From the NCBI GenBank assembly GCA_947177395.1, contig CAMWUI010000005.1:1-64000 (forward strand): DNA of 64,000 nucleotides, written 5' to 3'. Positions 1-64,000 of the stretch are shown one piece after another. A program made the translations under genes and the position numbers. The stretch comes from an uncultured Paraprevotella sp. GTDB lineage: Bacteria > Bacteroidota > Bacteroidia > Bacteroidales > Bacteroidaceae. Position 1 is the stretch's first letter, and every line of letters starts with the position of its first letter. A model generated the notes under the pieces. It did no database searches, was not told where the DNA came from, and worked only from the letters and a program-made list of their open reading frames with translations.

Positions 1-171
1 AGGATACTAACGAAATATAATACTATAATACCATAGAAGATAATACGCGAATATACAAAACTACACTGATTGGAAACAAAAAAATATTACCCAAAAATCT
101 AACTAACTCACTAAAATAAAAAAACACCAAAAAAAACTGAAAAAAATAACGATAACTACTAAATTGAATTA
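1..171. other. AT-rich intergenic edge
   Basis: This is very AT-rich sequence downstream of the GH20 gene, which reads leftward and stops at 172. I see no open frame, RNA gene or clear hairpin in it. Confidence 0.5.
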
Positions 172-2208
172 CTACCGAGAATACGACAGATTGTATACAA
201 GATCCTCCATCGCCTCACGCCCTTCAACATCCGTAAGCACGAATGTAAACATCCATTTAGCCAGACGCAAATTGTCTGGATTATAGGGCAATTTCATAAA
301 CACTTTGTTCCATCCTGCCTTCAAATGAATACGTTCCGGAACACGGGCCGCAAAGTTTTCATTCCGCAAATCGACCTCGGCATTGATGCTCACTCCGGTA
401 TTCTCCCATACCGGAGGAAAGATTTCCTCGTCATTCACCCACAGGCGAGAACCTTTCCGATCCCATTTTCCCACCTCGGGCGCCCTGTCGTTCTCCGACC
501 GTCCGTAGTTCTGGAATTCTATCAACGCGCCTGCTTCACGCTCTGTCGGGGAATAGACATAGGTCCAGGCATAGGCCGTGGTATTTGTCTGCGGATTCTG
601 GAAATACGTTGGGATGATATCTCCCCAGGTATGGCGCAGATAGACGCCCGCCCCCGTAGCCATGCCGGTGGAATAAAGCCTGCCCTCCCATTCGTACGTA
701 TCCTTCAGTCCTTCTGTCTCCGGCGGGAATTGTTTATCGATATCTCCTCCATTGGGGAATGCGTCCGTTATGCGCCACCGCACCTGTGTCTGTTTCACAT
801 AAGGTATCGGTTCATCCTTGAGAGAATGTGCCTTATGGAACAGGAAACGCCGTTCCCAATCGGCAAAGGCCTCAAATTCGGGTCCGAATGAGGGAAGTAT
901 TGTTCCGCCGGTCTCGATATATTGTTCGCCTCCCCCCATCCAGGCACGCTCCACCATGGCCAGTGCGTTGGCATATAAATTATTCTGACGGATGATGTCT
1001 GTCTGCGAGGGAGTTTTACGATCGTTCCACAAAGCCGTGATGACCCCAGCCACATCGTCCGTCCCCTTATCCGAATAGTAGATATTGCTCTTATATATGC
1101 CCACGACGTCGGCAAACACATCGAAATGATTCACATAATGGTAGCGGCAATCGATGTTCGGTATCCCCGTCACCACCCGTCCCCTAGTCGACCACATCTG
1201 CGTCATATCAAATCCGGCCTCTTTCGTCACGGCAACGCCCCGGATGGGATTCCACACGACTACTTTTTTACCTAATTCGTGCACTTTATCTGTCATGATT
1301 TTCAGGAAGTCGGGGTATTGGATGGTTTCTTCGTCCGCACCGATATGTATGTAGGGAGCATTAGAAAAGACGCAGGCCACCTCTTCCAGAATCCGTTTCA
1401 GTTCCTCCACTCCCTCATCGGTCTGCATGGAATGCCCCATCGCCCGCCTGAAAGCCTGGCTGTGTCCCGGCATATCAATCTCCGGAACGACTATCATACC
1501 GCGTTCGGCAGCATACTGCTCGATGTCACGACATTGTTCCTGCGTGTAATAATTTCCGGCAAAACGGGTCATCGAACTTGCCGATGTCAACCGGGGATAG
1601 GCCTTTACCTCAAAGCGCCAGGCCTGATTTTCCGTAAGATGAAAATGGAATGTATTGACTTTGAAACGGGAAAGCAGATCTATCTCTTTCTTTAATTCTT
1701 CCACTGCGATGAAACTACGCCCCACATCGTGGAGATATCCGCGCAGTTTAAAAGCAGGCCAGTCTGTCATAACAAGCGCTTCCAATGAGGGCTTGCCTTC
1801 ATAGCCTTCGGCCAATTGCACGAGTGTCTGTACAGCCCGGATTACCCCTGTCCGGGTCACCGCCCGGATGTCGATACGGTCCGCCGCAATGTCCAGCCGG
1901 TAGGATTCATCCGGGAAACCAGCCAGGTCGTGCCGGTGTGCGCCGGCAATCTCATCCACCAATGTAACTTTCACAACCACTCCGGAGGCGTCGGATAAAG
2001 TACATCCCGTGTCCGACAGAAACTTTTTCAGAGCCGGAATCTCTTCCTCCGCCTCCACCCTTACCGCACGTCCTAGTTCAAACGGGGTACCTGTCTGCGG
2101 GACCACAACCTTCGGCTTCGGCAACAGATGTTCTATTCGGGCATGCACTCCCATTGCTGAAACAATCCAAAGTATCAGAACAGACCAAACCAGACAAGTA
2201 TTCCTCAT
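172..2208 (-). CDS. GH20 beta-N-acetylhexosaminidase, exported
   Basis: Predicted to remove terminal beta-linked GlcNAc or GalNAc from glycans in the periplasm or at the cell surface. I place the start at the ATG at 2208 (678 aa) rather than the TTG at 2235, because the ATG begins directly with a signal peptide (MRNTCLVWSVLILW). An N-terminal GH20b-like domain (about 30-150) precedes the TIM barrel. Visible barrel motifs are HDVGRSF, NTFHFHLTENQAWR and the catalytic Asp-Glu pair in IHIGADEET near residue 290. The usual family motif is HxGGDE, so one Gly is Ala here. About 250 residues follow the barrel and look like a beta-sandwich add-on ending in NLSYSR, with no T9SS-type tail. Substrate (mucin versus host N-glycan) is inferred from the window's other genes. 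Confidence 0.9.
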   Translation of the reverse strand: MRNTCLVWSVLILWIVSAMGVHARIEHLLPKPKVVVPQTGTPFELGRAVRVEAEEEIPALKKFLSDTGCTLSDASGVVVKVTLVDEIAGAHRHDLAGFPDESYRLDIAADRIDIRAVTRTGVIRAVQTLVQLAEGYEGKPSLEALVMTDWPAFKLRGYLHDVGRSFIAVEELKKEIDLLSRFKVNTFHFHLTENQAWRFEVKAYPRLTSASSMTRFAGNYYTQEQCRDIEQYAAERGMIVVPEIDMPGHSQAFRRAMGHSMQTDEGVEELKRILEEVACVFSNAPYIHIGADEETIQYPDFLKIMTDKVHELGKKVVVWNPIRGVAVTKEAGFDMTQMWSTRGRVVTGIPNIDCRYHYVNHFDVFADVVGIYKSNIYYSDKGTDDVAGVITALWNDRKTPSQTDIIRQNNLYANALAMVERAWMGGGEQYIETGGTILPSFGPEFEAFADWERRFLFHKAHSLKDEPIPYVKQTQVRWRITDAFPNGGDIDKQFPPETEGLKDTYEWEGRLYSTGMATGAGVYLRHTWGDIIPTYFQNPQTNTTAYAWTYVYSPTEREAGALIEFQNYGRSENDRAPEVGKWDRKGSRLWVNDEEIFPPVWENTGVSINAEVDLRNENFAARVPERIHLKAGWNKVFMKLPYNPDNLRLAKWMFTFVLTDVEGREAMEDLVYNLSYSR

Positions 2209-2300
2209 AACAAATAATAAAAAGGTAACTAACAAAATATCGGATTAAAGATACAAGGTTTATACAACATTCCCAAAGATATCCTTATCTTTAACAAAAG

Positions 2301-2336
2301 AGGCTCCGAAAAGCAAGATTATGCTTTCCGGAGCCT
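2301..2336 (-). terminator. rpoC terminator
   Basis: A 15-bp inverted repeat with one mismatch (AGGCTCCGAAAAGCA at 2301, TGCTTTCCGGAGCCT ending 2336) lies about 56 nt past the rpoC stop. On the minus strand it is followed by CTTTTGTTAA. It probably ends the ribosomal protein/RNA polymerase transcript. Confidence 0.75.
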
Positions 2337-2391
2337 GTGTTATACACAGCCTTTCCCTCCCCTGCACGGGAAGGAAAAGACATTTCAATAC

Positions 2392-5300
2392 TTATTCCGT
2401 ATAATCCAGAATGGCACGACGGTTGGCTATCACACGCTCGTAGTCTTCTTTATTGCCCACCACGATGCGTTCAAACTCACGCAGACCGGTACCGGCAGGA
2501 ATCAGATGACCGCAGATGACATTTTCTTTCATGCCTTCCAGCTTGTCAGACTTGCCGTTGATGGCCGCCTCATTAAGCACTTTCGTCGTTTCCTGGAACG
2601 AGGCCGCCGACATGAAACTGGATGTCTGCAAGGCCGCACGGGTGATTCCCTGAAGTATCTGGGTAGAAGTGGCGGGAACGGCATCACGCACCTGAACGAG
2701 TTTCAAGTCCTTACGCTTCAATGACGAGTTTTCATCCCGCAACTTGCGAGCAGTGACAATCATACCGGCCTGCATGGTCTCGGAATCACCGGCATCGGTC
2801 ACCACTTTCTTGCCCCAGATGCGATCGTTCTCCTCTGCAAAGTCGAGTTTATCCACAACCTGCAGTTCCAGGAAGCGGGTATCGCCGGGCTCATCGATCT
2901 GTACCTTGCGCATCATCTGACGAACAATCACTTCAAAGTGCTTGTCGTTGATCTTCACACCCTGCAAACGGTATACATCCTGAATCTCATTCACGATATA
3001 TTCCTGCACTGCGGTGGGACCCTTGATGGCCAGGATGTCAGCCGGAGTGATGGCTCCGTCGGACAACGGAGTACCGGCACGGACGTAGTCGTTTTCCTGT
3101 ACCAGAATCTGTTTGGACAGCGGAACGAGGTATTTCTTCACCTCACCCAGTTTGGAAGTGACGGTGATTTCACGGTTACCACGCTTCAGCTTGCCCATCG
3201 CTATCTCACCGTCAATCTCAGACACAACTGCCGGATTGGACGGATTACGAGCTTCGAACAATTCTGTCACACGCGGCAGACCTCCGGTGATGTCACCGGC
3301 CTTTCCTACGGCTCTCGGTATCTTGACAAGAACGTCACCGGCCTTGATGCGCTGTCCGTCTTCCACTACGATATGACCGCCGATAGGGAAGTTGTATGTA
3401 CGGATCAGCTCGCCTTGCTCGTCCACGATGTGGGCGGAAGGGACCTTCGTCTTGTCCTTCGATTCTATAATAATCAGTTCGCGCAAACCGGTCGTTTCGT
3501 CGGCTTCAACACGGTACGTAACACCTTCGACCACGTCTTCAAAGACAATCTTACCCGGCGTTTCCGTAACGATAACGGCGTTAAACGGATCCCAGCGTGC
3601 AATGAGCTTGCCTTTCTCCACAACGGTGCCTTCCGATACATATAATGTCGAACCGTAAGGTACGTTCTGGGTAAAGAGGACGATGCCCGTGTTCACATCC
3701 ACGAAACGGACTTCGGCCAGACGTCCCACGACCATCTTGGCCGGTGCGCCCTGCTCGTCGTGGATATCCACCGTACGCAACTCTTCAAATTCCACTTTAG
3801 AATCGTATTTGGCCACGATGGAAGCGTTGGCGGCAGCATTGGATGCCACACCACCCGCGTGGAAAGTACGCAACGTCAACTGGGTACCCGGCTCACCGAT
3901 AGACTGGGCCGCAATGACACCGACTGCCTCGCCTTTCTGTACCATACGGCTGGTAGCCAGGTTTCGGCCATAGCATTTCATACATACGCCGTGACGGCTT
4001 TCACAGGTCAGCACCGAACGGATTTCCACACTTTCGATCGGAGAATTCTCTATCTCCTGAGCCAGATCTTCCGTAATTTCTTCTCCGGCAGCCACAATAA
4101 GTTTACCCGTCGAAGGATTGATAATATCATGTACCGACACACGTCCCAAGATACGCTCGTACAGAGAAGAAATCACCTCGTCACCGTTCTTGAGCGCCGT
4201 GCATACCAAACCACGCAACGTACCGCAGTCATCTTCCGTAATGATGACATCGTGGGAAACGTCAACCAGACGACGGGTCAGGTATCCGGCATCAGCTGTT
4301 TTCAAGGCCGTATCGGCCAAACCTTTACGGGCACCGTGGGTGGAAATAAAGTATTCCAGCACGCTCATACCTTCCTTAAAGTTGGAAAGGATGGGGTTCT
4401 CGATAATCTGCGCACCCTCGGCACCGGCTTTCTGCGGCTTGGCCATCAGACCACGCATACCGGACAACTGACTGATCTGACCGGCGGAACCACGGGCTCC
4501 GGAATCCAACATCATGTATACGGCATTGAATCCCTGGTCGGCTTCCTTCATTGTCTTCATCAGCACCTTGGAAAGGTCATTGTTGACGTGGGTCCATGTA
4601 TCGATAACCTGATTGTAACGCTCGTTGTCGGTGATGAAACCCATACCGTAATCATTGGTAATACGCTCAACCTCTTCATTACCGCGTTTCACCAGTTCTT
4701 CTTTCTCCTCGGGAATGATAATGTCGCCCAAGTTGAAGGACAGACCGCCGTCATAGGCCATCTTGTAGCCCAGGTTCTTGATTCCGTCCAGGAAGTCGCA
4801 GGCGCGTGCCACACCGACAGTCTTGATAACATCGCTGATGATGCCGCGCAAAGTTTTCTTGGAAATGATGTCATTGAAGAATCCGACTTCCACCGGAACG
4901 ATTTCATTGACAATCACACGGCCTACCGACGTCTCAACCATTTTCTTGGCAATCTTGCCTTCTTCGTTCAAATCGTCTACCACCACCTTTATCGGCGCAT
5001 GGATATCCACCCGCTTTTCATTGTAGGCAATGATCGCTTCCTCGGGACCATAGAACGTCAGGCCTTCGCCCTTGGCTCCCGGACGCAGTTTGGTAATATA
5101 ATAGAGTCCGAGCACCATATCCTGCGAAGGCACCGTGATAGGCGCACCGTTGGCCGGATTCAGGATATTATGCGACTGCAACATCAGCAACTGGGCTTCC
5201 AGAATAGCTTCGTTGCTCAACGGCAAATGAACGGCCATTTGGTCACCGTCGAAGTCGGCATTGAACGCCGTACAAGCCAACGGATGCAACTGAATAGCCT

Positions 5301-6669
5301 TTCCTTCAATCATCTTTGGCTGGAACGCCTGGATACCGAGACGGTGAAGCGTCGGGGCACGGTTCAACAATACCGGATGTCCTTTCATCACGTACTCCAG
5401 AATATCCCATATCACGGGTTCCTTGCGGTCTACAATCTTCTTGGCCGATTTCACGGTCTTGACGATACCGCGCTCAATCAATTTGCGGATAATAAACGGT
5501 TTGTAAAGCTCGGCAGCCATCAGTTTCGGCAGACCGCATTCGCCCATCTTCAGTTCCGGACCTACAACGATGACGGAACGCGCCGAATAGTCTACGCGTT
5601 TACCCAACAGGTTCTGACGGAAACGTCCCTGCTTACCTTTCAGAGAATCGGAAAGGGACTTCAGCGGACGGTTGGCGTCTGTCTTTACAGCGCTGCTCTT
5701 GCGGGAATTGTCGAACAAGCTGTCCACTGCTTCCTGCAACATACGCTTCTCGTTACGCAGAATCACTTCAGGAGCCTTGATTTCAATCAGTCGTTTCAAA
5801 CGATTGTTGCGGATAATCACACGGCGGTAAAGGTCGTTCAGGTCGGATGTAGCGAAACGTCCTCCATCCAGCGGTACCAACGGACGCAGTTCGGGCGGAA
5901 TGACCGGAAGAATCTTCATGATCATCCATTCGGGCTTGTTACGCCCGCGGCTGGCACGGAAGGATTCCACCACCTGCAAGCGCTTCAACGCCTCGTTCTT
6001 ACGCTGCTGGGCTGTATCCGAACCGGCCGTATCGCGCAATTCGTAAGACAGTTTGTCCAAATCCAGACGCAACAACAAATCGTAGATTGCCTCCGCACCC
6101 ATCTTGGCAATAAACTTGTTGGGATCCGTGTCGTCCAGATACTGGTTATCCTTCGGGAGCTGTTCCAGCCTGTCAAGATATTCATCTTCCGTCAGCAGGT
6201 CATATTCCTGCACGCCATCTTCGGCCAACACACCCGGCTGAATGACAACATAACGCTCGTAGTAAATGATAGCGTCCAGTTTCTTGGTCGGAAGACCCAG
6301 CAAATAGCCAATCTTGTTTGGCAATGAACGGAAATACCAGATATGAGCCACCGGCACCACCAACTGAATGTGTCCCGAACGCTCACGACGTACTTTTTTC
6401 TCCGTCACTTCCACACCGCAACGGTCACACACGATTCCCTTGTAACGGATGCGCTTGTACTTGCCGCAGTGGCATTCATAATCTTTGGTAGGACCGAAAA
6501 TACGCTCACAGAACAAACCATCGCGCTCCGGCTTGTAGGTACGATAATTGATGGTTTCCGGCTTCAGTACCTCACCATACGAACTCTCCAGGATTTCCTC
6601 GGGAGAGGCCAATCCTATCGTAATCTTCGTGAAATTATTCTTTATTTTAGATTCTTTTCTAAAAGCCAT
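2392..6669 (-). CDS. rpoC: DNA-directed RNA polymerase subunit beta'
   Basis: Encodes the 1425-aa clamp and active-site subunit of RNA polymerase. The N-terminal zinc ribbon is visible ([20 protein letters not shown]). The universal catalytic Mg motif appears as [12 protein letters not shown], and the trigger-loop neighbourhood as [19 protein letters not shown]. The second zinc site includes [17 protein letters not shown]. Length is typical of Bacteroidetes. The ATG at 6669 lies 26 nt beyond the rpoB stop, so the two are cotranscribed, and a hairpin terminator follows at 2301-2336. An 855-codon open frame on the opposite strand is only a codon-usage shadow. Confidence 0.99.
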
Positions 6670-6695
6670 AATTGAATAGTATAAAAGAGTTCAAA

Positions 6696-9600
6696 TTAGT
6701 CAAGGGTTACACTCAGACCCAATCCTCTCAATTCGTGCAGCAACACGTTCAGAGACTCAGGTATTCCGGGCACAGGCATCGACTCGCCTTTCACGATTGC
6801 CTCGTATGCTTTCGAACGTCCGACAACATCATCTGACTTGATAGTCAGGATTTCCTGCAAGACGTGAGAAGCGCCGAAGGCCTCGATAGCCCAGACTTCC
6901 ATCTCTCCGAAACGCTGTCCACCGAACTGTGCCTTACCTCCAAGAGGCTGCTGCGTAATCAGTGAGTACGGACCGATGGAACGTGCGTGCATCTTGTCTT
7001 CCACCATGTGACCCAGTTTCAGCATATAAGCCACACCGACCGTAGCCAGCTGGTCGAACTTGTCACCCGTAGCACCGTCGTAAAGCTGCGTAGAACAATA
7101 ACGGGGCAAACCGGCTTTATCCGTCCACTCACACAGGTCGTCCAGCGAAGCTCCGTCAAAGATGGGCGTTGCGAACTTCACTCCCAACTGCTTGCCGGCA
7201 GCTCCCAGAACTGTCTCGAAAATCTGACCGATATTCATACGGGAAGGCACGCCCAACGGGTTCAGCACGATATCCACCGGCGTTCCATCCGCCAGGAAAG
7301 GCATATCTTCCTGACGTACAATCTTGGACACAATACCTTTGTTTCCATGGCGACCGGCCATCTTATCGCCCACACCGATTTTACGCTTTTTAGCCACATA
7401 GACCTTGGCCATCTGGATGATACCGGAAGGCAATTCATCACCGATGGTGATGGCGAACTTCTTACGTTTCAGTTCGGCATCCAGCAGTTTGTATTTCTTC
7501 AAGAAGTTGATGATCAACTGAGCAATCAGTTCATTCTTGTGCTCGTCCGTCGTCCACTTGCTCAACTGAACGGACGTATAGTCCAGCATACTCAAAGCAG
7601 AGGCTGTAAATTTGGCTCCCTTGGCAATCACATCGGAACCCATATAATCTTTCACACCTTGTGAAACCAGACCGGCCGTCAGTTCCAGCAACTTGTCTAC
7701 CAAGATTGCTTTCAGATCTTCCACCTTACTGTTGAATTCCTCATCGATCTTCGGAATAAGCAGTTTGTCGGCTGCTTTGGCCGCACGGGTCTTAATGGCA
7801 CGGGAGAACAATTTTTTGTCGATGACCACACCGTTCAAAGAGGGAGATGCCTTCAAAGAGGCGTCTTTCACGTCACCGGCCTTGTCTCCGAATATCGCAC
7901 GCAGCAATTTCTCTTCAGGCGAAGGATCGCTTTCTCCTTTCGGAGTAATCTTACCGATAAGTATGTCGCCCGGCTGGATACGGGCACCGACCCGCACAAT
8001 ACCGTTCTCGTCCAAATCTTTCGTGGCTTCCTCGCTCACATTCGGAATATCGGCTGTCAGTTCTTCCACACCACGTTTCGTCTCACGAACTTCCAGCGAG
8101 AATTCTTCTACGTGAATAGAAGTAAGAATGTCTTCACGAACCACACGTTCATTCAGCACGATAGCGTCCTCATAGTTATATCCCTTCCAGGGCATGTAAG
8201 CCACCAACAGGTTTTTACCCAATGCCAATTCACCCTTTTCCGTAGAATAACCTTCTGTCAGAATCTGACCGGCAGTGACACGCTGTCCCTTGTCACAGAT
8301 CGGACGCAAGTCTATCGTCATGTTCTGGTTCGTACGACGGAACTTCGGTATCCGGTATTCCTTCAATGCAGGCTCGAAGCTGACGAAATCTTCCTCCTCG
8401 GTACGGTCATAAAGAATACGGATTGTCGTGGCATCCACATATTCAACGACACCTTCGCCTTCTGCCGTAATCATCGTGCGTGAATCCTCGCACACCTGCT
8501 TTTCAATACCAGTACCCACAATCGGAGACTCGCAACGAAGCAAAGGAACAGCCTGGCGCATCATGTTCGAACCCATCAGCGCACGGTGGGCATCGTCGTG
8601 CTCCAAGAAAGGAATCAGCGAAGCCGCAATCGAAGCAATCTGCTGCGGAGCCACATCCATCAGATTCACTTCGGCAGGGGGAACTACGGGATAATCATCA
8701 TCCTGGCGACACTTCACTTTTGCACGAATAAAGGTTCCATCATCGTTCAAAGGAGCATTACCCTGACCGATAATCTTGCCTTCCTCTTCCTCTGCCGTCA
8801 AATATTCTATACCGGTTTCCAAAGAAAGATCCACGATACCGTCGTTTACCTTACGATAGGGGGTCTCGATAAAGCCGAGATCATTAATCTTGGCAAATAC
8901 GCACAAAGACGAAATCAAACCGATGTTCGGACCTTCCGGCGACTCAATCGGACACAAACGCCCGTAATGTGTGTAGTGCACGTCACGCACCTCAAAACCG
9001 GCACGCTCACGAGACAAACCGCCGGGACCCAATGCAGAAAGACGACGCTTATGCGTCACCTCGGCCAACGGGTTGGTCTGATCCATGAACTGAGACAAAG
9101 CATTCGTACCGAAGAAAGAGTTTATAACCGAAGAAATGGTCTTTGCATTTATCAGATCCGTCGGAGTAAACACTTCATTGTCGCGTACATTCATACGTTC
9201 ACGTATCGTACGGCTCATACGGGCCAATCCAATAGCAAACTGATTGCTCAATTGTTCGCCCACCGTGCGTACACGACGGTTGCTCAAATGGTCGATGTCG
9301 TCCACCGCAGCCTTCGAGTTAATCAACTCGATGAGATATTTTATGATCTCTATGATATCCTCTTTCGTCAGCACCCGGACATCCATATCCGTAGACAGGT
9401 TCAACTTACGATTGATTCTGTAACGGCCCACATCGCCCAAGTCATAACGTTTCTCCGAGAAGAACAGATTGTTGATAACCTCACGGGCACTGGCATCATC
9501 TGCCGGGTCCGCATTACGCAACTGACGGTAAATATACAGTACGGCTTCTTTTTCCGAATTACTCGGATCTTTCTGCAAGGTATTGAAAATAATGGAATAA

Positions 9601-10511
9601 TCCGAAACATTCGTATCTTCCTTATGAATCAAGACACAGGAAACACCACTGTCCATAATCAGTTCTATCGCATCGTCATCGATAATCGTCTCACGATCCA
9701 GAATGACCTCATTACGTTCGATAGAAACAACTTCACCGGTGTCTTCATCCACAAAGTCTTCCACCCAGCTCTTCAACACACGGGCTGCCAGTTTCTGTCC
9801 CTTGCATTTTTTCAGGTTGGTACGGTTGACCTTTATTTCTTCGGCCAGATTAAATATCTCGAGAATGTCTTTGTCATTCTCAAAACCGATTGCACGCAGC
9901 AATGTCGTAACGGGTAACTTCTTCTTACGGTCAATATACGCATACATCACGTTATTGATATCCGTCGCGAATTCAATCCAAGAACCCTTGAAAGGAATGA
10001 TACGCGCAGAATATAACTGAGTGCCATTGGCATGAATGTTTGAGCCGAAGAATACGCCCGGCGAACGATGCAACTGGGATACAACCACACGCTCGGCACC
10101 GTTGATCACAAAGGTCCCGTTGGGTGTCATATAAGGAATCGGTCCCAGGAAAACATCCTGAATAACGGTATCGAAGTCCTCATGTTCCGGGTCTGTACAG
10201 TACAATTTAAGCTTTGCCTTCAACGGCACACTATAGGTAAGTCCACGTTCCAGACACTCCTCTATCGTATAACGGGGCGGATCTATATAATAATCCAAAA
10301 ACTCAAGCACAAAATTATTGCGTGTATCCGCAATCGGGAAGTTTTCGGAAAATACCTTGTACAAACCGTCATTCCGACGCAACTCAGGCGGGGTATCCAA
10401 TTGAAGGAAGTCCTTGAAAGACTTCAACTGCACCTCCAGGAAATCCGGATAAGGCATCGGACTCTTGACAGATGCAAAGTTCACTCTCTGATTTACTATA
10501 TTAGATGACAT
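6696..10511 (-). CDS. rpoB: DNA-directed RNA polymerase subunit beta
   Basis: Encodes the 1271-aa beta subunit. The rifampicin-pocket segment is intact, with [33 protein letters not shown] and [16 protein letters not shown]. The C-terminal [18 protein letters not shown] motif is also present. The ATG at 10511 follows a 100-nt gap after rplL that holds two hairpins, probably a partial terminator that sets the polymerase to ribosomal protein ratio. It is cotranscribed with rpoC, 26 nt downstream. Confidence 0.99.
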
Positions 10512-10553
10512 CAGTTATATTATTTATTACCTATTATTTTATAGACGCAAAAA

Positions 10554-10604
10554 GGTAAAGAATCCCCTACCAGAGGATTCTTTACCCGAACCTGTTAAAA
10601 CAGG
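10554..10604 (-). promoter_or_regulatory. rplL-rpoB intergenic double hairpin, likely attenuator
   Basis: Reading the minus strand after the rplL stop, a small hairpin comes first (CCTGTT/AACAGG, 10591-10604). A 12-bp perfect stem follows (GGTAAAGAATCC/GGATTCTTTACC, 10554-10565 with 10575-10586), then five T. This is a textbook intrinsic terminator, yet rpoB starts only about 40 nt later in the same direction with no good promoter visible between. In E. coli the same interval holds a partial terminator and a processing site, so attenuation is the likeliest role. Confidence 0.75.
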
Positions 10605-10611
10605 CCTTTTC

Positions 10612-10986
10612 TTATTTCAGCTCGATTTCAGCACCAGCCTCTTCCAAAGTCTTCTTCAAAGACTCAGCGTCAGCCTTAGCCATGCCTTCCTTCAATACGC
10701 TGGGAGCACCGTCTACCAAATCCTTAGCTTCCTTCAGACCGAGACCACAAGCTTCCTTAACAGCTTTAACTACAGCCAACTTAGCTGCACCTGCGCTCTT
10801 CAATACTACATCGAAAGAATCTTTCTCAGCAGCAGCTTCAGCACCACCGGCTGCAGGAGCAGCAACAGCGACAGCAGCAGCTGCGGGTTCGATACCATAC
10901 TCATCCTTCAGGATAGTAGCCAACTCATTTACTTCTTTAACTGTCAAATTTACCAATTCTTCAGCAATAGCTTTCAAATCTGCCAT
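10612..10986 (-). CDS. rplL: 50S ribosomal protein L7/L12
   Basis: Encodes the 124-aa stalk protein that recruits translational GTPases. The N-terminal dimerisation segment ([19 protein letters not shown]) is followed by an Ala/Gly-rich hinge ([20 protein letters not shown]). The C-terminal domain carries [20 protein letters not shown]. It lies 38 nt past rplJ in the conserved order rplK-rplA-rplJ-rplL, and the double hairpin follows it. Confidence 0.99.
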
Positions 10987-11024
10987 TTTATTCTAAATTT
11001 AATTGTTTAATACTTATTTGGTTA

Positions 11025-11543
11025 TTATTCTGATTTTTCACCAAGTGTCTTAAGCACTCCGTGAATGGTGTTTCCACCGGATTGCAAAGCAGAAAGAACA
11101 TTCTTTGCAGGTGATTGCAACAAAGCAACGATATCTGCAATGACTTCGTTCTTGCTCTTGATAGCAGTCAGGGCATCCAGCTGATCCGCACCGACATAGA
11201 AACTTTCCTCGGCATAAGCAGCCTTCAATGCAGGCATTCCGTCCTTAGCGAATTCCTTCAGCATCTTAGCAGGAACATTAGCTGTATTGCAGAACAAAAC
11301 AGCCGTGGTGCCTTTCAGACAGCCATACAGAGGAGAATAATCTATTTCAGCAACTTCAAAAGCCTTGTGAAGCAAAGTGTTCTTTACGACCACCATCTTC
11401 ACTTCCGACTGGAAGCACTTTCTTCTCATAGCACTCGTGCGAGCAGCATTCATACCGGTGGCATCCACCAAGTAGAAATGTGCATACTCTTTCAGCGTCT
11501 CACCGAGTTGCGCAATAATAGTAGCTTTATCTTCCTTTCTCAT
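11025..11543 (-). CDS. rplJ: 50S ribosomal protein L10
   Basis: Encodes the 172-aa stalk base protein that carries the L7/L12 dimers. The N-terminal region includes VDATGMNAARTSAMRRKC and the VVVKNTLLHKAFE segment typical of L10. It starts 14 nt after the rplA stop and is cotranscribed with rplL. In other bacteria L10-L12 represses its own operon by binding leader RNA. Here the gap before rplJ is too short for a long leader, so any such site would overlap rplA. Confidence 0.98.
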   Translation of the reverse strand: MRKEDKATIIAQLGETLKEYAHFYLVDATGMNAARTSAMRRKCFQSEVKMVVVKNTLLHKAFEVAEIDYSPLYGCLKGTTAVLFCNTANVPAKMLKEFAKDGMPALKAAYAEESFYVGADQLDALTAIKSKNEVIADIVALLQSPAKNVLSALQSGGNTIHGVLKTLGEKSE

Positions 11544-11557
11544 GATACTTTCCTTTT

Positions 11558-12256
11558 TTAGATTTCTTCTACGGCTTTCGGATCCACCTTAATACCGCGA
11601 CTCATAGTACTTGAAAGATAGATACTTTTCACATAGGTACCCTTTGCAGCCGAAGGCTTCAGTTTAATGATCGTTGCAATGAATTCCTTTGCATTCTGAG
11701 CAATCTGCTCAGCCGTGAAAGAAACCTTGCCGATAGAAGTATGTACAATACCGGTCTTGTCAACCTTAAAGTCGATCTTACCTTGCTTTACCTCTTTAAC
11801 AGCCTTAGCAACATCCATTGTCACAGTACCACTCTTCGGATTCGGCATCAAGCCACGAGGACCCAGCACACGACCCAGAGCACCGATTTTACCCATGATA
11901 GAAGGCATGGTGATGATTACATCCACATCAGTCCATCCCCCCTTGATCTTCTCAATATATTCATCAAGACCAACATAGTCGGCACCTGCTTCTTTGGCAG
12001 CAGCTTCTACTTCGGGTGTACACAAGCAAAGCACACGAGTGACCTTACCCGTACCATTCGGCAGAGAAACCACGCCTCTAACCATTTGGTTAGCTTTACG
12101 CGGATCCACACCCAAACGCACATCGATATCTACGGAAGCGTCGAACTTGGTGGTGGTTATTTCCTTTACCAGTTCAGAAGCTTCTTTCAAAGAGTATGCT
12201 TTCCCCGCTTCAATCTTACCAGCTACCAACTTTTGATTTTTTGTCAGTTTACTCAT
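11558..12256 (-). CDS. rplA: 50S ribosomal protein L1
   Basis: Encodes the 232-aa L1 protein of the ribosomal L1 stalk near the tRNA exit site. Family motifs include the [18 protein letters not shown] segment and the signature [20 protein letters not shown]. It lies 19 nt after rplK in the standard order. L1 is the usual autogenous repressor of the rplK-rplA transcript; I did not identify the RNA site here. Confidence 0.99.
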
Positions 12257-12275
12257 TGTAATTGAAGTTTATTAA

Positions 12276-12716
12276 TTATTTACCCGGGAAGTCCCCTTTT
12301 ACAGTGATACCCATACTTCTTGCTGTACCTGCAACCAAAGTCATTGCAGCTTCAACAGTAAAACAATTCAAATCAGGCATTTTATCCTGAGCTATCGTTC
12401 TAACCTGCTCCCAAGTAATCTCGGCTACTTTTTTACGGTTAGGCTCCGCAGAACCACTCTTCAACTTCGCAACCTCCATCAGCTGAATAGCCACAGGGGG
12501 AGTCTTCACAATAAAATCGTAAGACTTGTCCGTATAATAAGTGATAACAACCGGCAGTACCTTGCCAGCCTTGTCCTGCGTTCTGGCGTTGAATGCTTTA
12601 CAGAAATCCATGATATTGATACCCTTGGAACCCAAAGCAGGACCTACAGGGGGAGATGGATTTGCAGCGCCTCCTTTAATCTGCAATTTGATTAATCCAG
12701 CAACTTCTTTAGCCAT
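12276..12716 (-). CDS. rplK: 50S ribosomal protein L11
   Basis: Encodes the 146-aa L11 protein, part of the GTPase-associated centre. The proline-rich N-terminal segment [20 protein letters not shown] is diagnostic, and the C-terminal RNA-binding domain ends with [17 protein letters not shown]. The ATG at 12716 lies 55 nt past nusG. That is the expected position for cotranscription with secE-nusG. Confidence 0.99.
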
Positions 12717-12771
12717 TTTCTTTGTTATTTATATGAATTATATTAAAAGGATAAGCACGTAACAAGATGCC

Positions 12772-13317
12772 TTATTCCTTTTCTACCTGCATAAAGCCCA
12801 ATTCCAACGGAGTTTTACGTCCGAAGATTTTGACCATGACTTTCATCTTCTTCTTCTCGTTATTCACCTCCTCAATTACAGCAGAGAATCCGCTGAACGG
12901 ACCTTCGGTCACCTTGACACTTTCGCCGACATTGTACGGAACAATCATTTCTTCCGGAATATCCTGCAATTCGTCAACCGTGCCTAAAATCCGACTGACT
13001 TCGGCCGGCCGCAAGGGAGTAGGATTGGCATTGGATTCACCCAAAAAGCCCAATACATTCGGCGTCTGCCGCAACATCGGAGCAACTTCTCCGACAAGCA
13101 TAGCTTCTACCAACACATATCCCGGCAAATGAGTACGCTCCTTGACAATACGTTTCCCGTTACGCACCTGAACTGTCTTTTCCGTAGGAATAAGAACCTG
13201 AGACACATATTTGCCGAAATCGCCTTTCTTGATTTCAGCATCTATATATTCCTTAACCTTATTCTCTTTCCCACTGACGGCACGCAACACGTACCATCTC
13301 ATTTCCACATCTTTCAT
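12772..13317 (-). CDS. nusG: transcription termination/antitermination factor NusG
   Basis: Encodes a 181-aa RNA polymerase-binding elongation factor. The NGN domain starts [19 protein letters not shown], and the KOW domain holds [20 protein letters not shown]. Two starts are possible: the ATG at 13317 (MKDVEM) and the internal ATG five codons later. I keep the first because Bacteroidetes NusG proteins usually carry a short extension before WYVLRAVSG. It begins 9 nt after the secE stop. Confidence 0.98.
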
Positions 13318-13326
13318 GTCTTTGTA

Positions 13327-13512
13327 TCAATAAACAAAATTCATGATAAACTGAAAACACCAGTCCATAACGAAAATAACCAGTGCTATGAGTAGGGAAG
13401 CAATTAAAACTACAACAGCACTGTTCGTAAGTTCTGAATAGCTTGGCCAAGTGGTCTTATGCGCAAGTTCTATGTAAGACTCCTTACAATAGTTTACTAT
13501 ATTCTTAAACAT
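13327..13512 (-). CDS. secE: preprotein translocase subunit SecE
   Basis: Encodes a 61-aa single-span SecYEG subunit. The amphipathic helix and the family hallmark HKTTWPSYSEL precede one membrane segment (AVVVLIASLLIALVIFVMDW). The start is the ATG at 13512 (MFKNIVNYCKES). A longer frame running up to 13557 would overlap the tRNA-Trp gene and is rejected. It sits between tRNA-Trp and nusG, as in many bacteria. Confidence 0.97.
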   Translation of the reverse strand: MFKNIVNYCKESYIELAHKTTWPSYSELTNSAVVVLIASLLIALVIFVMDWCFQFIMNFVY

Positions 13513-13527
13513 ACAATTTAGATTTAG

Positions 13528-13600
13528 CACGGGAAGAGAGGCTCGAACTCCCGACACCCGGTTTTGGAGACCGGTGCTCTACCAACTGAGCTATTCCCGT
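13528..13600 (-). tRNA. tRNA-Trp (CCA)
   Basis: A 73-nt cloverleaf with acceptor stem ACGGGAA/TTCCCGT and D-arm GCTCAGTTGGTAGAGC. The anticodon stem is CCGGT/ACCGG around loop CTCCAAA, giving anticodon CCA, and the T-arm is GGGAGTTCGAGCCTCTC. It lies between tuf and secE, and no CCA tail is encoded. Confidence 0.97.
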
Positions 13601-13636
13601 AAGAAGAGGAACCCCGAAGGGTTCCTTTATTTAAGA

Positions 13637-14818
13637 TTAGTCGAATACTTCAGTAATCTGACCAGAACCTACCGTACGACCACCTTCACGGATAGCGAAA
13701 CGCAGACCTACGTTCAAAGCAACCGGATAAATCAAAGAAACCTTGATTTCAACGTTGTCACCCGGCATTACCATTTCAGTTCCTTCCGGCAGAGTGATTT
13801 CACCCGTACAGTCCATAGTACGCAGATAGAACTGAGGACGATATTTGTTACCGAACGGAGTGTGACGACCACCTTCTTCTTTCTTCAAAACATAAATAGA
13901 AGCCTTGAAGCCAGAGTGAGGAGTAATAGAACCCGGATGAGTAATTACCATACCGCGTTTGATTTCCTTCTTGTCGATACCGCGAAGCAACAGACCTACA
14001 TTGTCACCAGCTTCACCTTCATCCAACAACTTACGGAACATTTCAACACCGGTGATAACCGACTTCTTGTCTTCACCCAGACCCAAGATCTGAACTTCGT
14101 CACCTACCTTCACAACACCTGTTTCGATACGACCAGTAGCAACAGTACCACGACCCGTAATAGAGAACACGTCTTCAACCGGCATCAAGAAAGGCTTTTC
14201 AACGTCGCGAACCGGCTCCTGAATCCAAGAGTCACAAGCATCCATCAGCTCCATAACCTTGTCTTCCCACTGAGCGACACCATTCAATGCACCCAGAGCA
14301 GAACCACGGATAATCGGAGTCTCAGCCTCGAAATCATAAGCAGCCAACAACTCACCCATTTCCATTTCAACCAGCTCCAACATTTCCTCATCCTCAACCA
14401 TGTCGCATTTGTTCAAGAATACAACCAGACGAGGAACGTTTACCTGACGAGCCAGCAGGATGTGCTCACGAGTCTGAGGCATCGGACCATCAGTAGCAGC
14501 AACCACGATAATTGCACCGTCCATCTGAGCAGCACCCGTTACCATGTTCTTCACATAGTCGGCATGTCCCGGACAGTCAACGTGTGCATAGTGACGATTG
14601 GCAGTTTCGTATTCTACGTGTGAAGTATTAATAGTGATACCACGTTCCTTTTCTTCGGGCGCGTTATCAATCTGATCAAATGACTTAACCTCTGAAAGAC
14701 CCTTCTTTGCCAACACAGTAGTGATAGCAGCCGTCAACGTAGTCTTACCGTGGTCTACGTGACCGATAGTACCAATGTTTACATGCGGCTTGGTACGTTC
14801 AAATTTCTCTTTAGCCAT
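13637..14818 (-). CDS. tuf: elongation factor Tu
   Basis: Encodes the 393-aa GTPase that delivers aminoacyl-tRNA to the ribosome. The P-loop [10 protein letters not shown], switch region motifs ERGITI and [12 protein letters not shown], and NKCD are all present. Codons are strongly biased, as expected for a very highly expressed gene. It lies within a run of tRNA genes (Thr-Tyr-Gly-Thr upstream, Trp downstream), matching the tufB context of E. coli. Confidence 0.99.
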
Positions 14819-14867
14819 AGCTTTCTCTTTTTATTTTAAAATCAATGAATAATCTCTATTAGCGAAG

Positions 14868-14939
<72 letters not shown>

Positions 14940-14944
14940 AATAT

Positions 14945-15020
14945 TGGAGCGGAAAACGGGGCTCAAACCCGCGACCCCCAGCTTGGAAGGCTAGTGCTCT
15001 ATCAACTGAGCTATTTCCGC
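14945..15020 (-). tRNA. tRNA-Gly (TCC), CCA encoded
   Basis: Cloverleaf with acceptor GCGGAAA/TTTCCGC and anticodon loop CTTCCAA, anticodon TCC. The discriminator T is followed by a genomic CCA (14945-14947). Its neighbours do not encode CCA. Confidence 0.96.
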
Positions 15021-15048
15021 ATGTCAGATTAAAAAGACTTCAATCCTG

Positions 15049-15131
15049 TGGGCAAAGATGGATTCGAACCACCGAAGGCGTAAGCCAGCAGATTTACAGT
15101 CTGCCCCATTTGGCCACTCTGGTATTTGCCC
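15049..15131 (-). tRNA. tRNA-Tyr (GTA)
   Basis: An 83-nt class II cloverleaf with a long variable arm. The acceptor stem is GGGCAAA/TTTGCCC and the anticodon is GTA in the segment GACTGTAAATC. The end reads ACA rather than CCA, so the tail is probably added after transcription. Confidence 0.96.
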
Positions 15132-15162
15132 TTCTGTCACCAAGAATCCTCCGATCCTTTTG

Positions 15163-15236
15163 AGCCTCTTGTCGGATTCGAACCAACGACCCCGAGATTA
15201 CAAATCACGTGCTCTGGCCAACTGAGCTAAAGAGGC
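15163..15236 (-). tRNA. tRNA-Thr (TGT)
   Basis: First tRNA of the cluster. The acceptor is GCCTCTT/AAGAGGC and the D-arm GCTCAGTTGGCCAGAGC. The anticodon loop TTTGTAA gives TGT. The anticodon stem appears to contain one T-T mismatch. The promoter at 15279-15308 reads directly into it. Confidence 0.93.
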
Positions 15237-15278
15237 GTTCGCAGCCGCTTCAAAGCAGCAGCCTGCCTGAAACGACTG

Positions 15279-15308
15279 CAAAATTAGATATATTTTTTGA
15301 ATCTCAAA
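15279..15308 (-). promoter_or_regulatory. promoter of tRNA-tuf cluster
   Basis: On the minus strand TTTG (15308-15305) is followed after 18 nt by TAATTTTG (15286-15279), close to the Bacteroidetes sigma consensus TTTG-N19-TAnnTTTG. Transcription would start near 15272, about 36 nt before tRNA-Thr. It lies right after the hpf stop, separating hpf from the translation cluster. Confidence 0.7.
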
Positions 15309-15326
15309 AACTTTTCCGAGTTTTTT

Positions 15327-15626
15327 TTAGTGGCCACGCTGCTTTTCCTTTAATTTAGCCAATTGCTTCTGCAACGCATCCACACATAAGTCTATTGCTT
15401 CTTCAAACGTGTCGCACACCTTCTCCGCAAAAAGTTCAGCATTTGTCGCCGACAACTTCACGGAAGCCTCCTTGTTAAGGGCCGTTTCAGGCTTCACGAC
15501 TTTCAATGACACCTCTACCTTTCTTATTTCTTCGCTTACTTTTTCCAGTTTTGAAACCTTCTTTTCAATGAATGAATGCAACTGCTCCGTTGCATCAAAA
15601 TGAATCGACTGAACAATAATTTCCAT
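15327..15626 (-). CDS. hpf: ribosome hibernation promoting factor (HPF/RaiA family)
   Basis: Encodes a 99-aa short-form hibernation factor that binds the 30S decoding region in slow growth. The family layout is visible: MEIIVQSIHFDATEQLHSFI, then KKVSKLEK, then a basic C-terminus (LAKLKEKQRGH). I prefer the ATG at 15626 over the GTG at 15632, because a strong GGAGG lies 6 nt before the ATG and the GTG falls inside that site. Its start is 2 nt past the xerC stop, so the two are coupled. The same xerC-hpf-tRNA-tuf order recurs in Bacteroidales. Confidence 0.93.
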   Translation of the reverse strand: MEIIVQSIHFDATEQLHSFIEKKVSKLEKVSEEIRKVEVSLKVVKPETALNKEASVKLSATNAELFAEKVCDTFEEAIDLCVDALQKQLAKLKEKQRGH

Positions 15627-15628
15627 AT

Positions 15629-16519
15629 TCACCTCCGTTTTTTAGCCCGCGGATGGGCTTCGTTATACACTTTTATCAGTTCATCAAACGTCACATGGGT
15701 ATACACCTCCGTTGTAGAAAGACTCTCATGCCCGAGCAACTCTTTGACAGACTCCAATGCAGCATGGTTATTAAGCATCGAGGTCGCAAACGTATGGCGA
15801 AGTACGTGAGGACTCCTTTTATGCAAAGTCGTGACCATCCCCAGATAATACCGGGTCAGTGTTTCCACCTTTGCCTTTGTCAGCCTCTGCCCTTTCGCAT
15901 CTACGAAAAGCGCCGGTGTCGCCACCGTCTGTACCGCCCGAAGTTTTATATAAGCATCCAATTCCATCAGAAGTTCATCTCCGACCGGTATAATGCGTTG
16001 CTTGTTTCTTTTCCCGGTCACCTTCACCCGATTCATGAAAAAGTCGATATCCGACACATCCATTCCTATCAGTTCCGAAAGGCGCACCCCTGTCATATAG
16101 AACATCAGCAGAATCAAACGGTCGCGAACACTTTCAAAATCCGTTCCCGACATCACCGTGTCGAACAATCGGTTCATCTCTTTTTCTTTTAAGAAAACAG
16201 GCAACACCTTTTGTTTTCTGGGCGCCCTTATACCATAAACCGGATTTACCGATATAAGTTTTTTCTTTAAAAGAAACTTGTAAAACGAACGCAACGCGCT
16301 TAACCGCCTACTGACTGTCGACGCGGAATTTCCCCGTTCCATCATGAACACAACCCATTGCCGAATAACATCGGCATCCAGCGTTTTCCAGTCTAACGCA
16401 TCCTCCATGCCCTTGAAATACAATTCGAACGCCTTCAAATCGTCTGAATATTCCTTCACCGTACGGGGAGAATAATTCTTCTCATAGGCAAGATGATCCA
16501 GAAAAGAGCTTTTCAGCAT
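15629..16519 (-). CDS. xerC: tyrosine recombinase XerC/XerD family
   Basis: A 296-aa site-specific recombinase, probably one of the pair that resolves chromosome dimers at dif. The N-terminal SAM-like DNA-binding domain (LAYEKNYSPRTVKEYSDDL) precedes the catalytic domain. Catalytic residues are visible: Arg in TGVRLSELIG, the HxxR box in HVLRHTFATSML, His in LGHESLSTT and Tyr in TEVYTHV. Its setting next to rpsU and hpf, with no attachment site or phage genes, argues for a housekeeping Xer rather than an integrase of a mobile element. Confidence 0.9.
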   Translation of the reverse strand: MLKSSFLDHLAYEKNYSPRTVKEYSDDLKAFELYFKGMEDALDWKTLDADVIRQWVVFMMERGNSASTVSRRLSALRSFYKFLLKKKLISVNPVYGIRAPRKQKVLPVFLKEKEMNRLFDTVMSGTDFESVRDRLILLMFYMTGVRLSELIGMDVSDIDFFMNRVKVTGKRNKQRIIPVGDELLMELDAYIKLRAVQTVATPALFVDAKGQRLTKAKVETLTRYYLGMVTTLHKRSPHVLRHTFATSMLNNHAALESVKELLGHESLSTTEVYTHVTFDELIKVYNEAHPRAKKRR

Positions 16520-16586
16520 AACCTCATTGCTTTACGGCAACGAATATAGCCAATTATTTCAACTGTTCAAAGAAAAAAGCGCTAAA

Positions 16587-16778
16587 TTATTCTTCAATAC
16601 GTTGTAATTTCTGAACGTAGATGGCACGTTCCTTGGCAAGTCTCTTCAACACAGAGGGTTTGTCAAACTGCTGTCTGCGTCTGAGTTCCTTAACGACACC
16701 AGTCTTTTCAAATTTTCTCTTGAACTTTTTCAAAGCTCTTTCAATGTTCTCGCCTTCTTTTACAGGTACTACAATCAT
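16587..16778 (-). CDS. rpsU: 30S ribosomal protein S21
   Basis: Encodes the 63-aa basic protein MIVVPVKEGENIERALKKFK with the family's RRRQQFDKPSVLKR motif. S21 helps initiation by contacting the platform of the 30S subunit. It opens the rpsU-xerC-hpf run; the 67-nt gap to xerC shows no terminator. Confidence 0.98.
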   Translation of the reverse strand: MIVVPVKEGENIERALKKFKRKFEKTGVVKELRRRQQFDKPSVLKRLAKERAIYVQKLQRIEE

Positions 16779-16834
16779 TGTTTTTGCGTTTTATAATATA
16801 AATTGTTAATAATGTAAGTTCACAAATTGCGGCG

Positions 16835-16865
16835 CAAAAGTACATATTGTTTTTGAATTAGACAA
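16835..16865 (-). promoter_or_regulatory. candidate rpsU promoter
   Basis: A -7 element TACTTTTG (16842-16835) matches TAnnTTTG. The upstream partner is a weak TTGT around 16862-16865. The -7 box lies about 57 nt before the rpsU start codon. Confidence 0.45.
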
Positions 16866-16869
16866 TAAA

Positions 16870-16903
16870 TAAGTTGCTTTTTTCACTTACAAAAAGCAAC
16901 TTA
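16870..16903. terminator. inverted repeat between mdh and rpsU
   Basis: A perfect 13-bp stem (TAAGTTGCTTTTT/AAAAAGCAACTTA) with an 8-nt loop. On the minus strand it is followed by TTTATTG. It lies downstream of mdh and just upstream of the rpsU promoter, so it may insulate the two. Confidence 0.6.
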
Positions 16904-16957
16904 CGAATAAAAACAGCGACATGCGGATTCATTCGTTACTTCCCTGAATACGACAAA

Positions 16958-16991
16958 TGGGACGGGATTGCTCCTTAAAGTTCCCGCCCCA
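16958..16991 (-). terminator. mdh terminator
   Basis: A GC-rich stem (TGGGACGGGA with TCCCGCCCCA, one mismatch) about 26 nt past the mdh stop. TTTGTCG follows on the minus strand. Confidence 0.65.
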
Positions 16992-17016
16992 TTTTATTAT
17001 AAATTAAGGTATACGC

Positions 17017-18009
17017 TTACAGATTCGGATTGATCTTGCTCCATTCGCTGACAGCCGGCACGATGTTCAACGTTACCAACTCGTCGCGCATCTTGCAGAG
17101 ATGGGCATAGCTTGCATCCAACTTGGCCACTTCCTCTGCCGTACCCGTCGGCATCTCATAATGGCAACCGGTAGCATCCAAGGTTGTCTTCATGGCCATC
17201 ATAATATGGTCATACTTATCATTCTTTACATAAGTACCTGCCGGCCAACGGAATGCTTCACCACCCATTGCCGCACGAATCATTTCGACCGAGATATACG
17301 CAGGGCTCTGGAACGAAGAGCGGCCACGCAGTTCGATAATCTTGGCACCGCCTTTCGTAACATCCACCTTCATGTCTTCCCATTCCTGCTCACTGAATTC
17401 AGGAGTGCCGATAATGTCCGTCAAAGGTTTACCGTCAATCTTCACGGCACTGCCGAACACAGCCATCTGCTCGCCGTGACCGCCATACGTGGCACTACCG
17501 GTCACCTTGCTCTGCTGTACGCCGAACTTCTTAGCCAGAGCACTCTGCAAGCGGGTTGAATCCAAACCTGCCAGCGTAGTCACCTGAGAAGGCTTCAGAC
17601 CGGAGTACAACAAAGTCACCAGTCCGGTCAGGTCGGCGGGATTGAATATAATCACCACATGCTTGACATCCGGGCAATAAGTCTTGATATCCTTGCCCAG
17701 CTGTTCCGCGATTTCGCAGTTGCCTTTCAGCAAATCCTCGCGCGTCATACCCTGCTTGCGGGGAGCACCGCCGGAAGAAATAATGTATTTGGCATCCTTG
17801 AAAGCCTCAGCCACATCAGTCGTCGCCGTAATGTTCACTTCGTCAAAACCGCTCTGACGCATTTCCTCTGCCACACCCTCGGGAGAGAACACGTCATAAA
17901 GGCACAGGTTCGAAGTCAGCCCCATCATCAGAGCCGTCTGAGCCATGTTGGAACCAATCATACCGGCTGCACCGACAATCACCAATTTGTCATTCGTCAG
18001 AAATTCCAT
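17017..18009 (-). CDS. mdh: malate dehydrogenase
   Basis: A 330-aa NAD-dependent enzyme interconverting malate and oxaloacetate, used by Bacteroidales in the fumarate branch of fermentation. The Rossmann motif is VGAAGMIGSNMAQ. The loop with ISSGGAPRKQGMTREDLL supplies substrate-binding arginine, and ATYGGHGEQMAVF carries the catalytic His. It is monocistronic, with its own promoter and terminator. A lactate dehydrogenase is less likely because of the context and the GGAPRK segment typical of Bacteroidales Mdh. Confidence 0.95.
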   Translation of the reverse strand: MEFLTNDKLVIVGAAGMIGSNMAQTALMMGLTSNLCLYDVFSPEGVAEEMRQSGFDEVNITATTDVAEAFKDAKYIISSGGAPRKQGMTREDLLKGNCEIAEQLGKDIKTYCPDVKHVVIIFNPADLTGLVTLLYSGLKPSQVTTLAGLDSTRLQSALAKKFGVQQSKVTGSATYGGHGEQMAVFGSAVKIDGKPLTDIIGTPEFSEQEWEDMKVDVTKGGAKIIELRGRSSFQSPAYISVEMIRAAMGGEAFRWPAGTYVKNDKYDHIMMAMKTTLDATGCHYEMPTGTAEEVAKLDASYAHLCKMRDELVTLNIVPAVSEWSKINPNL

Positions 18010-18050
18010 ATTATTTTTATTTTTAAGTTAAAGTATATATCCTTAAGAGG

Positions 18051-18082
18051 CAAAGATACTATTTATTTCCCAAAAGCAGAAA
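18051..18082 (-). promoter_or_regulatory. mdh promoter
   Basis: A perfect -7 box TATCTTTG (18058-18051) is preceded after 20 nt by TTTC, a one-base variant of the -33 TTTG. Transcription would begin about 35-40 nt before the mdh ATG. Confidence 0.55.
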
Positions 18083-18166
18083 AATAATATTGAATTTTTC
18101 GTGAAGCCATATATCGCCGCCAACAGATATACAGATTCACACAGACAGGTTCCGCTGTCATTCCGT

Positions 18167-21100
18167 TTAAGGAACAGCCATATATTTCTTATTCCCTTTG
18201 ATATACAATCCCCTCTGCGGAACATCCGGCAACCGGCGTCCGCCAAGGTCGTAAATGTTGCCGTCCTGTAAAACATGCGTGTCATAAACATCGCTAATTC
18301 CCGTGGCGGAGCTTTTACCAAGGCAGTACAGACGGATATTGTCATACTTAAAATTGTTACCTTGATAATCGGCCAGGCGAACGCCGATAACGACATCGCC
18401 AGGTTCCGTAAGTTCAAACTGCAATGAAGTGTCTGCCAGTCCTCCATGATTCATGCCGGCCTTGTGGTCGTTGGCAAAAAGCCATGCTCCGTTGCTCTCA
18501 CACATGGCATACACAATAAGACGGTAACTGCCGGCCGGTAGCGCCCCGATGGTCTGCGACACGCTACGGTCACTGAGTTTTCCACTGCTCTGCCAGTTGT
18601 TCATATACAGCTTTCCGCTGCAACCGGCAAGATAACCTTTCTCTATACTTCCTTCCCCCTCGACGGTCCAACCTATAGGCTTGCCAGTCTCATCGTAACG
18701 CTCAAAACTGGGGTTGTCGATGAGATAGGTAATGGAAATAGGTGTCTCGACGGTCGCCTTCTCAAGTTTTTCATACTGCTGCATCCATGCGCTCCTGTCG
18801 ATAGCATAAATGTCGAAGCGAGCGGCATCCGCTTCTGACTTGTTTGCGGAGAACTCCTCATCCTCTTCAAAAACGCCACTGTCCCACGGGCCGATATAGG
18901 CCCCCGACGTGACATTTTTCAGCATCCACCCGTTTTCAGCCGAATATTCCGGCATGAGATACGCCAGTTTACGGTTGCCGTCATTATCTCCCTTCTTACC
19001 GCCAAAGTCACTGTATGTCTGCCATACCTCTTTGCTCCAGCCTTCCGTACGGAACTGGCGATCCTGCTCTATCATACTGCTGAATATCCAGTTCGTGGCC
19101 TTCTGCCCGACGGTCATATTCCCATCGTTATCATAACCTTCCACCACCCAGACAGCACTCTGGTCTTTATTGGCATCCACGCTTTCCGCATAAGACATCA
19201 CATATACGCCGCCCCAGTTTTTACCATTGTCAACATGCGACCTCGCGACGAGCGAAAGGTCTTTTGCACGCTCCACAAGGGCGAAATATTTTTGCGAGAA
19301 ATCCATATCTTCCGGTATCACGTCCAATTTCCTCCAGCCCTTTTCCGTAAGTTTCTCCGCCGTAGGGCGCAGATCCTGCGACGCTATGCTGTAAAAAACG
19401 ACTTTGGTTGCCCTGAACTCCTGCCGGTTGCCGCCGTTATCCAGATTCGCCTGCCATCCTATACAGTATTCCCCTTCTTCCTCAATCTGTACATACAAGC
19501 CATAGAGGTCTTCACCCTCTTCGGCCGTGTTAACCTGATAACAAGCTATACTTTTTTCCGGAAGTTCATCTGTAGAGCAGATTTCTTTTGATACGAACAT
19601 ATATGCCATATCATTGCAACCGTAAAGGGAATTGTACGCGGCGCCGAAATAATACACTCCGGGATGCAGGGTCACCTTCCGGTAGATGCGGGCACAAGTG
19701 AGATCGCCTTGGTTGTCCCCCTTGTCGTCCCATATACCCAGAGAAATGCCTCGTCTGTTTCCATAATTGTCAAGTCCGCTACGCACTCCTTCATTACCTT
19801 TGTCTATACTATAGTTCTCCGATATCCAATAGTCAAGTTTGCCGTAACGACCGCCGAGTGTTCCGGAAAAGTTATCTCCTTCCACGAGGACCTCTCCTGT
19901 CAGGTTCTCTTCAACGGCTCCTTTGAACAGTCCTCCCCGGTTCAATCCGTTCTTCTCAAGTTCCTGATACAAAGCGCGCAATTTGCCAAGTGCCGCATTC
20001 ACGGCATCCTCATCATTCAGGTCGACCGTTTTCGCATCTGCGACGGCATCGGCAAGGGCCTGCACCTTGACACGGCTGTAATGCCCCGTATTTACATCGC
20101 TGCTCGACTGCCCGAGTGCATTGCATGCAGTCTCCAGTTCTGCTATGACTGCTGAAAGGATTTGAGAATGGCTCAGGGCCTCTTTCTTGAAAAGGATGCG
20201 GAAGACCGGAGCTATTTCATTGGGATGAACAGACGGAATATCTACCGTCACTCCGGAGACCCTCTGCCTGAAGTCCACTTCACCGTATCCGAGAAGCTCC
20301 ACCTTCTCCACTTCGCCACGGTAGCTTTCCGCCAGCGGAGAGAACGCTTTCAGCGTGTATTCACCGGCTGCAGGCCATGCCATGACGGTGGCATAGACGA
20401 CGGAACCTTTCGTCACGTAACGCACATCGGCACTGGTATAGTTCTGCCCTTCGTTAAAACCCTGGCCTGTCATCCCGTTTGTGGCTTCCGCCAGAGGCCC
20501 CTCTCCGAAACATTCCGCCCAATAACGGGTTCCGTATATGCTTTCTCCATTGATTTTCATCCATGCCCCGATACCATCGAGCACCGCAAGCTCTCTTGAA
20601 TCGTACTCACCGTCAGCATTCAACGGAATAGAAAGCAACAAATTACCGTTCTTACTCACCACATCGACAAGCATGCGCACAACTGTAGCCGCACTTTTAT
20701 AGCCGCCGATACTCTTCTTATAATGCCAGTCACCGATACAGGTGCATGTCTGCCAGTATTTTTCCTGCGGACGGTCCGGAATACCGCGTTCCACGTCCCA
20801 CATCATAGCCTCCTTCTGCGCCTCCGGAAGAATTTTTCCGGTCACCACCACTTCTGCCCTTCCGTCGTGCAGATTGGCTGAGTGGTTATAATAGTGCGCC
20901 AAGAAATCCTGTCCCCACTGGTTGTCGCATCCCCAGAACGGAAGCACGGTATCATCGAAATATATCATATCGGGGTTGTAATCGTTAACCACCTGCCGGC
21001 ATCTGTTCTGCAACTTCAACCTGTATGCCTCATCCGGAACACTGGCACCGTTTCCCCAGTCCCACTGGCTGTGAATGGTCCCGCTGTTTTCCCATCCGGC

Positions 21101-21763
21101 AGAATGAGCATGGCGCTGCGCATACAGTTCCTGAGGGTCGTATCCCTCCCACCATTTGCCCTTGCCTTCTTCTTTGGTAAGATTGCCGTCATATTTCTGA
21201 GAGGGTTCCAGCCAGGTCCATGCATGGGAGGCATGAATGCTGACACCGAACCTCAGCCCGTTCGCCCGGGCCGCTTTCGACCATCCGCCGACAAGATCGC
21301 GCTTAGGCCCCAAGTTGACAGAGTTCCACTCCTGATACGGACTGTCCCAAAGATCAAAATTATCATGATGATTCCCCAACGCCATGAAATACTTGCAGCC
21401 GATGTCCGCATACTTTTTCACAATGGCATCCGGATTCCACTTTTCCGCCACCCAGTCGCGACAGAATTCCTTCAGACCGTATTCCGAAGGATTGAAATGC
21501 ACACCCCGGTGTTCGTCATAGGGATTGTTGCTATAATACATGAACCGGGCATACCAGTCACCGCTTTCCGCCTGGCACTGGGGTCCCCAGTGTGCCCACA
21601 GACCGAATTTGGCATCTTTAAACCATTCCGGACATTCCCATGCGTTAAGACTGTTCCAGTCAGCAGTGAAACGTCCTTCCTCAAACGGCACATCGTTCAA
21701 CTGCGCATTGGCTGCGGTCGCCATGCACCATGCCACAGTTGCAAGTCTAATCATTTTTTTCAT
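18167..21763 (-). CDS. GH29-type alpha-L-fucosidase, large secreted, with sorting-like tail
   Basis: A 1198-aa exported enzyme predicted to release alpha-linked L-fucose from host glycans. A signal peptide (about 1-20, ending ANA-Q) leads into the GH29 barrel (about 40-430), with FGLWAHWGPQ, ALGNHHDNFDLWDS and the likely nucleophile in MIYFDDTVLPFWG (Asp270/271). A Fuco_C-like domain follows. The rest (about 540-1130) contains a FIVAR-like helical stretch and beta-sandwich, carbohydrate-binding-like segments. The last 35 residues (IYDLGGRRL...GLYIKGNKK) match the tail shared by several exported proteins here. It is roughly twice the usual GH29 length. It is transcribed divergently from an AraC-type regulator whose likely operator sits between them. 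Confidence 0.85.
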   Translation of the reverse strand: MKKMIRLATVAWCMATAANAQLNDVPFEEGRFTADWNSLNAWECPEWFKDAKFGLWAHWGPQCQAESGDWYARFMYYSNNPYDEHRGVHFNPSEYGLKEFCRDWVAEKWNPDAIVKKYADIGCKYFMALGNHHDNFDLWDSPYQEWNSVNLGPKRDLVGGWSKAARANGLRFGVSIHASHAWTWLEPSQKYDGNLTKEEGKGKWWEGYDPQELYAQRHAHSAGWENSGTIHSQWDWGNGASVPDEAYRLKLQNRCRQVVNDYNPDMIYFDDTVLPFWGCDNQWGQDFLAHYYNHSANLHDGRAEVVVTGKILPEAQKEAMMWDVERGIPDRPQEKYWQTCTCIGDWHYKKSIGGYKSAATVVRMLVDVVSKNGNLLLSIPLNADGEYDSRELAVLDGIGAWMKINGESIYGTRYWAECFGEGPLAEATNGMTGQGFNEGQNYTSADVRYVTKGSVVYATVMAWPAAGEYTLKAFSPLAESYRGEVEKVELLGYGEVDFRQRVSGVTVDIPSVHPNEIAPVFRILFKKEALSHSQILSAVIAELETACNALGQSSSDVNTGHYSRVKVQALADAVADAKTVDLNDEDAVNAALGKLRALYQELEKNGLNRGGLFKGAVEENLTGEVLVEGDNFSGTLGGRYGKLDYWISENYSIDKGNEGVRSGLDNYGNRRGISLGIWDDKGDNQGDLTCARIYRKVTLHPGVYYFGAAYNSLYGCNDMAYMFVSKEICSTDELPEKSIACYQVNTAEEGEDLYGLYVQIEEEGEYCIGWQANLDNGGNRQEFRATKVVFYSIASQDLRPTAEKLTEKGWRKLDVIPEDMDFSQKYFALVERAKDLSLVARSHVDNGKNWGGVYVMSYAESVDANKDQSAVWVVEGYDNDGNMTVGQKATNWIFSSMIEQDRQFRTEGWSKEVWQTYSDFGGKKGDNDGNRKLAYLMPEYSAENGWMLKNVTSGAYIGPWDSGVFEEDEEFSANKSEADAARFDIYAIDRSAWMQQYEKLEKATVETPISITYLIDNPSFERYDETGKPIGWTVEGEGSIEKGYLAGCSGKLYMNNWQSSGKLSDRSVSQTIGALPAGSYRLIVYAMCESNGAWLFANDHKAGMNHGGLADTSLQFELTEPGDVVIGVRLADYQGNNFKYDNIRLYCLGKSSATGISDVYDTHVLQDGNIYDLGGRRLPDVPQRGLYIKGNKKYMAVP

Positions 21764-21800
21764 CTCTGTCAGTTGTTTTTTGGATTATATTTAGGCGGGA

Positions 21801-21866
21801 TAAAGGTATTGTGTTTATTATTAAAACAATAATAAAATATTGACAGGATATAGCACCATATTGACA
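21801..21866 (-). promoter_or_regulatory. fucosidase promoter with AraC-type direct repeats
   Basis: On the minus strand a -7-like TACCTTTA (21808-21801) lies about 38 nt before the ATG. Just upstream there is an inverted repeat TTATTATT/AATAATAA (21815-21835). Beyond it are two exact copies of ATATTGACA (21837-21845 and 21858-21866), 21 bp apart, which is two helical turns. Direct repeats with this spacing directly upstream of the -33 position are the classic layout for AraC-family activators. Confidence 0.55.
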
Positions 21867-21967
21867 TTTCATGCTTTCATGTCAGTTTTGTACCACACAA
21901 AGCCCCCATTTTATGCCTCTGCACCAAGATAATCACATTCCGGATACAGAATTACGCTTTTTTCATA

Positions 21968-21975
21968 TATATTTG
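21968..21975 (+). promoter_or_regulatory. -7 box of araC-family gene
   Basis: TATATTTG matches TAnnTTTG, but ends only 8 nt before the predicted ATG (21984). I see no good -33 box. If real, the message would be almost leaderless. Confidence 0.35.
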
Positions 21976-21983
21976 CCCCATCT

Positions 21984-22841
21984 ATGGACATCGACTCTTT
22001 TCATCCGCTGATCCTCAATGTAGGGAAAGCCGTTCACGACTCCGACTGGAACTGGCAGAACATTTGCAGCCCTTTCGCACGAATCTACTATATCGTACAG
22101 GGTGAAGCTGCATTGGTAATCGGCGGGCAAACCCACCGCCTTTGCCCCTTGCATCTATATCTGATACCGCCCTTCACTGCCCATTCCACCGTTTGCACCA
22201 GCCATTTCATCCATTACTACATCCACGTTTATGAAGAGGGTACCGCAGGCAACGATATCTTCGAAGAATATGATTTCCCGTTCGAAGTATCCATGCAACC
22301 CAATGATGAGTATCTTTTCGAACGCCTCGTCCGGCTCAACCCGGCCATGCCGATACCTGCATCCGATCCCAGCACATACGACAACAGCAGGACTTTGGTT
22401 CAGAATACTCTGCAAAGCAAAATGCTTTCAGACGAATTAAAGATAGAGTCACGGGGTATCATCTACCAACTGTTTTCACGCTTCATTCAGAAGGCCAGCG
22501 CAAAAGCCATGTCTCACGACGCCCGTATCACAAAAGCCACACACTACGTCATGGAGCATCTTTCCGACCACATCTCCATAAGGGAACTGGCCTCCGAAGC
22601 CTGCCTCTCACCGGAACACTTCATACGGATTTTCAAAAACATCACCGGCACCACCCCCATGCAATACATCACCCGGAAACGCATGGAGAAATCCCAGCAT
22701 CTCCTCTTTACGACCAACATGTCTATAAAAAACATCGCCTTTACGCTGGGATACACCGACAGTTCTTACTTCGTACGCGTATTCAAATGCACTCTCGGCA
22801 TCACTCCCCAGGAATACAGAAAGCAACAGAACTGTATGTAG
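21984..22841 (+). CDS. AraC-family transcriptional regulator
   Basis: A 285-aa one-component regulator. The N-terminal half (about 1-150) looks like a cupin sensor (YYIVQGEAALVIGGQTHRLC). The C-terminal 100 residues hold two helix-turn-helix motifs: SIRELASEACLSPEHFIRIF, and IKNIAFTLGYTDSSYFVRVF followed by GITPQEYRK. It is divergent from the GH29 gene across 220 bp carrying ATATTGACA direct repeats, so it probably activates the fucosidase in response to a sugar. The ligand cannot be told from sequence. Confidence 0.88.
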   Translation: MDIDSFHPLILNVGKAVHDSDWNWQNICSPFARIYYIVQGEAALVIGGQTHRLCPLHLYLIPPFTAHSTVCTSHFIHYYIHVYEEGTAGNDIFEEYDFPFEVSMQPNDEYLFERLVRLNPAMPIPASDPSTYDNSRTLVQNTLQSKMLSDELKIESRGIIYQLFSRFIQKASAKAMSHDARITKATHYVMEHLSDHISIRELASEACLSPEHFIRIFKNITGTTPMQYITRKRMEKSQHLLFTTNMSIKNIAFTLGYTDSSYFVRVFKCTLGITPQEYRKQQNCM

Positions 22842-22926
22842 ACCCGCACCATCCATGTTTCCGGCAAGGGAGCGGCAATATTTTTCCCTGATATACAAAC
22901 GCAAACCGTTTTTTCCGGAGATTTTG

Positions 22927-22957
22927 TTTCCCGCAGCCGAATATAATCGTAAATTTG
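22927..22957 (+). promoter_or_regulatory. aminopeptidase P promoter
   Basis: TTTC (22927-22930), then 19 nt, then TAAATTTG (22950-22957), a full match to TAnnTTTG. The box ends 21 nt before the start codon. Confidence 0.55.
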
Positions 22958-22978
22958 CCTGTACTTAAAAGATTATGT

Positions 22979-24766
22979 ATGAAAGAATTTATCACACAAA
23001 GAGTCCGCGCTCTCCGCAGCTATATGAAAGCGCACGGACTGGACGCATTTATATTTCCGAGCACCGACCCGCATTCGGGTGAATATATTCCCGATTACTG
23101 GAAGAGTCGCGAATGGATTTCGGGCTTCAACGGCTCGGCCGGCACTGCCGTTGTCACCCTCGATGACGCCGCACTATGGACCGACTCCCGCTATTTCCTT
23201 GCCGCCGCAGAACAGACCGAGGGTACTCCGTTCCGTCTTATGAAGGACAAACTGCCGGAGACCCCGACCGTCACACAATGGCTGGCCACGGTATTGACCG
23301 AAGGGTGTACCGTAGGAATGGACGCATGGGTCAACTCCATCGACAGTGTCTGCCGGACGAAACAGGAACTGCACGCTGCCGGCATCCGTCTGGAAACCGG
23401 ACTGGATCCCGTCGGCGAATTATGGACCGACCGTCCCGCCCTTCCGGACAACCCTATCGAAATACATTCCATGGAGCTGGCAGGAAGAAGTGTGACCGAA
23501 AAACTGACAGACATCCGCAACGCATTGAAACAGCAAAAAGCCGAAGGACTTATCGTATCGCAACTGGACGAAATCGCATGGACCCTCAATCTGCGCGGAA
23601 CGGACGTTCATTGCAATCCAGTATTCGTCTCTTACCTTTTCATCACCGCCGGGGATTGTACCTTATATATTAATAAGGCCAAACTGACACCATCCGTAGA
23701 AACATATCTGAAGGAAAACCGCATCAACATCCGGGCATACGGGGAAATCACCGAGGACCTGCGGGCATTCGGCGGCGGATACATCCTGTACGACCGTTCA
23801 ACCACCAACCTGAAACTCTATCACAGCCTGCCGGAAGGGTGTGGAGTGAAAGAAGGAGAATCTCCCGTCGCCATGCTGAAAGCAGTCAAGAACCAGACGG
23901 AGATAGAAGGCTACCGCCGTGCCATGGAACGCGACGGAGTAGCAATGGTGAAATTCCTGAAATGGCTGAAACCTGCCGTTGCCGCCGGCGGACAGACGGA
24001 AATAAGCATCGACCGCAAACTGACAGCCCTGCGCGCCGAACAGCCGCTCTACCGCGACATCAGTTTCGACACCATCGCCGGCTATGCCGCCCACGGCGCC
24101 ATCGTGCACTACGAGGCAACGCCCGAAACGGACGTCGAACTGAAACCGGAAGGTCTGCTCTTGCTCGATTCCGGAGCTCAGTACAAGGACGGAACTACAG
24201 ATATCACGCGTACCATCGCTCTCGGCCCGGTGACAGAAGAGGAACGCCACGACTACACCCTGGTGCTGAAAGGACATATCCGCCTGGCACGGGCAAAATT
24301 CCCCGAAGGCAGCAGCGGCACACAACTGGACATCTGCGCACGGTATGACATGTGGCAGGAGGCACTGAACTACCTCCATGGCACAGGGCACGGCGTCGGT
24401 TCATACATGAACGTACACGAAGGCCCCCACCAGATACGGATGAACTACATGCCCGCCCCCCTGCGGCCCGGCATGACCGTAACCAACGAACCGGGTATCT
24501 ACAAAGCCGGCAAGCACGGCGTGCGGATAGAGAACACGCAGCTCATTGTGCCCTACATGCAAGGGGAGTTCGGCACATTCCTGCAATTCGAACCGCTCAC
24601 GCTCTGCCCCATCGATACCGCCCCCGTCGACACGGGGATGCTGGACAAGGACGAGACGGACTGGCTGAACAACTACCACCGCACGGTATACGAACGCCTG
24701 TCACCGCTGCTCGACGAGGAACACCGTCGGTGGCTGGCCGAGGCAACAAAAGAAATTCATAACTAA
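22979..24766 (+). CDS. pepP: Xaa-Pro aminopeptidase (M24 family)
   Basis: A 595-aa cytosolic metallopeptidase removing N-terminal residues before proline. The start is the ATG at 22979 (MKEFITQRVRAL), not the upstream TTG that overlaps the promoter. Two creatinase-like N-terminal domains (about 1-310) precede the M24 pita-bread domain. Metal ligands are visible: Asp in LLLDSGAQYKDGTTDITRT, His in GTGHGVGSYMNVHEGP, Glu in TNEPGIYKAGKHGVRIEN and Glu in FLQFEPLTLCPID. The long three-domain form resembles eukaryotic-type APP and is usual in Bacteroidetes. The carbonic anhydrase-like gene follows 13 nt later, so the two form an operon. Confidence 0.93.
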   Translation: MKEFITQRVRALRSYMKAHGLDAFIFPSTDPHSGEYIPDYWKSREWISGFNGSAGTAVVTLDDAALWTDSRYFLAAAEQTEGTPFRLMKDKLPETPTVTQWLATVLTEGCTVGMDAWVNSIDSVCRTKQELHAAGIRLETGLDPVGELWTDRPALPDNPIEIHSMELAGRSVTEKLTDIRNALKQQKAEGLIVSQLDEIAWTLNLRGTDVHCNPVFVSYLFITAGDCTLYINKAKLTPSVETYLKENRINIRAYGEITEDLRAFGGGYILYDRSTTNLKLYHSLPEGCGVKEGESPVAMLKAVKNQTEIEGYRRAMERDGVAMVKFLKWLKPAVAAGGQTEISIDRKLTALRAEQPLYRDISFDTIAGYAAHGAIVHYEATPETDVELKPEGLLLLDSGAQYKDGTTDITRTIALGPVTEEERHDYTLVLKGHIRLARAKFPEGSSGTQLDICARYDMWQEALNYLHGTGHGVGSYMNVHEGPHQIRMNYMPAPLRPGMTVTNEPGIYKAGKHGVRIENTQLIVPYMQGEFGTFLQFEPLTLCPIDTAPVDTGMLDKDETDWLNNYHRTVYERLSPLLDEEHRRWLAEATKEIHN

Positions 24767-24779
24767 CCATTTATCCTAT

Positions 24780-25388
24780 ATGGCACTTATCAAATCACTC
24801 AAGGGGATGACCCCTAAATTCGGTAAACACTGCTACTTCTCCGAAGGAGCGGCCATCATCGGCGATGTCACGATGGGTGACGACTGTACGGTGTGGTTCA
24901 ATGCCGTCATACGTGGCGACGTACATTACATCAAGATGGGGGACCGCGTCAACATTCAGGACGGTTCCTGTCTTCACACCTTGTATCAGAAAGCCCCCAT
25001 CATCATTGGCGACGACGTAACCGTAGGACATAACGTCACACTGCACGGCTGCGAGATCAAGAGCGGCGCGCTCATCGGCATGGGTTCCACCATACTGGAC
25101 CACGCCGTAGTGGGACAGGGCGCCATCGTGGCAGCCGGAGCGCTGGTCCTGAAAAACACGGTAATCGGTGACGGTGAACTCTGGGGCGGTGTTCCGGCCA
25201 AATTTATCAAAAAAGTTGATCCGGAACAGGCCAAAGAACTGAATCAGGGATACGCACAGCATTACGTAATGTACTCTGACTGGTTCCGCGAGGCTGACAG
25301 TCACCCTGGAAACACGTGCTACTGCACCACGTCGGAGGAATACAATGAGGGGCGGAAGGCCCCCGAACCGGAACAAACGATACAATAA
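24780..25388 (+). CDS. gamma-carbonic anhydrase-like hexapeptide repeat protein
   Basis: A 202-aa left-handed beta-helix protein of the YrdA/PaaY group. It shows hexapeptide turns such as AIIGDVTMGDDCTVWFNAVI and IIIGDDVTVGHNVTLHGCEI. The candidate zinc His residues lie in VGHNVTLHGC and, near the N-terminal turns, RGDVHYIKMG. The C-terminal 50 residues form a helix plus a polar tail. Carbonic anhydrase activity in this group is variable, so the substrate is open. It starts 13 nt after pepP and ends before a strong terminator. Confidence 0.8.
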   Translation: MALIKSLKGMTPKFGKHCYFSEGAAIIGDVTMGDDCTVWFNAVIRGDVHYIKMGDRVNIQDGSCLHTLYQKAPIIIGDDVTVGHNVTLHGCEIKSGALIGMGSTILDHAVVGQGAIVAAGALVLKNTVIGDGELWGGVPAKFIKKVDPEQAKELNQGYAQHYVMYSDWFREADSHPGNTCYCTTSEEYNEGRKAPEPEQTIQ

Positions 25389-25409
25389 AAAGGAGTTCCG
25401 CCTCTACCG

Positions 25410-25454
25410 AACTGCACCCCGAGAGTCTTACACCTGACTTTCAAGGGTGCAGTT
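25410..25454 (+). terminator. pepP operon terminator
   Basis: The outer stem AACTGCACCC/GGGTGCAGTT is extended by an inner stem GAGAGTC/GACTTTC and followed by TTGTTTTTTTATTT. This is a strong intrinsic terminator 22 nt past the stop codon. Confidence 0.9.
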
Positions 25455-25578
25455 TTGTTTTTTTATTTCTATTCCCTTTTTTAACCTATTCCCGGAGGAT
25501 TCTTCTGTGGGAATATGCTCAATAGCAAATCCATGGGGAACATGTATTTGCCCGTTGAACGACAACCCTCCTTCTCTT

Positions 25579-25957
25579 CCTACACACATGTTTGCAGGAA
25601 AAGGCCTCAATGGTTCAGACTCACTGAATATCAATAAGTAATGGTTCACAAATGGTTCAGCAATGATTCAAACTCACTGGGAATCAATGAATAATGGTTC
25701 ATGAATTGCCGGTTGGGGCGCGCCTCAGCGGCCGTCCGCTGAACCATTGGGCGGAAAAACTGAAGGATGGCTGAACCATTTATCGCTGACAATCAAACAG
25801 TTTGAACCATTGAGACATTTTTCCGCCAACATGTGTGTAGGGAAACGGAAAAACTGAAGGATAAGTGAAGGAAAACTGAAGGATAGCTGAACCATTTGTC
25901 GCTGACTATCAAACAGTTTGAACCATTGAAGCCTTTTCTTGCAAACATGTGTGTAGG
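25579..25957. repeat. 379-bp element with 42-bp inverted repeat ends
   Basis: The ends (25579-25620 and 25916-25957) are inverted copies of a 42-bp sequence with three mismatches, containing CATGTGTGTAGG. A third, weaker copy lies inside at 25800-25841. The 9-mer AATGGTTCA occurs four times in the left half (25609, 25640, 25651, 25693). Its reverse complement TGAACCATT occurs five times in the right half (25740, 25772, 25803, 25888, 25919). The polarity flips around 25702-25739. Open frames across it only echo the repeats. It could be a MITE-like remnant or a structured intergenic element. Confidence 0.75.
25619..25701. repeat. 30-bp direct repeat pair in left arm
   Basis: Two related 30-bp copies beginning ACTCACTG and ending AATGGTTCA (about 25619-25648 and 25672-25701), 53 bp apart, with a few mismatches. 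Confidence 0.6.
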
Positions 25958-25959
25958 GA
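25757..25959. repeat. 87-bp direct repeat pair
   Basis: Positions 25757-25843 and 25873-25959 are two copies of equal length. Both run from AAACTGAAGGAT through TCAAACAGTTTGAACCATTG to ACATGTGTGTAGGGA. Extra copies of AAACTGAAGG sit between them at 25851 and 25873, 22 bp apart. Confidence 0.8.
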
Positions 25960-26000
25960 GGGGCGGAGACGGCCGCAGGCGACTTCCCGCCCGCAGGCGG

Positions 26001-26093
26001 TTCACTTGTCAAGTGGAACGCTGTTCACTTGTCGAGCCGTGTGCTGTTCACTTGTCGAGTGGAACGCTGTTCACTAAGGGTAGTGAAACGCTG
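26001..26093. repeat. 23-bp tandem array, family B
   Basis: Four head-to-tail units (26001, 26024, 26047, 26070), three of 23 bp and one of 24, all starting TTCACT and ending GCTG. The units carry dyads, and the last is a perfect hairpin, TTCACTA-AGGG-TAGTGAA (26070-26087). Confidence 0.8.
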
Positions 26094-26100
26094 TTCTTGT

Positions 26101-26215
26101 CTCCTTACGAATGCATTCCATACACCCTAAGGATAGTATTCCTTACACCCTTAAAAACGTATTCCTTAGCACCTTACGATAGTATTCGTTGCACCCTAAG
26201 GATAGTATTCCTAAG
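26101..26215. repeat. 22-24-bp tandem array, family C
   Basis: Five units (26101, 26123, 26146, 26170, 26192) of 22-24 bp, with consensus CACCCTAAGGATAGTATTCC and a partly palindromic core AAGGA...TTCCTT. The sequence is unrelated to the preceding family. Confidence 0.75.
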
Positions 26216-26221
26216 GATGCC

Positions 26222-26336
26222 ATTTCAGTTGGGATGAACAACTCATTTCAGTTGGAGTGACTACATTATCGCAGTTGGAATGGCAACCTTACTACAACTG
26301 CAATAACACTCTTCGGGTAGTTGGAATATACGAAAC
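26222..26336. repeat. 23-bp tandem array, family D
   Basis: Five diverged units in exact 23-bp register (26222, 26245, 26268, 26291, 26314) keep AGTTGG at the same phase. In the fourth it appears inverted (CAACTG). The first unit has the dyad AGTTG/CAACT. Confidence 0.65.
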
Positions 26337-26349
26337 GGAGTAAGTGCCA

Positions 26350-26384
26350 AGTGTCGAAAACAGTCGAAGAGTGTCGATGTTTTC
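26350..26384. repeat. short repeat pair with inverted arms
   Basis: AGTGTCGA occurs at 26350 and 26370, and GAAAACA/TGTTTTC (26356-26362 and 26378-26384) form inverted arms around them. This is a linker between the 23-bp families, with a 20-bp step. Confidence 0.45.
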
Positions 26385-26406
26385 AAGTTGGTTTTGTCGC
26401 ACCTTC

Positions 26407-26475
26407 ATTCAGTACTGAATGAGGGTGTAATGAAGCACTGAATGAGACCTTAATACAGCACTGAATGAAAATACG
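26407..26475. repeat. 23-bp tandem array, family E
   Basis: Three exact 23-bp units (26407, 26430, 26453) share ACTGAATGA. The first contains the perfect 14-bp palindrome ATTCAGTACTGAAT. Confidence 0.75.
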
Positions 26476-26550
26476 CCCAAATATGATATTACGAAGCTTG
26501 AGAACAAACAGAGGAACGAAACAACTACACTGGGCCTAAAAAACAGTGGA

Positions 26551-27774
26551 CTATATTTTAAAATCCACCGCACGGAACACGGCATCTGCCGCTCCGGCAT
26601 TCTGCTCTATATAATTCTTGCCGACGGAGCCGCATTGCCGACGGAATGCCCCGTCAGTCAACAGTCTGTCTACCGTCCCGTCAAACGATTTCTTGTCTGT
26701 TACCTCAAAACACCCTCCGGCACGCAACAGATCTTGTGCTTCCCGGAAATCCTTGTTATTCGGCCCTATCAGCACCGGAACGCCATAGACCGCCGCCTCG
26801 GGTACATTGTGTATGCCGGCACCGAAACCACCGCCCACATAGGCAATCTCTCCATAACGGTAAATGGAAGACAAGAGACCGAAACAGTCGATAATGAGAC
26901 AGTCGGCCTGGGCTACATTGTCTGCCGTCACGGCGGAATAACGCAGGGAGGGACGCTGCAGCTTGGATTCGATTTCGCACAGATGGTTCTCGCCGATAAC
27001 GTGAGGAGCTATAATCAGTTTCAGCTCCGGATGACTGTTGAAATACGGAATAATCAAGTCTTCATCCGGCGGCCACGAACTTCCGGCCACGAACACGACA
27101 TGCTCTCCCTTGAACTGCTGTATCAGAGGCAGATGTCTGGCCTGTCTGCAAATGTCTATCACCCGGTCAAACCGCGTATCCCCCACGACGGAAGCATTCA
27201 TCAGCCCCAGCGTAGCCAGCAATTCCCGTGAGGCCTCGTTCTGTACGAAGAAATGTGTGATGCAATCCAAGACACGGGCATAACCGCGGCCGTACCAACG
27301 GAAAAACACCTGATCCGGACGGAAAATACTGCTCACGCTGTATACGGGAATACCCCGACGGTGACAGGCCTTCAGATAGTTTTGCCAGAATTCATACTTG
27401 ATGAAGAAAGCCATGCAGGGACGGGCCAGCCGCAAAAAGCTATGCACGTTGCCCGGCGTGTCGAAAGGAAGATAACACACCACGTCCGCTCCGGCATAAT
27501 GCTTGCGTACCTCATAGCCGGAGGGGGAAAAGAATGTCAGCAGAATCTTAAACTCGGGATGCTCGCGGCGCAACCGCTCGATGAGCGGCCTTCCTTGTTC
27601 GAACTCTCCCAACGAAGCCGCATGGAACCATACATATTTCTCACCGGGACGGATACGCTCCCGCAGGATACGGAACGTGTTCCAGTGTCCCTTCACCATC
27701 AGGCGCGCTTTCTTATGGAAGAGAGCCGCCACGATGACTGCAAACATGTACAGGTATAAAGCTATGGTGTACAT
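26551..27774 (-). CDS. waaA: 3-deoxy-D-manno-octulosonic acid transferase (Kdo transferase)
   Basis: A 407-aa GT30 enzyme that adds Kdo from CMP-Kdo to lipid IVA on the inner face of the inner membrane. The N-terminal anchor is [19 protein letters not shown], and the family motif VWFHAASLGEFEQGRPLIE follows. The C-terminal GT-B domain has AYVGGGFGAGIHNVPEAAVY. The start is the ATG at 27774, which overlaps the gltX stop as TGATG; the GTG one codon earlier is less likely. Translation is probably coupled to gltX. The gene ends next to the repeat-rich region. Confidence 0.95.
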   Translation of the reverse strand: MYTIALYLYMFAVIVAALFHKKARLMVKGHWNTFRILRERIRPGEKYVWFHAASLGEFEQGRPLIERLRREHPEFKILLTFFSPSGYEVRKHYAGADVVCYLPFDTPGNVHSFLRLARPCMAFFIKYEFWQNYLKACHRRGIPVYSVSSIFRPDQVFFRWYGRGYARVLDCITHFFVQNEASRELLATLGLMNASVVGDTRFDRVIDICRQARHLPLIQQFKGEHVVFVAGSSWPPDEDLIIPYFNSHPELKLIIAPHVIGENHLCEIESKLQRPSLRYSAVTADNVAQADCLIIDCFGLLSSIYRYGEIAYVGGGFGAGIHNVPEAAVYGVPVLIGPNNKDFREAQDLLRAGGCFEVTDKKSFDGTVDRLLTDGAFRRQCGSVGKNYIEQNAGAADAVFRAVDFKI

Positions 27775-29291
27775 CACTTCAGCACTTCGATGGCACGGTA
27801 CATGCGCCGCAACGTTTCTTCCTTACCCAGAAAAGCGGAAATGTCGAACATGTGGGGACCCTTGCCTTCGCCCACCAGCGTGAGACGCCAGGCATTCATG
27901 ATGTTGCCCATGTGGAACCCATTATCCTCGATCCATTTCGTCACCACTTCTTCCTGATGCTCCAGAGAGAAATCGTCCAACCCCTCCAACACGGCGGCCA
28001 GCCGGGTCATGTCTTCGGCCGAAGTCTCTTTCCAACGCTTCTTCACCGTCTTTTCGTCATATTCCGCCGGAGCCTCAAAGAAAAAACGGCACAGCGGCAT
28101 CAGTTCCTTGACAAAATTCACGCGTCCTTTCATCAGTCCCACAACCGTCACAATGCGATCTATCGGTTCATCAAAACCGTTCTCTTTCAGAATAACCTCA
28201 AAATGACGGGCTATTTCCTCGTCACTCTTCTGCAGTATATACTCATGGTTGAACCACGTACCTTTCACATAGTCGAATCTGGCACCGGCCTTGCTGCATT
28301 TCGTTATGTCGAACAGGCGTACCATCTCGTCCAGCGACATAATCTCCTGCTCCGTTCCGGGATTCCATCCCAACAAGGCAAGGAAATTGAGCACAGCCTC
28401 CGGAAGGTAACCGCTCTCCCGATAACCGGAAGACACCTCGCCGGTCTTGGGATCGTGCCACTCCAACGGAAAAACAGGAAATCCCAGACGGTCGCCGTCA
28501 CGCTTGCTGAGTTTCCCCTTGCCGTCCGGTTTCAGCAACAAAGGCAGATGAGCGAAACGGGGCATCGTATCAGCCCAGCCGAAAGCCCGATAGAGCAACA
28601 CATGCAACGGAGCCGAGGGCAACCATTCTTCTCCACGGATCACGTGGGTCACTTCCATCAGATGGTCGTCCACAATATTGGCCAGATGGTAAGTGGGCAA
28701 CTGGTCGGCAGACTTATAGAGGACCTTGTCATCCAGAATGGAAGAGTTTATAACCACATCGCCGCGTATCAGATCGTCAATGTGCACGTCTTCGTCGGGT
28801 TCCACCTTGAAACGCACTACATACTGATGGCCGGCATCCAGCAAAGCTTTTACTTCGCTGTCAGACAAAGACAGGGAATTCCTCATCCCCAGACGGGTGG
28901 AAGCGTCATACTGGAAGTTCTTCACTTCGTTCCGCTTCGCATCCAGTTCTTCCGGTGTGTCGAACGCCACATAAGCCTTGCCGTCCGCCAGTAACTGGTC
29001 CACATATTTCTTATAAATGTCGCGCCGTTCCGACTGACGGTAAGGACCGTGATTTCCGCCGAAACTCACTCCTTCATCGAATTCAATGCCCAACCACCGG
29101 AAAGACTCGATGATATATTCTTCCGCCCCCGGCACGAACCGGGTGGAATCAGTGTCCTCGATACGGAATATCAGTTCTCCTCCGTGCTGACGGGCAAACA
29201 AATAATTATATAAAGCCGTACGCACCCCGCCGATATGCAAAGCCCCTGTGGGACTGGGAGCAAAACGGACTCTTACCTTTCTTTCTGTCAT
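27774..29291 (-). CDS. gltX: glutamyl-tRNA synthetase
   Basis: A 505-aa class I synthetase charging tRNA-Glu. The HIGH box is in [18 protein letters not shown] and the KMSKS counterpart is KLSKRDGD. Length and the anticodon-binding C-terminus match bacterial GltX. No separate Gln synthetase is seen in this window, so I cannot say whether it is discriminating. It overlaps waaA by TGATG and is divergent from the 7TM-HD gene. Confidence 0.97.
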
Positions 29292-29314
29292 ATACTGATT
29301 TTGAATGTTTTGTG

Positions 29315-29322
29315 CAAAAATA
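29315..29322 (-). promoter_or_regulatory. -7 box of gltX-waaA
   Basis: TATTTTTG on the minus strand matches TAnnTTTG and lies 23 nt before the gltX ATG. No clear -33 box was found. Confidence 0.4.
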
Positions 29323-29399
29323 ATACTTTTTTTTCTAACAGGCCGTATTTTTTTCGTATTTTCGCCGACGTTATATCACATAGCATACATCTATATATT

Positions 29400-31460
29400 A
29401 TGAGCCGATTTAACCACAAGAAGGATTTTACACTCAAAGACATCATATTTCTGAGTACCGTCACCCTGACCGCTATCTTCCTGATCGTTCTGTTTCTACC
29501 GCGCGAGAACCGTTCGCAATACCAGTTTGACCTGGGACGTCCGTGGCGCCATAGTCCATTGATTGCAACCTTCGACTTCCCCATCTATAAAAGCACGGAC
29601 ATACTGAAACGAGAACAAGACAGCGTGTTGCGCTTCTACGAGCCGTATTTCGAAATCAATCCCCGGACCAGCAACGAACAGATTGAAAAATTCCGCAGAG
29701 ACTATCAGGGGAAGTTACAGGGCATTCTACCCCACGGCTACAAACAACTGATCGAAACACGCCTGCAGACCATCTACAAGAACGGACTTATCAGGCCTGC
29801 AGATTATGAGGCTCTGGAAAAAGACAGTATCCGCAACATACGGGTATTCACCAACAACCAGTCAAGCGTACATGCCGTGGAAGATATTTTCTCACACAAA
29901 AAGGCATACGAATACCTGACCACAGTCATCGACACGCAGAAGGTCAACAGATACATACTCCAGCGATGCAATCTGGATGAATATCTGACACCGAACTTGA
30001 AATACGACCCGGAAAAGTCGGAACAGTTGCGCAAGGAGCTCATAAACAGTGTCCCGTATGCATCCGGCATGGTGTTGAGCGGACAAAAAATCATAGACCG
30101 GGGCGAACTCGTGGACACAAGGAACTACGATATCATCGTTTCTTTTGAGAAAGAATCGACACTGCGCGGCGCATCAGACTCACAGGCTACCAGCCGACTG
30201 CTGGGACAGATTCTGTATGTGACCACCATCACCCTATGTATGATGGCCTATTTCTGCCTGTTCCGGCGCGACTATATGGACAAGAAACTCACCGTGCTGC
30301 TACTGCTGTCATTGTATATCGTCTACCCGATTCTGACCGCCTCCCTAATAAAGCACAACCTGCTCAATGTCTATCTGATTCCTTATGTCATGGCCCCCAT
30401 CATCATCCGGATGTTCATGGATTCGCGAACCGCGTTCTTTATCCACTCCGCCATCATCCTGTTATGCGCCGTCTCACTTAAATATCCATACGAATTCATC
30501 GCCACGCAAAGTGTGGCCGGAATGGCGGCCATCTACAGCCTGAGCGAACTGTCCCGCCGGGCACAAATGGTCAAATCCGCCCTGATTGTCACACTCACGG
30601 CCGCCATATTCTATCTGGCACTGGAACTGGTCCATGAAAACGAATTGTCACACATCGAATATGCCACGTATATTTATATCGGAATCAGCGGTATCCTGTT
30701 GCTTTTCACATACCCGATTCTGTTTGTTATCGAAAAACTGTTCGCTGTCACGTCAAACATCACACTCATCGAACTGTCCATGACCAACAACGAGATACTC
30801 CGGAAAATGTCGGAGGTAGCGCCCGGCACATTACAACATTCCATGCAGGTGGCCAATCTGGCCGAGGAAGTGGCAAACAAGATTGGCGCAAAAAGCCAGC
30901 TTGTACGTACAGGAGCCATGTATCACGACATCGGCAAAATCTGCAATCCGGCGTTCTTCACCGAAAATCAGAACGGGGTCAATCCGCACGACAAACTATC
31001 GTATGACGACAGTGCGAAAATTATCATCAACCACGTGCGGGACGGACTGAAACTGGCCGAGAAACATCATCTTCCGGCTGTCATTAAGGAATTTATCACC
31101 ACCCATCACGGCAAAGGGAAAACGAAATATTTCTATATATCGTATAAAAACCAGCACCCGGACTCCCCCGTCGACGAGACCGTGTTCACTTATCCGGGCC
31201 CTAATCCGAGCACACAGGAGCAGGCCATCCTGATGATGGCGGACGCCGTGGAAGCCGCATCACGCAGCCTGCCCGAATATACGGAGGAGAGTATCGGGAA
31301 CCTGGTGGAAAATATCATCGACACACAAGTGAAAGATGGTAATTTCAAGGAGTGTCCCATCACGTTCCTCGACATCCATACCGCCAAGGAAGTCTTTAAA
31401 GAAAAACTTAAAATCATCTATCACACCCGTATCAGCTATCCGGAACTGAAGAAACAATAG
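29400..31460 (+). CDS. 7TM-HD family c-di-AMP phosphodiesterase (PgpH/YqfF-like)
   Basis: A 686-aa inner-membrane protein. One N-terminal helix (IIFLSTVTLTAIFLIVLFL) leads into an extracytoplasmic 7TMR-HDED domain (about 60-270). About seven membrane helices follow (about 275-470). The cytoplasmic HD domain holds PGTLQHSMQVANLAEEVA and GAMYHDIGKICNP, plus ITTHHGKGKT. PgpH of Gram-positives hydrolyses c-di-AMP and this is the same architecture; activity here is inferred. The ATG at 29400 is chosen because upstream codons run into the promoter region shared with gltX. It ends 10 nt from the convergent priA. Confidence 0.9.
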   Translation: MSRFNHKKDFTLKDIIFLSTVTLTAIFLIVLFLPRENRSQYQFDLGRPWRHSPLIATFDFPIYKSTDILKREQDSVLRFYEPYFEINPRTSNEQIEKFRRDYQGKLQGILPHGYKQLIETRLQTIYKNGLIRPADYEALEKDSIRNIRVFTNNQSSVHAVEDIFSHKKAYEYLTTVIDTQKVNRYILQRCNLDEYLTPNLKYDPEKSEQLRKELINSVPYASGMVLSGQKIIDRGELVDTRNYDIIVSFEKESTLRGASDSQATSRLLGQILYVTTITLCMMAYFCLFRRDYMDKKLTVLLLLSLYIVYPILTASLIKHNLLNVYLIPYVMAPIIIRMFMDSRTAFFIHSAIILLCAVSLKYPYEFIATQSVAGMAAIYSLSELSRRAQMVKSALIVTLTAAIFYLALELVHENELSHIEYATYIYIGISGILLLFTYPILFVIEKLFAVTSNITLIELSMTNNEILRKMSEVAPGTLQHSMQVANLAEEVANKIGAKSQLVRTGAMYHDIGKICNPAFFTENQNGVNPHDKLSYDDSAKIIINHVRDGLKLAEKHHLPAVIKEFITTHHGKGKTKYFYISYKNQHPDSPVDETVFTYPGPNPSTQEQAILMMADAVEAASRSLPEYTEESIGNLVENIIDTQVKDGNFKECPITFLDIHTAKEVFKEKLKIIYHTRISYPELKKQ

Positions 31461-31470
31461 ACCGAAGCAT

Positions 31471-33951
31471 TTATAAAGGATCTACATCAAAGTATATTAT
31501 TGCCGAGCGGTATCGTTCGTCTGCTGTCAGACTGTTTATCACACCTCCAAGCGCCTCACGCACACGTGAGACAGACGCGTCCGTCTCCACTTTCAGCAAT
31601 ATTTTCCGGATATGGAACATCTGCACGCGGGCAACGGGAGGCATATCGGGACCCAGCACCCGCCCGCCGAACAGCTGTCTCAGACGGGAGGCCGCCTCAA
31701 CGGCCAGACTATCCAGCACACGCTCGTCCCGGTGTTTCATATACAGGCATATCAGCCGGCAGAAAGGAGGATAATGGAACATATTGCGCTCCTCCATCTG
31801 ATTACGGAACATGGCGTCGTAATCATTTGCCACCACTTGTCCTATAAGAGGCAGGTCCGGCGTCTTCGTCTGCAGAATTACCCGGCCTTGACGGTTTCGC
31901 CGTCCGGCGCGCCCCGCCACTTGAGTCATCATCTGAAAAGCACGCTCATAGCTCCGGAAATCGGGATAGTTAAGCAGAGTGTCGGCATTCAATATCCCCA
32001 CGACACTCACACGGCCGAAATCCAACCCTTTCGTCACCATCTGGGTTCCGATAAGGATATCCGTACGGCCGCTCTGAAAGTCAGCTATAATCCGTTCGTA
32101 CGCCTGACGGGTACGGGTTGTATCCATGTCCATACGAGCTACTTTCGCTTCGGGAAAAAGCAACTGTATGTCATCTTCTATCTTTTCCGTCCCGAACCCT
32201 CGCTTGTCCAGTTCCGCCGATCCGCAAGCCGGACAACATGCAGGTACGGAATAGGTGTACCCGCAATAGTGACACGTTAGCTGGTTGAGCCTTTTGTGAT
32301 AGGTAAGACTGACATCGCAATTCCTGCACTTGGGCACCCATCCGCACACATGGCATTCCAGCATCGGAGCAAACCCCCGGCGGTTCTGAAACAGAATCAC
32401 CTGTTCCCCTCCGGCAAGCGCCTGTTGCATGGCACCCAGCAGTACCGGGGAAAAAGGTCCGGTCATCCGGCGTTTACGGTGCAGTTCCTTTATATCCACA
32501 ATCTCCACTTCCGGAAGCCGCACCTGTCCGAAACGCTCACCCAGCGTGACCAGCCCGTATTTGCCCGTGCAGGCATTGTAATAGCTTTCCAGACTCGGCG
32601 TGGCGGTTCCCAGTAACGTCTTGGCACCGGAAAAGGAAGCCAGCACGATGGCGGCATTCCGGGCGTGATACCGGGGTGCCGGATCCTGCTGCTTATAGGT
32701 GGCTTCATGCTCTTCGTCCACTATCACCAGCCCCAGTTGCCGAAACGGCAGGAACACGGAAGAACGGACTCCCACGATAATATCATACGGCGTATCCGAC
32801 AGTTGCTTCTGCCAGATCTCCACCCGCTCCGCATCCGGATACTTGGAGTGATAGATGCCCAACTTGTCTCCGAACACCCGTTTCAGACGTTCCGTCAACT
32901 GAGTGGTAAGCACAATCTCCGGCAACAGGTAAAGCACTTGCTTCTGCTGTTTCAGCATCTTGCTTATCAAATGAATATACACTTCCGTTTTTCCGCTGGA
33001 TGTTACCCCGTGCAACAGACAGACGTCTTTCTCTGAAAAACAGGCTACAATGTCGTCAAAGGCACGCCGTTGCCCTTCACTCAACGGATTCAGGGGCACC
33101 ACTGCCAACGGAAGTCCTCCGGCCAGACGCCCTACTTCCTGAATCACAAGAGCCAGCACGCCCCGTCTGACCAAACCGGCCAGCACTGCGGACGAGGCAC
33201 CGGCCGCCTCCAGCAGGTCGGCACGGGGCACGTCTTTCAACAAAGAGGAATTATGCAACGTCAGCGCCGCAGGAGTTCCGGACATCTCGACATACTTCAT
33301 CAGTAAAGTCAATTGTTTGGGAGCTTTCCTTAACTCGTCAAACACCGCCGACAAACGGGCTTCGTCAAAATAATCAGGCGCCAACGCCACATAGGCACGG
33401 GTCTTGGGACGAAAACTGCGTTTTACCTCTTCCTTCACTTTTATAGCTCCACATTCCATCAACCGACGTACCACAGGAAGGACATTTTTCAGCCCGCTTT
33501 CTTTTCCTATTTGGGTTATGGTCTGCGCAGGTTTCCGAAGCATGGTGTTCCATACCTGTAATTCGCGAGGAGAGAAAGGATTTTCCGCCACAAAATCCTC
33601 CTCTATTGTCACCACAGTCTCGCTTTCCAACTTCATCCCGGAAGGCAAGGCCGCCTTGTATACCTCGCCCACCGTACACATATAATAATCCGCCAGCCAT
33701 TGCCAGAAACGCAACTGTCCAGGCAGAAGCACGGGATGGTTGTCGAGCACTTCCACCAAATCCTTCATCTCATAGTCCCCTGATGGTTCGGTATGAACTT
33801 TCTCTACCAGGGCCGTATAGAATTTTCTGCTACCGAAAGGCACAATCACCCGATAACCGGCAGCCACCTTGCCCACCAACGCTTCGGGGATCCGATAAGT
33901 AAACCGACCGGACAAAGGCAAAGGTACTATCACATCAGCAAAAGCACTCAT
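31471..33951 (-). CDS. priA: primosomal protein N' (replication restart helicase PriA)
   Basis: An 826-aa superfamily 2 helicase that reloads the replisome at stalled forks. The N-terminal 3'-end-binding domain (VIVPLPLSGRFTYRIPE) is followed by a winged helix and then the helicase with Walker A GVTSSGKTEVY and DEEH box VDEEHEATYKQ. The zinc-binding insert has eight Cys in CHVCGWVPKCRNCD and CHYCGYTYSVPACCPACGS. Later motifs are GTQMVTKGLDF and QVAGRAGR. Length is typical. It is convergent with the 7TM-HD gene, with only 10 nt between stops. Confidence 0.97.
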   Translation of the reverse strand: MSAFADVIVPLPLSGRFTYRIPEALVGKVAAGYRVIVPFGSRKFYTALVEKVHTEPSGDYEMKDLVEVLDNHPVLLPGQLRFWQWLADYYMCTVGEVYKAALPSGMKLESETVVTIEEDFVAENPFSPRELQVWNTMLRKPAQTITQIGKESGLKNVLPVVRRLMECGAIKVKEEVKRSFRPKTRAYVALAPDYFDEARLSAVFDELRKAPKQLTLLMKYVEMSGTPAALTLHNSSLLKDVPRADLLEAAGASSAVLAGLVRRGVLALVIQEVGRLAGGLPLAVVPLNPLSEGQRRAFDDIVACFSEKDVCLLHGVTSSGKTEVYIHLISKMLKQQKQVLYLLPEIVLTTQLTERLKRVFGDKLGIYHSKYPDAERVEIWQKQLSDTPYDIIVGVRSSVFLPFRQLGLVIVDEEHEATYKQQDPAPRYHARNAAIVLASFSGAKTLLGTATPSLESYYNACTGKYGLVTLGERFGQVRLPEVEIVDIKELHRKRRMTGPFSPVLLGAMQQALAGGEQVILFQNRRGFAPMLECHVCGWVPKCRNCDVSLTYHKRLNQLTCHYCGYTYSVPACCPACGSAELDKRGFGTEKIEDDIQLLFPEAKVARMDMDTTRTRQAYERIIADFQSGRTDILIGTQMVTKGLDFGRVSVVGILNADTLLNYPDFRSYERAFQMMTQVAGRAGRRNRQGRVILQTKTPDLPLIGQVVANDYDAMFRNQMEERNMFHYPPFCRLICLYMKHRDERVLDSLAVEAASRLRQLFGGRVLGPDMPPVARVQMFHIRKILLKVETDASVSRVREALGGVINSLTADERYRSAIIYFDVDPL

Positions 33952-34004
33952 AGGGAACTGTTTTTAGCGACAACAAAAATAACACAATTCTATGGCAATG
34001 CATG

Positions 34005-34033
34005 AAAAAAGCCGCCCGGATTTTCCAGGCGGC
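34005..34033 (-). terminator. terminator after outer-membrane barrel gene
   Basis: The stem GCCGCC-GGA/TCC-GGCGGC (34011-34033) is followed on the minus strand by TTTTTT (34010-34005). This is a strong intrinsic terminator 29 nt past the stop. Confidence 0.9.
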
Positions 34034-34061
34034 CCTCATTCATTTTTCTCCGACAGGGGAC

Positions 34062-34679
34062 TTAAAACATATAAGCCAAACGCACCTGCCATGTATTGTT
34101 ACGCAACTTTATCTTTTCAGCCGTATCCCACAATCCATTCAACTCACCGGTCTTGCCGCATGCGATGTTATACGTCACTCCCAACTGCAAATGCTTGAAA
34201 GCATTGATACCGGCACCTACATTCCAACTGAAATTGGATGTTTCCAAAAGGCCGATATTCTCTCCATCAAAAGAAATCTTTTTGCCTCCCAAATACCAAC
34301 TCCACTGTGGACCCGTGGCAAGATAAACACCCACAAGACTGCTGAAACCAAAATTCCATTTCAGATTTACCGGAATTTCGATATTGGGCATCGTTTTGCG
34401 GCTTGTCTCCGTCACACCGTCGTCAGTCGAGTCTAACGCCATATACTTCTGTGAATACAGAAGGGCACCGTCTACGGCCAAGCCGGCCAAAGGTATACCA
34501 AACTGCACTTTCGGCCCCACAAACCAACCGGCCCGGTTGTCCGAACTGACAATATCTTTGGACATCGACATTTTACTCAGGTTCAAACCGGCTTCCAGTC
34601 CGTACTTGAACTGAGCCGATGCCGGCAAAGAACACAGCATTACGATTGCCAGCAATAAAAGAGTAGATAACTTTTTCAT
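34062..34679 (-). CDS. small outer-membrane beta-barrel (PorT-like/OMP_b-brl family)
   Basis: A 205-aa protein with a signal peptide (MKKLSTLLLLAIVMLCSLPASA-Q), starting at the ATG at 34679. The mature part is a run of amphipathic strands, starting FKYGLEAGLNLSKM and ending WQVRLAYMF with the C-terminal aromatic typical of outer-membrane barrels. It follows gldN by 85 nt and has its own -7 box (TATCTTTG, 34718-34711). The position next to the T9SS operon suggests a secretion role, but this barrel family is large and the link is only context. Confidence 0.7.
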   Translation of the reverse strand: MKKLSTLLLLAIVMLCSLPASAQFKYGLEAGLNLSKMSMSKDIVSSDNRAGWFVGPKVQFGIPLAGLAVDGALLYSQKYMALDSTDDGVTETSRKTMPNIEIPVNLKWNFGFSSLVGVYLATGPQWSWYLGGKKISFDGENIGLLETSNFSWNVGAGINAFKHLQLGVTYNIACGKTGELNGLWDTAEKIKLRNNTWQVRLAYMF

Positions 34680-34710
34680 TATTTCATCTGTTTTTAAAGT
34701 GTACTGCTCG

Positions 34711-34718
34711 CAAAGATA
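34711..34718 (-). promoter_or_regulatory. -7 box of barrel gene
   Basis: TATCTTTG on the minus strand is a perfect TAnnTTTG match, 31 nt before the ATG. No clear -33 element was seen. It suggests the barrel gene can be transcribed separately from gldN. Confidence 0.45.
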
Positions 34719-34764
34719 AGGAATATTTCCATACATTAAGTATAAACATCCTCTTTTTATATCA

Positions 34765-35841
34765 TCAACGCCGCTGACGACGGACTGACACACGCGGAGC
34801 GGACGGGCCGGATGAACTTTTCTTGGTTTTTGTATTCGCTTTGGTTTCTTTGACCTCCGCAGCGGTACTGCTCCGGCGACTCAACGATGTACGGGTCGTG
34901 CGGGCGGTGCGGGCAGCCGTACTCTTCACTTTCTTTTCCGGAACCACGGCCAAGCTGTCCACTGAATCTTTGGCAGCTTCCTCCACTCTTCCCCAGATAT
35001 TTTTCTCAAAGTCGGTCAATTCAGCCTCTATCCGTTTTTGTTCCTTCACCAAAGCACTGTCGGTCTTACAATAATTCGCCAACACCTGTCCTCTCAGATT
35101 ATTGGTCTTATAAATCTTGCCCTCGTAACAATTCAGTGTGAAATAGTCATCCGCCGTCATATTGGTCACATTGTTCAGATTGCTCGCCATCAAAGGCAGA
35201 CGGGCCAGAAAAGGACTCACCTCTTCGTAATTGAGCCAAAACAACGGGTAAGGAGTACTTTCTCCTCCGAACTCTTCATCCCGATTCAACAACACCGGAC
35301 ACAGGGCTGTCACCCGGGCATGGAAAGTAGACGTCCGCTGATCGAAATAAGAACTTTCCTTGATATAATAGCGTGTCACCTCTGCCGAAGGAATATCACT
35401 CACATTCACCTGATAGTGCCCGTCTTTCTCTTCGTAATAAATATGATAACGCTCCAAAAACTCCTTTATATCTATTTTGGCCGCCGGAACAAAGGATTCG
35501 TTTCCGTCCAGTTTGTATTCATAGGCATTGATACGGCCGGCCAACAATAAACGAAACATATAAGTGAACAGATTCATCTGTGCTCCGGACGGCTCTACCG
35601 GATAATACAACGGTCCGTTCTTATCCGACAGCAAATCAAGCTGCCGATAAATATCCCGCCGCCAGACCACATCGGAAGGAATTGCGGCTGCAGTAGGGAA
35701 CAACAACCCGGCCCGATCGCTGTTAGTCACAGCCTGCGCAGTTCCCTGGTTCGGATTTGCCTGCACACGCCGCTTCTGCGGCTGTGCCTGAACCTGCGCC
35801 AGCAGGCAGAATCCCCATATAAGAAATAAAAGACGTTTCAT
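34765..35841 (-). CDS. gldN: type IX secretion protein GldN/PorN
   Basis: A 358-aa periplasmic protein that with GldK forms the ring under the outer membrane in T9SS. A signal peptide ends at VQA-Q. The family region about 60-290 includes DVVWRRDIYRQLDL and FWLNYEEVSPFLARLP. The last 70 residues are a low-complexity basic Ser/Thr/Lys/Arg tail (TAARTARTTRTSLSRRSS). Last of the five-gene run porP-gldK-gldL-gldM-gldN, 29 nt after gldM. Confidence 0.93.
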   Translation of the reverse strand: MKRLLFLIWGFCLLAQVQAQPQKRRVQANPNQGTAQAVTNSDRAGLLFPTAAAIPSDVVWRRDIYRQLDLLSDKNGPLYYPVEPSGAQMNLFTYMFRLLLAGRINAYEYKLDGNESFVPAAKIDIKEFLERYHIYYEEKDGHYQVNVSDIPSAEVTRYYIKESSYFDQRTSTFHARVTALCPVLLNRDEEFGGESTPYPLFWLNYEEVSPFLARLPLMASNLNNVTNMTADDYFTLNCYEGKIYKTNNLRGQVLANYCKTDSALVKEQKRIEAELTDFEKNIWGRVEEAAKDSVDSLAVVPEKKVKSTAARTARTTRTSLSRRSSTAAEVKETKANTKTKKSSSGPSAPRVSVRRQRR

Positions 35842-35870
35842 GCTTCGCTAATATTTATACTTCTGATTGA

Positions 35871-37433
35871 CTAATTGATTATAACCTCCATAGACCCGTT
35901 CAACGTGCGTTCTATACCATCCGGCCCCACGGCACGGATGCGTGAAACATAGAAACGCTTACCACGTCCCAAGGACCGAAAAAGTGTTTTCTGCCGTTCT
36001 GTAAATGCGGTTCCGCTGGATACTTCCGGCACGGCATTTCCCATGTTGTCAAAGAAAACCGTTTCAAAACCGAGTACACGGAAACCTATATTCAGCAATC
36101 CGTCATCAATGGCGGCGCCGATGCCTTCTGTGGACATCAAGACCTGTTTGGACAACTTTCCACCCCGGAAACGAGTCAAACCCGTTCCGTCGTTATATTC
36201 GATATATGCCGTCGGATCGGGCAACTTACGTACACGGAACGTAAACTGTCCCATCTGCTGTACACGTCCCTCCAGATTGGCACTTACGGTTATCACCGCA
36301 TCTTTCCCCACAGCGGTCGGACGCGCTATATATTTACCGGGAGCCGATGCCTGAAATGTTCCTCCGTTCATCGTCGCCGTTATCTTATTGGCCGGAACGC
36401 CCGGCACCGACACGCTCATCGGGTTGTTGTAACCGGCATACAGCACATTCATCATATCCGCTGATACCGTAGCGGCCGGAGCCACCACCGTATAAGGTTG
36501 AGAAAATTCACGACGCACCTTCTGCCCTTGTCCGTCCAGCATCTCTATGTATCCGGACAATGTGAAATCTCCAGTCCGGCCACATACCGTCTCAAACATG
36601 CCATTACCGGAAGTCAACTCCTTACCGCCCACAAAAATTGCAGGACGATTGGTCGTATCTACCGCCGCCATGATAATCTGTGCACTGAAACGCCCCCCCT
36701 GCACCACTGTACGGGAAGAGGGTATCACGTAGGCATTCAACTGGTTCACACGAATGTCTTTCACGTCGATGTTCGATACCAGCGTATGGAGAACTTCACC
36801 TTCGGCATAACGTACATCGCTTTGCAGTTTGGTAAGCAACGTCACAGCCGCCGCTGCCGGCATATTCTCAAACATATATTGTTGCCAGTTCTTGCCTTGC
36901 AGACGTCCTTTCTCCGGCAGCCCTGTACTAAGATTATCTTCAATAATACTCCGCTGTTGCCCGTTGGTGACCATTTTCACGATAGCCTCCCGGTATGTGT
37001 TTATCGCATCATACAGTTCCTTGCCGCGTCCTGTTCCCGGAGCCAGCATCGTACGGGACGCGGCTTCCAGATTCTCCTTATTCCGGATATTGCGCGGGTC
37101 ACCGTCCTTGCCATCGGCATGTCTTACAATACTTATCTTCAGCGCTTCCGCCAGGTTGTACAACGAATCTGAAATCGTCTTCACATATTGTGCCTTGTCA
37201 TACCACGGTTTCACCTTGGCCGGATTGGTTTTCATCTGCTCCGCGAAATTCTTGTAAATGGCTTCGTTGGTCTGCGCCGCATTGCTCGTCGTGCGGTTCA
37301 GGCTATCGTCCACCACTGAAAAACCGTTAAGCACATCCGACGAGACGTTCAAAGCCAACATGGCCATGAGCACCACGTACATCAGGTTTATCATTTTCTG
37401 CCGGGGCGAAACCGGTGTTTTCTTCACTCCCAT
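35871..37433 (-). CDS. gldM: type IX secretion motor subunit GldM/PorM
   Basis: A 520-aa inner-membrane protein with one N-terminal helix (MINLMYVVLMAMLALNVS) and a long periplasmic part of several beta domains that spans the periplasm. With GldL it forms the proton-driven rotary motor. The family signature SPRQKMINLMYVVL stands at the start. The C-terminus ends ERTLNGSMEVIIN. It lies 44 nt after gldL and 29 nt before gldN. Confidence 0.95.
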   Translation of the reverse strand: MGVKKTPVSPRQKMINLMYVVLMAMLALNVSSDVLNGFSVVDDSLNRTTSNAAQTNEAIYKNFAEQMKTNPAKVKPWYDKAQYVKTISDSLYNLAEALKISIVRHADGKDGDPRNIRNKENLEAASRTMLAPGTGRGKELYDAINTYREAIVKMVTNGQQRSIIEDNLSTGLPEKGRLQGKNWQQYMFENMPAAAAVTLLTKLQSDVRYAEGEVLHTLVSNIDVKDIRVNQLNAYVIPSSRTVVQGGRFSAQIIMAAVDTTNRPAIFVGGKELTSGNGMFETVCGRTGDFTLSGYIEMLDGQGQKVRREFSQPYTVVAPAATVSADMMNVLYAGYNNPMSVSVPGVPANKITATMNGGTFQASAPGKYIARPTAVGKDAVITVSANLEGRVQQMGQFTFRVRKLPDPTAYIEYNDGTGLTRFRGGKLSKQVLMSTEGIGAAIDDGLLNIGFRVLGFETVFFDNMGNAVPEVSSGTAFTERQKTLFRSLGRGKRFYVSRIRAVGPDGIERTLNGSMEVIIN

Positions 37434-37477
37434 CTCATTCTGGTTTTATCGTTGAGCCTTCCTCCTTGTTACTGACC

Positions 37478-38263
37478 TTACACGGTTCCGCCGGAAGCAT
37501 TCCGCATATTCACGGTAAGCGCCTCTATCATACGGCTGTACACCCTGTTCAGTTCTTCTATCTGACTGGCCATCTTGCGGGTCTGTTCATTGATCTGGTC
37601 AATGGTTCCAATCTGCGTACTGATGCTCCTCAGCTGCATTTCATAAATAGTATTGATACCCGTAAGAGTCCGGTTGAGATTTTCCATTTCCGCAGAGTCG
37701 TAAGAAAGACGGGATGCCTGTTCCGACACCTTTCCCAATGCCTGTGTCAGTTCTTTCAGGCGATCGACGTATGCCTGCATAGCCTCTTCCATCTCCGGAT
37801 TATGCGTTTCCTGAGCCGCACGCAGAATATCATTCTGCGCAGCCGACAATCCGGCCAGACCACTCAAATCTATCGGACCGGCCACAACCGCTCCGCCCGG
37901 TTGTCCGGCTACACCGGTTTCGGTAGGCTGGAACCCACCGCCTACTATCACCGTAGCCCCGCCTTGCGCAGCCCCGCCCGTTACCACGGGTTGCTCATGT
38001 ACTTCTGCATCCGCGGCTTCCTCTTCTTCTTTAAGACCGGAAGGTCGGTCGAAACCGGAGATGAAAAACACAAATACCTCCGTACCCATACCCACAAACA
38101 ACATGATGTCAGCTCCGCTGATATGCGTCAGTTTAAAAAGCGTTCCTAAAATCACGACTGCGGCTCCCCAACTGTATGCATAGTTGAGAAATGTCTGTCC
38201 GGCCACTGAATCCATCCACCGTTGCAGACGGGCCACCATACCTTTTTTATTATTGTTTGCCAT
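37478..38263 (-). CDS. gldL: type IX secretion motor subunit GldL/PorL
   Basis: A 261-aa inner-membrane protein with two helices (about 30-47 and 50-70). A lysine (Lys44) and a glutamate (Glu62, in GMGTEVFVFFISG) sit in or next to the membrane, as expected for the ion-conducting core. A cytoplasmic Gly/Ala-rich linker (about 100-135) and a coiled-coil-like C-terminus (RLKELTQALGKVSEQA) follow. The start is 11 nt past gldK, and cotranscription with gldM is certain from spacing. Confidence 0.95.
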   Translation of the reverse strand: MANNNKKGMVARLQRWMDSVAGQTFLNYAYSWGAAVVILGTLFKLTHISGADIMLFVGMGTEVFVFFISGFDRPSGLKEEEEAADAEVHEQPVVTGGAAQGGATVIVGGGFQPTETGVAGQPGGAVVAGPIDLSGLAGLSAAQNDILRAAQETHNPEMEEAMQAYVDRLKELTQALGKVSEQASRLSYDSAEMENLNRTLTGINTIYEMQLRSISTQIGTIDQINEQTRKMASQIEELNRVYSRMIEALTVNMRNASGGTV

Positions 38264-38274
38264 AATTATGCTGT

Positions 38275-39717
38275 TTATTTTTTACGTTTACCTGTTGTAC
38301 CCACCATCGAACGTACGCAACGGAAGCCGATATACGACCGGGGGTGATTCTGATATTCATACGAACGCCATGCCGAACGAATCATCGTCTCGGGATCTTT
38401 CCAGGAACCGCCGCGCACGGACTTCTTCTTCAGGCGGTACGGATCTTCCTTAGCTGCGTTGTAACGCAGTTCCGGGTTCATGTCACTCATACTCTGCACC
38501 CCTGCTTCCGTATAGACGGTACTGGTCCATTCGGCCACATTACCGGCCATATCGTACAATCCGTTGGAATTGGCTGAATAAATACCCACCTTCGAAGTAA
38601 TCAAATTACCGTCTTTCGTATAATTGCCCCGGTCAGGCTTGAAATTAGCGTAGAAACAACCCTTGTCGCTTTTCACATCCGTACTCTCCCAGGGAAAAGG
38701 GTTGCCTTCTTTGCCACGGGCCGCGAACTCCCATTCTATTTCTGTCGGCAGACGGTAACGCTGTATCTGCCGGGCCGCCCCGCCCAATCCCCGTAAGAGA
38801 AAGTCCGTGCGCCAGTTACAGAATGCATTGGCCTGTTCCCAGGTAACACCCACCACCGGATAATCATCATAAGCCGGGTTGGAAAAATAAAGTTTCATAT
38901 AGCGCTCGTTCTCCGCGTTCGCAAAATCATTCACCCAACAGGTCGTATCTGGATAGACATTCACTATATATGTATCCAAAAAGTCGTACAGGCTCGACAA
39001 AGGACGCGTAATGGTCTGTCGGACAATGCGTCCATCGTCATCCACATAAGCGGTGTCCTTGGAAATCATCACCACCTGATTCTGATCCACGACATGATCG
39101 GTATTCAAATCCCGCTCTTGGGCATCCAACCGATGGCGGCGCAAAGCCGCAGCCGCATAATTAAACACTTCATACCGATAATTCAATTGTGAGATATCCA
39201 GCATACGGGTTCCGTCGATGGGATGCGTCGTATAGACGCTTTCAATGGCACGCAGTTCATCCTCGTTAGGCTTGCGCCAGGGAATAGGCTTGCTCCAGTT
39301 CAAATGGGGCGTCACCGGCTCCCCGTATTTGTCTGTTTCAATCTTATATGTCTCATCGCCCCCATAGGCAGGATCGGCCAGACGTTCGCGGATGATAGAG
39401 TCCCGTACCCACAATACAAACTGCCGGTATTCAGCATTGGTGACTTCCGTCTCATCCATCCAGAAACCGTCTACAGACACTTCCCGGGAGGGAAACGTCA
39501 TACCCCAAAGCGTATCGGCATCCTCCAGACCAACTTTCAGGGAACCTGCTTTCACGGCGACCATTCCATAAGGTGTCGGTTCACTGTACGACATGCCACG
39601 CACACCCGTCAATTCGCCGCCGGCCGCCGACGAAGACGAAGAACCGGGACCCAGACAGGCCCCTACCGCCATACACGACACCAGACAGGCCGCCATCCAT
39701 ATTGCTTTCATATTCAT
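38275..39717 (-). CDS. gldK: type IX secretion lipoprotein GldK/PorK
   Basis: A 480-aa outer-membrane lipoprotein with lipobox VGAC (Cys21), followed by a Ser-rich linker. The rest is a formylglycine-generating-enzyme-like (FGE-sulfatase) fold, with RLPTEIEWEFAARG, VRGGSWKDP and YIGFRCVRSM. In T9SS this fold is structural and forms a ring with GldN; it should not be read as a sulfatase-maturing enzyme. The start codon overlaps the porP stop (TAATG). Confidence 0.95.
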   Translation of the reverse strand: MNMKAIWMAACLVSCMAVGACLGPGSSSSSAAGGELTGVRGMSYSEPTPYGMVAVKAGSLKVGLEDADTLWGMTFPSREVSVDGFWMDETEVTNAEYRQFVLWVRDSIIRERLADPAYGGDETYKIETDKYGEPVTPHLNWSKPIPWRKPNEDELRAIESVYTTHPIDGTRMLDISQLNYRYEVFNYAAAALRRHRLDAQERDLNTDHVVDQNQVVMISKDTAYVDDDGRIVRQTITRPLSSLYDFLDTYIVNVYPDTTCWVNDFANAENERYMKLYFSNPAYDDYPVVGVTWEQANAFCNWRTDFLLRGLGGAARQIQRYRLPTEIEWEFAARGKEGNPFPWESTDVKSDKGCFYANFKPDRGNYTKDGNLITSKVGIYSANSNGLYDMAGNVAEWTSTVYTEAGVQSMSDMNPELRYNAAKEDPYRLKKKSVRGGSWKDPETMIRSAWRSYEYQNHPRSYIGFRCVRSMVGTTGKRKK

Positions 39718-40670
39718 TATAGTATTCTTACGCTTTTATGTTTATTCTTTCCTTTTTTAAACAGATCCAAATCTGTCTGGTAGCTAAGGACCAATTCGTG
39801 ACTGCCGTTTGCAGCCCCGATGCCAGCCGTATAGAGTTCATACGAGTAACCGATGTTGACTCCATGAAAATCACACCCGACCAGAAATGTCACTGAATTC
39901 AGAGGACTGTAAGATGCTCCTCCATACAGATGATACTTGTTTCCGTTGTACGCCAGCCGCGCCGTAACATCCCCGCGCCACGCCACGCCATCGGTACGCA
40001 CCATGGCATTCGTATGTATGGTATAAAACGGACTTTTTAACCTAATATTGTATCCTCCCGTCAAATAAAACACGGGGACAATGGACAATTCATTTACTTT
40101 TTCATCTCCCAACTCCACCGTCGGCGAAGTACAGTGCATCATGCTAAACCCCGCAAACCATGCCTTATGAGTATAACGGACACCAAAGTCCAGGTCAAAC
40201 CCTGAGCCTGTCACCGAGGATGTAGGAATTGCGGGATCGCTGCTCTCTTCCAAGTCCGCTTTTGTTCCGTCGAATGTCTCACTCAGAAATCCCGCACGTA
40301 ATCCTCCGCTGATACGGCCGCCCCATAATTTCTGATGAAAGGCGTACTGAACGTAAAATTTCTTATGGGAAAAAAGACCGATTTCATCATTCAGAAAACC
40401 GGCACCGGCTCCATGTTTCGGTCCGAAAAAGAACAAGGGCAGATCCACACCGGCAAACATCACGGAAGGAGCATTCTCGAACCCCATCATCTGCATGCCA
40501 TACGCCGCACGGACATCCAACTGCCCGCTCAACCCACTGGCCGCAGGATTATAATACGCCGGCAATGCCCAATAATTGGAAAAAGACGCGTCATATTGCG
40601 CTGCAAGCGGAAGTACTCCCGACAGCCCGATCCATAATAACAGAAACCGTTTCTTTATGTCTTTTCTCAC
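39717..40670 (-). CDS. porP: PorP/SprF family type IX secretion outer-membrane protein
   Basis: A 317-aa outer-membrane barrel with a signal peptide (ending PLAA-Q). It opens with the PorP/SprF signature YDASFSNYWALPAYYNPAASG. Barrel strands fill the rest, with VGCDFHGVNIGYSYEL near the end. Family members act as anchors or scaffolds for T9SS cargo or the core. It heads the operon and overlaps gldK by one base (TAATG). Confidence 0.92.
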   Translation of the reverse strand: MRKDIKKRFLLLWIGLSGVLPLAAQYDASFSNYWALPAYYNPAASGLSGQLDVRAAYGMQMMGFENAPSVMFAGVDLPLFFFGPKHGAGAGFLNDEIGLFSHKKFYVQYAFHQKLWGGRISGGLRAGFLSETFDGTKADLEESSDPAIPTSSVTGSGFDLDFGVRYTHKAWFAGFSMMHCTSPTVELGDEKVNELSIVPVFYLTGGYNIRLKSPFYTIHTNAMVRTDGVAWRGDVTARLAYNGNKYHLYGGASYSPLNSVTFLVGCDFHGVNIGYSYELYTAGIGAANGSHELVLSYQTDLDLFKKGKNKHKSVRIL

Positions 40671-40920
40671 CGGATAAATATCATCTCTCCTCTCATAAGT
40701 AACTGCCGGACGAATCTTTTTATTGTTTCACCGATCCTGTTTTATTGTCCGGCCACACAACAACGAATACAATGACATACAAACAACACAGACTGACACA
40801 ACCGAAACACATACATCGTAACAATGTCGCATTCGTGTGTCAACCGTTGCGTTATCCGCATGCCAACCAACAATGGACAACCGTCGTTCTTCCACTACGG
40901 GCCATTGTCAATGCCGATTA
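40671..40920. other. intergenic, upstream of T9SS operon
   Basis: These 250 bp lie between porP and the DUF2795 gene, both read leftward. I see no gene or clear terminator. The porP promoter should be in its left part, but no full TTTG/TAnnTTTG pair was found. Confidence 0.5.
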
Positions 40921-41142
40921 TCAATACTCGTCTTCGTTGAACAGAAAATCTTCTTTCGTAGGATAATCAGGCCATACATCTTCGATGGTCTCGTAGATTT
41001 CTCCCTCGTCTTCCATTTCCTGCAAGTTTTCTATCACTTCCAAAGGAGCACCGGAACGAGTGGCATAGTCAATCAGTTCATCCTTAGTTGCCGGCCAGGG
41101 AGCATCCTCCAGCTTAGAAGCCAATTCCAAAGTCCAATACAT
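40921..41142 (-). CDS. DUF2795 small acidic protein
   Basis: A 73-aa protein of unknown function found throughout Bacteroidetes, starting MYWTLELASKLEDAPWPATK. The DUF2795 core includes DELIDYATRSGAPLEVIENL, and the C-terminus is strongly acidic. No membrane or signal segment is present. A TATTTTTG -7 box (41213-41206) sits about 63 nt upstream. Conservation and small size suggest a nucleic acid- or protein-binding helper, but no role is known. Confidence 0.88.
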   Translation of the reverse strand: MYWTLELASKLEDAPWPATKDELIDYATRSGAPLEVIENLQEMEDEGEIYETIEDVWPDYPTKEDFLFNEDEY

Positions 41143-41205
41143 AATTTTTCGCGTTTATCATTAAAAATAGGGACTTACGTCCGCTCTTGCGGGCTGTATC
41201 GGGCG

Positions 41206-41235
41206 CAAAAATAATATTATTTTCTCTATCATCAA
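41206..41235 (-). promoter_or_regulatory. promoter of DUF2795 gene
   Basis: GTTG (41235-41232), then 18 nt, then TATTTTTG (41213-41206), close to the Bacteroidetes consensus. The -33 part touches the end of the upstream adenosyltransferase gene. Confidence 0.45.
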
Positions 41236-41786
41236 CATTTGCGCCAGATAATTTCATCCACAGCCGCCATAAAGTTAAGTTTACGTGCCAGAACAAACAG
41301 ATAATCAGATAAACGGTTCATATAGGCCACCACCAGCCTGTCGGCTTCCACGGTGGCATACAACGTATGAATGCGACGTTCCGCCCTGCGGCAAACCGTG
41401 CGACAGACATGACACTGCGCTGCAGCCGGACTGCCTCCGGGCAAAATAAACCCCCGCCATGCAGGCAGTCCCTCTTCTGTCTCGTCGATAGCCCGCTCCA
41501 GACGTTCTACATCCGCCTCGCCAAGCGGCGAAGTTACGTGTCTGCCAGACTCTTCCTCTGTAGCCAGTACGGCTCCCAAAGTAAACAAGTCGGACTGAAC
41601 ACACTCCACTCTTTCCCGATGAATTCCCTCGGGCATCATGGCCGCAAGCAGCCCCAAATGGGCATTCAGTTCATCCACTGTTCCGTAAGCCTCAATACGG
41701 ATATGGTCCTTCGGAACCCGGACACCCCCCACCAGACTGGTGGTGCCGCCATCGCCGGTACGGGTATACACATTGCTTTTTTTCAT
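41232..41786 (-). CDS. cob(I)alamin adenosyltransferase, PduO type
   Basis: A 184-aa enzyme that makes adenosylcobalamin from cob(I)alamin and ATP. The N-terminal ATP-binding signature YTRTGDGGTTSLVGG is clear, and the helical bundle carries EAYGTVDELNAHLG and FILPGGSPAAAQCHVCRTVC with the RRAER arginines. The product would serve methylmalonyl-CoA mutase in the Bacteroidales succinate-propionate route, not visible here. It lies 13 nt after the hypothetical gene at 41800. Confidence 0.93.
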   Translation of the reverse strand: MKKSNVYTRTGDGGTTSLVGGVRVPKDHIRIEAYGTVDELNAHLGLLAAMMPEGIHRERVECVQSDLFTLGAVLATEEESGRHVTSPLGEADVERLERAIDETEEGLPAWRGFILPGGSPAAAQCHVCRTVCRRAERRIHTLYATVEADRLVVAYMNRLSDYLFVLARKLNFMAAVDEIIWRKC

Positions 41787-41799
41787 AGTATCTGGAGAT

Positions 41800-42387
41800 T
41801 TAATAATTCACGATGTAATGTTGTTTATACATATCACGGTTGAAAAATACGATACCGAAGTCATAAAGATCGAATGTGATACCTGTCAGCGGATGCTGCT
41901 GCATCCGTTTCCACCACACCCGGCGAACAGCAGAAGCATGAATACCTTTAACCATGTATACCGACCGAGACGAAGCAACCGGAAGCCAGGCCTCGAAAAC
42001 CTGTTCCCCCTGCTCCGTTCCTTCCAGGTCCACATAGAAAAAACCAGCTTTCCCGCCAGCCAAAGCAGGTTCATCCGCCACCGCAGTACATACGGGACAA
42101 CTGCGGGCGGCCGACAACCAGGCGACCTCCGCTTCGGATGCTCCCAGAATGTCAATACGATCCGGCCGTGCATAATTGACTACCCGGAACAGCAGTCGCC
42201 GATTTTTCCTCACCCTACACGAAATACCCCGGCCTCCATACCGTTGTTCCAGCGGCCGATAGGCATAATACAGACCTGTTTCATAGACAACACCGGTAAT
42301 AAAGTCGAATGCAAAAGGCGAATGCACGCCATAGCCTTTGCGATGGCGGAAACGTTTCAACCAAATCCAGAAACCGGGTACTTTCAT
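41800..42387 (-). CDS. conserved hypothetical, methyltransferase-like N-terminus
   Basis: A 195-aa protein I cannot assign firmly. It opens KVPGFWIWLKRFRHRKGYGV followed by HSPFAFDFITG, an N-terminal motif I associate with Bacteroidetes proteins annotated as class I SAM-dependent methyltransferases. The expected glycine-rich motif I is degenerate (RIDILGASEAEVAWLSA). No signal or membrane segment is present. It sits 13 nt upstream of the adenosyltransferase, so the two are probably cotranscribed. Confidence 0.5.
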   Translation of the reverse strand: MKVPGFWIWLKRFRHRKGYGVHSPFAFDFITGVVYETGLYYAYRPLEQRYGGRGISCRVRKNRRLLFRVVNYARPDRIDILGASEAEVAWLSAARSCPVCTAVADEPALAGGKAGFFYVDLEGTEQGEQVFEAWLPVASSRSVYMVKGIHASAVRRVWWKRMQQHPLTGITFDLYDFGIVFFNRDMYKQHYIVNY

Positions 42388-42454
42388 ACGGTCTTACTCA
42401 TTTTCCGGAAGCAAAGATAAAGATTATGCACGATTTTGAAAAGCCCCTGAGATT

Positions 42455-42506
42455 AAAAAGGTATAAGCACCCGGCTCGCCCTACGACGAAACAGGATGCT
42501 TATACC
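42455..42506 (-). terminator. fucose permease terminator
   Basis: The 10-bp perfect stem GGTATAAGCA/TGCTTATACC (42460-42469 with 42497-42506) is followed on the minus strand by TTTTT. It lies 45 nt past the fucP stop. Confidence 0.8.
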
Positions 42507-42511
42507 TATTT

Positions 42512-42535
42512 TATATATACGCGTACGCGCGCGCG
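42512..42535. other. 24-nt alternating pyrimidine-purine tract
   Basis: Perfect alternation of pyrimidine and purine runs from TATATATA through CGCGTACG to CGCGCGCG, between the fucP stop and its terminator. Such tracts readily adopt Z-DNA under negative supercoiling. Any function is unproven. Confidence 0.6.
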
Positions 42536-42550
42536 AACACGCTTTTTTTC

Positions 42551-43786
42551 TTACTTGCGAATCTTATATCCGGCCAGACCGTAATACAGGATAAACAGGA
42601 AGCAAGGCAGACATATCCAGTAGCTGTTCTGGAAACCGGCGACATCCTGAATATAACCGCGAACCAGCGGCATCACAGCTCCACCGGCAATAGCCATCGT
42701 AAGCAACGAAGAACCGGCCTTTGTAAATTTACCCAAATCAGCCATAGCCAACGGCCACAGAGCGGGCCACATCAATGAACATCCCAATGCCATCAGGAAG
42801 ATATAGTAAACCGACATTTCAGCAGGCGTCACAGCCACCAGCACCGAACCGATAATGGCAATGACGGCACAAAGTTTCATGGCCGCAGCCTGACTCAGAT
42901 AACGTGGTATACAAGTGGCGCCCACAATATAACCCGCAATCATTCCGAACGAAGGGATATAACCGTATTGTATATTCATGCCCAACAGCGTGAAAGAATC
43001 GCCCAGTCCCAACGATGCGGCATAGCCTTGCGCCGTGGCTAGAGAAATCGTCTCTACACCAACATACAGGAACAAAGCCAACGTACCGAGCAACAGGTGG
43101 GGGAACTGCATAATGGACGTCTTGCCTTCTGCATATGCACACGCTTCGGAAGTTCCTTCTCCATCGGATGCATCCTCACCGGCAGCTTTCACTTCCGGCA
43201 GCGGAGCCATCAAAGCAATGATACCCAACAGCACAAAAATTCCGGCAATCATCATAAACGGAGTATACAAATCTCCCATGGCTATCTGATCCACACTTTT
43301 ACCGATAACCAGCGTGATGAACACAGTTGTGGTCGGCCATGCGAACTTGTTGCAGATACCCATGATGGAGATACGCTGTGCAGCACTCTCCAACGGACCG
43401 AGAATCGTCACATACGGATTCACCGATGCCTGCAATACGGCATTGGCCGCACCGGCAACAAACGATGCAACGAGGAACCAAACGATAGAAAGCGTGTCGA
43501 CCGCCAAAATGAACAATCCGAAAGCCGCTGCAAACAGGACAAACGAAAGAGCCATCGTTTTCTTGTAACCGATGGCCTCGATACATTTTGTGGCCGGAAT
43601 ACCGAACAGGAGAAAAGGTACGAATGTGGCTGCCAGCAACAGGTTCGACTGTACAGCCGACAGATTCATGGCGTTTTCCAACACCGGCATCAGGAAGGAG
43701 TTAATCCCCAGCGCAAAGCCGATGGAGAAGAAGAACAGGCCTACAAACGCCAGAGGCACTGCATAACTTTTAGGTGAATTTCCCAT
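42551..43786 (-). CDS. fucP: L-fucose/sugar:H+ symporter, FHS family MFS
   Basis: A 411-aa inner-membrane carrier with 12 predicted helices. The family hallmark is at the start (FFFSIGFALGINSFLMPVLE). FHS members carry L-fucose or glucose/galactose; substrate cannot be fixed from sequence. Fucose is favoured by the large GH29 fucosidase about 21 kb away. No fucose isomerase, kinase or aldolase genes are adjacent. Confidence 0.8.
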   Translation of the reverse strand: MGNSPKSYAVPLAFVGLFFFSIGFALGINSFLMPVLENAMNLSAVQSNLLLAATFVPFLLFGIPATKCIEAIGYKKTMALSFVLFAAAFGLFILAVDTLSIVWFLVASFVAGAANAVLQASVNPYVTILGPLESAAQRISIMGICNKFAWPTTTVFITLVIGKSVDQIAMGDLYTPFMMIAGIFVLLGIIALMAPLPEVKAAGEDASDGEGTSEACAYAEGKTSIMQFPHLLLGTLALFLYVGVETISLATAQGYAASLGLGDSFTLLGMNIQYGYIPSFGMIAGYIVGATCIPRYLSQAAAMKLCAVIAIIGSVLVAVTPAEMSVYYIFLMALGCSLMWPALWPLAMADLGKFTKAGSSLLTMAIAGGAVMPLVRGYIQDVAGFQNSYWICLPCFLFILYYGLAGYKIRK

Positions 43787-44137
43787 AATGATTAAGTTTT
43801 AGGTTAATTATAATAATGTTTTTGAAGTTTCAAGGTAACAGAACGTATTTTCCCAACCTTATTTATAAGCAAAGATAGTAATAAAATAGAATACAATTAC
43901 GTTTTTCGGATATAAAATCAAAAAACACCGGTTCATTCGCAACCGCCAAAGGTTTCCTTCCCCAAACCCTTCGGCCGCACACCGGACCAACCGACCGGAA
44001 TCTGCACTATTATCATGTTAAAAATTACTAAACAGAGGCAATTTAACGATAAAAAAGGATTCAAGACAATATTTATATATTACCTTTACCATAAATTACA
44101 TTTTAAACTATTTTTTAACCCTTAATCACTAACCAAA
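43787..44137. other. divergent intergenic region
   Basis: 351 AT-rich bp between fucP and the 1222-aa secreted protein, holding both promoters. For the rightward gene, TACCTTTA (7 of 8 to TAnnTTTG) lies about 45-55 nt upstream of the ATG. No gene is seen. Confidence 0.45.
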
Positions 44138-47100
44138 ATGAGAAAATTGTACCTATTTCTTTCATTGGCATTGTTGTTTTGCAGTGTCAATGTAACGTGG
44201 GGACGAATTCAGAAGAAAGATCCGCAGCAGACCACGCTGGGCATTCAGGCTCCAGCGGACGGTATGATGCTTGCTTTCAACCGAATCGCCTACAATGCAT
44301 CGGGATCCGAGTCCAACCTCTGGCTGTGTGCCTCGAGTGACGAAGCTCCCCAGTTGACAGTAGCCAGCACTGGAGACCCCCAGAGCAACAGCATGGCGTG
44401 GATTCTGGAAGCATCCGACGTCGTTATCGAGGAAGGCGTTCAGTCTTTCTATTTGAAAAACCTGGCAACAGACAGCTATCTGCGCTACATCGACGGATCG
44501 GACGATCCCGAAGCTGACGACACATACCTGACATTGGGCGACAAGAGCGAAGCCAAGTCTTTCATCATCGTTCCTACCAAGCAGGGTGCTCCTTTGATGG
44601 GAACCGAACAGACCGACTTCGAAGGCAAAGGCGGTGTGTTGAAAGACGGTGACTGGATGATTCTGTCGAAAGTCAACGACGAATACCGCAACATCAATAC
44701 GTATGCCGGTGCCGGTAATCAAGGTTTCATGGGAATCTATGCCGACTATGCTTCTTGGTATACGGCTTACGAGGTTGAGGCTTTCGAAAGCACAATCGCC
44801 GAACTGCAGGACGCTCTGGCAGAAATGCCCGAACTGAACGTGAAAGGCGGAACGGCTCCCGGTTGCTATCCGGCAACTCTCGTTGAAGAGTATACAGAAG
44901 CACGTGCGGCCGTATACGACCTGACCCAGCTTATCGAAGCCCCGTCTGTTGAAGTGGCTCAGGCTGCCATCGCACGCCTGAGAGCTGCCGACGCCGCCAT
45001 CAAGGCTGCCAGCCGCGTACCTCTCACGACTGGTTTCTACCGTATCGTAAGCGCACTTCCCGCTTTCGAACAACTGCAGGGTATCCGTTATGCCATGGGT
45101 ACAAACGGCACCGCTCCCAACTGGTCTGCCTACGACACAGAACTCGACGCCCAGGTATGGAGCATCACATCTCAGGGCAATGACAGTTTCACGATGCAGA
45201 ACATCGGCAACTCGCTGTTCATCATCGCACCGACAACAATCGGTACCAGCCAGCCTGTCAACCGCATGGGCGAAGAACCGACGGACAACATCACCATCAC
45301 GTTCTTCGACAACGCAAGTTCCGCACGCATCAAGATCAACGGCAGTGCCGACTTGCACGCAAACGGCCACTCAGCCGGTGCCGGCACGGGTAACAACATC
45401 GTATTCTGGAACGGCGAGTCAAACAATGCTTCCGCATGGTTCTTCGAACCTGTAACAACGGAAGAAGAAGCCAAGTTCACCGCAATGCTCGAGCAGAACA
45501 AGCTCACGCTCGAATTCAACAAATTGCTGGCTGAAGCTCAGTCCAAGTACGACATCGCTGCTGTTTACAAGAAGGCTGCGGATGCAAAGGGCTTGATCAC
45601 GGAAGTTGAACAACTCTCTTCAAACGCTGACCACAACGCATTCGCGAGCACTCCGGACGGACAGGGTCTGGCCGGTCTGATAGACGATGACATTCATACG
45701 TTCTTCCATTCTCTGTGGTATGCTGCAGAAGGCGCTCCCGCGGCTTATCACAACCTGACTGTCGACCTGAAGCAACCGCTCGACAAGTTCGCATTCAGCA
45801 TAACACCGCGTAAGTACACTCCGAAAGCCGAGTACGACCCGTCAAATCCCGACACATACGGCGTGCAGAACCAGTTGCTCAACCGTCCGACGGAAATCGT
45901 GCTCTACGGAGCCGTTGCCGGCGCGGATATCGACGACCCCGCAAGCTGGGAAAAACTGCGTACGATCACCGATCTGCCCTCAAGCAATGTTAGACCTGAG
46001 GATGATGCAGAACTGCCTTTCACCAGCGCAGGTTATCCCCTCTTGGGCGAATACCAGTACCTGCGCTTCGAGGTAACGAAGACAAACAACGGTGCAGGCA
46101 TCAACGTAGGCGGTAAGACGTATCCGTTCTTCACGATGGCCGAGTTCCAGATCTTCAACGCCGAACTGGACGAAACAAGCCAGATGGCAGGTCTGGGAGA
46201 AGTAGGTACCGCTTTCGAAGAAGCTTTGAAACAGGCATTGAAAGTAGTGATTCCTACTCAGGCCGACATCGACGCCCTGAGAGCTGCCCTGCAGGCCTTC
46301 GTCGAAGGCGGTCTGGCCGACCCGACGGAACTGGGTGCTCTCCTGAGCGAAGCTGAAGCATTCGCAGCAGGTATCATCGAAGTAGAAGACGAAGAGGACA
46401 AACAGCCGGGTAAGTATCCGATGGAAACGCAAGCCACACTGGAAGGCGCTATCGAAGTGGCACAGGCTTACTACGATGAGACTATCGGACAGACTGCACA
46501 AGGCCTGAAGGATATGGTCACTATGTTGAGAGACGCTTTGAACGCAGCCAAGGGCTCTATCTTCGGCTTCGACCTCAACACATGGTACCGCATCCGTCAC
46601 TGCCAGACATTCTATGAAGTGAACGGTGTACCCGAACTGCAGCCTGCAGCACGCACCGGCGAGGTATATACAGCCAAGGGTGTGGACGAAGGCGTTGAAG
46701 GCGGTACCATCCTGTACGGTGAACAAGACGGTCAGGAAGACAGCCAGTTCTTGTGGCGTCTGGTTCCGGTTGAAGGCAAAGAAGGTGTCTATGCTCTGCA
46801 GAACAAGGCTACCAACATGTTCATCGGAGGCTTCGGCACACGCAACTATGCCATCACTACGCTGAACCCGGTATTCTTCACGATTGAAAGCGTCGGTTAC
46901 GCAGCATACGCAGCCATAGGAACTGAATTGGACGGCACGGCTATCTATAGCCAGAACGCAAGCTTCAACGGTTGCAACATCCTGCACGCACAGACTGACG
47001 GAAAGGTACTGGTATACTGGACAAGCAAGGGTATCCCTGTGCTGAATGCAGACAAGACGGCTCTGGCCGACAACTCAGGTGCAAGCTGGGAATTCATCCC

Positions 47101-47806
47101 CGAAGAGGAATTCTACGATGACGAAGAACTGCCTTACAACATAGCTGTTGCCAAGGGTCAGTTGCAGACCGCTTGCTATCCGTTCTCTACGACTCTCAAC
47201 GGTGAAGGTCTGGTTGCATACAGCATCTCAGCTATCAGCGAAGACGGCACCTCTCTGTTCCTGTCAGAAGAAGGTCAGGAAGAAGTTGAACTGGAAGCCG
47301 GTAAGCCGATTATCTACATGGCTGGCGACATCACAGATCCTAACGACTATGTACAGCCTGCAACTGCAACCAGCAAGGATTCCACATACGTGACAATCCT
47401 CGTCAACAGCGACTTTATCACTGCTCCGTTGACAGAGAACGGTCTGATCGGCCGCTTCTGGAACAACAAGGGTACAGTGGATGCCGGCTATGGCGTATTC
47501 AAGGTGGTAGAAGGCGAGAATGCAGTAGCTCCGCTGGCAGAAAAGACTAACATCGGTGCCAACAAGGCATACATCAACAAGTCTTTGATCTCCGGCACAG
47601 CAAACGACGATGACATCGAAGTCAAGATCACAGGTGATCTGATCGATGCTATCCAGAATGCTATCGCAGACAGACAGAACAGCATTGTTGATGTTTACAC
47701 AATCGACGGTATCCGCGTTCGTCAGGCCGTTAAGTACGGCAAAGCTACAGAAGGCCTGCAGAAGGGTCTGTACATCATCAACAAGAAGGTGGTAGCTATC
47801 GACTAA
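44138..47806 (+). CDS. 1222-aa secreted multi-domain protein with sorting-like tail
   Basis: Exported protein with a signal peptide (MRKLYLFLSLALLFCSVNVT). I recognise no enzyme domain. Three trefoil-like segments (about 35-220, 295-440, 815-1000) share WYRI/FYRI openings and repeats such as QFLWRLVPVE...VYALQNKATNMFIGG, resembling ricin-type lectin modules. An F5/8 type C-like sandwich (about 510-690) has LTVDLKQPLDKFAFSITPR and YLRFEVTKT. Helical FIVAR-like spacers (about 225-290, 695-810) lie between. The C-terminus (VDVYTIDGIRV...GLYIINKKVV) matches the other sorting-like tails. Codons are strongly biased and regular, suggesting high expression. Probably a surface glycan-binding or adhesive protein. 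Confidence 0.7.
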   Translation: MRKLYLFLSLALLFCSVNVTWGRIQKKDPQQTTLGIQAPADGMMLAFNRIAYNASGSESNLWLCASSDEAPQLTVASTGDPQSNSMAWILEASDVVIEEGVQSFYLKNLATDSYLRYIDGSDDPEADDTYLTLGDKSEAKSFIIVPTKQGAPLMGTEQTDFEGKGGVLKDGDWMILSKVNDEYRNINTYAGAGNQGFMGIYADYASWYTAYEVEAFESTIAELQDALAEMPELNVKGGTAPGCYPATLVEEYTEARAAVYDLTQLIEAPSVEVAQAAIARLRAADAAIKAASRVPLTTGFYRIVSALPAFEQLQGIRYAMGTNGTAPNWSAYDTELDAQVWSITSQGNDSFTMQNIGNSLFIIAPTTIGTSQPVNRMGEEPTDNITITFFDNASSARIKINGSADLHANGHSAGAGTGNNIVFWNGESNNASAWFFEPVTTEEEAKFTAMLEQNKLTLEFNKLLAEAQSKYDIAAVYKKAADAKGLITEVEQLSSNADHNAFASTPDGQGLAGLIDDDIHTFFHSLWYAAEGAPAAYHNLTVDLKQPLDKFAFSITPRKYTPKAEYDPSNPDTYGVQNQLLNRPTEIVLYGAVAGADIDDPASWEKLRTITDLPSSNVRPEDDAELPFTSAGYPLLGEYQYLRFEVTKTNNGAGINVGGKTYPFFTMAEFQIFNAELDETSQMAGLGEVGTAFEEALKQALKVVIPTQADIDALRAALQAFVEGGLADPTELGALLSEAEAFAAGIIEVEDEEDKQPGKYPMETQATLEGAIEVAQAYYDETIGQTAQGLKDMVTMLRDALNAAKGSIFGFDLNTWYRIRHCQTFYEVNGVPELQPAARTGEVYTAKGVDEGVEGGTILYGEQDGQEDSQFLWRLVPVEGKEGVYALQNKATNMFIGGFGTRNYAITTLNPVFFTIESVGYAAYAAIGTELDGTAIYSQNASFNGCNILHAQTDGKVLVYWTSKGIPVLNADKTALADNSGASWEFIPEEEFYDDEELPYNIAVAKGQLQTACYPFSTTLNGEGLVAYSISAISEDGTSLFLSEEGQEEVELEAGKPIIYMAGDITDPNDYVQPATATSKDSTYVTILVNSDFITAPLTENGLIGRFWNNKGTVDAGYGVFKVVEGENAVAPLAEKTNIGANKAYINKSLISGTANDDDIEVKITGDLIDAIQNAIADRQNSIVDVYTIDGIRVRQAVKYGKATEGLQKGLYIINKKVVAID

Positions 47807-47851
47807 GAAGCGAAAAAGTAAAAACGGAGAGGTCCGTCCTCTTCTCTGACA

Positions 47852-47882
47852 AAGAGGGTTCCGCACATGCGGAATCCTCTTT
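47852..47882 (+). terminator. terminator of 1222-aa protein gene
   Basis: The stem AAGAGGGTTCCGCA/TGCGGAATCCTCTT, with one mismatch and a 2-nt loop that leaves little room at the tip, is followed by TTTT. Confidence 0.85.
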
Positions 47883-47939
47883 TTTCGTTCCACACAAAGA
47901 AAAACGACAGGAGAGAACGGCTTTTCACTGCTTTTTTAG

Positions 47940-47947
47940 TAATTTTG
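47940..47947 (+). promoter_or_regulatory. -7 box of cotH-like gene
   Basis: TAATTTTG matches TAnnTTTG and lies 26 nt before the ATG. No matching -33 box was seen. Confidence 0.45.
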
Positions 47948-47973
47948 CCCGCTACCATATAAATTGAACACCT

Positions 47974-50289
47974 ATGAGAAAGTTATACACTTGTCTGCTT
48001 CTATCTTTATGCACCCTGACTGCCGTGGCGGCACCTGCTTTTCAGGAAAACAAAAGCTACCGCATCGCATGCCTGCAATACGGATCCGGAGGAGTCACTC
48101 CCGGAGCGTCGCATTTCTCGTCGTATACCCTCATGTATTACACAGGCAACAGCACGGACAACAGTCTGTTCTGGAGCATCCGGTCCACCGGAAACGGTAC
48201 CTACACCCTCTACAACAACGCGACCAAACAATACATGACCTATTCCGGCACATACGATGAAAAAGAACGTTATGTGACCCTGACAAGCTACAAGAACGGA
48301 ACAAAATCCGAATGGGACATCTCGTATAACGAGAAAGTGCAATGCTACATCATATCCCGGCCGGACGTACCGGAAGAAGTTCTCAACGTCCGCACCTCGG
48401 GAGTTGTGGGGACTTACAAGGAGTTTGACAGTTCTTATAGCATAAACGAACAATTCGTGTTCTACGACACCGAAGGCAACGAAGTGACGGAGTCCACCGC
48501 CCCGGCTATCGGCAGCCTGACCGCTTGTCTGTCCTCCTTTAAGGTCAACGGTATCTCTCCCGTCTATGACGAAGGAAACAAGCGCTACATGCACACGGTG
48601 CCCGCAGAATGGATAGAGAAAGGCAAGGGAGAAGCTACGGCAAATTTCACCTGGGCCGCCGGCTATGACAACGGCAACTACTCACTCTGGTTCGAGGACC
48701 GGAAACTGACCGACGGAGCGACAGCCGTCTTTGACAATCTGACTGCGGAGCGTGTCTATACGTTCCAAGCGAAAAAGGGCGATGTTGTCGTCGCTGAAAG
48801 CCAGTTCATCTGCACACAGCTGCCCATCGTGGAAATCAACGGTTCCTTCTACAACGTCTATCAGGAAGGCAACATCCGTGTGACGGAAGCCAACGGACAG
48901 GAAGCTACGCTCTACAAGGCACGACTGAAATGGCGGGGAGCCACGGCCATGAGCAAAAGCAAGAAATCATACGCCGTGAAACTGCTGGACGAGAACGGAG
49001 AACCACTGGACGCCAGTTTCTTCGGTCTCCGCAGCGACAACAACTGGATACTGGATGCCATGGCCATCGACGCAGGACGTATGCGCAACCGCGTCAGCAC
49101 GGACTTATGGAACAGCTATGCCACACGCCCCTACTACCAGGAAAAGGAACCGAGCGCCCTGACCGGCACACGGGGACAGTTCGTGGAGGTGCTGCTGAAC
49201 GGCAGTTACAACGGTCTGTATTGCATGACGGAAAAAATCGACCGCAAACAGTTGAAGCTGAAAAAATACGATGGCACTTCCACCTTAGCCAAAATACGGG
49301 GCGTGCTCTATAAAAGCACGGACTGGTCGTATTCCATCTTCATGGGACACTCCACGGGGTCAAACTACTACCCACGCCGCTCTCCGTCTTCTTATACAAA
49401 CACGACGGATACGTGGGACGGATGGGAAATGAAATATCCGGATATAGGCGACGGCGAACAGATCAACTGGGCACCGCTCTATAATGCGGTCAATCTGGTG
49501 GCAGCGGGTTCCGACGACGCATTCCGGGCATCGGTCGGCAAGTATTTCGACCTGCCCGTGATGATGGATTATTACCTGCTCATCGAACTGATGAAAGCAA
49601 CGGACAACCACGGGAAAAACCTCTATCTGGCCGCGCATAACATCAACACGGACACGAAACTGACGGTCATCCCCTGGGATATGGACGGAACGTGGGGACG
49701 TCGCTGGGACGGCTCAACCAATTACTGCGACCCGGAAGAGGATTTCATCTCTTTCCTTTGGGCACACGAACACGGAGAACACACCCTATACAAACGTCTG
49801 CACGAACTGAATCCGGACGGATGGAACGAAGCACTGGCACTGCGGTATGCCCGCCTGCGACTGGGTGCTTTCCAGGAAGACAGTCTCATCAACCGTTTCG
49901 CTACCTATACGGACGCTTTTCTGGCCGGCGGAGCAGGAACCCGCGAGATAGAACGCTGGGACGGCTACGACAGCAAAGGCATGAATTTCAAGGATGAGCT
50001 GGAGTATATCTCCGACTGGATTCTCCACCGGCTGGCTTATCTGGACCAGCAATACGATATCGAGAATATAGAAACTGGTATCCGGGATGCTGAAACAGAA
50101 GGAGAAGTCATTCTGACCGGAGGACGGGGAAAGATTCTCGTAAAGACGGCACAGCCGCTAAACACCGACTTGTACAATCTGAACGGACAGATAATCAGAC
50201 AACTGAGCCTGCCGGCCGGATATACGGAAGTGGAAGGTCTGCCGCGCGGCATGTACCTGCTGAAAGGAAAAAAGGTTATGGTCAACTAA
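47974..50289 (+). CDS. secreted CotH-kinase family protein with sorting-like tail
   Basis: A 771-aa exported protein. After the signal peptide (MRKLYTCLLLSLCTLTAVAA) comes a trefoil-like module (about 20-165, NSLFWSIRSTGNGTYTLYNN) like those in the neighbouring 1222-aa protein. A linker domain (about 170-290) precedes the CotH domain (about 295-700). CotH signatures are WRGATAMSKSKKSYAVKL, RSDNNWILDAMAIDAGRMRN, GQFVEVLLNGSYNGLYCMTE and VIPWDMDGTWGRRWDG. CotH proteins are atypical kinases that phosphorylate spore coat proteins in Bacillus; here ATP access outside the cell is unclear. The tail (LYNLNGQII...GMYLLKGKKVMV) matches the other exported proteins. Confidence 0.85.
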   Translation: MRKLYTCLLLSLCTLTAVAAPAFQENKSYRIACLQYGSGGVTPGASHFSSYTLMYYTGNSTDNSLFWSIRSTGNGTYTLYNNATKQYMTYSGTYDEKERYVTLTSYKNGTKSEWDISYNEKVQCYIISRPDVPEEVLNVRTSGVVGTYKEFDSSYSINEQFVFYDTEGNEVTESTAPAIGSLTACLSSFKVNGISPVYDEGNKRYMHTVPAEWIEKGKGEATANFTWAAGYDNGNYSLWFEDRKLTDGATAVFDNLTAERVYTFQAKKGDVVVAESQFICTQLPIVEINGSFYNVYQEGNIRVTEANGQEATLYKARLKWRGATAMSKSKKSYAVKLLDENGEPLDASFFGLRSDNNWILDAMAIDAGRMRNRVSTDLWNSYATRPYYQEKEPSALTGTRGQFVEVLLNGSYNGLYCMTEKIDRKQLKLKKYDGTSTLAKIRGVLYKSTDWSYSIFMGHSTGSNYYPRRSPSSYTNTTDTWDGWEMKYPDIGDGEQINWAPLYNAVNLVAAGSDDAFRASVGKYFDLPVMMDYYLLIELMKATDNHGKNLYLAAHNINTDTKLTVIPWDMDGTWGRRWDGSTNYCDPEEDFISFLWAHEHGEHTLYKRLHELNPDGWNEALALRYARLRLGAFQEDSLINRFATYTDAFLAGGAGTREIERWDGYDSKGMNFKDELEYISDWILHRLAYLDQQYDIENIETGIRDAETEGEVILTGGRGKILVKTAQPLNTDLYNLNGQIIRQLSLPAGYTEVEGLPRGMYLLKGKKVMVN

Positions 50290-50403
50290 CCACCGTTTCC
50301 GCCGCTCCACACGGCTTATATAATACAGGGAATGGGAGTAGGCCCGAACGTAGCATACTCCCATTTTCCGTTTTCCGCCCCGACTACTATGACAAGACCA
50401 TAA
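50290..50403. other. convergent intergenic start with candidate terminator
   Basis: TGGGAGTA/TACTCCCA (50333-50340 with 50356-50363) form a hairpin with flanking AA/TT pairs, then TTTTCCG. It probably ends the cotH-like transcript. Confidence 0.6.
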
Positions 50404-50541
50404 CAACAGTTATGATAAGACTGTGCCAACAGTCATCATACGACTGTCGCAACAGTCATCATACGACTGTCGCAACAGTCATCATACAACCGTCGCAATA
50501 GTTATCATACAACCGTCGCAATAGTTATCATACAACCGCCG
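50404..50541. repeat. 23-bp tandem array, six units
   Basis: Six exact-length 23-bp units start at 50404, 50427, 50450, 50473, 50496 and 50519, with a decaying seventh at 50542. Units 2 and 3 are identical and contain the dyad ACAGTC-ATCATAC-GACTGT. Units 4-6 have lost the right arm. Another decayed piece (ACAGTCATACGACCG) lies near 50593. It sits between two convergent genes and their terminators. Confidence 0.9.
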
Positions 50542-50620
50542 CAACAGTTATTCACGCGACGCAACGATAACGGTACGGAAATATTCACGCATACAGTCAT
50601 ACGACCGCCCCGAACGCAAA

Positions 50621-50660
50621 AGAAAGCGGCCCGACGCTCATGGCATCAGGCCGCTTTTAT
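50621..50660 (-). terminator. M60 protease terminator
   Basis: The perfect 9-bp stem AAAGCGGCC/GGCCGCTTT (50623-50631 with 50649-50657) is followed by CTTTTGCG on the minus strand, 39 nt past the stop. Confidence 0.75.
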
Positions 50661-50695
50661 GCAGGATTCTTTCCGTTCTTTACAACAGCAATTCC

Positions 50696-52927
50696 TTAGT
50701 TGGGAATAGCGGGCGGGGTCGTAGCAGAGTTCGGCGTACGTCCCTGCAGTTCAAACAAGTCCTTCGTATTGGATATTTCCTCGACCATAGCATCCGACAT
50801 AGCTTTCAACTCACCGCTCTCCACAAGAGCATCCATATCGGCCTTGAACTCATTGTACATCTCCGGCGTCATTACATACCAGAAGTTTCCGTAGTCACCG
50901 ATACGCATGGCCACCTGACGGAGATGTCCCCAACGATCGAAATATGGAAACAGGTTGTAACCGCAGAGACGGCTCAGCTTACGCACGAAGTTCATGATAG
51001 AGGGAACGGAATTCTGGGAATAAGCAACCCCCTCCGGAATATAGCCTTCCGTCACCCAGCAGGAATTGGGATACGTGCGCCGCAGGACAGCCAGCTTTCC
51101 GTTCTTATTACCGTTCTGTGCGCTGGCAATCAACTCGTACTTGTCAACTCCACCTTGCTTCTCAATCTGCGAACCATTCGGATCGTCCGTCTGACGAAGT
51201 GCCTCATACCAGTCGGGAGCAAAATCCGTCAAGCCCTTGACATAAGTAAAGTAGTTGTAGAGCATGATAAACGAACAAAGCGTTTCACCTGAACTGACAT
51301 CATTGGCCGAAATAGCCTTCGCCGGATTCGTATACACGGCCGTCATGATGGAGTCCTCCATCGTTTCGGCAAATGCACGAAGTTTCTCACTCTTCAGTTC
51401 ACTACGATGCAGATAAGCCTGACGACGGGCGCTACTTGCAACCCCTGCAACCTTCTTACCACCATATTCCACATTCTCCAGGAAATGCTTGCGAGCCGGT
51501 TTCCAGTCATTGATTTTGTCAGAGCGGGTATATCCCATCGCCATGATATTATAATATGAGTTCAAGTTGTTGGTGATCTCACTCATACCGGCCCAGCAGA
51601 AATAGGGCTTCATCTGATGCTGGTGTCCCCATTCGTGGCTGAGTCCCCACACGGCATCGTCATCGTTGTACATCAACGTGCGGCAGTTCAGCACGCGACG
51701 TTCCTGATTGTGATGGAAAGAAACGCCCCAACCGCCCTGGAACATGTAATACGTGTAGTTGGTATATGCCATCGTGCGGGTGTCGGGAACCCTGTTGTAT
51801 TTCTCAAAACCAAGCACGCGGTGTTCCCATGCGATAAGAGAGTCGAGCACATTCATATACTGGCGATAACCCAGGCTCACATTGTCGGACGCCTTGCAAT
51901 AGTCGCGCAGACCCTGTGCCGTCCAGATAGAGTGCACCTTCGATCCCAGAACATCCATACAGATGTTTCTGGCATTGGCGCAAAGCTCATACATTTCCTC
52001 GTTGGTCTTGTCCGGAGAAAGATAGCCGTTCACCTGAGCGTTCACGAAATGGGCCCGGATAGGCTCATAGCGGCTTGGATCCGAAGCATAGTAACGTATA
52101 TAAGCCAGTCCGTCGTAATCAAAGGAATAGTCAAACACATTCATACCATTCTTCAACTGATAATAGAACGGTTGCGGATTTCCTCCGTCGAAACTGCCAC
52201 CGTCCTTTCCTTCGTACCAGGCCATCACGCACAACTCCACATTAACTCCGCTGGGGATGCCGGAAACGATCACGGCATTCGTACCTTTCGATATATTGAT
52301 ACCTGTCACACCGGCCAGCTGGTCGTACAATTTACCCGGAGCATTCCACCTTTCCGACAGCGTCTGCGGCGAAGTATAGCACTGGTAGGAAGCCACACGA
52401 TAATTCGTATCGTACTCTCCGTCCAGCATCTTCTGTGCCAGTATCTGATAGAAGTCGTAATGCATCTGGTCGATACGCTCCTGCGTCACATCGGGCTTCA
52501 GGGCCGACAACAATTCGTCGACAAATACGGACTCGTCCTCCAACGCGGCCTCATTGGGTTGCTTCGGCAGGCGAGAAGCCGCCATCTCGCGGTCTTGGGT
52601 GACGGTATAGGTGCGCACCAGTCCGCCTCCGTTCTCGCGGAACTTCAGCTGGGCCGTACGGTTGCGGTCCGTCATGTTCTTTGCCACCGACACGTAGACA
52701 CGGCCGTTCTTTTCCTTCACGGATAGCCATTCTTCCTCCGGGGCCTCCATCGTATATTCCACGTTCGCCTTCACTTTGAGCACAAACGCCGTGTCGACAT
52801 ACTGCAACTTTGCCTCCTGCGAACTGAGCACGATCATAGGATTCACATCAGAGGTCTGTGCGGAAACCGGCAGTGCCCCCATACACATCAGTGCGGCGCC
52901 GGCCCATAATATAGTGTTCTTTTTCAT
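50696..52927 (-). CDS. secreted M60-family metalloprotease with BACON-like domain
   Basis: A 743-aa exported protein. A signal peptide (ending VSA-Q) is followed by a BACON-like Ig domain (about 30-110, NVEYTMEAPEEEWLSVKEKN). The M60/enhancin-type catalytic domain carries the zinc motif HEWGHQHQ near residue 430, and the downstream Glu in GMSEITNN fits the third ligand. M60 proteases cleave mucin-type glycoproteins next to O-glycans, which suits the sulfatases and fucosidase here. The C-terminus (NSATTPPAIPN) lacks the sorting-like tail. It starts 24 nt after the LRR gene, so the two form an operon. Confidence 0.9.
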   Translation of the reverse strand: MKKNTILWAGAALMCMGALPVSAQTSDVNPMIVLSSQEAKLQYVDTAFVLKVKANVEYTMEAPEEEWLSVKEKNGRVYVSVAKNMTDRNRTAQLKFRENGGGLVRTYTVTQDREMAASRLPKQPNEAALEDESVFVDELLSALKPDVTQERIDQMHYDFYQILAQKMLDGEYDTNYRVASYQCYTSPQTLSERWNAPGKLYDQLAGVTGINISKGTNAVIVSGIPSGVNVELCVMAWYEGKDGGSFDGGNPQPFYYQLKNGMNVFDYSFDYDGLAYIRYYASDPSRYEPIRAHFVNAQVNGYLSPDKTNEEMYELCANARNICMDVLGSKVHSIWTAQGLRDYCKASDNVSLGYRQYMNVLDSLIAWEHRVLGFEKYNRVPDTRTMAYTNYTYYMFQGGWGVSFHHNQERRVLNCRTLMYNDDDAVWGLSHEWGHQHQMKPYFCWAGMSEITNNLNSYYNIMAMGYTRSDKINDWKPARKHFLENVEYGGKKVAGVASSARRQAYLHRSELKSEKLRAFAETMEDSIMTAVYTNPAKAISANDVSSGETLCSFIMLYNYFTYVKGLTDFAPDWYEALRQTDDPNGSQIEKQGGVDKYELIASAQNGNKNGKLAVLRRTYPNSCWVTEGYIPEGVAYSQNSVPSIMNFVRKLSRLCGYNLFPYFDRWGHLRQVAMRIGDYGNFWYVMTPEMYNEFKADMDALVESGELKAMSDAMVEEISNTKDLFELQGRTPNSATTPPAIPN

Positions 52928-52951
52928 TGTTCTTCTTTTATCTGTTGTTCA

Positions 52952-54388
52952 TTAAAGGATAACCTTGATTCCATTCACAAAATATACCGTCTTGTTCTTC
53001 AACGGCACACGTACGCCCCACTGGCCTACCGTACCGCTCCATACTGCCTTACCGTCGACGGTATAAATCACCACCTTGACATCTTCGTCCGCATTCATCA
53101 GTATGGCATCGCTCTCCAGAGAGAAATGGAAGCCCTTCTTCTGCATCACCTGGGCCAATGAGGTCCCTTCCTCATACACCTTCAGCGGCTTGCTCTTCAG
53201 CGTAAGTCCCGAAACAGCCGCATTCGTCACAGCACAATATACAGATTCAAAGGGTTTGTTGAACGTAAACGTATTGGTGGAAGCCACACGGGTATAGTCC
53301 TTCTTGGAGCCATTGGTCAACTTGGTGTCATCCCCTGACGTATACCAGGCATAAGACGTGGTTGTCTTGTCATTGCCGATGGGGTGCGGCATGGCAGCGA
53401 AGGTCACTCCCTCCCCTACTTTTATCTTGGAAACTTCCGTCTTGCTCGTATTGTACAAGGCAAAGGGAGCCTGATTGTCTGTCCGATAATTGCCGCTCAC
53501 CAAAGCGGAAGCAAACATGTGGTTCAGGTTCAAATTATTGCCGTTCAGATAGCAGCACACGAGATTTCCATCGGGCTTTGTCAACTGCAATTCCGTCAGC
53601 CCCAGGTCCGAGCAATCCAGCGATTGCAATCTAACGGAACCGGTCAGGTCAAGTTTCTTTATGCCAGTATTGGTCATCCACACATCCACCAGTTTCGTAT
53701 TGGCGCTCGACTTCGTAGTAAATGTCGTAAGCACATTGTCGGCGCAGACCAGCGATTCAAGAGAGTTGTCCGACACAGCCAGCACTCTGATAGCATTATT
53801 GTCGCACCAGAGCGTTTTCAGGGACGGAGCATTCTTGGGAGTCAGAGCCGCCAGCTTGTTTTCCGAACAGATGAGGGTTTCCAAACGCGACATATTCGTC
53901 AGCGACAACGTTGTCAGTTCATTTCCGGAACAATCCAGATAGGTCATCGCACTGGCTTTCGGCGCCGTCAGCGACGCCAACTGATTGTTACCGCAATCCA
54001 GTATCGAAAGGGCCTTGTTGGACGTCAGCTGCAACTGAGTCAGCATATTGCCACTGCAGACCAGAGAGGTCAAACCCGGAGCTTCCTTGATAACCAAAGC
54101 GGTCAGGCCGCATTCGCTGCAGTCCAGCGAAGAGAAGTCTCCGCTCACCACTACCGTTCCACCGGCCAATGTACCCGTTATCACTCCGTCAGCATCGGCC
54201 GTACAGGCCACAGCTGTACCACTTCCCCAGTCCACTTCCACAGCCGCATTCTTATTCAAAGAGAACGACAACTGTCCGCCGGCGGAACGCGATGTCGTCA
54301 TCTGGACCCGCTGCTGTGCCTGTAGCGTCATGCCTCCCCACAGAAGACCGCCCGCCAAAGCATAAACGAACAAAGTAATTTTTTTCAT
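52952..54388 (-). CDS. secreted leucine-rich repeat protein with Cys ladder
   Basis: A 478-aa exported protein; the start is the ATG at 54388 (MKKITLFVYALAGGLLWGGM) because it begins a signal peptide. About ten repeats of about 21 residues (roughly 90-310) follow the pattern L-x-C-S-x-N-x-L-T-x-L, for example LDCSGNELTTLSL. Cys at the third position of nearly every repeat would stack in the solenoid. An Ig-like domain follows (about 320-410). The tail VVIYTVDGKAVW...VYFVNGIKVIL is a variant of the sorting-like tail. Probably a surface binding protein; it is cotranscribed with the M60 protease. Confidence 0.85.
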   Translation of the reverse strand: MKKITLFVYALAGGLLWGGMTLQAQQRVQMTTSRSAGGQLSFSLNKNAAVEVDWGSGTAVACTADADGVITGTLAGGTVVVSGDFSSLDCSECGLTALVIKEAPGLTSLVCSGNMLTQLQLTSNKALSILDCGNNQLASLTAPKASAMTYLDCSGNELTTLSLTNMSRLETLICSENKLAALTPKNAPSLKTLWCDNNAIRVLAVSDNSLESLVCADNVLTTFTTKSSANTKLVDVWMTNTGIKKLDLTGSVRLQSLDCSDLGLTELQLTKPDGNLVCCYLNGNNLNLNHMFASALVSGNYRTDNQAPFALYNTSKTEVSKIKVGEGVTFAAMPHPIGNDKTTTSYAWYTSGDDTKLTNGSKKDYTRVASTNTFTFNKPFESVYCAVTNAAVSGLTLKSKPLKVYEEGTSLAQVMQKKGFHFSLESDAILMNADEDVKVVIYTVDGKAVWSGTVGQWGVRVPLKNKTVYFVNGIKVIL

Positions 54389-54776
54389 TCCATTCAATTT
54401 TAAGTAAGTTTGTAATAAATAGGTTTTTCTCTTCTTTAAATATAATACATTTGTGCCGGCTTCCGCAGAGGCCTCACAAAAGGTTAACAACATGCCCACC
54501 CTATTAAACGGACGGACTTTACTACATGCAAATTAAGAAAAAGAATCCCGTTCAGACAAATTTTTAATATTAAAAAAAGCATTCCACATCCTCCATTTCC
54601 GCAAAATCTCTCTTCTGAAACAGGAAACATCGCTTTCACCCCCAAAAGCCGAACAGACCGAACGGGCCCGAAAGAAAAGGGAAAAGGCAAAAGAGCGTCT
54701 AAAAAAGCGTCAAACATTTGAGATTTGCCCAAGTATTATTATCTTTGTGACAATTAAACCCAAAACAATACGAATT
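54389..54776. other. divergent intergenic region
   Basis: 388 bp between the LRR gene and nagB. Apart from the nagB promoter and an AT-rich part before the LRR start, I see no gene or strong repeat. Confidence 0.5.
54717..54747 (+). promoter_or_regulatory. nagB promoter
   Basis: TTTG (54717-54720), then exactly 19 nt, then TATCTTTG (54740-54747), a full match to the Bacteroidetes consensus. Transcription would start about 20 nt before the ATG. Confidence 0.8.
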
Positions 54777-55568
54777 ATGAGAGTTATTATCGAACCGAAT
54801 TACGAGCGGTTGTCACAATGGGCCGCCGATTATGTCATCAACAAAATCAATGCGGCACAGCCCACGCAGGAGAAACCGTTTGTCCTGGGTCTCCCCACCG
54901 GTTCTTCCCCCATCGGTATGTACAAGGCACTGGTAGAGGCCTGCAAAGCCGGGAAAGTAAGTTTCCGCCACGTCCTGACATTCAACATGGACGAATATGT
55001 CGGACTGCCCGAGGAACATCCTGAAAGCTACCATTCGTTCATGGCCCACAACCTGTTCGACCATATCGACTGCCCGAAAGAGAACATTCATATCCTGAAC
55101 GGGAATGCCGAGAATCTGGAAGCTGAATGTGCCCGCTACGAGCAGATGATTGAAGAAGCCGGAGGCATCGACCTGTTTATCGGAGGCATCGGCCCCGACG
55201 GCCACATCGCTTTCAACGAGCCGGGCTCTTCCCTCACCTCCCGCACACGCGTCAAAACGCTGACCACGGACACGCGCATCGCCAATTCTCGTTTCTTCGG
55301 CGGAGATCCCGAGAACGTGCCTCTCCACGCACTGACCGTAGGCGTAGGCACCGTGATGGCCGCCAAGGAAGTACTGATTCTGTGCAACGGACACAACAAG
55401 GCCCAGGCATTGCAGCATGCCGTAGAAGGCAGCATCACCCAGATGTGGACCATCAGCGCCCTGCAGTTGCACCAGCACGGTATCATCGTATGCGACGAAC
55501 CGGCGACGGACATGCTGACCGTGGGCACCTACAAATATTTCAAGGACATCGAGAAAGACGTCCTCTAA
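54777..55568 (+). CDS. nagB: glucosamine-6-phosphate deaminase
   Basis: A 263-aa cytosolic enzyme converting glucosamine-6-P to fructose-6-P and ammonia. The ATG at 54777 ([20 protein letters not shown]) is used; the upstream frame overlaps the promoter. Active-site segments are intact: [15 protein letters not shown] (phosphate site), FNMDEYVGL (catalytic Asp) and [18 protein letters not shown] (Asp, His, Glu). Length is usual. It is convergent with nagA across the anSME gene, forming an amino-sugar group. Confidence 0.97.
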
Positions 55569-55601
55569 CCCGACGTGACGGGCCCAACAGCCCACACCCC
55601 G

Positions 55602-55631
55602 AACGACGCCCTGCCGCCCCAGAGCGTCGTT
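55602..55631 (+). terminator. nagB terminator
   Basis: The perfect stem AACGACGC/GCGTCGTT (55602-55609 with 55624-55631) is followed by CTTATTTAT, 33 nt past the stop. The anSME gene starts 29 nt later, so it may be leaky. Confidence 0.65.
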
Positions 55632-55660
55632 CTTATTTATAAGACTATGTAACGAACTCT

Positions 55661-56893
55661 ATGGAAAAACCCGTTTTCGCCCCTTTCGCCCGACCGCTGT
55701 ACGTAATGGCCAAACCGGCCGGTTCACTCTGCAACCTGGCCTGCACCTATTGCTACTACACGGAAAAGAGCAAACTGTATACCGACAATCCCAGACATGT
55801 GATGAGCGACGAACTGCTGGAACGCTACATCCGGGACTATATGGAGAGCCAGACCGGCCCCGACGTACTCTTTACATGGCACGGAGGGGAGACACTGATG
55901 CGTCCGCTGGATTTCTATAAAAAGGCCGTCCGGCTGCAACAACGATATGCGCGTGGCCGACGCGTCGAGAATGCCTTGCAGACCAACGGTACCCTGCTCA
56001 CCGACGAATGGTGCCGATTTCTGCATGATGAACAATGGCTGGTGGGAGTATCCATCGACGGCCCGCAGGAGTTTCACGATGAGTATCGCGTCAATCGGCA
56101 GGGGAGACCGTCGTTCGTGCAGGTAATGAAAGGCATCCGGTTGCTCGAAAAGCATCAGGTGGAATGGAACGCCATGGCGGTAGTCAATGATTTCAATGCC
56201 GACTATCCGCTCGATTTCTACCGCTTTTTCAAGGACATCGGTTGTCATTACATCCAGTTTACTCCGGTTGTGGAACGCATCTATCGCCATCCGGACGGAC
56301 GTATACTGGCCTCTCCGCAGGAAGGAGCGGAAGCCACACTGGCGGACTTCTCCGTCACTCCGCAGCAATGGGGAGATTTCCTTTGTGCCGTATTTGACGA
56401 GTGGGTAACCCGGGACGTGGGTAGCACATTCGTACAACTGTTCGACGCCACTTTGGCCAACTGGATGGGAGTACAGCCCGGCCTGTGTTCCATGGACGAG
56501 ACCTGCGGTCATGCCGGTGTCATGGAGTTCAACGGAGATGTATACAGTTGCGACCATTTTGTGTTTCCCGAATACAAGTTGGGCAATCTGTATCAACAGT
56601 CTTTTGTCGAAATGATGTACAGTCCCCGCCAGCAGGCTTTCGGCAAGGCTAAGCGTGACAGTCTGCCTCGCCAATGCCGCGACTGCGATTTTCTGTTCGC
56701 CTGCCATGGCGAATGCCCTAAAAACCGATTTGCCTTCACGAAAGACGGCGAACCGGGACTTAACTATCTATGCGAGGGATATCATCGCTTCTTCCGGCAC
56801 GCCGCTCCTTATATGGATTTCATGAAAGAAGAACTGAAAAACGAACGCCCGCCGGCCAATGTCATGCAATGGATACAGGAAAAGGGGAAATAG
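55661..56893 (+). CDS. anaerobic sulfatase-maturating enzyme (radical SAM, SPASM)
   Basis: A 410-aa cytosolic enzyme that oxidises the active-site Ser or Cys of sulfatases to formylglycine before export. The radical SAM cluster is Cys24, Cys28, Cys31 (CNLACTYC). SPASM cysteines are seen in MDETCGHAGVMEFNGDVYSC, CRDCDFLFACHGEC and YLCEGYHRF. The family motif TWHGGETLMRPLDFY is also present. Length matches anSMEs. Two Ser-type sulfatases lie within 7 kb, its likely substrates. Confidence 0.95.
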   Translation: MEKPVFAPFARPLYVMAKPAGSLCNLACTYCYYTEKSKLYTDNPRHVMSDELLERYIRDYMESQTGPDVLFTWHGGETLMRPLDFYKKAVRLQQRYARGRRVENALQTNGTLLTDEWCRFLHDEQWLVGVSIDGPQEFHDEYRVNRQGRPSFVQVMKGIRLLEKHQVEWNAMAVVNDFNADYPLDFYRFFKDIGCHYIQFTPVVERIYRHPDGRILASPQEGAEATLADFSVTPQQWGDFLCAVFDEWVTRDVGSTFVQLFDATLANWMGVQPGLCSMDETCGHAGVMEFNGDVYSCDHFVFPEYKLGNLYQQSFVEMMYSPRQQAFGKAKRDSLPRQCRDCDFLFACHGECPKNRFAFTKDGEPGLNYLCEGYHRFFRHAAPYMDFMKEELKNERPPANVMQWIQEKGK

Positions 56894-56903
56894 ACAAACA
56901 ACA

Positions 56904-56944
56904 AGATGCCCGTCGGTCGTTTCGGTTGAAACGCCGACGGGCAT
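56904..56944. terminator. bidirectional terminator between anSME and nagA
   Basis: The long stem GATGCCCGTCGG/CCGACGGGCATC is extended inward by CGTTT/AAACG around a 6-nt loop. The minus-strand side is followed by TTGTTGTTTG, so it serves nagA best. It probably also stops anSME transcripts. Confidence 0.85.
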
Positions 56945-56999
56945 CCGTCAGATTTACAGCCCCGGCTTACTTATGCCGGCATTTGTATGAAGGTTGCTT

Positions 57000-58160
57000 T
57001 CAAAACAACGTGTTCTCTATAATCTTACCCATCTGCCATACACAGCGTATATCCAGTTTGTCATCCAATACAAGGATGTCGGCGTCCTTGTCGGCCTGCA
57101 ACGTACCCTTGCGGTCCAGCACACCCATAATGCGGGCTGGCGTCTCGGACACCATGCGGCAAGCGTCTTCCAGCGGAATCTCAGCCTGTTGCACCATCGT
57201 ACGTATCAGACGGTCTGTCGTGGCGATACTGCCGGCCAGAGCCGAGCGGTCGGACAGTTTGCACACCCCGTCCTCAATAACCACACGAGGATCGAAAGCC
57301 ACCTGACTGTCACTGGCTGCGCAGGCCAATGCATCCGTAATCAGCGCCATACGTTCCACACCTTTCAGTTTATACGCCATACGCAAGATGGTGGGAGGCA
57401 CATGTATACCGTCGGCCACACATTCCACCGTCATGTCATCTATCAGGTAGACGCTCTCCACCGTACCCTCGTACTTGTATTCCCGTTTGTTGTGGAAGCC
57501 CGGCATGGCGTTATAGAAATGGGTCACATGCGTAAAGCCTGCCTTGAACGCCGCCAGCACATCGTTGTATTCCGCCTGCGTGTGAGCAATGGACGGAAGA
57601 ATGCCTTTGGCCGCACAATACTTACCGAACTGGATGGCACCGGGCAACTCGGGAGCCGCATCCCAGCGGGCCAGACACGGAGAGTTCTCCACAATGGGGA
57701 TATACTCGTTCGGATCGGGATCCTTGATATTCTCGGGCATCTGTCCGCCCGCTTTCTTGATGTTCAGATAATGCCCCTCCAGATGCAGGCCCAGCACCGG
57801 ACTGTCCTTTTCTTTCATCAGCTTTTCACAGGTTTCCACCGCCTGCGTAATCATAGGAACCGTCGAAGAAGAAAGCGTCGGGAAGATAGAAGTCATTCCG
57901 TGCTTGGCATGAGCTTCGATGGCCGTACGGAAAGCATCCTCCGTACCCTCCATGAAATCACGGCCGCCACCGCCGTGCACATGCATCTCCACACCACCGG
58001 GCACGACGTACATGCCTCTGGCATCTATCAACTCGGCACCAATCACGGCCAAGTCACAGTTCGTCACTTCAAGGATCTTGTTATCCCGCAGGATAACGGA
58101 ACCGTTTTTTAACCACCCCTGGGGTGTCAGTATGCGGGCATTGATAATTTGTGTCAGCAT
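57000..58160 (-). CDS. nagA: N-acetylglucosamine-6-phosphate deacetylase
   Basis: A 386-aa amidohydrolase producing glucosamine-6-P, the NagB substrate. Metal and substrate residues are visible: GGVEMHVHGGGGRDFMEG (HxH), LHLEGHYLN (metal Glu; Bacteroidales carry His where many have Pro), HVTHFYNAMPGFHNK and ITDALACAASDSQ (catalytic Asp). Length is normal. It has a TAACTTTA -7-like box about 25 nt upstream and is convergent with anSME. Confidence 0.96.
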   Translation of the reverse strand: MLTQIINARILTPQGWLKNGSVILRDNKILEVTNCDLAVIGAELIDARGMYVVPGGVEMHVHGGGGRDFMEGTEDAFRTAIEAHAKHGMTSIFPTLSSSTVPMITQAVETCEKLMKEKDSPVLGLHLEGHYLNIKKAGGQMPENIKDPDPNEYIPIVENSPCLARWDAAPELPGAIQFGKYCAAKGILPSIAHTQAEYNDVLAAFKAGFTHVTHFYNAMPGFHNKREYKYEGTVESVYLIDDMTVECVADGIHVPPTILRMAYKLKGVERMALITDALACAASDSQVAFDPRVVIEDGVCKLSDRSALAGSIATTDRLIRTMVQQAEIPLEDACRMVSETPARIMGVLDRKGTLQADKDADILVLDDKLDIRCVWQMGKIIENTLF

Positions 58161-58194
58161 AGTATAATATTTTTAGTTGAATTGTAAAGTTACC

Positions 58195-58232
58195 AAAAGG
58201 AGAGAAACGATGTCATCGCCCCTCTCCTTTTT
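58195..58232 (-). terminator. terminator between sulfatase and nagA
   Basis: The stem AAAAGGAGAG with CTCTCCTTTT encloses an inner CGATG/CATCG pair. It lies 130 nt past the sulfatase stop and just before the nagA promoter region. Confidence 0.65.
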
Positions 58233-58360
58233 TTATCATATTTAACACTGTGCGGGCACACGCATAACCACACATGTTGTCAGGTCCTTATCCGGAGGCC
58301 GCAAGCCTCTGTCGGTTCATGGCAGAAGCCCCTGGCACGGAAACCGGTATTCCGGCTGGC

Positions 58361-59929
58361 TTAATCCTTCATCGGGTAGACAAAACGGATGGAATCGTCG
58401 TATTCCACCTGCAGCCGGTGCAGTTGTTTCATCATCTTGCGGGTCACTTTTTCCATACCCTTTTGACCGTACAGATTGTGCATTTCGTGCGGATCTTCTT
58501 TCAGGTCGTAAAGTTCCCAGTGATCGATGTCGTTATAGAAGTGCATCAGTTTGTAACGGCTTCCACGCACGCCGTAATGCCGCTTCACCATATGTTCGGC
58601 CGGATACTCATAATAATGGTAGTAAACGCCCTTGCGCCAGTTGCGCGGATGCTTTCCCTTGAGCAAGGGCAGCAGGGAACGCCCCTGTATGTCGGACGGC
58701 ACCTTGGCTCCGGCCAGCTCCAGGAACGTGGGAGCATAGTCGATATTCTGTACCATCTCGTCGATGTCGCCGCGACGGGTGAATCCTTCCGGCAAGCGCA
58801 TGACCAGAGGCGTATTGAGCGATTCCTCATACATGAAGCGCTTGTCAAACCATCCGTGCTCCCCCATGTAGAAGCCCTGGTCGGACGTGTACACCACCAG
58901 TGTGTTTTCCAGCAGACCGCTGTCACGGAGATAATCGAGCAGACGCCCCACATTGTCGTCCAAACTCTTCACCACCTTGGCATAGTCGCGCATATAGCGC
59001 TGGTATTTGTATTTGGCCAGCTCTTCTCCCTGCGGAGGATTGGTGTAGAATTTCTCGCTCATCGGCAGGTAGAAATCATCATACACCTTGCGTTCGTCCG
59101 GATTCATACGCCCTATCATACCCAGATAAGTATCCGTCAGCGGTGTCTTCTTTCCCGGTACATACATCTTGGTGTCATACACGATATCCATGTGTTTCAG
59201 GATGTTCATCTCCTGTGCAGCAGCAGCCGGACGCCCTTCGTAATCATCATTGAACGTACAGGGAACAGCAAACTCCTTGTCTTCATATTCATGCAGATAC
59301 TTCAGTTCCGGCAACCAGGCACGGTGGCAGGCCTTATGATGTACAAGCAGCAGGAACGGCTTGTCCCTGTCGCGCTTATTCTGCATCCAGTCGATGCTCT
59401 TGTCCGTAACGAGATTCGTCACGTAGCCTTCGTTACGCTTATGATTCCCTTGCATGTCGATGAACGTGGGATTGTAATAGTCTCCCTGTGCAGGCAGGAT
59501 TTCGTAATAGTCGAAACCAGTAGGCGTGCTCACCAGATGCCACTTTCCGATCAGGGCGGTCTGATAACCGGCCTGTCTCATCAGTTTGGGCATGGTCTGC
59601 TGGGAACCATCGAAGATACCGTGCTCGTTGTTGGTAAAACCGTTCTTGTGGCTGTGTTTTCCAGTAAGCATGCACGCGCGGCTGGGACCGGAAAGCGAAT
59701 TGGCAACAAAACTATTGGTGAAACGCACTCCATCCTGCGCGATGCGGTCCAGATTCGGAGTCTCCACATGAGTACGGTCATAGCAACTCATCATCTGTGC
59801 CGTATGATCGTCGGTCATGATGTAGACGATGTTATACGGTTTCTGCTGGGCCGCCGCCGACTGAATACCGAACACGGCTGCCATAGGCCCTAAAACGGAA
59901 CATACGGCCAAATTGGTCTGTTTTCTCAT
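58361..59929 (-). CDS. Ser-type sulfatase, probably N-acetylglucosamine-6-sulfatase-like
   Basis: A 522-aa exported sulfatase with a signal peptide ending SAAA-Q. The metal-binding Asp pair is in YIMTDDHTAQ (Asp40, Asp41). The formylglycine site is Ser80 in SGPSRACMLTG, so it needs the anSME encoded 1.5 kb away. Further family motifs are IGKWHL and YTSDQGFYMGEHGW. Overall layout and the DDHTAQ opening resemble the S1_11 group that removes 6-O-sulfate from GlcNAc. That assignment is by recall and is moderate. It would expose GlcNAc for the GH20 enzyme. Confidence 0.85.
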   Translation of the reverse strand: MRKQTNLAVCSVLGPMAAVFGIQSAAAQQKPYNIVYIMTDDHTAQMMSCYDRTHVETPNLDRIAQDGVRFTNSFVANSLSGPSRACMLTGKHSHKNGFTNNEHGIFDGSQQTMPKLMRQAGYQTALIGKWHLVSTPTGFDYYEILPAQGDYYNPTFIDMQGNHKRNEGYVTNLVTDKSIDWMQNKRDRDKPFLLLVHHKACHRAWLPELKYLHEYEDKEFAVPCTFNDDYEGRPAAAAQEMNILKHMDIVYDTKMYVPGKKTPLTDTYLGMIGRMNPDERKVYDDFYLPMSEKFYTNPPQGEELAKYKYQRYMRDYAKVVKSLDDNVGRLLDYLRDSGLLENTLVVYTSDQGFYMGEHGWFDKRFMYEESLNTPLVMRLPEGFTRRGDIDEMVQNIDYAPTFLELAGAKVPSDIQGRSLLPLLKGKHPRNWRKGVYYHYYEYPAEHMVKRHYGVRGSRYKLMHFYNDIDHWELYDLKEDPHEMHNLYGQKGMEKVTRKMMKQLHRLQVEYDDSIRFVYPMKD

Positions 59930-59945
59930 TCTTTTTTGTAAAATT

Positions 59946-59953
59946 CAAAGGTA
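59946..59953 (-). promoter_or_regulatory. -7 box of sulfatase gene
   Basis: TACCTTTG on the minus strand matches TAnnTTTG and lies 17 nt before the ATG. It sits between the glmM terminator and the sulfatase start. No clear -33 box was found. Confidence 0.45.
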
Positions 59954-59959
59954 TGGAAC

Positions 59960-60006
59960 AAAAAGAGGATGTGCCACAGCGCACGGCACCGCAGACACAC
60001 CCTCTC
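59960..60006 (-). terminator. glmM terminator
   Basis: On the minus strand the stem GAGGGTGTG with CACATCCTC and an inner GTGCC/GGCAC are followed by TTTTTGTTCC, 14 nt past the glmM stop. Confidence 0.8.
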
Positions 60007-60019
60007 TCTGAGTTCTTAA

Positions 60020-61408
60020 TTATTTTGCGAAACTATACACCACATCCATAATCTGCTTGCCCAGTTCATCGGCAGCTTCCATCGTGGATGCCTCGGAATA
60101 AACGCGGATGATAGGTTCCGTGTTACTCTTGCGCAAGTGTACCCACTTGTCGGGGAAGTCAATCTTCACACCGTCGATGTCATTCACCTCCTGGTCTTTG
60201 TACAGATCCTTCACTTTAGCCAGAATAGCGTCCACATCTGTCTCTGGAGTCAAATCTATGCGGTTCTTCGCGATGAAATACGGCGGATAAGTAGCACGCA
60301 GTTCGCTGGTCTTCATGCCTTTCTTAGCCAAATAGGTAAGAATAAGCGCGATACCCACCAGTGCGTCGCGACCGCAGTGTGCCTCCGGATAGATGACACC
60401 ACCGTTGCCCTCGCCACCGATGACGGCATGCGTATCTTTCATCTTCGTCACCACGTTCACTTCGCCCACAGCAGCCGCGTTGTATTCGCAGCCGTACTTG
60501 CGGGTCACGTCGCGCAAAGCACGTGTGGAACTGAGATTGGACACCGTATTGCCCGGTGTATGTTGCAGGATATAGTCAGCCACCGTCACCAGCGTGTATT
60601 CCTCGCCATACATCGTACCGTCCTCACAGAACAAAGCCAGACGGTCCACATCGGGATCCACCACGAAAGCGATGTCATGGCCGCCTTTCTGCATCAGCGT
60701 CTTGATATCCGTCAGATTCTTCTCCAAAGGTTCGGGATTGTGCTGGAAATCACCGGTAGCTTCCATAAACAGGCCCGTCACCTGAGCCACGCCCAACTGT
60801 TCCAGCAATTTGGGCAGAATAATGCCGCCCACGGAGTTCACGCAGTCGAGCGCCACACGGAAACCGGCCTTGCGGATTGCCTCCACATCCACCAGTTTCA
60901 GATTCTTCACCATGTCAATATGCTTCTGGTCGTAAGTGTCATCCTCGCGATAGGAGCCCAGATGATCGACATCCGCATATTCGAAATCCTCGGCCTCTGC
61001 GATACGGAGCACTTCGTTCCCCTCTTCCTTGTTCAGGAATTCGCCTTTTTCATTGAGCAGTTTCAAAGCGTTCCACATACGGGGGTTGTGGGAAGCCGTC
61101 AAAATGATACCGCCACAGGCACCTTCCATCGTCACAGCTATTTCGGTCGTAGGCGTAGAGGCCAGGCCGATGTTCACCACATCGAATCCCATACCCATCA
61201 GGGTGCCGCATACGACATTCTTCACCATCTCGCCCGAGATGCGCGCATCCCGTCCCACCACGATTTTGTTGCTCTCGACACGGGTGGTCTTACGGATAAG
61301 AGTAGCGTAAGCCGATGTGAATTTTACGATGTCGAGGGGATTGAGGGTATCGCCGGCCTTACCGCCGATTGTTCCCCGAATACCGGAAATTGATTTAATT
61401 AAAGTCAT
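60020..61408 (-). CDS. glmM: phosphoglucosamine mutase
   Basis: A 462-aa alpha-D-phosphohexomutase, probably interconverting glucosamine-6-P and -1-P for UDP-GlcNAc synthesis. The start is the ATG at 61408 (MTLIKSISGIRGTIGG). The catalytic phosphoserine loop is ILTASHNPRMWNALK, the metal loop is VVDPDVDRLAL, the sugar loop is GGEGNGGVIYP and the phosphate site is RKSNTEPIIRVYSEAS. Specificity between phosphoglucosamine and phosphomannose cannot be settled from sequence alone, but this protein type is annotated GlmM in Bacteroidales and nagA/nagB are nearby. Confidence 0.88.
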   Translation of the reverse strand: MTLIKSISGIRGTIGGKAGDTLNPLDIVKFTSAYATLIRKTTRVESNKIVVGRDARISGEMVKNVVCGTLMGMGFDVVNIGLASTPTTEIAVTMEGACGGIILTASHNPRMWNALKLLNEKGEFLNKEEGNEVLRIAEAEDFEYADVDHLGSYREDDTYDQKHIDMVKNLKLVDVEAIRKAGFRVALDCVNSVGGIILPKLLEQLGVAQVTGLFMEATGDFQHNPEPLEKNLTDIKTLMQKGGHDIAFVVDPDVDRLALFCEDGTMYGEEYTLVTVADYILQHTPGNTVSNLSSTRALRDVTRKYGCEYNAAAVGEVNVVTKMKDTHAVIGGEGNGGVIYPEAHCGRDALVGIALILTYLAKKGMKTSELRATYPPYFIAKNRIDLTPETDVDAILAKVKDLYKDQEVNDIDGVKIDFPDKWVHLRKSNTEPIIRVYSEASTMEAADELGKQIMDVVYSFAK

Positions 61409-61532
61409 ATAAATAATATTTGGGTTAATATGTTTTTCACTTACATTCCGCCGGTCGGATACCGGCTCCCGGAAGGGCATCACGCCCTGCGGTTTATGCA
61501 AATTTAAACAAAAAGCCCAACAAACCCAAAAG

Positions 61533-61564
61533 AAACGGAGAAACTTTTCAGTGTTTCTCCGTTT
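61533..61564 (-). terminator. terminator of second sulfatase
   Basis: The perfect 12-bp stem AAACGGAGAAAC/GTTTCTCCGTTT with an 8-nt loop is followed on the minus strand by CTTTTGGG, 60 nt past the stop. Confidence 0.85.
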
Positions 61565-61624
61565 TATGACACTATTATCCGGTATCCGATTGTTTCAAAG
61601 AGGAAACAGACATCCGCAAAGAAT

Positions 61625-63142
61625 TTACTGCGGCAAGGTCACATTGAAATGCTGACTGGGCGTATGTTCCTTCCGCACGATGTCCTGCAACTCCTTCACA
61701 ATGTCCGGATATTGTGATGCAAGGTTCGTATCTTCGTGCACATCCGTCGCCAGATCATACAATTCACTGACACCCCGTTTCACAATCAACTTCCAGTCGC
61801 CCTTGCGCACGGCAATCTGGTTTGTCTCGTTAAATTCCCAGTACAGATAGTCGTGGGAAGCCTGCTCGGATTCCCGTCCCAACAAGGTAGGAGCAAAAGA
61901 AATACCATCGAAATAATCTACCTCTTTCTTCTCGTTGGTGTACTTCTTCACGTAATCCTCCACACCTATCAAGTCGCAGAACGTGGGCATGATATCGTAG
62001 AACACAATCTGACGGTCGTTCACGGAGCCGGCCTCCACATGCCCCGGCCACTTCACGATAAACGGAATACGGATACCGCCTTCGTGACAGGAACGCTTCA
62101 GCCCTTTCAGCAGGCCGTCGCGATTGAAGAACGTGGGATCGGCACCACCTTCCTCATGGGGACCGTTATCCGACGAGAAGATAACAATCGTATTCTCGGA
62201 CAAGCCTTTCTCATCCAGTTTTGCCAATATCTCACCCACATAGGCGTCCAAGCGGGTTATCATGGCCGCAAACTGGGCATGCACATGATCGATGGCGTTG
62301 TAACGCGAACCGATATTGCCACCGAAAGACTTATCGTTACAGAAATGTCCTTTATAAGCCGTAAGGATGGAATCTTCTGGCTGCACAAGCTCGGCATGGG
62401 GCAACGTATAAGTAAACAACCCGTAGAACGGCTGGTCGGCCGTCTGCTTGTCCAGCCACTTCATGGCCTCCCGGTGAATCATGTCGGCCGTATACTGGGA
62501 ACGCTTGCGATAATCCGCGCCGCTCATGGGATATTTTGTGTTTTCTGTCAGCTCGATACGGATTACGTCTTCGTCACCCGCCGACTTGCTATAGCGGTTC
62601 ATGAAATTCGGATAATAGAGATGAGCCTGGAACTGACAGATATAACCATAATACTCGTCTATACCGCGGGTCTTGGGTGTCGATACGGAACCCTCATAAC
62701 CTCCGGCCCATTTACCGAACATACCGGTGGTGTAACCGTTGTCTTTCATGATTTCCGGCAGGATAATATGATCGGGATCGAGCGGATGCTGTCCCGTTAC
62801 GGCATACTCGTTATTTTCACCATACTTTATACTTCCGCTCCAGTATTCCTTGTTACCGCGGATTTCACAATGACCGGTATGCTGTCCTGTCATCATGGAC
62901 GCACGCGAAGGTGCACTTACCGGACTGCCGGAATACGCCTGCGTGAACCGCATACCCTGCGTGGCCATACGATCGATGTGAGGCGTGCTGATGTATTGCT
63001 GGCCGTAACATCCCAGATCGCCATAACCCATATCATCACACAGCACAAAGATAATGTTCGGCTTCCGGTTCTCCGCCTGTGCGGAAGCACCCAACGGGGC
63101 CAATAACGCGCTGCCCCAGCATATTAGTTTTCTGTTATTCAT
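61625..63142 (-). CDS. Ser-type sulfatase (arylsulfatase A-like)
   Basis: A 505-aa exported sulfatase; the signal peptide ends GASA-Q. Metal residues are in FVLCDDMGYGDLG. The formylglycine site is Ser76 in VSAPSRASMMTGQHTGH, so maturation by the anSME is expected. A His/Lys pair lies in MFGKWAGGYEG, and the second metal site is in IFSSDNGPHEEGG. It differs clearly from the sulfatase at 58361 in its second half, so a different linkage is likely; the substrate is not deducible. It lies 43 nt after the partial gene at the right edge, probably one operon. Confidence 0.85.
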   Translation of the reverse strand: MNNRKLICWGSALLAPLGASAQAENRKPNIIFVLCDDMGYGDLGCYGQQYISTPHIDRMATQGMRFTQAYSGSPVSAPSRASMMTGQHTGHCEIRGNKEYWSGSIKYGENNEYAVTGQHPLDPDHIILPEIMKDNGYTTGMFGKWAGGYEGSVSTPKTRGIDEYYGYICQFQAHLYYPNFMNRYSKSAGDEDVIRIELTENTKYPMSGADYRKRSQYTADMIHREAMKWLDKQTADQPFYGLFTYTLPHAELVQPEDSILTAYKGHFCNDKSFGGNIGSRYNAIDHVHAQFAAMITRLDAYVGEILAKLDEKGLSENTIVIFSSDNGPHEEGGADPTFFNRDGLLKGLKRSCHEGGIRIPFIVKWPGHVEAGSVNDRQIVFYDIMPTFCDLIGVEDYVKKYTNEKKEVDYFDGISFAPTLLGRESEQASHDYLYWEFNETNQIAVRKGDWKLIVKRGVSELYDLATDVHEDTNLASQYPDIVKELQDIVRKEHTPSQHFNVTLPQ

Positions 63143-63185
63143 AACCGTTTCTATAAATATAAAGAATTAATTTTAACCGATGATT

Positions 63186-64000
63186 TTAAAAAAGGATTAC
63201 CTTGCCGCTTCCCCGACCAGCCTCCGTATATACCTTTATTATATAGGTACCGCGCGCGAGGCTCTCCAGCGACAACATGTTTCGCGTACCTTCGTACACC
63301 TGCGTCCCGTCGACCGCATACACGCCGGCTCTCAGGAAACCGCTGTCCGGACAGACTACACGCACCGTACGCCCCTCCTGTTCTAATACGAACAAGTCAG
63401 GGGAGACTGCCGTTTCTGTCACGCCCGTCACCGTTTGCGTATTCGGCGAAAACAAAGCGCACAGTTCCGTGTGCTCTGCCACGTTGAACGTATATTCGGG
63501 CGTTGCCGACACGATAATCTTACCGTCCTGCCATCCGCGGAATACGGCATTTCCCGATGCCTCAGCCCTGACAGTAACCTCCGTACCGTAAGAAGTGTAC
63601 AATTCTGTCAGTTTTTCCTCCCCACTGACAATATAGGCCATTCCGCGGCCTTCTCCTCCGGGCCGTACCTTGACTATGCGTTCGTCCATAGGCTCTTCCA
63701 CCCGAATAATGAAGTCATAGATTTCACCCACCGCATCATCTTCCGCATCAGTCAGTCCGTTGTCAGTCAGACGGACACGCATGCGCGACTGTTTGAGACA
63801 GGCCGTTTCCGGCACTTGTATGTCAACAGACAGCGATGGAGAAGCCGCATATACATACGAGGTCTCAAACTCACCGTCAGCATCCCAGTCAAAATACACA
63901 AAAGTCTGCAAACCGACGGACAACATATTCATATCCAGATTCAAGTTGAATTCTTGTCCACGGGAAACTGTCGCCTTGTCATCCGTAAACATCGTATAAT
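63186..64000 (-). CDS. C-terminal part of secreted GEVED-type protein with sorting-like tail
   Basis: The open frame continues past the right edge, so the N-terminus is missing. The Met at 63992 is probably internal. A GEVED-like region is visible (DWDADGEFETSY, then RVRLTDNGLTDAEDDAVGEI), a module common in Bacteroidetes cell-surface proteins. A bacterial repeat-like segment follows (TVRAEASGNAVFRGWQDGKI). The tail (GVYAVDGTQVYEG...ARGTYIIKVYT) is a T9SS type A-like ending. Just upstream of the second sulfatase; possibly a surface glycan-handling protein. Confidence 0.75.
   Translation of the reverse strand, partial: YTMFTDDKATVSRGQEFNLNLDMNMLSVGLQTFVYFDWDADGEFETSYVYAASPSLSVDIQVPETACLKQSRMRVRLTDNGLTDAEDDAVGEIYDFIIRVEEPMDERIVKVRPGGEGRGMAYIVSGEEKLTELYTSYGTEVTVRAEASGNAVFRGWQDGKIIVSATPEYTFNVAEHTELCALFSPNTQTVTGVTETAVSPDLFVLEQEGRTVRVVCPDSGFLRAGVYAVDGTQVYEGTRNMLSLESLARGTYIIKVYTEAGRGSGKVILF

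Follow-up and report, generated by a model that had tools for sequence, protein, structure and literature searches.

Neighbouring tandem arrays of unlike sequence and common 23-bp period in a Paraprevotella genome

Why should tandem arrays that differ in sequence stand side by side in one intergenic region and step by the same number of base pairs? The question is raised by about 475 bp (26001-26475) of a 64,000-nucleotide stretch of DNA (the window) on contig 5 of the draft genome of an uncultured Paraprevotella sp. (G000; 2.65 Mb, 72 contigs, 87.7% complete). A preliminary description, made from the letters alone, had seen there a series of unlike families with one period, dyad units and no named counterpart, and had considered that some process fixes the unit length.

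The arrays and their leader

The consecutive unlike families stepping by about 23 bp are confirmed, and there are four of them. In an autocorrelation, 26001-26475 is most similar to itself at lag 23 (52% identity, z 14.2), with a second peak at lag 46 (z 9.1), against a null of 200 dinucleotide shuffles over lags 1-60 in which the largest z was 3.8. The same lag leads in each sub-region, with z of 6.6 at 26001-26100, 8.4 at 26101-26221 and 7.7 at 26222-26345; at 26345-26490, the part that holds the weakest family, the peak is marginal by autocorrelation alone (z 3.9, shuffle maximum 4.4), and the period is also backed by TRF and by longer arrays of this family in other copies. TRF places period-23 arrays at 26000-26075, 26115-26212 and 26414-26468. 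We delimit the arrays, all on the forward strand and with units of 23 bp, as A (25998-26096, unit about GCTGTTCACTTGTCGAGTGGAGT), B (26100-26230, unit about TATTCCTTAGCACCTTACGATAG), C (26222-26323, unit about CATTTCAGTTGGAATGACAACAT) and D, the weakest (26402-26485, unit about AGCACTGAATGAGACCTTAATAC). Family A comprises 102 units at 34 loci (counted on the element strand), B 142 units at 33 loci, C 35 at 16 and D 40 at nine. Successive units follow one another directly, head to tail, every 23 bp; a CRISPR array was rejected on the grounds that no unique spacers separate them. Further along the window, at 50404-50548 on the forward strand, stands array E (unit CAACAGTCATCATACGACTGTCG; found by TRF, lag 23 z 15.1), a separate dispersed 23-bp family that has 12 matches in the genome, is unlike A-D and has no leader visible beside it.

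Best circular matches among A, B, C, D and E reach the level of shuffled units, and words shared between families are about as frequent as with reversed units, save for a few 9- to 10-mers. Exceptions are a family F that resembles an array of Mediterranea, and a weak link between E and a family H. Beyond these exceptions, neither circular alignment nor shared words gave any sign that the families descend from a single 23-mer. Because no common descent of the 23-bp families is visible, the length that they share in one clade is not trivially explained. The 10-mer ATGTACACGT is common to 23-bp arrays of two genera, at L122 (87-164) in Mediterranea and in F-type arrays of G016.

The arrays lie where the preliminary description had put them, but the feature also reaches left to about 25,570, and the whole is one copy of a dispersed repeat. 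This element (about 25,570-26,490) begins with a foldback leader and has arrays A-D as its tail. The leader (about 25578-25968, forward strand) was recognised by its dispersal in the genome, by copy alignments and by a TRF period of 11/22. Its left arm (25568-25660, 93 nt) is 75% complementary to its right arm (25876-25968), outside which the arrays sit; the arm end CTACACACATGTTTGC lies at 25580, and the arm-end pattern matches at 25580-25602 in the left arm and at 25934-25956 in the right. Within the leader, 25756-25843 is partially duplicated at 25872-25959. TRF also reports 11-bp repeats within it at 25640-25670 and 25852-25891; 22 is twice 11.

The gap that holds the element measures 1162 bp and is bounded on the left by a hexapeptide-repeat protein gene (24780-25388, forward strand; Pfam Hexapep), which we take to be YrdA-like, and on the right by a KDO transferase gene (kdtA/waaA; 26551-27777, reverse strand; PF04413). 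The two ORFs in this gap (95 and 113 aa) have no Pfam match. A hexapeptide-repeat gene adjoins kdtA in 20 of 80 kdtA loci, and the gap between the two is 54-261 bp in 13 of these loci and 571-2839 bp in the other seven. The short gaps of the 13 loci, against 1162 bp here, speak for an insertion at this site. At four of the 80 (L055, L062, L064 and L066), arrays of 21-22 bp adjoin the 3' side of kdtA, which may for this reason be a favoured array site.

Each family's units had been thought to contain an inverted repeat. This does not hold for every family and stands as a tendency: 12 of 30 unit consensuses (22-24 bp, from several genomes and not all independent) reach p<0.05, with a combined p of 2e-10, in a test that scored loops of 3-10 nt only and left loopless palindromes uncounted. 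By family, p is 0.012 for A, 0.07 for C, 0.84 for B and 0.92 for D. The perfect palindrome ATTCAGTACTGAAT is present, but only at 26407-26420, the head of D. Paired covariation was rejected as proof of a hairpin: in sets of distinct units (83 for A, 90 for B, 25 for C and 24 for D) no axis has a convincing excess, and the sole signal is pair 7-17 of family A (z 4.6). At 11 of 60 arrays a flank matches the unit in reverse complement at 14 or more of 18 positions, exceeding the array's own palindromy; in the control, which gave each array 12 borrowed flanks, the best score was at least 14 for 10% of arrays. Such an inverted edge unit is clearest in D-type arrays (L297 1481-1568, L300 1523-1635 and 26402-26430 of the window), where it gives a long hairpin. 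In a relative, G008, 22-bp arrays (L183, L209, L210, L212, L214, L215 and L217) consist of near-perfect hairpins (GTACTTTGCGGCAAGTACTCGA) whose units run in either orientation, and two other relatives, G001 and G002, have cores (TTGCGGCAA and TTGCGCAA) similar to these, with different stems.

Copies within the genome

Within its own genome the tail, the right half of the element, is matched at least 60 times at E<=1e-3 (with 40 of 75 candidates scored); the leader, its left half, is matched 94 times, arm-to-arm matches included; and the arm-end pattern has 34 exact matches against none in the reversed control. Modules occur in the copies either singly or joined, and when joined they follow the order leader, A, B, C, D. 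Left ends of copies start at the arm end and right ends are ragged, and no tail module was recognised beyond the arrays in the copy alignments. Identity among copies is 69-94% over the longer matches. By our own ORF heuristic the copies are intergenic, and 30 of them show no orientation bias (4 convergent, 12 tandem, 8 divergent and 6 undecided). Many sit at contig ends of the draft genomes. At L291 (447-2237), two arms of 86 nt, 86% complementary, enclose a DUF1846 gene that is absent from seven other genomes of the genus, and A- and B-type arrays then follow.

Two transposase families, Y1 and DDE_Tnp_1, were searched for, and both were set aside as partners of the element. Y1_Tnp (PF01797) has no match in the draft genome (87.7% complete), in a search that was positive in five of 14 control genomes, and DDE_Tnp_1 has five matches, none of them near the 34 arm-end matches. 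Plasmids, phages and, for two patterns, IMG/VR contigs gave no match. No gene recurs beside the arrays, the clusters being orthologous sites apart from a trio of related genes in G008 and a single pair, and no binding protein was found among the neighbours of arrays.

Gain and loss of whole units, to which the preliminary description had pointed, is seen between copies in one genome, the comparison on which it was checked. Measured from where A begins to where B ends, the 22 loci that have both landmarks span 182-275 bp, with a residue of 21, 22, 0 or 1 modulo 23 in all 22. The D array of the window, at 53 bp, is exactly three units shorter than the 122-bp D arrays of L009, L010 and L011. An earlier set of A+B lengths had 14 of 15 on residues 12-15 modulo 23; the fifteenth is the window copy, with residue 7 because its start landmark was matched earlier. 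For block C, L021 departs from this pattern: its 126 bp differ from the 90 bp of six other copies by a length that is not a multiple of the unit. Gap lengths between copies have a local peak at 23 (192 of 2608; 65 at 24 and eight at 22), but very short gaps, of 1, 2 and 3 bp, are more frequent still (611, 404 and 236) and fall partly within a spacer. Small gaps were rejected as a measure of constraint because a GC-rich spacer and the misalignment of units confound them, and landmark distances were used instead. Unit-wise change is expected of any tandem repeat and leaves the choice of 23 unexplained.

Orthologous sites and unit length among relatives

Among 41 chosen relatives the element matched only in G000 and G016 (at most 12 candidates scored per genome; absence is weak evidence), and among 399 genomes of the family it matched in at least seven, five of them through short matches (two candidates scored per genome; absence is again weak). 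In a tree of GltX only, G000 and G016 are sisters (95/94), and 16 other rows of the genus form one group (100/99) without G011. The position of G011 beside the sisters is not fixed by this tree; identity is 94% for G016, 89% for G011 and 76-80% for the others. Two genomes of the genus group share an identical GltX with the Paraprevotella MAGs RGIG8997 and RGIG9451, which makes Paraprevotella the probable genus.

At the orthologous yrdA-kdtA site of G016 (L267), arms of 84 nt at 557-640 and 1081-1164 are 96% complementary, and 23-bp arrays stand at 881-947, between the arms, and at 1262-1367, after a spacer and before kdtA. The leader arms of the window and of G016 align (79% over 63 nt, E 2.5e-11), and the arrays of the window give no alignment to L267 (best E 0.05). 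Replacement in place between species, another kind of change that had been foreseen, is seen here: a homologous leader and the same layout, with unrelated 23-bp arrays. Since copies within the genome are alike and the window arrays are unlike the sister ortholog, the arrays have probably been homogenised or replaced from within the genome. The yrdA-kdtA site of G011 is short and has no leader; it contains hairpins, and inspection by eye shows GCTCG/GAGC motifs at a spacing of about 22-23 bp.

A second site common to G000 and G016, flanked by what we take to be a hexosaminidase gene and tRNA-Pro/aroA, has a 23-bp array in each genome, with different letters. Fourteen array sites are comparable between the two genomes, and three clear ones plus one degenerate are shared. 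They comprise two of the five sites of a first set (kdtA and aroA) and, from a second set (15 flank pieces prepared, 13 searched, nine with an ortholog), one of nine with a clear 23-bp array in G016 and one degenerate, below the density threshold. The array density of G016 predicts 0.25 shared sites per 14, so that P for three or more is 0.002; without the kdtA site, which was not blind, two clear sites in 13 give a P of about 0.02 (by hand). None of 51 gene flanks that are array-free in G000 has an array in G016, and leader arms were found in G016 at none of the nine second-set sites. Array sites are shared above chance, yet the majority are not shared.

The excess of period 23 expected elsewhere in the genome was found: over lags 20-25, 400 kb of G000 hold eight arrays at 23, three at 22, three at 24 and one at 21. 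All six arrays in 400 kb of G016 (lags 12-40) are at 23, and each of these samples is about 15% of its genome. Block-shuffled DNA of the same 400 kb gave no array, nor did 200 kb of E. coli K-12. Over lags 12-40, the sample of G001 has four arrays at 22, one at 21 and one at 24; that of G002, three at 22 and one at 21; that of G008, nine at 22 and one at 24; and that of G019, five at 22 and three at 21. A sample from another genus has one at 22, and one from another family two at 22 and one at 21. G011 has one array at 23 and, with longer lags allowed, one more segment at lag 44, and the 80 kdtA loci hold seven arrays at 22, one at 23 and one at 21. Counts of 23 against 22 are 14:3 in G000 and G016 together versus 0:24 in the other sampled relatives; the p of 1.9e-8 for this contrast, taken without arrays at 21 and 24 and without the 80 kdtA loci, is overstated, as arrays of one family recur in a genome (in G008, for example). 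By our own grouping the clade holds about nine 23-bp families: A, B, C, D, E and H in G000, F and G in G016, and X in G011.

The interpretation in the preliminary description is supported in part, but a single length fixed genome-wide is not supported. Family A is found at 23 and at 24, and G000 also has clear 22-bp arrays (L145, for example). Elsewhere in the bacterial family, in a different genus, arrays of A and D type stay at 23 or 23/24; one of them, the 23/24-bp array of L298, lies within 0.3 kb of a 22-bp array whose repeat family is another. Length seems to go with family first. Bacteroidales samples of about 2.8 Mb contain 64 arrays that lie outside long open frames; 37 of them have a period of 21-24 bp and nine a period of 44, 46 or 48, a further 34 arrays within open frames of at least 150 codons having been set aside. 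This dominance of 21-24 bp, together with the lack of arrays in the E. coli K-12 and shuffled DNA, suggests a weak length constraint.

Explanations and known systems

We propose that the element is a dispersed, non-coding, MITE-like composite resembling BrickBuilt, in which a foldback leader is joined to satellite-like blocks that are homogenised within a genome and replaced between species. We give this reading a probability of about 0.55. Blocks would grow and shrink in whole units by slippage or unequal recombination, and copies within a genome would be homogenised or replaced from one another, a form of concerted evolution. Letters would turn over between species, with each family carrying its own unit length. 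That length may be held near 21-24 bp by a weak constraint, for which a bound protein and the slippage of hairpin-prone DNA are candidates. Judged from the arms, dispersal by a transposase in trans is plausible; that the element moves, or moved, through a transposase acting on its arm ends is the step that we hold most loosely.

The shared length could instead come from a ruler acting in trans, a protein or nucleoprotein filament that places one dimer on each unit and selects the spacing, 23 bp here and 22 bp in relatives, whatever the letters. The clade contrast of 14:3 against 0:24 (p 1.9e-8), the one G011 array at 23, the dyad tendency of the units and the nine families that we group at 23 in G000, G016 and G011 would all fit such a ruler. 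However, the p-value is overstated, the arrays of each genome being copies of few families; family A occurs at both 23 and 24; 22-bp arrays are present in G000 and stand beside 23/24-bp arrays in L298; the 80 kdtA loci hold seven arrays at 22 with one at 23 and one at 21; and no motif is common to the families. We consider the ruler unlikely, and are equally doubtful of the more general proposition that some cellular process sets array unit length independently of sequence (23 bp in one Paraprevotella clade, 22 bp in relatives) with letters replaceable wholesale. Independent minisatellites might also have arrived at one length by coincidence, 21-24 bp being usual in these genomes and a common class across the Bacteroidales samples. 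Yet 23 versus 22 follows clade, and G016 clearly has arrays at three of the sites against an expectation of 0.25 per 14 (one of the three, kdtA, being the initial finding), and coincidence is in our judgement improbable.

Target-site duplication offers an analogy for a different origin, in which an enzyme would cut the two strands with a stagger of 22-23 nt, and fill-in would duplicate exactly that length, whatever the sequence, and seed arrays. This would account for one length with unlike letters and for the one-base clade difference, but lengths of 22 and 24 also occur in G000, and we regard it as very improbable. REP and BIME repeats are dispersed intergenic palindromic units, and their mobilisation by a RAYT (Y1) transposase would suit intergenic, dispersed, hairpin-prone units with inverted units at some array edges. 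This explanation is hardly credible here: the draft genome (87.7% complete) has no Y1_Tnp (PF01797) match, and several families are without significant hairpins. Unlike REP/BIME, the arrays run head to tail with one fixed period.

The composite that we favour invites comparison with eukaryotic satellite DNA, whose sequence turns over between species while its monomer length tends to persist and its copies are homogenised within a genome; here, by contrast, units are 22-23 bp, arrays are short and lie in bacterial intergenic regions, and there are no nucleosomes. If replacement in place at constant length is general, it would provide a small and genetically simple model of satellite DNA turnover, and if sequence-independent length setting is true, it would be a bacterial counterpart of the monomer-length constraint on satellites. 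The one-base clade difference is a handle on whether unit length is a property of the array or of its host.

The preliminary description knew of no named element like this one, but BrickBuilt is close. In the available part of its published account, BrickBuilt is a MITE of Porphyromonas gingivalis that contains a minisatellite of 23-nt units and has 19 intergenic copies (PMC4596501); two further papers mention it in the parts available (PMC5771137, PMC10969869), and a literature search that mostly covered journals open without subscription gave no other description of such arrays. Like the element here, it is intergenic and dispersed, consists of 23-nt direct repeats without spacers and has no coding capacity; its unit number varies between loci and strains, and it has partial copies and inverted-repeat ends (PMC4596501). 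In that same part of the account, the BrickBuilt repeats lie between flanking leader and tail modules, whereas here they lie outside the leader's inverted repeat; BrickBuilt has one unit family (AGAYCATARTATCCTCTCRTRTG), here several unlike families stand in a row; and its ends are GAGACCTTTGCA (IS5-like), against arm ends of CTACACACATGTTTGC here. The BrickBuilt unit, a consensus from the available part of PMC4596501 whose degenerate letters we resolved ourselves, matched none of 25 other units at 13 or more of 23 positions in any rotation on either strand (null mean 10.6). MITE464/PgRS of P. gingivalis is, in the part of the account at hand, likewise a MITE with tandem repeats and repetitive flanks, with units of 41 nt rather than 23 bp (PMC4596501). 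Judged from the sequences and from what is available of that account, the element is of the same sort as BrickBuilt but not of the same family, since unit sequence, ends and layout differ. The comparison links BrickBuilt, described there for one genus, to the 21-24 bp array class in samples of several Bacteroidales genomes. What is new here is that several unlike families of equal length stand in a row, that the arrays at an orthologous site differ between species, and that clades divide between 22 and 23 bp.
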